The position numbers were made by a program, and so were the translations under genes. A stretch of 22,648 nucleotides of DNA from a virus. The DNA lies in the IMG/VR virus record IMGVR_UViG_3300045941_000429, positions 1 to 22,648 of that record; one strand, given 5' to 3'. The notes beneath the pieces are model-generated. The model had not been told where the DNA came from, made no database searches, and saw nothing but the letters and a program-made list of their open reading frames with translations. Position 1 is the first letter of the stretch, and the number at the start of each line of letters is the position of its first letter. Of this stretch, positions 1-22,648 are shown one piece after another.

Positions 1-1
1 C

Positions 2-835
2 TCGAGGCTATTTGGTTGGGGAGATCCGTATCATGATGCTCAGACCGAGCTGCGTGAATTCATGCAGGAGGTCGGACTGAATCCCGAGCTGATGATGCAT
101 GGACTGTCTCGGAACTCGTTCTGGCTTCAGCGGTTGTGGTCTGGGTTCCCGGAGATGGATATTAGCGGATCGCTCTCCTTGGGGAAGATAGTGCCAACGG
201 TGGAGCCGTTCTCGAGGATGCTGAGATTAGGCACGGCAGATCCAAGGGAGCTAATTGGAGAAGTGACTACCTCAGCGGGTGGTGCAGTAGGAGCTCTTGC
301 TTCCAATATGTTTCGAGCTATGGCTACCGACAATCCCGATCCGTTGAAGTTTTTGGAGCTGGTGCTACCTGCTGCGGGTAGGGATGTTACGCGGGCCTAT
401 CGCTACTATACGACAGGCGAGGCAACGAACACGCTTGGCGACCGGCTGCTCGAATTTGATGTGGATGATCCGAACCATCTGGCGGAGATATTTGCACAGG
501 GGATGGGCTTTAAGCCGACCAGACTTACGAGGATGCAAGAGAAGAGCTTTGCGCAACGGGACGCGGTCAAGTTTTATGTGACGAGACAACAGATCCTGCT
601 GACCCACTACTTCCATGCAAGGAGCTCGGGAGATCGCGAAGCGCTAGCTGACACGGAGGAAGCCATCCGAGCCTACAATAAGGATGTCCCGTATCCAAAG
701 CTGCGGATATCCGCTGCAGACAAGTATGCTTCGTATTCGAGAAGACGGGACGCACAGAGGAAACGGGAGCGAGGAGCTCCTGAGGGCAAGCAATACCTTC
801 GTCTCTATCGAGATGTTGGCAAAGCTTACGAATAG
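2..835 (+). CDS. C-terminal part of a large phage polyvalent/virion protein (5' end outside window)
   Basis: The frame is open from the left edge, with no stop upstream of the first internal ATG at 62, so this is the 3' end of a longer gene. The visible 277 residues are soluble-looking and helix-rich. They include a segment GFKPTRLTRMQEKSF followed by long basic helices and a basic tail. That arrangement (a G-F-x-P-x-R-L type segment near the end of a very long protein) resembles the C-terminal region of giant phage polyvalent proteins carrying PLxRFG-type domains, which are often ejected with the DNA. The family assignment is an inference from one short motif and the position at the end of a + strand arm. 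No catalytic motif is visible. The stop TAG at 833-835 directly abuts the stop of the convergent gene on the other strand. An unrelated internal virion protein is also possible. Confidence 0.6.
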   Translation, partial: SRLFGWGDPYHDAQTELREFMQEVGLNPELMMHGLSRNSFWLQRLWSGFPEMDISGSLSLGKIVPTVEPFSRMLRLGTADPRELIGEVTTSAGGAVGALASNMFRAMATDNPDPLKFLELVLPAAGRDVTRAYRYYTTGEATNTLGDRLLEFDVDDPNHLAEIFAQGMGFKPTRLTRMQEKSFAQRDAVKFYVTRQQILLTHYFHARSSGDREALADTEEAIRAYNKDVPYPKLRISAADKYASYSRRRDAQRKRERGAPEGKQYLRLYRDVGKAYE

Positions 836-1048
836 CTAACGGGTCCTGATACAGCTGCTGTTTCCGGGGTGCTCACAGCAAAGCCTGCCGTCTCGAACCT
901 TCCGCTTCCAGTTGGAGACGGTTCGAGAGGAGACTTTGAGCGCTGTGGCTATAGCTTCCTCTGTCATTCCTTGGTACTCGGACAGCAGACCGAACTCGCA
1001 ACAAGCGTTGCAGTCCTTTGCGAGGTAGTACAGGTGGCTCTTGTGCAC
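836..1048 (-). CDS. small helix-turn-helix protein
   Basis: This predicted protein has 70 residues and starts at GTG. The start is supported by AAGGA eight bases upstream. Residues about 28-50 (TEEAIATALKVSSRTVSNWK) read as a helix-turn-helix of the kind found in sigma-like and IS-type regulators. Two cysteine pairs (C13 and C16-C17, and C57-C58) could bind metal, but the spacing is not a textbook zinc finger. It is the last gene of the leftward arm, five bases downstream of the helicase gene, so it is probably made from the same transcript. Likely role: DNA-binding regulator or accessory replication factor. That role is inferred from the HTH only. Confidence 0.6.
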   Translation of the reverse strand: MHKSHLYYLAKDCNACCEFGLLSEYQGMTEEAIATALKVSSRTVSNWKRKVRDGRLCCEHPGNSSCIRTR

Positions 1049-1053
1049 AGTGG

Positions 1054-2247
1054 TTATCCTTTGTACCTGACGTTGAGGGCGTTACCGTCTGCCAGAAGTT
1101 CAAGATATCCTGAGTTAATCCCGGCGGTGATTGCTTCTTCGAACTTCTGCCAGGACATCATATGCCGGAAGTTGCGATAGAGGTCGATCTTCGTCATAGA
1201 CTTGTCGGAAGCAGCTTGTACATAACGGAAGATTTGCTCGACCTCGATCTGATCCTCCTTTGTGTGGACGGCTCGGAAGACCCGAGGCAAATTCGCCCCA
1301 ATCTCCTCCACGAGGATTGTAGCGTGCTCCAGGTCCTCTTGGGTTATCAGCAGCTCATCTCGTTGCGAGGCGGCGATGACCATAGCCAGCTTGTGTGAGT
1401 GACATTGGGTACGCGCGGCGAAGCCTGACTCGTCGGAAGAGATTTGCTGCTCGACCGAATGCTTGTTGTACCAGGCGGAGCCCCATTCCTCCGCTGCTGG
1501 AGTTAAGACATATTCACCTTTGATGGAGGAGATTTGAGCAAGGTCCTCGATTAGACTGGTCCGCAGGGCATGATAGTCTTTCGCATTGCTCTCCATCATC
1601 TTCCTGGGATACGCGACGATCTTACGCTTGGCGTCACCGAAAACGAAGAGACAGCGAGAGGTGAAGCCTCCGCCCACCAGGGAGCGAGGGAAATTCTGAG
1701 CTAACCAGGAAGGTGTGGTACAGGCGATAATGTTGAGCCAGGGATTGATAACCATGTCCTCGCCCTGGGTTTTGGTGGCCTTTGTCCATGCGCCGTCCTT
1801 CGAGTCCCATAAGTCTACCAGCAGATCTACCATTGCTCTGTCAGAAGGGTCCATGAAGGTGCCGAGCTCAGATGCGGAGAAAGTTAGGCAGCACATTGGA
1901 TCGAAGGAACCATCGGGCTGGACCACATCCACTCGGGCATTCTCCAGAGCCGATGGGAGTTTCTGCCAAGTGAGGGCGTTCGGGCCGAGCGGGATCTCGA
2001 GCTCGACCAGAAGCGAAATTCCGACGTTGGCTGTCGTTGACTTAGCTATTATTCCTGGTGGCGCTACGAGAATGATGTAGAAGTTAGGTGACCAGCGATA
2101 ATGGATCTGGTCGAAACGGACCTTTCTGCGCAGGGCGCCAGCGATGGTAGAGACAGCGGTCCAGAAATGGAACTGGTCGGGCGCCTCCAGATAGGAGGTA
2201 TACTCCATGTACGCTTTGATCCAGTCGACATGATGACGTCGAGACAT
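1054..2247 (-). CDS. DUF3987-type phage replicative helicase/ATPase
   Basis: Predicted RecA/AAA-type ATPase of 397 residues from the ATG at 2247. Visible motifs are a Walker A-like APPGIIAKST at about residues 62-71, an acidic strand LTFSASELG near 121-129 that could be Walker B, a sensor-like strand NIIACTTP near 172-179, and an arginine-finger-like GGGFTSR near 192-198. The order matches DUF3987-type proteins, which act as primase-associated helicases in phages and mobile elements. It follows the DNA polymerase gene by 55 bases, so a replisome role is natural. An upstream GTG at 2283 would add 12 residues, but it lies inside a repeated motif (AATACGTGGTTCGAC at 2265-2279) and has no ribosome site. 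The ATG has none either, so start confidence is moderate. Confidence 0.72.
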   Translation of the reverse strand: MSRRHHVDWIKAYMEYTSYLEAPDQFHFWTAVSTIAGALRRKVRFDQIHYRWSPNFYIILVAPPGIIAKSTTANVGISLLVELEIPLGPNALTWQKLPSALENARVDVVQPDGSFDPMCCLTFSASELGTFMDPSDRAMVDLLVDLWDSKDGAWTKATKTQGEDMVINPWLNIIACTTPSWLAQNFPRSLVGGGFTSRCLFVFGDAKRKIVAYPRKMMESNAKDYHALRTSLIEDLAQISSIKGEYVLTPAAEEWGSAWYNKHSVEQQISSDESGFAARTQCHSHKLAMVIAASQRDELLITQEDLEHATILVEEIGANLPRVFRAVHTKEDQIEVEQIFRYVQAASDKSMTKIDLYRNFRHMMSWQKFEEAITAGINSGYLELLADGNALNVRYKG

Positions 2248-2264
2248 TAGGTTCAGGCCGAGAC

Positions 2265-2283
2265 AATACGTGGTTCGACCCAC
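2265..2283 (+). promoter_or_regulatory. intergenic motif copy 1, AATACGTGGTTCGAC
   Basis: This is the first of three copies of AATRCGTGGTTCGAC in the window; the others are at 14115-14129 (- strand) and 18187-18201 (+ strand). Here the segment GTGGTTCGACCCAC (2270-2283) is nearly palindromic around TCGA. It lies in the 55-base gap between the polymerase stop and the preferred helicase start. Operator, partition-type site or processing site are all possible. Confidence 0.4.
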
Positions 2284-2302
2284 CGAGCCAATGACGTATT
2301 CT

Positions 2303-4732
2303 TCATTCTTTGCACTCCCCCCATGATAGCTTGCTTCTCTTCAAGCTGAATGGAATAATGAGGGGATCATCGGGGTAGGGAAGAACAATCTGCGAGGCAG
2401 CCGTAATCTTGGGCAGAACTTCGTCAACCTGCTCGATACGAGCCTGCATCAATAGGCTGTCATGCACCTGCAACATCAACTGAACTTCCTGCCGTAGCTG
2501 GCGCCACACGTTCAGGAGGATCTTGTTGGTGAGGATGGCAATGGTGGATTGGGGAACCCAGGCGAGCCCGTGGGTATAGAAGCCCCTCTCGAGGACTGGG
2601 TAGCGAAAGCCGAAGATGTTCTCGAGGATGCCGATCTGGGTCCGGTTCCCCTCGGCACAAACTTGAGCGATCTTCCAGTGCCAACTTCCCTTTCGGGTGA
2701 CTGGTCCGATGGCGGGAGACATCTCGAAAATCTTACGAAGTAAGAGGTCAGCCTCATGGACTGTACGGCCGATCCGGTTAGCGAGGCCCTCGGCTGTTAC
2801 TCCATAGTGACCGGCATGTCGCGCGCGCTTTGAGAGAGGGCGGGAAAGTTTTAGTTCCCTTCCTGTTTCCTCATGAATGTCAATGCCTTCTCGGAAGAGA
2901 GCCTTCAGCCAGGGATCGTTGGCTTCCCAGGCGACGACCCTAGCGTCAGCTCCCTCGAGGTCTCCTTCGATGAACTCGCAATCTTCGTCAGGGATGAACA
3001 TGTCACGGAGGTTCGGAAGGCCTCGGGCCATCGGCTTGGCCTCCTTGTCCTCGCCCTCTGAGATGTTCATCAGCTGGAAGCCGAAGCCGAATGCATCCTC
3101 CTTAGCCGAGAACCGGAAAGTCTTTGTACCGTCAATGCGATAGGAGCAACGGGCTCTTCCGTCCTCCGCAATGTCCTTCACCAAGACGTTAGCTGTGATG
3201 GTTTTGGCCGAGCGATAGATCTGGATGCGTTCAATGAGGGATCTGACCAGCGGCTCCCTCTCCTTGATCTTCTCCAGCGCCTCGTCATTCACGGTAAGTC
3301 GAGTTCGCCGAGAACCGTCTGCTTCCTTCACCTTCGTGGTGACGGGACGAATGCCGAGGTCATTGTAGAAGAATGTCTGAAGCTGTTGTGGAGAGTTCGG
3401 ATTAAGGGGATGGCTACAGATGAAATCAATCTCCTCCTTCAACGTGGCAGTGTGGACTCGGAACTCTTTCAGCAGTCGATCCTTCCGCTCGAGGTCAATC
3501 CGAACTCCCCTCAGCATCATGAAGAGGACGGGCTCGAAGAGGTCCTGAAGGAATTGGTTCTGCTCCGTCAGTCCGACCTGCTTCGTAATGTCTTCGAGGG
3601 TCTTCCCAATCTCATCTGTCCGCGAGACGTCCTCAGCATTGTAGTTCCACAGCTGAGTCTCTGACATGGAGGAGTCCCATTCCTTCCCCTCCACTTTCCA
3701 GAACCGAGGCTGCTGGCAGTAGAGAGTTCCCTGGAACTCGAGTCGGTTCCTCATATTGGGATTGGGCCAGAGGCAGTGATGATTGATAATGGTGTCGTGG
3801 CGGACACGAGGAACGAAGCCCCAAATCTTCGCTGTATACTGGCAATCGTAGAGAAGGTTCTGTCCGCGGATGCGGGCATTAGGATGGGTAGAGATCTCGC
3901 GTAGGCGCAGGACGATTGAAAGCTCGACCTCCGGCGGCCAATACGAATGATCGCCTTCTATGACCATGAAGGGGATGGTGAGGACGCGCTCTTGAGTTCC
4001 AATTCCACAGCAAGCAATCTGGCCGCCACGGGTTTCGAGGTCCAAGGTGACGAACTCGCCCCGTTCCGACCGCAGAAACATCTCGTCGAGGAACGACATC
4101 GTCTGCTCGTATGTGGGCTGGAGATAGAACTTGGCCGGTCTGTGGATCAGCTCAGAGGAGAGGGACTCATGCAGGGCACGGGACAGATCGTGCTTCACGA
4201 TTGAGCGATCTTGCCATGCATACTGCATGATGTAGGAGGAATGGAAGGTGGGAATAACTTTGTAGTGTCGATCTCGGATCTTCGGATAGAAGATGTTACC
4301 GCGGAGGTCCGAGAGCATATGGTTCTTCTTGGGCGGCTCGCCGGTGAGAGCCCAGTAAGCAGTCCTACCCATCGCCACGATGCAGTTCGGTTGCACCCGC
4401 TCGACCTCATCATGCAGATCATGCAGGTGTTGTATCATGTTCGGCTTAACATAGCCGTTCATGAAGGTAGGCCAACCCTCTCGCTGCCCATGAGTCTTGA
4501 TGAAGGTGACGAATTGGGAGATGTTATTATTGTAGGGTTGGTAGCGGAAGGCGTTGGAGATCCTGATGTCTGCCCGATTAATTCCACACTCGCCGAACAT
4601 CAAGTCCAAGTGATATCCTGCTGGCCCGACAAAGGGCTTTCCTCGATCGTTCTCTTCTGCACCTGGGGCTTCCCCAATGAGCATCAAGTTGGCGGGAACC
4701 GGACCGTCACCAGGAACATATCGGGTACTCAT
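2303..4732 (-). CDS. uracil-DNA glycosylase - family A DNA polymerase fusion
   Basis: This 809-residue protein has three domains in order. Residues about 1-190 are a family 4/5-like uracil-DNA glycosylase: GEAPGAEEN..GKPFVGPAG at 20-39 and HSSY at 164-167. The N-terminal CxxC expected for the Fe-S cluster of family 4 enzymes is not seen. Residues about 225-390 are a 3'-5' exonuclease with DLE at 231-233, N292/D296, and Y364-D368. The rest is a family A polymerase with motif A at D591 (DLEGADARVV), motif B at 635-650 and motif C VHDS at 756-759. Motif B is unusual: Lys and His stand where R754 and K758 of E. coli Pol I would align, Tyr replaces F762, and the helix is shortened. The start has AAGG six bases upstream and overlaps the preceding stop as ATGA. 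It is the replicative polymerase; the fused UDG may remove or sense uracil. Confidence 0.93.
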   Translation of the reverse strand: MSTRYVPGDGPVPANLMLIGEAPGAEENDRGKPFVGPAGYHLDLMFGECGINRADIRISNAFRYQPYNNNISQFVTFIKTHGQREGWPTFMNGYVKPNMIQHLHDLHDEVERVQPNCIVAMGRTAYWALTGEPPKKNHMLSDLRGNIFYPKIRDRHYKVIPTFHSSYIMQYAWQDRSIVKHDLSRALHESLSSELIHRPAKFYLQPTYEQTMSFLDEMFLRSERGEFVTLDLETRGGQIACCGIGTQERVLTIPFMVIEGDHSYWPPEVELSIVLRLREISTHPNARIRGQNLLYDCQYTAKIWGFVPRVRHDTIINHHCLWPNPNMRNRLEFQGTLYCQQPRFWKVEGKEWDSSMSETQLWNYNAEDVSRTDEIGKTLEDITKQVGLTEQNQFLQDLFEPVLFMMLRGVRIDLERKDRLLKEFRVHTATLKEEIDFICSHPLNPNSPQQLQTFFYNDLGIRPVTTKVKEADGSRRTRLTVNDEALEKIKEREPLVRSLIERIQIYRSAKTITANVLVKDIAEDGRARCSYRIDGTKTFRFSAKEDAFGFGFQLMNISEGEDKEAKPMARGLPNLRDMFIPDEDCEFIEGDLEGADARVVAWEANDPWLKALFREGIDIHEETGRELKLSRPLSKRARHAGHYGVTAEGLANRIGRTVHEADLLLRKIFEMSPAIGPVTRKGSWHWKIAQVCAEGNRTQIGILENIFGFRYPVLERGFYTHGLAWVPQSTIAILTNKILLNVWRQLRQEVQLMLQVHDSLLMQARIEQVDEVLPKITAASQIVLPYPDDPLIIPFSLKRSKLSWGECKE

Positions 4733-4953
4733 TTCTTCGCCTTCTCTTGTGCGCTCTCCTCCGGCGTGATGTCCTGAATACTCTCCTCGACTTGTTTCTG
4801 CTCCTCGAGCCGAGCATTTAGTACCCTGATCTCAAGATCCCTTTGTGCTGCGAGCGCCTTGGCCAGGGCAGCCTGTCTGAGGGCCAAGGCTAGATCCTGG
4901 GAGAGGATGTCGAACGCTGCCTGCATGAGTTCGAACTGGTCAGGCCTTGTCAT
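4729..4953 (-). CDS. small coiled-coil protein
   Basis: This 74-residue predicted protein consists almost entirely of charged and alanine-rich helix. A leucine/alanine heptad-like stretch spans about residues 12-55, and the tail is acidic then basic. GGAG lies seven bases before the ATG. The start overlaps the end of the methyltransferase gene by 14 bases, and the stop overlaps the polymerase start as ATGA, so it is translationally coupled on both sides. No family was recognised. A small helical adaptor for the polymerase or methyltransferase is possible, but this rests on position alone. Confidence 0.6.
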   Translation of the reverse strand: MTRPDQFELMQAAFDILSQDLALALRQAALAKALAAQRDLEIRVLNARLEEQKQVEESIQDITPEESAQEKAKK

Positions 4954-6229
4954 CTACTAGCTCCATCTCCATTTCAACGAGTCGCTTCTTAGCGTACTGG
5001 ATTGCCAGCTCGGAATTGTCCACCCCGATGGCAGTGAGATCGAACATCTTAGCCGAGGGGAAGATCGGACCCGAGCCGCAAAAAGGGTCGCACACCACGG
5101 AGATACCGGGAGTGGCTGATCGCTCGAGAAGGTCTGTGAAGAGCGAGACTGGCTTGGCTGCAGCGTAGGTCACTTTGGTCTCAATCGGGTGGACGAGCAC
5201 GTCGGATAGACCAGTTCGCACTAAACGCATCTCGCCCTTGATGGCGTAGAGGATACATTCGTACCGGCGAGATGGCCCGTGGTCGATTTCGGCAGAATGT
5301 CCTCCGTTCTTCACCCAGATGAGAGGAACATTCCACACCCTCCATCCGAGGCTGTCGAAGACAGGGACGTGGTCCATGAACCTGCGAATGTCACAGAACA
5401 TATAGAGGTGGGCTTCAGGAGCCGTTGCGTAGGTTGCTGCTTCAGCAAACCTCCGGATAAGCCCCTTCACTTGTGTCCAGTTATCATTGTATTCATGCCG
5501 ATGTCTGGTATCGCCGTCGATCTTGTGGGCCGAGATGCCGTAGGGCGGATCGGTGAGGATGATGTCGAAGCGACCAGTCTGTGTGAGCAAGTACTCAATC
5601 GCATCCTGTTGATGTAGCTCGTGCTTGATGTTGGGAACCAGCTGAGAGGTGATGGCTTGAGCAAACTCTCTGCCGAGCTGGTCGGCAATCATACGCTTAG
5701 CTTGCCGAAGGGAGGGAGCTTTAGCAATGTTCTCGTTCTGCTTGATGATCTGGTCGATTTCCAAAGCTTCCCTGATGGTAGCAGTTCTAGTGTTATCAAT
5801 CCCGATCTCTTCCGCAATAGCGGTGAGGGTCTTGCCCTGGCTGAGGCGGAGCCGAGCGAGCCTGGCCCTGGCTGCCACCTGATCTTGCCAAGGTAAATCA
5901 GCCCTTCTGATGTTCTCATCCAGCTCCGCCTCGAGGACGAGGTCCTCGGACATCTCGGCCAGGTCTGTGATAGGGAGGAAGCCCAGGGGAACCTCGAGCC
6001 CGTTACAGAGGATCCTCTTTCCTGGCTGCTCCATGTAGATCTTCGTGATGGCCTTGAGCCGAGTCTCACCGGCGACCAGATGAGGAAGGTCGTCCTTCCA
6101 CCTGATCACAATGGGATGGAGGAGACCGAGGAGAAGGATGGACTCGGCGAGGTCGGAGACATTCTCCTCCATGTGTACCTTGCGGATGCGTTCGCCGACC
6201 TGGATCCTGTCAACGTGAATGAACTGCAT
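4940..6229 (-). CDS. ParB-like domain fused to DNA methyltransferase (probably N6-adenine)
   Basis: This 429-residue fusion starts with a ParB/Srx-like N-terminal domain (about 1-110: HVDRIQVGERIR, then LHPIVIRW and LVAGETRLKA). A helix-turn-helix-like stretch follows near 133-158 (TLTAIAEEIGID). The C-terminal half is an amino-methyltransferase with catalytic DPPYG at 227-231 ahead of the SAM-binding DPFCGSGP at 380-387, the order typical of beta-class enzymes. DPPY is usual for adenine N6 methylation. Such fusions are known in phages and conjugative elements. No restriction endonuclease lies beside it, so it is probably an orphan methylase for self-protection or for regulating phage sites. 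Whether the ParB part uses CTP cannot be judged. The gene lies five bases from its upstream neighbour. Confidence 0.9.
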   Translation of the reverse strand: MQFIHVDRIQVGERIRKVHMEENVSDLAESILLLGLLHPIVIRWKDDLPHLVAGETRLKAITKIYMEQPGKRILCNGLEVPLGFLPITDLAEMSEDLVLEAELDENIRRADLPWQDQVAARARLARLRLSQGKTLTAIAEEIGIDNTRTATIREALEIDQIIKQNENIAKAPSLRQAKRMIADQLGREFAQAITSQLVPNIKHELHQQDAIEYLLTQTGRFDIILTDPPYGISAHKIDGDTRHRHEYNDNWTQVKGLIRRFAEAATYATAPEAHLYMFCDIRRFMDHVPVFDSLGWRVWNVPLIWVKNGGHSAEIDHGPSRRYECILYAIKGEMRLVRTGLSDVLVHPIETKVTYAAAKPVSLFTDLLERSATPGISVVCDPFCGSGPIFPSAKMFDLTAIGVDNSELAIQYAKKRLVEMEMELVDDKA

Positions 6230-6234
6230 CTGAC

Positions 6235-6483
6235 CTAAACCTTACCTCGGAGGAGTTGCCGAAGGTGCTCGATACCCTGGAGCGTTCCATGGTAGGTGAA
6301 CCCGTCGACCTCAATATAGTCCTGAGTTTCTCGAACGAACTGTTTCAATTCCTCAACGAGTGCATAACCGCCGTTGCGGCCGAGATCTCCGATCTCCCTG
6401 TGGTTCAGCACGCAGAGGCACTCGTCTGGCTGCCGCTCGTAGATCAGGTTACCTTCGTCGAACTTCATGAAGCCGCGCAACAT
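6235..6483 (-). CDS. hypothetical protein
   Basis: This predicted acidic protein of 82 residues is supported by GGGGAG nine bases before the ATG. No family was recognised. It has no signal peptide or membrane helix, and the middle is mixed alpha/beta with charged helices (ELKQFVRETQDYIEV). It sits between the SSB-like gene, from which it is separated by a strong hairpin, and the ParB-methyltransferase gene. A second ATG at codon 6 is an alternative start. Confidence 0.55.
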   Translation of the reverse strand: MLRGFMKFDEGNLIYERQPDECLCVLNHREIGDLGRNGGYALVEELKQFVRETQDYIEVDGFTYHGTLQGIEHLRQLLRGKV

Positions 6484-6507
6484 TGTAGCTGTCTCCCCAG
6501 ATTGAAA

Positions 6508-6542
6508 GGGCAGGGAGCCCCTTTCCTTGGAACCCCCTGCCC
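6508..6542 (-). terminator. strong intergenic hairpin, attenuator or terminator
   Basis: Perfect 8-bp inverted arms GGGCAGGG (6508-6515) and CCCTGCCC (6535-6542) sit in the 74-base gap after the SSB-like gene. On the - strand the stem is followed by TTTCAAT, a poor U tract. Partial termination or mRNA end protection, letting the SSB-like gene be expressed above the genes downstream, fits better than a complete stop. Confidence 0.5.
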
Positions 6543-6557
6543 GCAGTTGAAGCTGAT

Positions 6558-7022
6558 CTACGCGGCCGAGTTCGACAGAACCTTTCGGATCTGAGCCATC
6601 GGCCCCTGGTCAGTCGAGCGGTGAGTGACGAGGACCCTGGCCCTCATACCCTGGAGACCCGTGGGGCTCCACTTCTTCCCGTTCAGTCCAACTGCCTCGA
6701 GCAGACGGCCGAGGCCGACGTTCTGCCCCTTCGACCTGTCGATGTTGCCCTCGGGCGTGAGGTCCAGCGCAATTCCCTGCACGACGACGTTCTTGTCGCG
6801 GCCGGTGATCGCCTTGATCTTGCCCTCGAGGTCCTCGAGCTCCCAGGAGACGTCCATGTAGGGCTGCTCCTGGTTGGTCTCCTCGTTCTTCCACGCCCTG
6901 CCGGCGACCTTGATGACAGAGGCGTGGTACTCCCCCTCCGGCGGAGGGATGCGAACCGTGTCGAGCTTCTCGCCGCCGGGGAAGGTAGTTGAGAGGAACT
7001 GGCTCGGGTTGAACACACTCAT
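6558..7022 (-). CDS. putative single-stranded DNA-binding protein
   Basis: This 154-residue protein starts with MSVFNPSQFLSTTFPGGEKLDTV and continues with beta-rich segments (EGEYHASVIKVAG, YMDVSWELED, MRARVLVTHR) compatible with an OB-like fold. It is encoded next to a Sak4-like RecA-core ATPase, and such ATPases are commonly paired with an SSB. That pairing is the main reason for the call, since no SSB signature motif is clear. The C-terminus (SNSAA) lacks the acidic DDDIPF-type tail of bacterial SSBs. AAGGA lies about nine bases before the ATG. DNA-binding has to be treated as an inference. Confidence 0.5.
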   Translation of the reverse strand: MSVFNPSQFLSTTFPGGEKLDTVRIPPPEGEYHASVIKVAGRAWKNEETNQEQPYMDVSWELEDLEGKIKAITGRDKNVVVQGIALDLTPEGNIDRSKGQNVGLGRLLEAVGLNGKKWSPTGLQGMRARVLVTHRSTDQGPMAQIRKVLSNSAA

Positions 7023-7061
7023 TTGGTCACGTCCTTCAGGAAGGAAAGGGAAAGGGAAGGT

Positions 7062-7910
7062 TCACGTCTTGGTTTTGGAAAGGGTCACGACATTGTCATC
7101 CTCCATCAGGGTTTCACTCAGTACGCCACCTCGAGCCTTCCACTCGTCAAAGACGGTGACGAAGGTCGGCAGGAGCTTGTCACTAAAGGGGAGAATTCGT
7201 TTCTTCACTGCCATACCGGTGGTGACGTTGGACCAGAAGAACTCGTCACCACGACGAACGGAGTGGAGGGCCTCGTCGAACAGGGCCGGGATCTGGGGGG
7301 CGTTCTTCGTGCCGAGAGCTAAGGGATAGCGGAGAATGTTTCCAGTGGACTCCTCCCTTTCCGGCGCGATATGGGTAAGGACAACCACGGAGCATTGAAG
7401 CTGGCAGAGGTTCCGCAGGAACATCATCTGCTGCTCCATCGCTACGCCCCACTCGGGAATGGAGCGGATGCTTCGACCTCCGGTTACCAGGCCGAGGAAC
7501 AGATAATTGGTAATGGTGAGGTGGTCAATGCAGAGGGCTCGACCAGGACCCCATTTGTCCACCTCGCCCAAGCATTCCCCGGTTCTGTCGTCGATAAAGT
7601 TGGAGAGGGTTTTGAACATCTCGATGGCTTGAGAATATTCATTCCGAGCTGGATCTTGGATCTTAGCCAGGCCTTCCATCGACATGGTGTTGACTTTGTC
7701 AGCGTAATCGGCCATGGCTGTCCAGCTTGGGCCTCTGGCTACGAGAGAATGCCAGGCGACCTCTTTCAGGTCGGCAAGAATTGTTTGAGATTGGTCGAGG
7801 AATAGCACACAGGGTTTGACTCCTGCGTCGACCAAGGTTCTGAGACAATGGGTCTTGCCGGTTCCGGCGTCGCCGGAGATGACAACCTTGGGTCCAGGGA
7901 GTGGTGACAT
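7062..7910 (-). CDS. Sak4-like RecA-core ATPase (phage recombination)
   Basis: This is a P-loop ATPase of 282 residues. Walker A GDAGTGKT lies at 13-20, a Walker B-like strand ending in D129 (ALCIDH), and a later VVVLTHIAPERE strand resembles the sensor region of AAA_24/Sak4 proteins. Members of this family bind single-stranded DNA and promote annealing with a partner SSB. The neighbours support this: an SSB-like gene just downstream and a RecB-like nuclease upstream. The ATG is preceded by AGGGA nine bases away. Its 5' end overlaps the upstream zinc-ribbon gene by 145 bases. Confidence 0.82.
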   Translation of the reverse strand: MSPLPGPKVVISGDAGTGKTHCLRTLVDAGVKPCVLFLDQSQTILADLKEVAWHSLVARGPSWTAMADYADKVNTMSMEGLAKIQDPARNEYSQAIEMFKTLSNFIDDRTGECLGEVDKWGPGRALCIDHLTITNYLFLGLVTGGRSIRSIPEWGVAMEQQMMFLRNLCQLQCSVVVLTHIAPEREESTGNILRYPLALGTKNAPQIPALFDEALHSVRRGDEFFWSNVTTGMAVKKRILPFSDKLLPTFVTVFDEWKARGGVLSETLMEDDNVVTLSKTKT

Positions 7911-8233
7911 GGAGAGAGTTCCCTTGCGAGAAGGTTAAGCTCACGGATTAAGAGTAGGCGAGTCAAGAGGATCTTCCTATCCTCCACCCAGAGGCTGCCA
8001 TCTCCATGCCGCTCGCATCGACGGTAGATTGTTTGCCAGGAGCAGACAATGGCCTCGGGAGAGGCAGGACAGAACTTGACCTTGGCCCAGATATCGCCAC
8101 ACGTAGGACAGAAGAATGCGAGAGAGTGAGCGGCTGGTCTCTTCCCCAGGAGCCATGTCTGTGGATGCTCCTGCCAGGAGTTCACGTTACCGTGCAGCTC
8201 CCAGACTTGGGTGAATGGGAGGGAAGGGGTCAT
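7766..8233 (-). CDS. zinc-ribbon protein, long overlap with the next gene
   Basis: This 155-residue frame starts at an ATG that overlaps the previous stop (ATGA), so translation is probably coupled. The N-terminal two-thirds contains a metal-binding pattern FCPTCGD, then a lone Cys and CERHG further on, typical of phage zinc ribbons. The last roughly 48 residues are encoded inside the next gene in another frame and are rich in Ser/Pro, as expected for a shadow sequence, so only the first part may matter. The function is unknown; it lies in the middle of the recombination set. Confidence 0.6.
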   Translation of the reverse strand: MTPSLPFTQVWELHGNVNSWQEHPQTWLLGKRPAAHSLAFFCPTCGDIWAKVKFCPASPEAIVCSWQTIYRRCERHGDGSLWVEDRKILLTRLLLIRELNLLARELSPCHHSLDPRLSSPATPEPARPIVSEPWSTQESNPVCYSSTNLKQFLPT

Positions 8234-8751
8234 TGCTTGGGCGGCGTCCACATGATGTCGTAGCCTATTGGGCCAGGAACGATGAGGTCTTGACAGTTGT
8301 TGATGACAAAGCGGACGTGGTTGATGCGAAGCTTCAGCTGTCGCCCGTGCAGCTCATGAGCCACGCATCGCATGAGCATTTTAGTGAGAACGTCGTCCAT
8401 CAAGATAGCATGCGGGATACGCTCCAAGAAATATTTGATGGGTTTGTCGAACTCCTTTTCAAGGTTGCGGAACAGAGCATCGAGCTTGTTAAAGGCTTCT
8501 TGCATACCCTTGCTCATGCCGAGGTCGACGTAGAAGACCTGCTTCACCAGATCGGAGGCTTGCCAGGCCCAGCCGCACTCCATCCCGAGCTTGCGCTCCT
8601 CTTCCAGCAGGTCATCCAAGTACCAGGTGTAGAAGCCATGCGAAGCAAATGGGGCCTCGCCTCGGAGCAGGCTGTCATAGACACAGAGGTGTAGGTAGGG
8701 GCGGTTGATCGGACTGCCGGTGTAGGGTGACTCGATCATCACGGTTTGCAT
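8230..8751 (-). CDS. DUF7768-like protein (nucleoside deoxyribosyltransferase-like fold)
   Basis: This 173-residue protein begins with IESPYTG. It goes on with a chain of small conserved-looking blocks: YDSLLRGEAPFASHGFYT, ERKLGMECGWAW, and a VFYVDLGMSKGM strand-loop. This order matches DUF7768/DUF4406-type proteins, which have a nucleoside 2-deoxyribosyltransferase-like fold and are frequent in phages. The real substrate is unknown; nucleotide metabolism or DNA modification are options. GGAG lies eight bases before the ATG. A GTG one codon upstream (8754) could also be used. The start overlaps the stop of the nuclease gene. Confidence 0.65.
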   Translation of the reverse strand: MQTVMIESPYTGSPINRPYLHLCVYDSLLRGEAPFASHGFYTWYLDDLLEEERKLGMECGWAWQASDLVKQVFYVDLGMSKGMQEAFNKLDALFRNLEKEFDKPIKYFLERIPHAILMDDVLTKMLMRCVAHELHGRQLKLRINHVRFVINNCQDLIVPGPIGYDIMWTPPKQ

Positions 8752-9632
8752 CACCAGTTCTCCATTGGTCTGACCTTGTCAGAGACAGCAAAGCCGTCGA
8801 TCTCTTCGGGGTTCTTGGCAAGGCACCTGCTGTAGTAGGGGCAGATAGAGTTGAATTGCGTGCAAGCGGTGCTGAAATCGTAGGGCCAATCATTCTCCTG
8901 GTAGGCTCGGACCAAATGCTTAACCTTGGAGACGGTGGAATTGTACCACCTCTCAATATGGAAATCCTTGTACCAAAGAGGTACCTCCGGCATGTCGAAG
9001 CCATCGTTGGTGCGGAAAGCTATGCCGCGGACGAAGGCAGCGAGGATCGGAAACCCGTGCTCCCTTCCTGCCCACACGTAGCCCATGAGCTGTCCCTTCA
9101 ACAGCATCTTCTGTGCCCAGCTGTCTCCTAGGTAAGACGTGGTCTTCTCGTCTACGATGAAGAGATGTTGAGGGGCGCCCTTGTTCCCGCCGATCATGTC
9201 ACACCGACCGGAATAGAGAATGGGCTGGCCAGTATCGGGGTGCGTAACGGGGAGAGGAAGAGCGAAGTCGAACTCCACCGTTGTCTGGCCGAGGATGAGA
9301 GGGATGGGGTCGGAGCCGAGAGGGAACCGCTGGAAGTATACATGGAGCGCGTCGATGGTGGAGAAGAGGTTCTTCTTCCCTCTGGTAATGTCCTCCTCGA
9401 TGTCCCAAGCTTTCAGCAGGTCCCTCAAGCCCTCGTTAATGGCAGCCTCCTCCGCTTTCCCGTTCATGAAGAAGGCGGTTCGAGTGCCAGCTAGACCCGC
9501 GGCGAAGGCAGCACCTGTGGTGAGGTGGACTGACTTGCCGACGGGTCTGATCCTGTCGATGTACTTCTGCCTGAACTTGATCAAGCAGAGAGCATCCTCG
9601 AGCTTGGAGTTGGAGATGGTTTCCGGAAACAT
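8751..9632 (-). CDS. RecB/Cas4-like PD-(D/E)XK nuclease
   Basis: This predicted exonuclease has 293 residues from MFPETIS. Motifs in order are a TGAAFAAG helix (about 39-46), GRCDMIG with D145, VDEKTT at 160-165 (D-x-K form of the (D/E)xK motif) and QLMGY at 181-185. Four cysteines (C16, then a C-x6-C-x5-C cluster near the C-terminus) fit the 4Fe-4S arrangement of Cas4/AddB-type nucleases. It would resect DNA ends to feed the Sak4/SSB pair. The open frame runs 58 codons further upstream, but that part overlaps a small gene with its own ribosome site, whose stop is four bases before this ATG, so the shorter form is preferred. Confidence 0.82.
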   Translation of the reverse strand: MFPETISNSKLEDALCLIKFRQKYIDRIRPVGKSVHLTTGAAFAAGLAGTRTAFFMNGKAEEAAINEGLRDLLKAWDIEEDITRGKKNLFSTIDALHVYFQRFPLGSDPIPLILGQTTVEFDFALPLPVTHPDTGQPILYSGRCDMIGGNKGAPQHLFIVDEKTTSYLGDSWAQKMLLKGQLMGYVWAGREHGFPILAAFVRGIAFRTNDGFDMPEVPLWYKDFHIERWYNSTVSKVKHLVRAYQENDWPYDFSTACTQFNSICPYYSRCLAKNPEEIDGFAVSDKVRPMENW

Positions 9633-9636
9633 CGAG

Positions 9637-9849
9637 CTATTCCGGAATGAGGTCGGCAAGATTGATCGCACGAGAAGAGCTGTACTTGCGCTTCTCCGAG
9701 CCCTTCTGCGTGAGAGCGCTCGCTGCAGACCGGGCCAGACGAGCTGCGTCCAGGCCAGCGCGAAGCTCTTCGAGTGAGATCTCTTCCCCAGCGAGGATGC
9801 GCGCACGCAGCGACATCACCTCCTCGAACGGACTGAGTTGCTCAGGCAA
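9637..9849 (-). CDS. small phage protein with C-terminal LADLIPE tail
   Basis: This 70-residue protein starts at TTG, supported by AAGGAG seven bases upstream. Residues about 5-45 (LSPFEEVMSLRARILAGEEI, then a second charged helix) form a helical hairpin, followed by a Ser/Arg-rich linker and the C-terminus NLADLIPE. The same tail ends the proteins at 17207-17650 and 18579-19088. The gene overlaps the ribbon-helix-helix gene and precedes the RecB-like nuclease. The function is unknown; the tail suggests binding to a common partner. Confidence 0.72.
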   Translation of the reverse strand: MPEQLSPFEEVMSLRARILAGEEISLEELRAGLDAARLARSAASALTQKGSEKRKYSSSRAINLADLIPE

Positions 9850-10201
9850 GTGCTTTCTCCTTTTGACGAGCTCGGTTCATGTTCCTGAGGATGATCTCAA
9901 ACTCCTGACGGAGCATGCGGAGATCATCGGGGGACAGCTGCACATTGAGCTCGGGTATGTGCAGCTTGCCCGGGTAGACAAGTAGACGAGTGATGCCACG
10001 AGAGAGGACAGCGATGCGGGTCTCGATTACATCGCCGTCCTCTGGCTGGCAGAGCTGCTCTACGTACTTTTGCAGAGCTCTTGTAATGATCTCGGCCCGA
10101 GCGCCGTACTCAGGTCGGCCCACGAGCGGGTCGAAGGTGAGAAGTTCGACCTTTGCAGCGAGGTCAGATGGGACCGTGATGGTCCAGCGCTCGGTAGGCA
10201 C
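9842..10201 (-). CDS. ribbon-helix-helix-like DNA-binding protein
   Basis: This 119-residue protein starts at GTG (10201), chosen because AAGGAG lies seven bases upstream. An ATG at 10258 would add 19 basic residues but has no such site and would overlap the previous gene. The N-terminus (ERWTITVPSDLAAKVELL, then ARAEIITRALQKYVEQL) has the strand-helix-helix pattern of CopG/Arc-type proteins. The C-terminal half carries a helical stretch (LSPDDLRMLRQEFEIILRN). It is probably a transcriptional or replication regulator made with the recombination genes. Confidence 0.66.
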   Translation of the reverse strand: MPTERWTITVPSDLAAKVELLTFDPLVGRPEYGARAEIITRALQKYVEQLCQPEDGDVIETRIAVLSRGITRLLVYPGKLHIPELNVQLSPDDLRMLRQEFEIILRNMNRARQKEKALA

Positions 10202-10214
10202 CTTGGTTCTCCTT

Positions 10215-10394
10215 CTACCTTGGCCAGAGCGTGACCGGAGTAGCAACTCCGGCAACATTCAGGACGAGCAGGATGATGAAGATGAGCACACAGACAGCGG
10301 CGCCAAGGAGACACAGACGCTTCATCTGCTCATCGGCGATGAACCAGTGAACAGCTACGAAGATCACGAACCCGGCTAGCAGGAGACCGATCAT
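10215..10394 (-). CDS. two-helix small membrane protein
   Basis: This 59-residue protein has two hydrophobic segments (about residues 2-18 and 28-48) separated by a short charged loop ADEQMKR. GGAGG is placed seven bases before the ATG, one of the best ribosome sites in the window. It starts two bases after the stop of the secreted-protein gene. Size and topology would fit a holin-like or inner-membrane accessory protein, but no lysozyme gene is seen nearby and the gene lies in the replication arm. Function is left open. Confidence 0.66.
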   Translation of the reverse strand: MIGLLLAGFVIFVAVHWFIADEQMKRLCLLGAAVCVLIFIILLVLNVAGVATPVTLWPR

Positions 10395-10396
10395 GA

Positions 10397-10996
10397 CTAG
10401 TCCTCCGGAAGGAATGGAAGGGTGAGGCCGCGGCGGTTGGCTGTCTTGCTGTCCCTCACGTAGAGGGCTTGGAAGCCGGCTCGGCAGGTGTTCGTGGTGA
10501 CTTCGATCTCCCATGAGAGAATGCGGAGCTTCGAGTAGTTCCGCAAGATCCATGTCGCCTCTCTACCCTCGTCCGTTTGGATGAAGGGGAGGGCGTAGTC
10601 GAGAGTCAGGTCCACATTGCCGATCGGAGCGAGGTTCAAGCGGTGTACTCCCTCTCCGTCCCGACCGGCAGCAGTTCGCGGTAGCGAATGGAACTCGGCC
10701 CACAAGATGCAGGCTCGATACTCGCAGTTGAAGGACAGCAGAGGCTTATCGAGGACGTGGCAGGAGCCGTCGGTGAACTTGTCCAGGTGGATGGTGAAGT
10801 CGCACTCATCCTCGTCGCAACCGCGCGGGAAGGATACGACCTCTGATGAAGAGAGCTGGTTCCGAAAGACGTCATTGGAGTAGTACTGAACACCGGGTCC
10901 TGTCACCCACTTCGCTCCTAGTGCGGATGGGCTGAAGGTGCAGGAGAGGAGGACTGCAGCAAAGGCAGCTGCAATCCGAACAGTATTGAGGGACAT
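10397..10996 (-). CDS. exported protein with six mature-region cysteines
   Basis: This 199-residue protein starts at the ATG at 10996, with GGAG ten bases upstream; a further ATG at 11014 has no ribosome site. Residues 1-27 are a classical signal sequence (positive N-terminus, then AAAFAAVLL). Cleavage may follow SALGA, or LLSC may act as a lipobox, which would make it a lipoprotein. The rest is beta-rich with cysteines in GCDEDEC, SCH, NCEYRAC and TCR contexts, likely disulfide bonded in the periplasm. No family was recognised. Surface exclusion, an envelope effector or a lysis accessory are all possible. Confidence 0.65.
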   Translation of the reverse strand: MSLNTVRIAAAFAAVLLSCTFSPSALGAKWVTGPGVQYYSNDVFRNQLSSSEVVSFPRGCDEDECDFTIHLDKFTDGSCHVLDKPLLSFNCEYRACILWAEFHSLPRTAAGRDGEGVHRLNLAPIGNVDLTLDYALPFIQTDEGREATWILRNYSKLRILSWEIEVTTNTCRAGFQALYVRDSKTANRRGLTLPFLPED

Positions 10997-11082
10997 CGTT
11001 GCGGTGCTCCACATGTGTAGGCAGTTACAAGTACGCCGCAGATGAAGGCAACTGCTACAGAGAACAGCAGGTCAAGTCTCAT
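10918..11082 (-). CDS. small single-span membrane or exported protein
   Basis: This 54-residue protein has one N-terminal hydrophobic segment (about residues 3-22) and a short Cys/Pro/Ser tail. GGAGGG lies eight bases before the ATG, and the start overlaps the upstream stop. Its last 79 bases overlap the start of the exported-protein gene in another frame. The nested arrangement recalls spanin pairs (Rz/Rz1), but the sizes and order do not match that family, so this is only a comparison. Confidence 0.55.
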   Translation of the reverse strand: MRLDLLFSVAVAFICGVLVTAYTCGAPQRCPSILFGLQLPLLQSSSPAPSAHPH

Positions 11083-11287
11083 TTGTTTTTCCCTCCGTCT
11101 GCGGCGTACGCTTTTCGCAGAGCTCGATGATGGTCCGAGCCTCATCAGCGACACGCTCCCATACATGGTGGGGAATGCCGCCTTGACCGATGCCGGGTAG
11201 GTTATCTACGCAATACTTCATGATCAGCGTCGTTGCTGCCATGATACACAAGACCCGGCGTCGCTCGGTATCATCGAGGTCTAGCAT
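11072..11287 (-). CDS. hypothetical protein
   Basis: This 71-residue, mainly helical predicted protein (DDTERRRVLCIMAATTLIMKY, HHVWERVADEARTIIELCEK) has no recognised domain. No clear ribosome site precedes the ATG, but it lies five bases behind the stop of a 28-residue membrane peptide gene, so coupled translation is likely. It overlaps the next gene by 11 bases. Confidence 0.52.
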   Translation of the reverse strand: MLDLDDTERRRVLCIMAATTLIMKYCVDNLPGIGQGGIPHHVWERVADEARTIIELCEKRTPQTEGKTNET

Positions 11288-11292
11288 GGTTG

Positions 11293-11379
11293 TCAGTCAG
11301 CTCGTTGCGCGAGTTGAACTAGGGCGACTGCGACGATGAAGTAGAAGGTGCAGACGCCCAGGAAGAATAGAAGGATCAT
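11293..11379 (-). CDS. 28-residue single-span membrane peptide
   Basis: The peptide is MILLFFLGVCTFYF followed by IVAVALVQLAQRAD, almost entirely a transmembrane helix with a short charged C-terminus. Its ATG overlaps the stop of the upstream acidic gene as ATGA. The GAG-rich end of that gene supplies GGAGG immediately upstream, somewhat close to the start. Support comes from the overlap chain and the obvious membrane helix; no homologue is known to me. Confidence 0.45.
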   Translation of the reverse strand: MILLFFLGVCTFYFIVAVALVQLAQRAD

Positions 11380-11546
11380 TCCTCCTCCTCCTCCTCGTCG
11401 TCCTCCTCATCGGGGTCACAGCCGCAGGTTCCGTCGGCGGCGATCACTTCTCCACAGTCTTCGCAGATGTCTTCGATGGTCTCCTCGATCGGCTGGTCAG
11501 GGTTGGTCACGATGGTTATCCTCCGTCCGTTGAGGTTGAAGTACAT
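11376..11546 (-). CDS. 56-residue acidic zinc-knuckle-like protein
   Basis: The protein begins MYFNLNGRRITIVTNPDQP and contains CEDC at 28-31 and CGC at 41-43, a compact pattern that could bind zinc. It ends in a run of twelve residues that is almost only Asp and Glu. GGAGG lies six bases before the ATG. It sits between the Tat-signal protein gene and the membrane-peptide gene. A polyanionic tail on a zinc knuckle could mimic DNA or bind a basic host protein, but this is speculation from composition. Confidence 0.62.
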   Translation of the reverse strand: MYFNLNGRRITIVTNPDQPIEETIEDICEDCGEVIAADGTCGCDPDEEDDEEEEEE

Positions 11547-11576
11547 AGCCTTCCTCCCTTAGAGGGGTGCGACATC

Positions 11577-13106
11577 TCAGGTGTACTTGATGGTTCGGAT
11601 GATGTTGATATGAGGTGGCTCCACGTCCAGCTCGTACCCGTGCGTCGTGCTGACCCGCCAGAGGCCCCAGATCGACATGACATCCTTGAACGCGGCGAGG
11701 TTATCCTCATCCTTCATGATTGAGAAGGCGGCCTGAGGAATTTTGCACGGACGATTAGGATCATCGCGCATGCGTTCCAACAGGTCGAGCCCGATAACTT
11801 GGCGCAGCCCCGAGTTCGTGGCCTCACCATCCATGAGGCGCCGCAGGCTATCATCCAGCGCCTCGGCACTGAGTTCGGGATGCGATGGTCCCCAGCCGTG
11901 CTCTTCGATCAGCCATTTCCGCATCCCCTCACGGATCAACCGCTCATTGAACCCGTGTTTGCGGAACAGCTCATAAAGGCGCCACAGGCGGAGAAGAGAA
12001 TGCGGCGAGCCGATCTGGATCAGCCCGTCCCTTTTCGTGAACTCAGCGCCCCAACGAGCGACGTTATCTGCGCTTGCGCCTGGGATCAGCCGGGCAAGCT
12101 GGTAGGTCGCCTCGCTCGCGGTGTAGAGCCCGTCGAAGTTCCACTTGCCCGAGCCGTTGCCGAGCCCGGCAGAGGTAGTCTGCGATGGGCGTGCGCCGAG
12201 CGTTAGCCCGGACTTCGAGGCGTGGCGTACTCGCTTGGATCTCCCGAAGGCGGGGTAGCTGTTGGCGCCGCACCACTTGCACACCGCCTTGAGCGCGGGC
12301 TCGCGGCTGCTGGCGATGCCGAAGGCCGAGGCCCGTAGCGTGGGCCAGAACGCCGTCTGACCGGCCGTGACCTCGACACCGTCGCTGGTCGCGGTGCCGC
12401 CGTTTGCAGTTGGGTTGCCGTTTGCGTCGACGAAGTCATCCGCAGTCAACCGGATGCCTTCGCTGTCACTGCTACGCATCTCGCCAAGGAACGCCGCAAT
12501 GTAGGCCTTCAGGCTCTTCTGGAACTTGCGCTTGTTGCGGCTGGTCTTGGCCCATAGGTAGCCAGCGAGACTGTCGTTCGCGCCGCCGAACAGTCGGTAG
12601 TTGTTGCCGAGGATGTTGCCCCACGGGCCAGTAGCGTCGAACAGGACTTGATACTTCTTGAAGATCCCGATCGCTGTGGCGGACGTGATCCCGTGACGAG
12701 CGGCGAATTGGCTGACGGTAATCGGGAACATCGACTGGCCGCCGCTGCCCGAGAGGTAGCCGATCCTGGTGTCCGCATAGATCGGCAACTCGCCCTGGCC
12801 CTGGTAGTCGGACCACTCAGTAAAGGCGAGACCGATCGCTGCTCCGGCCAGCCCGAGTGCGATCATGCCAAAACCGGTCGCGCCGATCGCCGCTGTGATG
12901 ACTGCAGTGACTACACTGATCACGTCACTGACGGTGAGCGCCTGGGCCTCGCCTGGGAGATAAGCGTAGACCACCGCACCAACAGCAAGCGTGGACGCGC
13001 TGTGCAGGAAGGCACGGCGGTCCATTACTGGCGCTGCCGGAGCGAATATCTCAGGCTTGCGTTGGGTATGCCGCCACTGCTGACGGCTTAGCCATTGCCG
13101 GAGCAT
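11577..13106 (-). CDS. Tat-signal protein of unknown function, likely a moron
   Basis: The ATG at 13106 (509 residues) was chosen because it lies about 75 bases after a strong promoter and follows GGAAGAG. An ATG at 13199 lies inside the promoter, and one at 13025 has no ribosome site. A twin-arginine signal is clear: DRRAFLHSAS, a hydrophobic stretch, then AQA. Next comes a Gly/Ala-rich hydrophobic helix (about 40 residues), then a long mixed domain with one CKWC pair. No family was recognised. It would be exported folded, perhaps staying membrane anchored. Codon use looks richer in GCC/CGC than the neighbours, and it has its own promoter and operator-like palindrome. All this suggests an acquired accessory gene expressed independently of the phage programme. 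Confidence 0.72.
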   Translation of the reverse strand: MLRQWLSRQQWRHTQRKPEIFAPAAPVMDRRAFLHSASTLAVGAVVYAYLPGEAQALTVSDVISVVTAVITAAIGATGFGMIALGLAGAAIGLAFTEWSDYQGQGELPIYADTRIGYLSGSGGQSMFPITVSQFAARHGITSATAIGIFKKYQVLFDATGPWGNILGNNYRLFGGANDSLAGYLWAKTSRNKRKFQKSLKAYIAAFLGEMRSSDSEGIRLTADDFVDANGNPTANGGTATSDGVEVTAGQTAFWPTLRASAFGIASSREPALKAVCKWCGANSYPAFGRSKRVRHASKSGLTLGARPSQTTSAGLGNGSGKWNFDGLYTASEATYQLARLIPGASADNVARWGAEFTKRDGLIQIGSPHSLLRLWRLYELFRKHGFNERLIREGMRKWLIEEHGWGPSHPELSAEALDDSLRRLMDGEATNSGLRQVIGLDLLERMRDDPNRPCKIPQAAFSIMKDEDNLAAFKDVMSIWGLWRVSTTHGYELDVEPPHINIIRTIKYT

Positions 13107-13187
13107 CTTTATCTCTTCCGGGAGCCTATGGGTACAGCCCGCGTGCCGCTTGGCTCCGAGCGACGCGCGGTCCGATTGGGGACGATA

Positions 13188-13216
13188 AACATAACGCATT
13201 TCCGCACGGATGTCAA
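13188..13216 (-). promoter_or_regulatory. sigma70-like promoter for the Tat-signal gene
   Basis: On the - strand TTGACA (13216-13211) is followed by a 17-base spacer and TATGTT (13193-13188). The -35 is perfect and the -10 matches four of six consensus positions. Predicted transcription would begin near 13181, upstream of the ATG at 13106. Confidence 0.62.
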
Positions 13217-13217
13217 G

Positions 13218-13229
13218 TGAAATATTTCA
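13218..13229 (-). promoter_or_regulatory. operator-like palindrome TGAAATATTTCA
   Basis: This perfect 12-bp palindrome sits directly upstream of the -35 box and overlaps the stop codon of the preceding gene. The position fits a repressor or activator site, or simply an AT-rich upstream element. Confidence 0.4.
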
Positions 13230-13658
13230 GGTATCTTCCTTCTCCTCCTTCTCATCCGCTGTGCCGTAGAGCTGCTCGAACGCCTTGTACCCTGGAGGTT
13301 GGAAGGTGCTGTCGATTTCCTCTGCCGTCTTCATCTTCAGTGGAGACTTCTGAATAGGCGGAGCTGTGTTGTTGAGAGCAGTAGCGTAGAGCTCCTCCAG
13401 AAGGGTCTCATCTTGATGCTCGAACCGGAGGAACCAACCTCCATCCTTCCCTTGGCGTAGGCAAAGAGTCACGGGGTCCATCCAGACAGCGTCCTCGGGA
13501 TGCTGGGCCATATGGTACTTCCGTGAGATGTAGAACTTAGCTCGCGCAGCAATGGCTGCTGCCTCGCTGGGGAAGGGCACGAGGACGGTTCGCTTCTCCA
13601 GCCCAACAGCGACAAGCATCTGGAACTCCTGCGCCGATAGCCCTGGACGTTTCTTCAC
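13227..13658 (-). CDS. hypothetical phage protein
   Basis: This 143-residue protein starts at GTG, with GGAG seven bases upstream and a GTGA overlap with the previous stop. A central part (VLVPFPSEAAAIAARAKFYISRKYH) and a short beta segment (TLCLRQGKDGGWFLRFEH) look folded. The tail (DEKEEKEDT) is highly charged. No family was recognised. It is the last gene before the internal promoter of the Tat-signal gene. Confidence 0.6.
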   Translation of the reverse strand: MKKRPGLSAQEFQMLVAVGLEKRTVLVPFPSEAAAIAARAKFYISRKYHMAQHPEDAVWMDPVTLCLRQGKDGGWFLRFEHQDETLLEELYATALNNTAPPIQKSPLKMKTAEEIDSTFQPPGYKAFEQLYGTADEKEEKEDT

Positions 13659-13843
13659 TTTTCGACTCCGATTAGAAGGTGGTGCATGACAGTAGTGATG
13701 ACTGCCTTGGCTTGATAGGTGACGAAGTCGTCCTTCATACCAGGACCAGAAGAGATCCAGTCGGCGTAGGAGGTTCGGAGAGTGTTCTTGACCTTGTCGA
13801 TGAGCTTCGGGTGTATGGGATCGAAGATGGCGAGGTTGGACAT
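13655..13843 (-). CDS. hypothetical phage protein
   Basis: This 62-residue protein runs from MSNLAIFDPIHPKLIDKV. The start at 13843 is preferred over the longer frame because AGGAG lies eight bases upstream and TGATG couples it to the upstream gene. It is mostly helical, with no motif recognised. Confidence 0.58.
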   Translation of the reverse strand: MSNLAIFDPIHPKLIDKVKNTLRTSYADWISSGPGMKDDFVTYQAKAVITTVMHHLLIGVEK

Positions 13844-14061
13844 CAGATGATCTCCTCGGTGTGGAAGTCGCGGAGCACGATGGCGATCCGCGTAGGATAG
13901 ACGTCGCCGGTGGTATCTCTGGCCACGGTGAAGGTCAATTCCCTGCGCCACTCGTCGGCCTCGACGAGAGCGTCTTCAGCATTGGTGGTGGCTTTGTGCT
14001 CGGTTGGCTCGCCAAGGTTCCACTCGATCAGGGCGTACCATTCACAGAACATTACAGGCAT
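13843..14061 (-). CDS. hypothetical phage protein
   Basis: This 72-residue protein runs from MPVMFCEWYALIEWNLGEP. GGAG lies ten bases upstream. Longer forms from 14112 or 14124 would begin in or beside a strong inverted repeat (14091-14132) and lack ribosome sites, so they are not favoured. The composition suggests a small beta-rich domain (RRELTFTVARDT, RIAIVLRDF). The function is unknown. Confidence 0.55.
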   Translation of the reverse strand: MPVMFCEWYALIEWNLGEPTEHKATTNAEDALVEADEWRRELTFTVARDTTGDVYPTRIAIVLRDFHTEEII

Positions 14062-14090
14062 GAGATGAGGGCTCCGTTGGAGGTGAAGTG

Positions 14091-14132
14091 GGGAATGCGT
14101 GGTCTTTTTCATGGGTCGAACCACGCATTCCC
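14091..14132. repeat. perfect 13-bp inverted repeat containing motif copy 2
   Basis: GGGAATGCGTGGT (14091-14103) pairs perfectly with ACCACGCATTCCC (14120-14132) across a 16-base loop. The right arm on the - strand is a copy of AATGCGTGGTTCGAC (14129-14115). It lies between two small genes. There is no U tract on either strand, so an operator, RNA processing site or leader hairpin is more likely than a simple terminator. Confidence 0.6.
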
Positions 14133-14139
14133 AACTTGT

Positions 14140-14481
14140 TCAGGTCTGCATGTCGCTGAGCTTGTCCTTCTCCATGTCATCGAGATCGGGAGCCGGTTCT
14201 CTCCAGATCCTCTCGTCGATGGGCTCGCCAGAGATGACGCGGTCGAGAGCGATGGCTGCAAGCACACGATCGTACCGAGGATCCGTCTCCCAATCTTTGG
14301 GACAGATCAGAGTAATGAGCTCGCCTTGCGGGAGCTCTCCGAGCCAGTCAAGTGTGAGGTTGCAGTACAACGCAAGTCCGAGGAAGCACTTAGTGTAGTG
14401 TTTCATGTCGAACTGGGGGTACTCCCCTCGAAGCAGCGTATCCCTCATCTTGGTAAGGGCAGGAATGTTGCGGTCAGTCAT
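14140..14481 (-). CDS. hypothetical phage protein
   Basis: This 113-residue, acidic, helical protein (LTKMRDTLLRGEYPQFDM, FLGLALYCNLTLDWLGEL) has no recognised motif. AGGAG lies six bases before the ATG. It sits just upstream of the 13-bp inverted repeat, which may form the 3' end of its message. Confidence 0.6.
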   Translation of the reverse strand: MTDRNIPALTKMRDTLLRGEYPQFDMKHYTKCFLGLALYCNLTLDWLGELPQGELITLICPKDWETDPRYDRVLAAIALDRVISGEPIDERIWREPAPDLDDMEKDKLSDMQT

Positions 14482-14502
14482 GGTTCGCTCCTGGCGCTCT
14501 GG

Positions 14503-14928
14503 TTAGAGCTTGATGATGATCTTGCCGTCGAGGATATCGATCTCGACCCCCATGTCCGCTGCGATGGTCTCGAGCCGTCGGGCAGTGGCTCGGAGATCAT
14601 CGAAGGTGTAATGCTCCTTCACCTTCCTCTGGATCCGAGCTTCGGAGAGGATCGGGATGGAAATGGTGTGCGTCTTGGTGTCGTAGTGGACGTCTCGGAT
14701 CTCTGTGATCCCGCACGCTGGCAGGTCAAGTCGGTCCGATCCCCTGTAGTGACCCTCACCTTTGTTGACGAGCTTTCCCGTGGAGGAGGGAGAGAGGAGA
14801 AGGCGATCCTCCACCTTAACCACGTCGAGCCGAGCCGGATTGCCGAGCTCCTTGAGCTCCGTGTCCCCGAGGAAGATAGAGATGTTGCGGGAACCGGGGG
14901 AGCTTGAGTTGTAGCATGAGTATCTCAT
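14503..14928 (-). CDS. hypothetical phage protein, beta-rich N-terminus
   Basis: This 141-residue protein starts at an ATG coupled to the preceding stop (ATGA), with GGAG seven bases upstream. The stretch NISIFLGDTELKELG followed by ARLDVVKVEDRLLLSP looks like the short beta-strand module found at the start of several phage proteins and resembles AbrB-like swapped hairpins. The C-terminal part is helical, then ends GKIIIKL. DNA binding is a weak inference. Its stop lies in CTCTAACC, the same context as the hairpin family described elsewhere. Confidence 0.58.
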   Translation of the reverse strand: MRYSCYNSSSPGSRNISIFLGDTELKELGNPARLDVVKVEDRLLLSPSSTGKLVNKGEGHYRGSDRLDLPACGITEIRDVHYDTKTHTISIPILSEARIQRKVKEHYTFDDLRATARRLETIAADMGVEIDILDGKIIIKL

Positions 14929-15224
14929 GTGTTGTCTCCCTCAAGGGTGTGGTCGAACAAGCTCATCTCGACGTTGTCGTAAGTGTTGAACAGCATCACT
15001 GCGCAGGGGAGCGGCTCTAGCAGGCCGCGCAGGCAGAGGTATTTGAAGAAGCTCTCTACATCGAACCACTCACGTCCTTGCAGTTGCTGCTCATAGTTCT
15101 CCTTGAGAAGGGTGGCAGGATTGAAGTCCTCCATTACCCTGTAGGTTCCATCGACCGAGTGATCCTCGCCGTAGTAGAGGCAGCTTGTGGCGACGATCAG
15201 CTCACCTTTCCGCAGGGTACGCAC
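14925..15224 (-). CDS. hypothetical phage protein
   Basis: This 99-residue protein runs from GTG at 15224, chosen because AGGAG lies eight bases upstream. The longer ATG form would be translated through an intergenic hairpin element (15256-15290). It contains LRKGELIVATSCLYYG and a short FDVESFFKYLCLRGLLEPLP segment. No family was recognised. Confidence 0.55.
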   Translation of the reverse strand: MRTLRKGELIVATSCLYYGEDHSVDGTYRVMEDFNPATLLKENYEQQLQGREWFDVESFFKYLCLRGLLEPLPCAVMLFNTYDNVEMSLFDHTLEGDNT

Positions 15225-15255
15225 TTTCTTTTCTCCTGGTTCAAAGGGTGCGCAG

Positions 15256-15290
15256 CTCAACCGAGCGCCGTTGGCGCTTAGGTTAGAGAT
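15256..15290 (-). repeat. gene-end hairpin element, copy A
   Basis: On the - strand the element reads CTCTAACCTAAGCGCC, three loop bases, then GGCGCTCGGTTGAG. AGCGCC pairs with GGCGCT, and CTC/AACC pairs with GGTT/GAG with small bulges. The stop TAA of the 15283-15480 gene is embedded in the left arm. Orientation matches transcription. Confidence 0.68.
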
Positions 15291-15480
15291 TGATCTCCAG
15301 AACACAAGCGGCCTCGACGACGGTCTGTGGATGACCCGTGCGGTCGAAAAAGGCGATGCGGCCGGAGTAGAGCTGCTCGACCGTCGCGCGGCACACCTCG
15401 TAGGTAACCGGCTTCGGGCCGATCACCTCATCGCCGTTGGAGAACACTAGCACTAGGACGAACATGGCGAAGGTAGACAT
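15283..15480 (-). CDS. small exported or membrane-anchored protein
   Basis: This 65-residue protein has an N-terminal hydrophobic segment (MSTFAMFVLVLVFSNG) that may be a signal or anchor. A short domain with two cysteines (EVCRATVEQL, EAACVLEINL) follows. AGGAG lies eight bases before the ATG. The final codons overlap a gene-end hairpin element. No family was recognised. Confidence 0.6.
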   Translation of the reverse strand: MSTFAMFVLVLVFSNGDEVIGPKPVTYEVCRATVEQLYSGRIAFFDRTGHPQTVVEAACVLEINL

Positions 15481-15510
15481 GGTGGGTACTCCTGTAGAGA
15501 TTGCCCATTA

Positions 15511-15530
15511 CCGAGCACTTACGTGCTCAG
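15511..15530 (-). repeat. gene-end hairpin element, copy B (GAGCAC variant)
   Basis: GAGCAC and GTGCTC pair across a four-base loop, flanked on the transcript 3' side by CGG. It lies directly after the stop of the 15532-15738 gene. It is the same design as the other copies, with GCAC in place of GCGC. Confidence 0.55.
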
Positions 15531-15531
15531 A

Positions 15532-15738
15532 TCACGAGATGACCTTCGTAACTCGACCATCGAGCACGAGGACTGTAGCGTACCAGGTGTGCGGTCGGGG
15601 GGAGTGAGGGCCACAAACATACTCCTTCCCGTTCAGGACGGGAGTGCCGAGGCCAGGAGCATAGACTGTGACCAGGGCTCGGGCCTTGACCGCGTCCTTC
15701 AGGTCTTTCTTCGACTTGAAGTCGGGACGAACGTACAT
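15532..15738 (-). CDS. small phage protein
   Basis: This 68-residue protein is MYVRPDFKSKKDLKDAV followed by a beta-rich part (VTVYAPGLG, YATVLVLDGRVTKV). AAGGAG lies eight bases before the ATG, and hairpin copy B follows its stop. I think similar small proteins occur in other phages, but I cannot name a family. Confidence 0.62.
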   Translation of the reverse strand: MYVRPDFKSKKDLKDAVKARALVTVYAPGLGTPVLNGKEYVCGPHSPRPHTWYATVLVLDGRVTKVIS

Positions 15739-15774
15739 CAGAGCTACTCCTTTGCTCTCGGGTGTGATATAAGA

Positions 15775-15820
15775 CCGAGCGCCTATGGCGCTTGAGCTAG
15801 AGGTCGCTTAGGTTAGAGAT
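15775..15820 (-). repeat. gene-end hairpin element, copy C, split arm
   Basis: AGCGCC-TAT-GGCGCT forms the core, followed on the transcript 3' side by CGGTC. The left arm sequence CTCTAACCTAAGCG is present but displaced, and it is read as codons for the final residues SNLSDL of the 15797-16258 gene. This suggests insertion or rearrangement of the element at a gene end. Confidence 0.55.
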
Positions 15821-16258
15821 AAGCCTGTCGAGATCCTTCCTTAGCTCCCCAAAGGGGACATTAGCTCGAAGACGGCGCAGGAAGTTGTACATGGAGGGTG
15901 CTGCTGCCATGAGCTTGGCGTTGGAGAGGTTCTGCTCGTAGGTACCTCCGTAAGCAGCTCCTATGGTCTTCCAGGGGACGAGCTCTTCCTCCGAGAGGGG
16001 CTCGATGATGTGAACCCAGCCGGAGGAGTCGATGCCTTCGGCCTGCAGCTCGGGGTTCGGATCTTGGATTGTCCAGCTTCTGGTCACTTGCTTTCCCTTT
16101 CTGGGTTGGTCGATCTCGGCCTTGTTGGCGTCCCGCTCAGCCAGCAGGTCAGCGACTACCTGCCGCAATAAACCCTGCTCTGCTGGTTCCCACACTTTGG
16201 GTAGGATCTCTCTCACCTGCACGATGACCTCTGGCGTGAGCCGCTCGCTGAAGGTCAT
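15797..16258 (-). CDS. hypothetical phage protein
   Basis: This 153-residue protein has a helical N-terminal half (LTPEVIVQVREILPKVWEP) and a conserved-looking NAKLMAAAPSMYNFLRRL helix common in small phage proteins of unknown role. GAGGAGG lies seven bases upstream, with TGATG coupling to the preceding gene. Its last codons are part of hairpin copy C. Confidence 0.62.
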   Translation of the reverse strand: MTFSERLTPEVIVQVREILPKVWEPAEQGLLRQVVADLLAERDANKAEIDQPRKGKQVTRSWTIQDPNPELQAEGIDSSGWVHIIEPLSEEELVPWKTIGAAYGGTYEQNLSNAKLMAAAPSMYNFLRRLRANVPFGELRKDLDRLISNLSDL

Positions 16259-16491
16259 CAGATGTCCTCCTCTTCGTCTTGCGTGCGCAACAGGTTGCTG
16301 TCGTGCTCGAGGTCCTCCTCTTCTGTGAGGAAGGCGTCAGGCAGAACAAATCCGTAGTTCACACTGCTGGCCAAGTTGCGGTAGGTCCAGCCGAACCTCT
16401 GACCTGTCCTGATAGCCGTTCCTAGGACGATATCTGTCTGCTTCCGTTTGAGGGTGTTGGAGTGTTTGGTTGGGATGAAGATGTGAGACAT
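16258..16491 (-). CDS. hypothetical phage protein with acidic tail
   Basis: This 77-residue protein starts with MSHIFIPTKHSNTLKRKQ and ends in a strongly acidic region (EEEDLEHDS, QDEEEDI). AAGGA lies nine bases before the ATG. No family was recognised. Confidence 0.56.
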   Translation of the reverse strand: MSHIFIPTKHSNTLKRKQTDIVLGTAIRTGQRFGWTYRNLASSVNYGFVLPDAFLTEEEDLEHDSNLLRTQDEEEDI

Positions 16492-16513
16492 CTGCGTTGG
16501 TCCTTCTTAGGCA

Positions 16514-16540
16514 ACTCAACCGAGCGCTTCGTCGTTGGAG
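16514..16540 (-). repeat. gene-end hairpin element, copy D (half-conserved)
   Basis: The transcript 3' arm GCGCTCGGTTGAG is intact and contains the TGA stop of the 16516-16977 gene (residues EALG, stop). The left arm CCAACGACGA pairs only in part. It matches the 3' arm of the other copies exactly. Confidence 0.5.
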
Positions 16541-16977
16541 GGAAGAGGCAGACGGCAAGCTAAGAGGATCTCCCATCGCAGCTTGAGTGAATAGGGCGGG
16601 TAGTTGTCGGCGGCGTTGATGAAGGGCCTGAGCCCTTTGGGCCGTCGACCTAGGTGTCTTGCTGCGTAGCCCCACTGGCAGGTCTCGAGGTTCAAGAGGC
16701 CAAGCGGATCACAAACTGCAGTGATCGGGCATTGGCAGAGAGGAGGAGACCCATCAATGTGGAGGACTCGGCGAATGAAGCCATTTGGGGTGAGGAACCA
16801 CGGATTGGTACTCTTGTTGGTGAGCTGGCGCAGACGGGAGAGGATCTCTCGGGTTCGGACGCAGTTGGGATGGAAAGAGGTCGGCATTACTTGTCTCCCC
16901 AAGGCAGATTGATTGGCCACCGTCAAGGCTTGGTCGATACAGCGCAGCGCACGGATCTCGCGATCGGTGAGGATCAT
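16516..16977 (-). CDS. hypothetical phage protein, cysteine-bearing
   Basis: This 153-residue protein begins MILTDREIRALRCIDQAL and has cysteines in LCQCPITAVC and LETCQW contexts in the middle, possibly metal binding. The N-terminal part resembles a helical DNA-binding-size domain (TREILSRLRQLT), but no family is recognised. The start overlaps the upstream stop as ATGA and has no clear ribosome site, so it probably depends on coupled translation. Confidence 0.55.
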   Translation of the reverse strand: MILTDREIRALRCIDQALTVANQSALGRQVMPTSFHPNCVRTREILSRLRQLTNKSTNPWFLTPNGFIRRVLHIDGSPPLCQCPITAVCDPLGLLNLETCQWGYAARHLGRRPKGLRPFINAADNYPPYSLKLRWEILLACRLPLPSNDEALG

Positions 16978-17201
16978 GGCTCAAGCCCACCGCCGAAGCC
17001 CTCGCCCTCGGGCTCCAATTCGTGTTCGTCCTCAGAGAGCTCCGCGTAGGGTTGAAGCTCCGTTGGGGAATAGGTCCGAAAGCCTGTACAGGTCCAACGT
17101 CGAGCGGGATGCGCATAAGGATCATAGATCCAGCGATAGCCGCTGGGAGAATAGACGACCTCGACGTTGGGAGGCATCTTGCCGGAGCTCATGCTGCTCA
17201 T
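16974..17201 (-). CDS. hypothetical acidic protein
   Basis: This 75-residue predicted protein has an aromatic, Tyr-rich centre (YSPSGYRWIYDPYAH) and an acidic Gly-rich C-terminus (SEDEHELEPEGEGFGGG). Internal ATGs at codons 4 and 9 are alternative starts, and the ribosome site is weak. It lies five bases after the LIPE-tailed protein gene. No family was recognised. Confidence 0.5.
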   Translation of the reverse strand: MSSMSSGKMPPNVEVVYSPSGYRWIYDPYAHPARRWTCTGFRTYSPTELQPYAELSEDEHELEPEGEGFGGGLEP

Positions 17202-17206
17202 AGCTG

Positions 17207-17650
17207 CTATTCCGGTATGAGGTCGGCTAGGTCCTTGTGCAAGGCTCGGCCTGTGACGCGGCTAACTCCTCTCATCCCGGGCCGCAGTTTGGTGATCTTC
17301 CCGTCGTCGAACTGTGGGCTCGGCCTAGCGCCTACCAACCGCTCGACTCTTTGGGGCGCTTTCCCGGTCTGAAGGACGTGCCAGAGCTGCTGCGGCGAGC
17401 AGACGAGGACCCGTTCGCCCGATTGCAGGATCACCGTCATGGAGTTTCTGCCTGGTATGACCTGCATCGGTTCGAGCGCTGGTTGCGAGGCTGAGGGCTC
17501 CATCTCGGCAAGGCATTCCTTCATGACTCGGAGCACATTCTGTTCGATCTCGTTGGAGGCTAGAGGCCCTGCCCGAGCGATGCGCTGCTTTAGGCCTGCT
17601 GCGTCAGCGAATGCCCACCCGCGAGCTGCGTCTTGAAAAGGAGTTATCAT
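17207..17650 (-). CDS. phage protein with C-terminal DLADLIPE tail
   Basis: This 147-residue protein starts at the ATG at 17650, chosen because GGAGGG lies seven bases upstream. It has a helical N-terminal half (FQDAARGWAFADAAGLKQRIARA), a short beta segment (MTVILQSGERVLVCSPQQL), then a basic linker and the end KDLADLIPE. The tail matches those at 9637-9849 and 18579-19088 in protein but differs at codon third positions. No enzyme motif is seen. It is one of the first genes of the leftward arm, so it is probably early expressed. Confidence 0.68.
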   Translation of the reverse strand: MITPFQDAARGWAFADAAGLKQRIARAGPLASNEIEQNVLRVMKECLAEMEPSASQPALEPMQVIPGRNSMTVILQSGERVLVCSPQQLWHVLQTGKAPQRVERLVGARPSPQFDDGKITKLRPGMRGVSRVTGRALHKDLADLIPE

Positions 17651-17772
17651 GAAGTCACCCTCCCGCCTCGGCACAGGCGTCGGTGCCGACATGTTGATGG
17701 AGTCGGCCAGAAGCCATGACCCATTTCACTGGCCAGGAAACCGCGATCCTTTGAGTGATCCCTTTCGTGCAT
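17647..17772 (-). CDS. possible 41-residue leader protein
   Basis: The frame MHERDHSKDRGFLASEMGHG continues to a Cys/Arg-rich end and stops in TGA that overlaps the next ATG (17650). GGAG lies seven bases before the ATG; an ATG two codons upstream is also available. The overlap and ribosome site match the style of the rest of the arm, but the composition is not clearly that of a folded protein. Confidence 0.4.
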   Translation of the reverse strand: MHERDHSKDRGFLASEMGHGFWPTPSTCRHRRLCRGGRVTS

Positions 17773-17785
17773 TGTCATTCTCCAT

Positions 17786-17811
17786 CCTCAACCGAGCACT
17801 TCGTGCTCAGG
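17786..17811 (-). repeat. hairpin element, copy E (GAGCAC variant)
   Basis: GAGCAC pairs with GTGCTC across a three-base loop, followed on the - strand by the conserved CGGTTGAGG. Unlike most copies it precedes a gene rather than following a clear one. It lies in the leader of the leftward arm. Confidence 0.55.
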
Positions 17812-17898
17812 CGTGTGGCGTTGGGAAAGCATGAAGCATCTCCGTTTGCTTATTGCCGAAGGCAAAGCGATGTTATCACGTGTTGCCGCATGGGAATA

Positions 17899-17915
17899 TG
17901 CGACATTTTGTCGCA
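17899..17915. promoter_or_regulatory. operator-like palindrome TGCGACA-TTT-TGTCGCA, copy 1
   Basis: Perfect 7-bp arms are separated by three bases. A second copy with the same arms and spacing is at 19091-19107. On the - strand weak -35-like TTGGGC and -10-like CATATT elements flank it, so it could be an operator for the leftward arm. The promoter itself is not convincing. Confidence 0.55.
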
Positions 17916-17928
17916 CCATGCCCAATTT

Positions 17929-17995
17929 CCCCTACATGTTCCCTATGTTTCCCTAATGTCCCCTAATATCACCCTAAAGTCCCCTGTGTCCCTAT
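17929..17995 (+). repeat. helically phased CCCTA array
   Basis: CCCTA begins at 17930, 17941, 17951, 17961, 17972 and 17990, with a degenerate CCCTG at 17982. Steps are 11, 10, 10, 11, 10 and 8 bases, close to one DNA turn. Spacer sequences differ, so only the core and the period are conserved. Such phasing puts all cores on one face of the helix, as in iteron or bent-DNA loci. Confidence 0.68.
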
Positions 17996-18020
17996 GTCGA
18001 TCGATTTTGGGTCCCCATCT

Positions 18021-18095
18021 CGGACCTTATCTCACCCTATCTTACAATACCTATATGTATAATTTTTTTTTTAAGGTAAGGGGGGGTAAGGTCCG
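18021..18095. repeat. 9-bp inverted repeat flanking a T10 tract
   Basis: CGGACCTTA (18021-18029) and TAAGGTCCG (18087-18095) are perfect inverses centred near 18058. Between them lie an AT-rich stretch (ACAATACCTATATGTATAA), T10 (18063-18072) and the first G run. An AT-rich stretch between inverted arms is a typical DNA-unwinding layout. Confidence 0.6.
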
Positions 18096-18109
18096 GGGGG
18101 TGAGGGGGG
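18063..18109 (+). other. T10 tract followed by G7, G6 and G6 runs
   Basis: T10 at 18063-18072, G7 at 18080-18086, G6 at 18095-18100 and G6 at 18104-18109 are separated by short linkers. The + strand could form a G-quadruplex. Homopolymer length should be read cautiously, as sequencing can miscount it. Confidence 0.6.
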
Positions 18110-18126
18110 CGTAAAATGGAAAATCA

Positions 18127-18171
18127 TAGGAACAGAGGGGATATTAGGGTAACCATAGGGGATATTAGGGT
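18127..18171 (-). repeat. phased TAGGG array, opposite orientation
   Basis: TAGGG starts at 18145, 18156 and 18166, with degenerate TAGGA at 18127 and GAGGGG at 18135. Steps are about 9-11 bases. A 21-base unit GGGGATATTAGGGTAAC.. occurs twice in tandem. It is the inverse of the CCCTA array and lies at a similar distance from the centre near 18055. Confidence 0.62.
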
Positions 18172-18186
18172 AACACGATATGCGGC

Positions 18187-18201
18187 AATGCGTGGTTCGA
18201 C
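18187..18201 (+). promoter_or_regulatory. intergenic motif copy 3, AATGCGTGGTTCGAC
   Basis: This third copy of AATRCGTGGTTCGAC lies at the outer edge of the symmetric locus. It matches the 14115-14129 copy (- strand) over all 15 bases and the 2265-2279 copy with one change. Confidence 0.45.
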
Positions 18202-18240
18202 ATAGCTGCAACATCACGTATTCTACATTTCGGTAGGTTT

Positions 18241-18299
18241 ATTGTTGTTTTAGAGGTGGGGAAGTAGCTTTGTTGTTGTTTTGGGGATGGGGAGGGAGG
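18241..18299 (+). repeat. imperfect TTGTTGTTTT/G-run repeat with quadruplex potential
   Basis: Two units of TTGTTGTTTT followed by G-rich sequence are separated by about 30 bases. G runs occur at 18258-18261, 18283-18286, 18289-18292, 18294-18296 and 18298-18299, spaced closely enough for a G-quadruplex on the + strand. Confidence 0.5.
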
Positions 18300-18310
18300 T
18301 GCGGAAAAGA

Positions 18311-18339
18311 CCACGTATCGTTTGCCGGGCCATACGTGG
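18311..18339. repeat. 8-bp inverted repeat CCACGTAT/ATACGTGG
   Basis: CCACGTAT (18311-18318) and ATACGTGG (18332-18339) are perfect inverses with a 13-base loop. No U tract follows. An operator or structural role is possible. Confidence 0.5.
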
Positions 18340-18501
18340 CCGTGGGCGATGTCGGCGCCGATGGGCATGGTGGTGGCCGGAACCCGGCCGATCGCGTCCA
18401 CGGTGCCCGGTGGCCCGGCAATCGCCATTCGACCCGATCCCGGCCCCAAGAAGAAGAACGCGCGCGTGAGACAGAACCTAGCTCCATCCCGAAAATAATT
18501 C

Positions 18502-18530
18502 TTGACATGACATCTCGCTTATCGTATGGT
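18502..18530 (+). promoter_or_regulatory. sigma70-like promoter for the rightward arm
   Basis: TTGACA (18502-18507), a 17-base spacer, and TATGGT (18525-18530). The design closely matches the 13188-13216 promoter. Predicted start near 18537, about 40 bases before the ATG at 18579. Confidence 0.65.
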
Positions 18531-18540
18531 CCCGATGGTG

Positions 18541-18559
18541 ATCGGACATTGGGTCCGAT
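18541..18559 (+). promoter_or_regulatory. leader hairpin ATCGGAC/GTCCGAT
   Basis: Perfect 7-bp arms around a five-base loop sit at the predicted 5' end of the transcript, just after the promoter. The position fits a repressor site or an mRNA-protecting 5' hairpin. Confidence 0.5.
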
Positions 18560-18578
18560 CCGAAATCGGAATACCCAA

Positions 18579-19088
18579 ATGGCAACCCGTACCCGTCGCC
18601 TCTCGAAGGTGATCGACGCCAACGCCAGGTCTCTTACCCTGGTGTTCCTCGGCGAGAAGGACAGCGAAGGCAATCCGACCGTCAACGATACCCTGGTGTT
18701 CAGCCTCTCCGACTACCCCAAGGCCATTGTGACCCATCTTGCGCTTCACGGGCTTGGGCAGGTGCTCGGTGACGAAATCTCTGGCATCGGCGCCGATGGT
18801 GGCGATCCCGTTGAGATGGTCAAGGCCCGCAACGCGCCGCTCGTGAACGGCGACTGGTCGGCCGGCCGCGAGATCGATCGCTCCATCCTGGTCGAGGCCA
18901 CCATGGCAGTATTCGCCAAGGCCGGCGTGGTTCGCGAGCGGGCGAAGGTCGAGGCGTACATCAACGGGCTCGACGCCAAGGAGGTCGCGAAGTACCGCCG
19001 GCGCCCTGACATCACCGTGGCCGTCGCCGCAATCCGCGAGGCTCGCGGCCAGACCGGCGATGACTTGGGAGCCCTGATCCCGGAGTAA
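18579..19088 (+). CDS. conserved phage protein with LIPE tail, first gene of the packaging arm
   Basis: This 169-residue protein runs from MATRTRRLSKVIDANA, supported by GGA eight bases upstream and a promoter 50 bases before it. The segment TLVFSLSDYPKAIVTHLALHGLGQVLGDEISG resembles a family of phage proteins with an L-x-L-HGL-x-Q-x2-GD signature, often found near terminase genes. Helices follow (SILVEATMAVFAKAG, VAVAAIREAR), and the protein ends DDLGALIPE. The function in that family is unknown to me. Codon use is GC-rich compared with the genes after it. A terminator-like hairpin follows, so it is probably transcribed on its own and strongly. Confidence 0.75.
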   Translation: MATRTRRLSKVIDANARSLTLVFLGEKDSEGNPTVNDTLVFSLSDYPKAIVTHLALHGLGQVLGDEISGIGADGGDPVEMVKARNAPLVNGDWSAGREIDRSILVEATMAVFAKAGVVRERAKVEAYINGLDAKEVAKYRRRPDITVAVAAIREARGQTGDDLGALIPE

Positions 19089-19090
19089 CC

Positions 19091-19107
19091 TGCGACAAGT
19101 TGTCGCA
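19091..19107. promoter_or_regulatory. palindrome TGCGACA-AGT-TGTCGCA, copy 2
   Basis: The arms and three-base spacer match copy 1 (17899-17915). It begins two bases after the stop codon of the LIPE-tailed gene. It may be an operator, or part of the 3' hairpin set ahead of the terminator. Confidence 0.5.
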
Positions 19108-19122
19108 TCTGCCGCAAGGCGG

Positions 19123-19156
19123 GGCCGAGCGCCGAAAGGTTCTCGGCCTTTCCTTT
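19123..19156 (+). terminator. rho-independent terminator
   Basis: GGCCGAG (19123-19129) pairs with CTCGGCC (19142-19148) across a 12-base loop, followed by TTTCCTTT. This fits termination of the transcript that starts near 18537. Confidence 0.62.
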
Positions 19157-19375
19157 GTCCGCTCGGGCAGGGCATCCTCCCCAGGCGGGCGGTCGGTCCG
19201 TCATCTGTGGCCACACGGGGGAGTTTGGAGGTTTTTGGGTCTTAGCGTATTCCCGAATTCATTTTCCTATTGCACCGCCTCGTGACCTCTCTTATAATAA
19301 TCGGGACGGGGTTCTTTCGGGATTACGTCTTGCTACGCAAAGCTAAGCTTCGCAACCCTTTCTGCGGAAACTTAG
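19157..19375. other. intergenic leader before the terminase cluster
   Basis: No gene is seen here. The first part follows the terminator. The second part carries the promoter at 19270-19298 and a roughly 70-base leader with short self-complementary segments (for example AAGCTAAGCTT near 19341). Confidence 0.55.
19270..19298 (+). promoter_or_regulatory. promoter with perfect TATAAT
   Basis: TTGCAC (19270-19275), a 17-base spacer and TATAAT (19293-19298). The -10 is perfect and the -35 partial. It would drive the membrane/coiled-coil gene and probably the terminase genes. Confidence 0.6.
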
Positions 19376-19807
19376 ATGCCTCCCTATCGCGGACCAGAGA
19401 GAAGGCAACGAAGGTCGGAGGAATATATGGGGGAGGAGAGAAGGGGGTTGCTGGGAAAGCTGAACGGGAATGCCCCGGTTTGGCTGGCCTTTATTTTTCA
19501 GCTCGGAACTGTCGCCTGGTACGTTTTCAACATGAGGGCGGATATAGATAACAAGGCGGATGCAGCGACGCTGGTGAAGCTGGCAGGAGTGGTGGAATAT
19601 CTGGCGCAATCGAAAGCGAACCAGATTGAAGTAGCAGGGCTGGGGCGTGATATTGCAGGATTAACGGCGGTGACGAATGCTTTAGGAGGATCGGTTAATT
19701 CGCTAGAGGATTATACGGCAAGATTGCAGGAGCAGACGAAGAACATGTCGGTGCATATCGGGAACCTGGAAGAGGCGAACAAGTCCATCTGGCGGCAGAC
19801 GAGGTAA
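19376..19807 (+). CDS. membrane-anchored coiled-coil protein
   Basis: This 143-residue protein has a basic N-terminus (RGPERRQRRSEEY), one hydrophobic segment near residues 34-53 (PVWLAFIFQLGTVAWYVFNM), and a long heptad-type helix to the end (LAGVVEYLAQSKANQIEV, LQEQTKNMSVHIGNLEEANK). The topology recalls XhlA-type or spanin-like lysis accessories, but no specific motif supports that. GGA lies about seven bases before ATG 19376. GGAGG lies five bases before an internal ATG at 19427, which may be the main start and would remove the basic leader. Confidence 0.66.
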   Translation: MPPYRGPERRQRRSEEYMGEERRGLLGKLNGNAPVWLAFIFQLGTVAWYVFNMRADIDNKADAATLVKLAGVVEYLAQSKANQIEVAGLGRDIAGLTAVTNALGGSVNSLEDYTARLQEQTKNMSVHIGNLEEANKSIWRQTR

Positions 19808-19827
19808 GCGGAAGCCGGAGGAAAGAG

Positions 19828-20448
19828 ATGCTACCCGGAGTGAAGGCAGTTCCCATAACGGCGACGGAGGGCAGACCGCTTTCCTCGCAGAAGGCGGTGA
19901 CATCGGTCACCTCGGTCGGCCGGCGCCATCACGAGATACTGACGTATGTCCTGGCCAATCCGCACAAGCCCATCACGGAGATAGCGCAAGCGCTCGGGTA
20001 CACCACGGTTTGGGTTCAGAGGGTGGTCAGGTCGGACATGTTTCAGCTGGAGCTCCGACAGCACCAAGAGGCCCACAGGGCCAGAGTCGTAGGGGCGATG
20101 GAAGAGAGGCTATACAGCGTTACCCATCGGATGCTGGAGGATATGGATAGGAGGTTCAAAGGCGGGCAGGCATCGGAGAAATTTGTACTGGGAGCAGCAC
20201 CCACGTTGCTCGGAGCAATCGGTTATGGCAGTCAGCATCGAGGAGAGGAGCCGCAACGGCATCTACATGTCCACGTCAACGGAGACCAGCTGGCCAGGGC
20301 AAGGGAACTCCAGCGAACCAGCTACGAGGCCAGTGACGTCCCATCAAAGCCTGCTGCTGACGAAGCTCAAACGGGTCCAGTTCCAGCGCTCGAAGCACCG
20401 GCCGCAGATGCCAACTGCGCCGAAGAGAATTCGTGGGAGGTTGTATGA
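19828..20448 (+). CDS. putative terminase small subunit
   Basis: This 206-residue protein has GGAGG six bases before the ATG. Residues about 33-75 (HHEILTYVLANPHKPITEIAQALGYTTVWVQRVV) form a helix-turn-helix as in DNA-recognising small terminases. A helical oligomerisation-like segment follows (EERLYSVTHRMLEDMDRRFK), then a flexible Pro/Ala-rich tail. Its place two genes before the large terminase supports the role: recognising packaging DNA and loading the motor. A transcriptional regulator cannot be excluded from the sequence alone. Confidence 0.75.
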   Translation: MLPGVKAVPITATEGRPLSSQKAVTSVTSVGRRHHEILTYVLANPHKPITEIAQALGYTTVWVQRVVRSDMFQLELRQHQEAHRARVVGAMEERLYSVTHRMLEDMDRRFKGGQASEKFVLGAAPTLLGAIGYGSQHRGEEPQRHLHVHVNGDQLARARELQRTSYEASDVPSKPAADEAQTGPVPALEAPAADANCAEENSWEVV

Positions 20449-20863
20449 AGAGCAGATTCTAGGGTGGCTCAAGCGAGGTCTCGGGGAAAGGGTGATAGAT
20501 GATGCAAGACTCAGATACGAAATGGCTGACGGAGAATCAGGTGCTCTGCATCCTGATGCAATCATCCTCTGTCAGCATTCACTTATCCTGGTTGAGATCA
20601 AACTCAATGTCAGTCTCAGGTCGTGGTGGCAGCTGCGGCATGTATACGGACCTCTGCTTCGCAAGGCAATGCCAGCTGCGCGAGTTCGAGACCTCATCAT
20701 TTCTGCCTACTACCCAGCAGCAGAGCTGCTCGATCAGCTACCGGAAGACCCCATCGCTGTGCGGAACCCGCTAGATGCAGGATTCACCGGGCTCAGCCTC
20801 ATCGTACTGGCAGAGGACAAACCCAGGACTGGCGGTCCTACAGGCCCTCTCGGCAGCACCTAA
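20408..20863 (+). CDS. PD-(D/E)XK nuclease-like protein
   Basis: This 151-residue protein runs from MPTAPKRIRGRLYEEQIL. Motifs read in order are an early Glu (YEEQ), HPDAIIL with the Asp, and LVEIKL as the ExK, followed by a WWQLRHVYG helix. This is the core of restriction-like nucleases such as VRR-Nuc or phage resolvases. The gene overlaps the small-terminase gene by 41 bases and lies before the large terminase, so it may trim or resolve DNA during packaging. The ribosome site is weak and the start uncertain; the frame remains open further upstream but there shadows the previous gene. Confidence 0.65.
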   Translation: MPTAPKRIRGRLYEEQILGWLKRGLGERVIDDARLRYEMADGESGALHPDAIILCQHSLILVEIKLNVSLRSWWQLRHVYGPLLRKAMPAARVRDLIISAYYPAAELLDQLPEDPIAVRNPLDAGFTGLSLIVLAEDKPRTGGPTGPLGST

Positions 20864-22403
20864 GCCAAGCGCCGAGGGCGCTCGGTTGAGCACAGGTCCT
20901 GACGCTCGGGAGGCTCGGACGAACCAGGTTGATGTTGAGGAGCTGGTCGAGCTGTGTGCCCTGAATCCGCAGCTATTCTGCACCACCTTCTTCCCCAAAA
21001 CCTTCAGACAGGACTTTCCGGTCTTCGACCAGGATGTTTGGAGGCTCCTCGAGTCGCACAAGTACCAATTCGTCGCCCTCAAAATGTTCAGAGGGTCAGC
21101 GAAGACAACCCGCTTACGCACCTTCACCCTCAAGAGGGCCGTGTACGGGATCTCGAGAACTTGTATTTTTGTCTCGGTTTCGCAGCGGCATAGTATTCAG
21201 TCGGTGAGGTGGATTAAGAAGCAGGTGGAGGAGAATGAACTGCTGCGCTCGGTCTATGGGGTAGAACCGGGGAGCAAGTGGACAGATGAGTGGATTGAGA
21301 TATACTCGAGGGCACTTCAGCAGTCTTGTGCTATAGTTGCCCTGGGAATTACTGGACAAACTCGAGGGTTGAATATAGATGATTACCGGCCTGACCTGAT
21401 TGTAGTAGATGATCCGTGCGATGAGGAGAACACTGCATCAGATGAGCAGAGAGAGAGGACGGAGGAAAGATTTTTCTCTGCGCTGGCCCAGAGCCTTGCG
21501 CCCAGGACAGAATGTCCCGAGGCTATGATGGTGCTGTCGCAAACGCCGTTCATTGATGGGGACCTCGTATCGCAGTGCGAGAAGGATCCGACCTGGGCAA
21601 ATAGGTCCTACGGTTGCTTTCTCCCCAACGGGGAAAGTAGCTGGCCCTCGAGGTTCCCCACAGAGACACTCCTGGCAGAGAAGCAAGCCCACGTTGCCAG
21701 AGGCCAGGTGATGCTCTGGATGCGGGAGAAAGAAGTTACCATCATTGCAGACGAGCTAATGGATTTCAAACCTTCGTGGGCGAGGTTTTGGGATAACCTA
21801 GATCCACAGGCTCAGCTCGTAACCTTCATCGGGATTGATCCGGTTCCGCCTCCATCGGGTAGGCAGATCGCCGAGATGTTCTCCAAGAAGGACTTCGAGG
21901 TACTGGCCGTGGTGGGCCTCTACCGCGGGATGTTCTTCGTGCTCGAGATCCAGAGGAACCGCGGGCACCAACCAGATTGGACGGAGAACACCTTCATTAA
22001 CCTGGTACAGAAGTGGAAGCCCACCTCCTGTAGAGTTGAGGCGAACAACTATCAGAGGACCCTACAGTATTTGCTCGAGCGGAAGATGCGGGAGACTAGG
22101 GTCTTCGTGCCGATTAACCCTGTAACGGAGATGAGGAAGAAGCGACACAGGATCGTGCAGACATTAGCGCAGGTAGCATCACAAGGCGCCTTCTACATGC
22201 ATGCGACGCAGGTGGAGCTGATTTCGCAATTCTCCCGATATCCTCTGGTCGATCATGATGATGATCTGGACGCGGTGGCGATGGCCGTGGAGGAAGGGCT
22301 GGAGTACTACAGGAAAGGGGTCGAGTGGGACGAGGATGGGAAGCTGCAGCTTTACCAACACGATCAGATGGACTGGTCCAGTGGCATTCAGACTGCACCG
22401 TAA
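20775..22403 (+). CDS. terL: terminase large subunit
   Basis: This 542-residue packaging motor has an ATPase domain with Walker A-like MFRGSAKT (104-111), Walker B LIVVDD (208-213) and a coupling motif LSQTP near 254-258. The nuclease domain has D355 (FIGIDP), E422 (VEANN) and DDDLDA (495-500). It drives DNA into the prohead and cuts the concatemer. The ATG at 20775 gives an 89-base overlap with the previous gene and a poorly conserved-looking first 50 residues. These are encoded through hairpin element F, so the ancestral start may lie further in, but no better ribosome-site/start pair is present. Confidence 0.92.
   Translation: MQDSPGSASSYWQRTNPGLAVLQALSAAPKPSAEGARLSTGPDAREARTNQVDVEELVELCALNPQLFCTTFFPKTFRQDFPVFDQDVWRLLESHKYQFVALKMFRGSAKTTRLRTFTLKRAVYGISRTCIFVSVSQRHSIQSVRWIKKQVEENELLRSVYGVEPGSKWTDEWIEIYSRALQQSCAIVALGITGQTRGLNIDDYRPDLIVVDDPCDEENTASDEQRERTEERFFSALAQSLAPRTECPEAMMVLSQTPFIDGDLVSQCEKDPTWANRSYGCFLPNGESSWPSRFPTETLLAEKQAHVARGQVMLWMREKEVTIIADELMDFKPSWARFWDNLDPQAQLVTFIGIDPVPPPSGRQIAEMFSKKDFEVLAVVGLYRGMFFVLEIQRNRGHQPDWTENTFINLVQKWKPTSCRVEANNYQRTLQYLLERKMRETRVFVPINPVTEMRKKRHRIVQTLAQVASQGAFYMHATQVELISQFSRYPLVDHDDDLDAVAMAVEEGLEYYRKGVEWDEDGKLQLYQHDQMDWSSGIQTAP
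20861..20895 (+). repeat. gene-end hairpin element, copy F
   Basis: The sequence is TAAGCCAAGCGCC, three loop bases, then GGCGCTCGGTTGAGC. AGCGCC pairs with GGCGCT, and the outer CTAAGCC pairs with GGTTGAG with one mismatch. It begins at the stop TAA of the nuclease gene and is also read within the large-terminase frame. Confidence 0.62.
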
Positions 22404-22450
22404 GCTGAGCGCCGCAGGCGCTAGGTTGAGTTGCGGCGCTCGGTTGAGCG
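22401..22450 (+). repeat. gene-end hairpin element, copies G and H (double)
   Basis: It starts at the terminase stop TAA. TAAGCTGAGCGCC-GCA-GGCGCTAGGTTGAG is followed at once by a second half copy GCGGCGCTCGGTTGAGC. The orientation again follows transcription. Confidence 0.62.
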
Positions 22451-22503
22451 GTGCTCGGTGGAACCCTGTGACTCCTGGAGGCGAGTCGTTCAGTTTGGTG
22501 AGT

Positions 22504-22572
22504 ATGATAATCCTTGGTAGTATCTTTGCTTGTTTGACGCTCGGCGTTGCTCTCCATCTCGTGCTGGGATAA
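22504..22572 (+). CDS. possible 22-residue membrane peptide
   Basis: MIILGSIFACLTLGVALHLV is almost purely hydrophobic. A GTG two codons upstream is an alternative start. No good ribosome site is present (GGAGG is over 20 bases away). It may be chance, but it sits in the gap between the terminase and the next gene. Confidence 0.28.
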   Translation: MIILGSIFACLTLGVALHLVLG

Positions 22573-22577
22573 TAGAG

Positions 22578-22648
22578 ATGTTCTCCCTCAAGATCCCCTT
22601 TGGAGGAGAGAAACATCAGAAGGTGGTGGAGGCGCTCGCCTCGAGAAG
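22578..22648 (+). CDS. start of the next structural gene, possibly portal (cut by window)
   Basis: The frame MFSLKIPFGGEKHQKVVEAL runs to the right edge. The spacing is weak (GGGA eight bases upstream). The position directly after the large terminase is where portal genes usually lie, and the short basic start would fit, but 23 residues cannot prove it. Confidence 0.42.
   Translation, partial: MFSLKIPFGGEKHQKVVEALASR

Follow-up and report, generated by a model that had tools for sequence, protein, structure and literature searches.

The replication origin of phage lambda combines iterons with an A/T-rich part, and herpesvirus oriL has an A/T centre with inverted binding sites, UL29 and UL30 being the single-strand-binding protein and the polymerase. 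At the concatemer junction of phage T7, which passes through a hairpin intermediate, a palindrome beside the terminal repeat folds back and the repeat is copied before packaging. In parC of plasmid R1 the ribbon-helix-helix protein ParR occupies 11-bp repeats to either side of a promoter, and the hairpin telomere of phage N15 is resolved by a protelomerase. According to the available portions of the respective papers, simplexvirus oriL with its stem-loops is located between UL29 and UL30 (PMC7850993), the SPP1 origins consist of repeats and an A/T-rich opening element (PMC6316719), and a pacL-pacC-pacR arrangement cut in the middle is described for SF6/SPP1 (PMC4737164, PMC6316719). The available text on the SF6/SPP1 small-terminase ring, with helix-turn-helix motifs approximately one DNA turn apart, states that it is thought to permit DNA wrapping with contacts at about that spacing, and reports little specificity of the SF6 DNA-binding domain for repeats (PMC4737164). 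Origins made of repeats and A/T-rich sequence and the palindromic origins of herpesviruses are already known.

The locus presented here, a long degenerate palindrome centred on an A/T tract, resembles SPP1 oriL/oriR, as far as the available account goes, in having short repeated sites adjoining an A/T-rich opening element and in being present once or a few times per genome. It differs from the SPP1 and lambda origins in carrying repeats on both arms of one long palindrome with 10-11 bp phasing, in the homopolymer tract of its spacer and in a motif that is not conserved among relatives. The stem-loop palindrome is shared with oriL of the herpes simplex type, but virus and sequence are unrelated, the arms here are only ~75 % alike and the neighbouring protein R1 is a weakly predicted single-strand binder; the likeness is one of analogy only. 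Two sets of sites flanking a cut, as in the accessible descriptions of SPP1/SF6 pac, have a possible parallel in the mapped end of Caulobacter phage Kuura, which falls between the arrays; SPP1 pac, however, overlaps the small-terminase gene and serves headful packaging, whereas the element lies 0.7-6.0 kb upstream of the TerS-like gene (16 genomes) and Kuura has fixed direct repeats. The T7 junction has possible parallels in the T7-type large terminase and, in Kuura, in the palindrome just outside the terminal repeat. With parC the locus has in common two repeat clusters spaced one DNA turn apart, but here the clusters are inverted, not direct, and no ParM was found in a search whose control was also silent. 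In the literature searched, with subscription papers mostly outside it, there was no earlier description of the element, nor of an origin or packaging signal for these phages. The locus is probably the site where the phage begins to copy its DNA, with a part in cutting and packaging the DNA as the chief alternative.

Anatomy of the palindrome

The window, i.e. the whole stretch of 22,648 nt that was analysed, is a complete IMG/VR record (IMGVR_UViG_3300045941_000429), and G001, a record of 46,649 b from the same phage, spans its full length. The genes flanking the locus leave a gap at 17693-18578, in which an earlier note, made from the letters of the window, had described a symmetric locus. 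The symmetry is real, but the parts caught at that time belong to a larger palindrome with the best axis at 18060.5. The perfect 9-bp inverted repeat (CGGACCTTA at 18021-18029 and TAAGGTCCG at 18087-18095, axis 18058) was found as described, enclosing an A/T-rich spacer (whole feature 18021..18095) with T10 inside at 18063-18072, and so were CCCTA on the left (17930, 17941, 17951, 17961, 17972, 17990, 18035), TAGGG on the right (18145, 18156, 18166) and a copy of AATGCGTGGTTCGAC at the right edge (18187-18201). The supposed 17-bp palindrome at the left edge (17899-17915) is an inverted repeat, but not a perfect one, having a 7-bp stem and a 3-nt loop.

The entire degenerate palindrome, arms and A/T-rich centre together, occupies 17909..18202 (strand not applicable), as judged by arm alignment, register pairing and the hairpin z-score. 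An inverted repeat search gave ungapped 100-nt cores of the left arm at 17946..18045 and of the right arm at 18076..18175, which pair in register at 70 of 100 positions around 18060.5. Dinucleotide shuffles (n = 200) paired at 39.9 positions on average and 47 at most, and the best value among 124 tiles of the window was 46, the element's own tile excepted. When the axis was moved by 5 bp, equivalent to one repeat unit between the arms, pairing dropped from 70 to 47; the symmetry is therefore that of one register and not merely of two similar arrays. Gapped alignment lengthens the arms to approximately 17909-18043 and 18073-18202 (125 aligned positions, 74 %). Folding of single-stranded 17899-18215 gave one hairpin of -69.4 kcal/mol, in comparison to -36.5 ± 4.0 for 100 shuffles (z -8.15).

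The left array (17922..17999) comprises about eight decamer units with a consensus of about ATGTCCCCTA, their C-tracts starting at 17922, 17930, 17941, 17951, 17961, 17972, 17982 and 17990 (spacing 8-11 bp); TRF reported it in G001 with period 10 and 6.0 copies. The right array (18133..18174) is built of two 21-bp tandem copies with two inverted decamers in each, and the G-tracts of the four inverted units are at 18138, 18147, 18159 and 18168. The T10 tract is the sole A/T run of at least 8 in the 46,649-b record (position 21862 of oriented G001). To its right lies a G-rich tract of G7, G6 and G6 (18078..18111), the left side being C-rich on the same strand, and this C-to-G flip is the strongest in G001. 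A search of Rfam with the element and of phage records with the gap sequence gave no match.

Two tandem 31-bp copies, 81 % alike, are situated directly outside the right arm at 18233-18294 (repeat search; TRF in G001). AATGCGTGGTTCGAC has three matches in the window, at 2265-2279 (+), 14115-14129 (-) and 18187-18201 (+), two of them exact and one with one mismatch, where 0.02 would be expected at up to two mismatches. A further copy, at 32644 of oriented G001, has two mismatches to the 17-base version. All four copies are followed, approximately 10-20 bases downstream, by the near-complementary ACGTATTC or ACGCATTC, so that AATGCGTGGTTCGAC constitutes one arm of a small inverted repeat.

The element in related phages

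The large terminase was used as the query for relatives, since queries with R1 and the polymerase returned only copies from the same phage. It yielded 40 loci, and an alignment of 23 terminases yielded 80, many of them in common. Annotated relatives included MW202489, Microcystis phage Mel-JY34 (PP438425), Vibrio phage VS-ABTNL-3 (MF497422), Caulobacter phage Kuura (OQ067476), Desulfofustis phage OP947158, the PaP2/PaMx41 group and BK063670, the last recorded from Methanomicrobiales. Almagne is also tailed, but its genes form another set, a tape-measure protein among them, and it was set aside. L024 and L025 appear to be a single phage that entered the count two times, as do L136 and L137. Loci L151, L153 and L155, with a terminase and an A-run palindrome, were binned with Nitrospinota, Planctomycetota and Ignavibacteria, which are possible hints of hosts.

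The CCCTA and TAGGG letters pointed out in the earlier note proved specific to this phage. Conservation concerns the palindrome, its phasing and the A/T tract, while the letters turn over. In 10 of 13 records an A/T run of at least 9 occurs at a single site, and that site is the element; such a single main A/T site per genome speaks for an origin. No run of this length was present in G005, G007 and G018. The spacer run, T10 here, is 8-26 in most relatives, and C-rich and G-rich tracts together with repeats flank it there too.

Sharing of inverted 7-mers by the two flanks was above that of shuffles (p ≤ 0.008) in 14 of 16 genomes; G016 (p 0.12) and OP947158 (p 0.056) did not reach this level. 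Arm-to-arm alignments (31-186 bases, 69-81 % identity) were above all 100 shuffles in 17 of 20 cases. Among the 20, the centres of G007, PaP2, PaMx41, MW202554 and BK063670 had been picked in scans for inverted repeats or skew, and this selection favours their arm scores. G028 tied with its shuffles and PaP2 and Kuura fell short, Kuura with an alignment of 34 against a shuffle maximum of 36 (inverted 7-mer sharing p 0.002). G005, G018 (partial) and Tiera, in which no centre was located, were excluded from both counts; Tiera has a weak inverted-repeat centre at most. These three genomes and the three weak alignments weigh against the origin reading, whereas the conserved architecture of the majority supports it.

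A scan of 33 loci that had not been used in the definition provided a cleaner test, even though contigs ending before the element score as misses in it. It covered 24 of 46 new loci and nine earlier ones whose elements were unused, the contig starts of four of these nine having been inspected beforehand; nine new loci with less than ~1.1 kb upstream and 13 distant ones (L138-L150) were excluded. In 17 of the 33 loci, again in favour of an origin, a palindrome upstream scored higher than the best of the downstream controls (44), and all 17 carry an A/T run of at least 8 within 120 bp. Eleven of the 16 failing loci end within 5 kb upstream of the terminase, and among the loci with at least 5 kb upstream 14 of 19 exceeded the control maximum. 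Nothing above control was detected by the scan in L047, L108, L119 and L136/L137 in spite of at least 5 kb upstream; L108 has A26 close to its best centre. Part of what the earlier note named as refuting an origin, relatives that retain the replication genes and lack the arrays, was not cleanly seen with respect to the element, although it was not detected in these loci, nor was a centre located in G005, G018 (partial) and Tiera.

The two arms of one genome resembled each other more than any foreign arm in 30 of 33 phages (exceptions: Kuura and the related pair G028/L049). In the 66 arms of the same 33 phages, recurrence of 5-mers was strongest at lag 10 (z 21.3), followed by lag 11 (z 9.7) and lags 20-22 (z 7-10), and was also raised at lags 7-9, 12 and 25 (z 5.6-8.6). 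Since a phage entered this set of 33 only through a detected element or an A/T run marking its place, both statistics describe elements and not their frequency. A main period of 10 bp is compatible with proteins sitting on one face of the helix. Covariation of paired positions in related elements was also considered: 10 pairs changed on both sides, 18 on the left only, 14 on the right only and 71 not at all (Fisher p 0.03). Six of the ten double changes still paired, but four of the seven element pairs had no change, and the result was set aside, the changes being too few and dependent on the alignment.

Neighbouring genes and genomic position

The leftward arm encodes a primase-helicase, a UDG-polymerase, a ParB/methyltransferase, a Sak4-like protein and a nuclease-like protein labelled from its relatives. 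The primase-helicase (DUF3987/phrog_14296; 1054..2283, -) and the uracil-DNA glycosylase fused to a family A DNA polymerase (2303..4732, -) form the replication arm, and the primase and polymerase families are present in 23 of 23 genomes, BK063670 included, as an origin reading would have it. The ParB N-terminal domain fused to an N6/N4 DNA methylase (4940-6229, -) belongs to a family found in 17 of 23 genomes. The rightward arm encodes R1, a TerS-like protein (19828..20448, +; family in 21 of 23 genomes) and the large terminase (20775..22403, +; phrog_38; family in 22 of 23), which has a T7-type RNase H-like domain (PF22530). The assignment of the TerS-like protein as a small subunit follows from its position and from relatives annotated as small terminase, the copy in the window having no PHROG or Pfam match.

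An insertion or split frames break the polymerase match in 8 of the 14 relatives that have one (G015, G016, G018, G022, G025, G026, G028 and G031), for the most part close to residue 565 of the protein in the window. Within the interruption, G016 and G031 carry a homologue of the window protein 8230-8754 (DUF7768). The site looks like a hot spot for mobile insertions (intron, intein or similar).

Upstream of the large terminase, the element is found at a distance of 1.9-4.4 kb in 31 of 32 cases, usually 2-3.5 kb, and of 7.0 kb in MF497422. This proximity favours a packaging function, but the distances to the terminase and to the replication genes vary similarly and do not discriminate between the readings. 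The placement between two transcription arms, described by the earlier note, holds in the window and is not general. In Kuura the genes annotated to either side of the element both run leftward, with the divergent gap at another place, and in MW202489 it stands ~1.7 kb within the leftward arm. These gene orders and the orientation of R1 show that the element is not tied to the divergent promoter gap, an independence that agrees with an origin and speaks against an operator at which a repressor or activator on both arrays would set an early/late switch. Such an operator would suit the divergent arms of the window, the promoter-like site before R1 (TTGACA-17-TATGGT, 18502..18530, +; a consensus match only, with two found in the region versus 0.9 expected) and the candidate ribbon-helix-helix protein m138 (9842..10258, -), whose family is in 14 of 23 genomes. 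It would need neither the A/T tract nor arm pairing in a single register, and it is considered improbable.

m138 is a possible binder of the phased repeats, with the TerS-like protein as its rival. Its fold was read by eye from an alignment; there was no Pfam match and the AlphaFold model was too poor for use. A ribbon-helix-helix protein together with 10-11 bp repeats in two clusters would also suit a partition site of the parC type, stabilising an episomal state of the kind reported for phage Shea of the related PaP2 group, which persists as an unintegrated episome (PMC13348215). The m138 gene is, however, 3-10 kb from the element and not adjoining it, the actin-like partner (PF06406) had no match in 10 of 10 records, with control genomes likewise silent, and the plasmid collection contained no match to the primase, so partition is rated slightly lower still than an operator. 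Episomal persistence of Shea needs an origin in any case.

MW202489 is informative with respect to packaging. It retains the replication genes, R1, the TerS-like protein and the palindrome, which scores 78 where shuffles reach 32 at most, but its large terminase is outside the family profile, belonging to phrog_979/phrog_2 and not to phrog_38. The other-type terminase (Terminase_6N) is encoded at 1108-2592 of this record (locus L090), which among annotated phages gives the best primase and polymerase matches to the phage studied here. The terminase is a module swap. Retention of the element with the replication genes and a different terminase type supports an origin; with the TerS-like protein kept, the case weakens a packaging function without removing it.

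R1 (18579..19088, +), a protein of 169 aa with the tail GDDLGALIPE, has a predicted b-b-b-a N-terminal domain and a helical C-terminal part. Of 33 elements, 28 have a member of the R1 family, often two paralogues, no farther than 1.3 kb away. They belong to 13 of the 16 genomes of the first set in which a centre was located (R1 had no match in the remaining three) and to 15 of 17 new loci, where the distance is at most 0.9 kb. Among these 28, the closest R1 on the side of the terminase is directed toward the element in 19 and away from it in 9, and other small genes may intervene. The linkage argues for an origin. Against it, the family is in 14 of 23 genomes, with no R1 found in Kuura, PaP2, PaMx41, G007, G018 (partial), OP947158, Tiera, MW202554 and BK063670, nor in L025 and L115 among the new loci.

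In the structural model of R1 (pLDDT 86, pTM 0.54) the N-terminal part consists of three strands with one long helix, and its neighbours include Pur-alpha and PC4 folds and the PC4 homologue of phage T5, with weak Z values of 3.0-3.8. Rows for HAD hydrolases rank above these, all at Z < 5, and the C-terminal part matches only helical parts of HAD hydrolases and similar proteins. Foldseek gave nothing at E < 0.001 in the PDB and four unnamed proteins at this threshold in a viral library. R1 thus weakly resembles single-strand-binding folds in its predicted structure, a likeness that favours an origin while the low scores count against it. The acidic-hydrophobic tails add to the former: the last 12 residues carry a net charge of -2 or lower in 42 of 50 R1 proteins, and a hydrophobic residue is among the final four in 44 of 50. 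E. coli SSB and T7 gp2.5 end in the same manner. In the window, two other proteins (9637-9849, -, and 17207-17692, -) end in LADLIPE, comparable to LGALIPE of R1 (18579-19088, +), and are otherwise different, which suggests a common partner-binding tail.

Physical ends and the probable start of DNA copying

Kuura has a 606 bp direct terminal repeat according to PhageTerm, as given in the available text of its description (PMC9959647). The Kuura record has the start of this repeat at 43208 and the A12 tract at 43141-43152, so the mapped left end is 55 bp from the A-tract, between the arrays, a proximity with a coincidence of ~1 % by simple arithmetic. An origin does not predict this end inside the element. 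It would be explained by a packaging or terminal-repeat processing site, of which two variants can be envisaged. In the first, the small terminase ring would wrap the phased repeats of both arms, in keeping with the one-turn spacing of its motifs in the accessible SF6/SPP1 account, and the large terminase, here with its T7-type nuclease domain, would cut between them. In the second, which is T7-like, the palindrome beside the terminal repeat would fold back and the repeat would be copied before packaging.

Contigs of different phages from several metagenomes (L026, L036, L038, G015 and G026) stop in or next to the element's centre, a number of them in an A-run or G-run, and the PaP2 and PaMx41 records, as deposited, also begin there; the records of TF17 and Neko both start at a gene edge and are uninformative. 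The contig stops could be true ends, as packaging would have it, or merely difficult assembly, since homopolymers and hairpins assemble badly and may alone explain them. The nearly symmetric arms give no packaging direction, and the SF6 domain has little repeat specificity in the part of the report available (PMC4737164). Kuura is the sole mapped case and its arm alignment is not significant. Overlap with the small-terminase gene, as in an SPP1-type pac, was not found in the 16 genomes, and the T7-type large terminase that a T7-like junction would use is not in every element-bearing phage, MW202489 being the exception. A packaging role is regarded as the serious rival of an origin, though less likely than it.

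The palindrome, its hairpin fold and contig ends at the centre could also suit a hairpin telomere resolved by a protelomerase, as in N15. The arms are, however, far from identical, Kuura has direct terminal repeats in the accessible description (PMC9959647), and in 8 of 13 records the last 117-143 bases recur at the start. Protelomerase (PF16684) was absent from 10 of 10 records, which may be incomplete, with the control positive in 1 of 14 control genomes. This is the least credible of the readings.

A GC-skew switch at the locus, proposed in the earlier note as a check of origin function, was not seen: 1-kb bins are positive on either side of it, with no sign change. In 12 of 16 relatives an extreme of the detrended skew is no more than 3 kb from the element, but with inconsistent sign (minimum in 7, maximum in 5), and skew leaves the question undecided. 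DnaA boxes occur within 400 bp of 3 of 20 elements versus ~0.8 expected, all three in more distant relatives (MW202554, BK063670 and OP947158), with a perfect box in MW202554 at about 8411 of the reverse complement; there is none within this distance of the element studied here. In a Mantel test the similarity of motifs did not significantly follow that of the candidate binders R1, m138 or the TerS helix-turn-helix, whereas sak reached p 0.03. The skew, the scarcity of DnaA boxes and the lack of an identified initiator all count against an origin.

The earlier note had considered the locus most simply a replication origin and named partition or packaging sites as alternatives. On conservation, anatomy and gene context a palindromic replication origin is still the best single reading, with a probability of about 0.5, although the skew is mixed and packaging has gained support. 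The short-repeat arrays on both arms and the A/T-rich opening element beside them fit such an origin. A phage-coded initiator would bind the helically phased decamers of both arms, hold the arms symmetrically and strain the A/T-rich spacer until it opens. The replicative primase-helicase and the UDG-polymerase would then be loaded at the opened spacer, probably bidirectionally, and the R1 proteins may hold the opened strands and recruit partners.

A more specific proposal, doubtful at present, is that the element represents an undescribed class of origin: a long, fast-changing palindrome with an A-tract spacer and arms evolving in concert, two paralogous single-strand-binding-like proteins alongside, and in at least one member also the packaging end. 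If this is true, copying and packaging would begin at the same palindrome, in a layout like that of herpesvirus oriL within tailed phages. The phages concerned share a family A polymerase (UDG-fused here), the DUF3987 primase-helicase and mostly one terminase family. In them the element can be recognised by a rule, as a degenerate palindrome on a single A/T tract, upstream of the large terminase and beside R1, and this makes an origin or packaging function directly testable in cultured Kuura, Mel-JY34, VS-ABTNL-3 and Shea. A cis site that keeps its architecture while its letters turn over raises the question of how the two arms stay matched.

Follow-up and report, generated by a model that had tools for sequence, protein, structure and literature searches.

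The locus described here raises the question of which function is served, in a tailed phage, by a non-coding cis element in which short words recur in opposed tandem arrays about an AT-rich centre. The window, by which we mean the whole stretch of DNA that was analysed, is a linear virus contig of 22.6 kb (22,648 nucleotides), assigned to a tailed phage by its gene content. Its leftward block encodes a fusion of uracil-DNA glycosylase (UDG) and family A DNA polymerase, a ParB-methyltransferase fusion, a Sak4-like (RecA-like) ATPase, and a DUF3987 protein, and its rightward block encodes a TerS-like protein and the large terminase (TerL, 20775–22403). In the window, these leftward (replication) and rightward (packaging) blocks form divergent operons, and the element occupies the gap of about 890 bp between them. 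Three further contigs represent the same virus (TerL 100% identical), and over a compared region of 1001 bp the four near-identical contigs differ at two positions, neither of which lies within the arrays.

Several minus-strand genes of the window were also inspected. In the polymerase gene (2303–4732), the UDG domain is fused N-terminally, and the gene at 4940–6229 joins a ParB N-terminal domain to an N6/N4 DNA methyltransferase, a fusion kept in most relatives. A small HTH_23-type protein is encoded at 836–1048, downstream of the DUF3987 gene, and a 540-aa protein (11577–13199) carries, about 60 aa in, a twin-arginine-like segment, MDRRAFLHSASTLAVGAVVYAYLPGEAQA, which is odd for a phage early region.

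The element and the features adjoining it are the following:

roughly 17877–18194: whole element, palindromic, with G-runs and a T10/AT-rich centre
17877–17891 and 18180–18194: outer 15-bp inverted repeat (CACGTGTTGCCGCAT / ATGCGGCAATGCGTG), which bounds the element
17899–17915: 17-bp perfect dyad TGCGACATTTTGTCGCA, two 7-bp halves with a short spacer, adjoining the left array
17921–17994, minus strand: left array, eight C-runs, six of them exact CCCTA (TAGGG on the minus strand)
17946–18175: imperfect palindrome found by repeat search, arms 17946–18045 and 18076–18175 (100 nt), 70% complementary
18021–18095: inner inverted repeat CGGACCTTATC.../...GGTAAGGTCCG (18021–18047 / 18069–18095), 78% complementary
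18036–18075: AT-rich centre with T10 at 18063–18072, a tract with homologues in relatives
18080–18108, plus strand: G-runs G7, G6, and G6, adjoining the centre
18127–18172, plus strand: right array, TAGGA, GAGGG, and three exact TAGGG
18502–18530, plus strand: sigma70-like promoter TTGACA-17-TATGGT of the rightward gene, some 330 bp beyond the right array
18541–18559: perfect 7-bp dyad ATCGGAC-N5-GTCCGAT, directly downstream of that promoter

Both dyads, at 17899–17915 and at 18541–18559, are possible operators. A 31-bp direct repeat (18233–18293, plus strand), in two adjoining copies that match at 83% of positions, follows the right array and precedes the rightward promoter.

In the left array, exact CCCTA cores start at 17930, 17941, 17951, 17961, 17972, and 17990, with CCCTG at 17982, so that successive cores are spaced by 11, 10, 10, 11, 10, and 8 bp; a weaker core, CCCAA at 17921, lengthens the array. 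In the right array, exact TAGGG cores at 18145, 18156, and 18166 are preceded by the one-mismatch cores TAGGA (18127) and GAGGG (18135), with spacings of 8, 10, 11, and 10 bp, and a 21-bp unit, CATAGGGGATATTAGGGTAAC, is present twice with a 95% match. The periodic cores reported in a preliminary description of this DNA are thus real, six of its seven CCCTA positions and three of its five TAGGG positions being exact and all spacings falling at 8–11 bp. Its proposed comparison with shuffled sequence gave the same answer: the scored chains, six CCCT at 9–11 bp (seven if the final 8-bp step is admitted) and four AGGG, were reached in none of 2000 local dinucleotide shuffles per array region. Shuffling the whole window 200 times produced no CCCT chain as long as the observed one and gave p=0.005 for the AGGG chain. 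Local autocorrelation of 3-mers peaked at 10, 21, and 31 in the left array and at 21 in the right array. The arrays of the window are not a product of chance.

Because the two arrays are opposed and lie within a large inverted repeat, we regard them as the arms of one palindromic element. The preliminary description had covered the coordinates of both arrays and had overlooked the larger palindrome and the A/T tract, two features conserved above all others in the element. The palindrome of the window reaches a local alignment score of 38, against a null maximum of 16.

The same architecture was found, with unrelated repeat words, in related phages with TerL identities of 35–53% and in four GenBank phages. 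Searches that depend on sequence did not recover these relatives: a DNA similarity search of GenBank phages with the region gave no match, exact or one-mismatch TAGGG pairs yielded exact pairs in the same virus only, because the words turn over, and a search for CCCT/AGGG chains found no relative beyond the same virus, whereas a word-independent palindrome scan did find them. In the next relative, L007 (TerL 53% identical), left- and right-facing arrays occupy the same place, and the element has an A12 centre, G-runs, and even the string TAGGGAACATAGGG. Elsewhere the words, whose spacings at single loci were read by eye from printed sequences, include GCAAT at 8–11 bp (L156), AATGTGTATCA at 11 bp (L167), GTGGGCATAT at about 10 bp (L185), GGCGGGAATG at 10 bp (L026), GGGTGAACCTTGT at 13 bp with the G-rich side reversed (L113), and, in a Vibrio phage, the non-G-rich AAAAATT. 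A telomere-like core, as first proposed, therefore does not describe the class.

Word-free scanning upstream of terL revealed one dominant inverted repeat with an A/T run of 8–26 nt, at a distance of 1.9–4.4 kb in most loci. When whole contigs were scanned, the element ranked first among the inverted repeats of the genome in 32 of 36, scoring 22–61 where the next-best inverted repeat scored at most 26. The median inverted-repeat score of A/T tracts was 35.5 at the element and 9 at 63 other tracts of at least 7 nt in the same contigs, and the longest A/T run of a contig fell at the element in 30 of 34. When the arms were shuffled, 30 of 32 loci beat every shuffle, in a test whose centres had been pre-chosen by their A/T runs, unlike those of the later word-free scans; the palindrome is weak in G006 and G011. 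The arms have a median length of about 86 bp, and the 60-bp core of the element averages 71% AT. In 32 of 34 contigs, the distance from the element to the downstream terL is 1.8–4.4 kb. Read along the terL strand, the long homopolymer consists of As in 28 of the 34 element-bearing contigs and of Ts in six, among them the window, so that the palindromic element favours one orientation. The contigs come from metagenomes and differ in completeness, and the phage families are related by descent, so that these counts are not independent trials. The architecture is conserved while the words are replaced, with one copy per genome in a conserved position. Contigs of L028, L148, L016, L026, L033, and L019 start or wrap at or inside the A-tract or palindrome; assemblies of this phage group thus often break at the element.

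The arms of 37 loci showed an excess of self-matches at lags of 8–13, with a peak at 10 (6.55 per locus, 7.5 standard errors) and a weaker excess near lags 18–22, 31–32, and 39–41, whereas control DNA taken at random from the same loci had the 3-base codon period only. Contiguous sites of about 10 bp are therefore the rule. Of the period that the preliminary description expected in relatives, short-period tandem arrays have been kept, with their sequence replaced and a spacing that varies from 8 to 13 bp; likewise, its proposal that the cores face one side of the helix agrees with the strict phase in the window and does not extend to all members, some of which, such as L113, have 13-bp arrays. 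A protein lined up along the DNA, as it had also suggested, would explain the arrays most naturally; among the products of the virus is a predicted ribbon-helix-helix (RHH) protein, a type that lines up in this way in ParR/parC. Nor is a period of one turn as unusual as had been thought, since ParR binds 10-bp repeats, with one dimer per iteron (PMC5016525).

Three gene products are of interest as possible partners of the element:

9842–10258, minus strand: predicted RHH protein, candidate binder of the arrays
17207–17692, minus strand: leading gene of the leftward operon, on the opposite side of the element, product ending in DLADLIPE
18579–19088, plus strand: conserved protein of about 160 aa and unknown function, near the element in most relatives

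The RHH family was detected in 31 of 36 contigs, where its gene invariably lies 3–10 kb to the left and is read from the strand opposite terL; none of five records without the element has it. The assignment is suggested by a sequence pattern and by an AlphaFold (AF2) model with two confident helices (31–41 and 53–70) preceded by an extended stretch; it stays a prediction because Pfam gave a single-member RHH_3 match (E=0.007), alignment to CopG with hhalign was in the right register at E=0.024 and a probability of 2%, and Foldseek searches with two models gave no useful match. Of the 31 element-bearing contigs in which the protein of about 160 aa was detected, 30 place it within 3 kb of the element, counting contigs as circular; the exception is G020, where the best match is about 6 kb away across the contig ends and a paralogue (769–1281) adjoins the element. 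Paralogues are also found nearby in several relatives.

The GenBank phages Mel-JY34, ctMlz233, and VS-ABTNL-3 have the element, the RHH protein, and the protein of about 160 aa, all three of which are absent from Caulobacter phage Kuura, Pseudomonas phage 119X, and Polaromonas phage Tiera. These last phages have related capsid and/or terminase genes (TerS-family matches in 119X and Tiera, portal/capsid in Kuura). In Microcystis phage Mel-JY34 the element lies at about 44.2 kb, and in Vibrio phage VS-ABTNL-3 at about 40.74 kb. In a Desulfofustis phage, a palindrome with A17 ranks second in the genome, and neither protein was detected; in G017 and G041, the element is present and the RHH protein was not detected. 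The element thus co-occurs with the predicted RHH protein and the neighbour of about 160 aa, and not with the terminase alone. A Mantel test that compared array words with 12 proteins (RHH, TerS, the protein of about 160 aa, DNA polymerase, and others), with TerL as covariate, gave no protein that tracks the words: for RHH, r=-0.08 and p=0.89, with array similarity near its floor and hence little power, and nothing survived correction for twelve tests (PolA p=0.02, DUF3987 p=0.04).

In the window, otherwise different proteins share a C-terminal tail, GALIPE at 18579–19088 (plus strand) and ADLIPE at 17207–17692 and 9637–9849 (both minus strand). Relatives have shared tails of their own: DDLLS/DDLLG in G011, DEALDLL/DEALDLI in G020, EFDPNA/EFNPNA in G030, and APITI/PAITI in G012. 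Same-tail partners number 9 in 32 genomes, where 1.4 are expected; some are paralogues and others are not. These tails suggest a common docking partner.

Taken together, these features make the element probably either a place where genome replication begins or one to which a phage DNA-binding protein attaches. We tentatively favour, at somewhat less than even chances, the reading that it is an iteron-type replication origin bound along both arms by a small phage protein. The reasons are that it is non-coding, occurs once per genome, combines a centre suited to AT opening with system-specific tandem words, and lies beside the replication operon. By eye, a terminator-like hairpin sets it apart from the neighbouring gene in L007 and several relatives. 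A small phage-encoded DNA-binding protein, for which the RHH protein is the first candidate and the adjacent protein of about 160 aa the second, would fill the sites of about 10 bp and wrap or filament both arms; the resulting strain would open the A/T centre, where the phage helicase and polymerase could start replication. Tandem iterons and an AT-rich unwinding region, by which iteron origins are recognised, both have counterparts in the element, and the phage-specific words behave like iterons. As in lambda ori with O and in RepA plasmids, tandem system-specific words stand beside an AT-rich region, in one copy adjoining replication genes; here, however, the spacing is about 10 bp instead of about 20 bp, and words flank the AT centre on either side. 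No protein of a known initiator family was recognised. GC skew has one sign around most genomes, without inversion at the element, and is higher to the right than to the left in 12 of 23. There is therefore no signature of a bidirectional origin, and the element, if an origin, does not give rise to a mutational signature in two directions. Because the skew is mostly one-signed and its cumulative minimum shifts with the point at which the circle is opened, it tells little of where replication starts.

A somewhat unlikely alternative is that the element is not an origin and acts as an operator or centromere-like site, with the RHH protein covering both arms in the manner of ParR on parC and the AT centre looped out; this complex would control the early leftward operon, or organise or anchor the replicating genome. 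The family spacing peak of 10 bp fits the iterons of ParR, and in plasmid R1 parC is split, with its middle, the promoter, looped out (PMC5016525). Type II partition systems (R1, pB171, pSK41) are the closest mechanical model for the element, with arrays of tandem sites at about 10–11 bp, in R1 as two clusters around a central gap, and with an RHH protein predicted in the same genome as the element. The arms of the element differ in being opposed (palindromic) about a centre with an A/T homopolymer, in a phage; no motor gene was recognised, and the RHH gene lies 3–10 kb away. The distribution of the RHH family, including the three GenBank phages, favours this alternative, as does the RHH gene of G015, whose own sigma70-like promoter carries TTCCCC words spaced by about 10–11 bp between the -10 and the ATG, which suggests autoregulation by a similar array. 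Against it, no ParM/ParA-type motor was found among the window proteins scanned (Pfam/PHROGs, a subset of ORFs), the words do not covary with the RHH protein, and neither Pfam nor Foldseek confirmed the RHH fold. The window element sits between divergent operons, as a divergent promoter would, but in L007, G011, L028, and G010 the right-hand gene reads towards the element and stops before it, so that it is not a divergent promoter there.

Other systems with short tandem sites resemble the element in part. The omega repressor of pSM19035 is an RHH protein with short tandem sites in direct and inverted orientation, but its heptads, 7 bp in length, lie in three parS sites that are not palindromic about an A-tract. 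MraZ boxes (TGGGN-N5) share a G-run core at a 10-bp period, whereas the words of several relatives are not G-run cores, and no phage MraZ was identified.

Quite unlikely, in our assessment, is a packaging site (pac/cos), at which a ring of small terminase would recognise the arrays and wrap the DNA with about one contact per turn. The position of the element near the terminase genes, fixed at 2–4 kb upstream of terL, the presence of TerS in 36 of 36 contigs, and the contigs ending at or near the A-tract all point this way. Nevertheless, the element does not co-occur with the cognate terminase: its absence from Kuura, 119X, and Tiera argues against a pure packaging signal, and it tracks the RHH gene and that of the protein of about 160 aa instead. 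The ends of longer contigs are scattered relative to the element, and breaks at the A-tract are typical of assemblers, which stop at homopolymers and palindromes.

That the palindrome acts as RNA, as a giant hairpin, bidirectional terminator, or attenuator, is very improbable. Imperfect arms around an A/T run would suit such a structure, but the gap at the centre is large, the arms are tandem arrays, and an Rfam search gave no match. Among 648 palindrome mismatches, 383 were transversions and the transitions were split 149/116 between the strands; without a clear wobble pattern, a role at the DNA level is favoured over an RNA hairpin. Chance, low complexity, or a telomere-like or G-quadruplex repeat, to which the TAGGG spelling and the G-runs adjoining the centre might point, is scarcely credible, being refuted by the shuffles, the whole-contig ranking, and the A/T-tract comparison; moreover, tens of phages keep the architecture with non-G-rich words such as GCAAT (L156) or AAAAATT. 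A telomere or protelomerase site was also rejected, as the arms are imperfect (70%), the position is internal in most contigs, and the words are not conserved.

A further reading, which we consider doubtful, is that selection acts on the architecture of this family-wide locus while its words turn over in every lineage, that a ParR-like RHH filament opens or anchors the phage origin, and that the phage-specific C-terminal tails of neighbouring proteins (LIPE here) recruit a common replication partner; if true, phages would possess a kind of replication/segregation nucleoprotein so far undescribed in them. Literature searches of partial coverage, for the element or for Mel-JY34, found no description of the element. 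The element provides a candidate origin or centromere, testable in isolates, for a large and mostly uncultivated group of phages of 40–49 kb that has relatives in Microcystis and Vibrio. Once sequence similarity has been lost, the architecture of palindrome, A/T run, and short tandem words still allows such a site to be recognised, and the fast turnover of words on a fixed design poses a testable problem of protein-DNA co-evolution.
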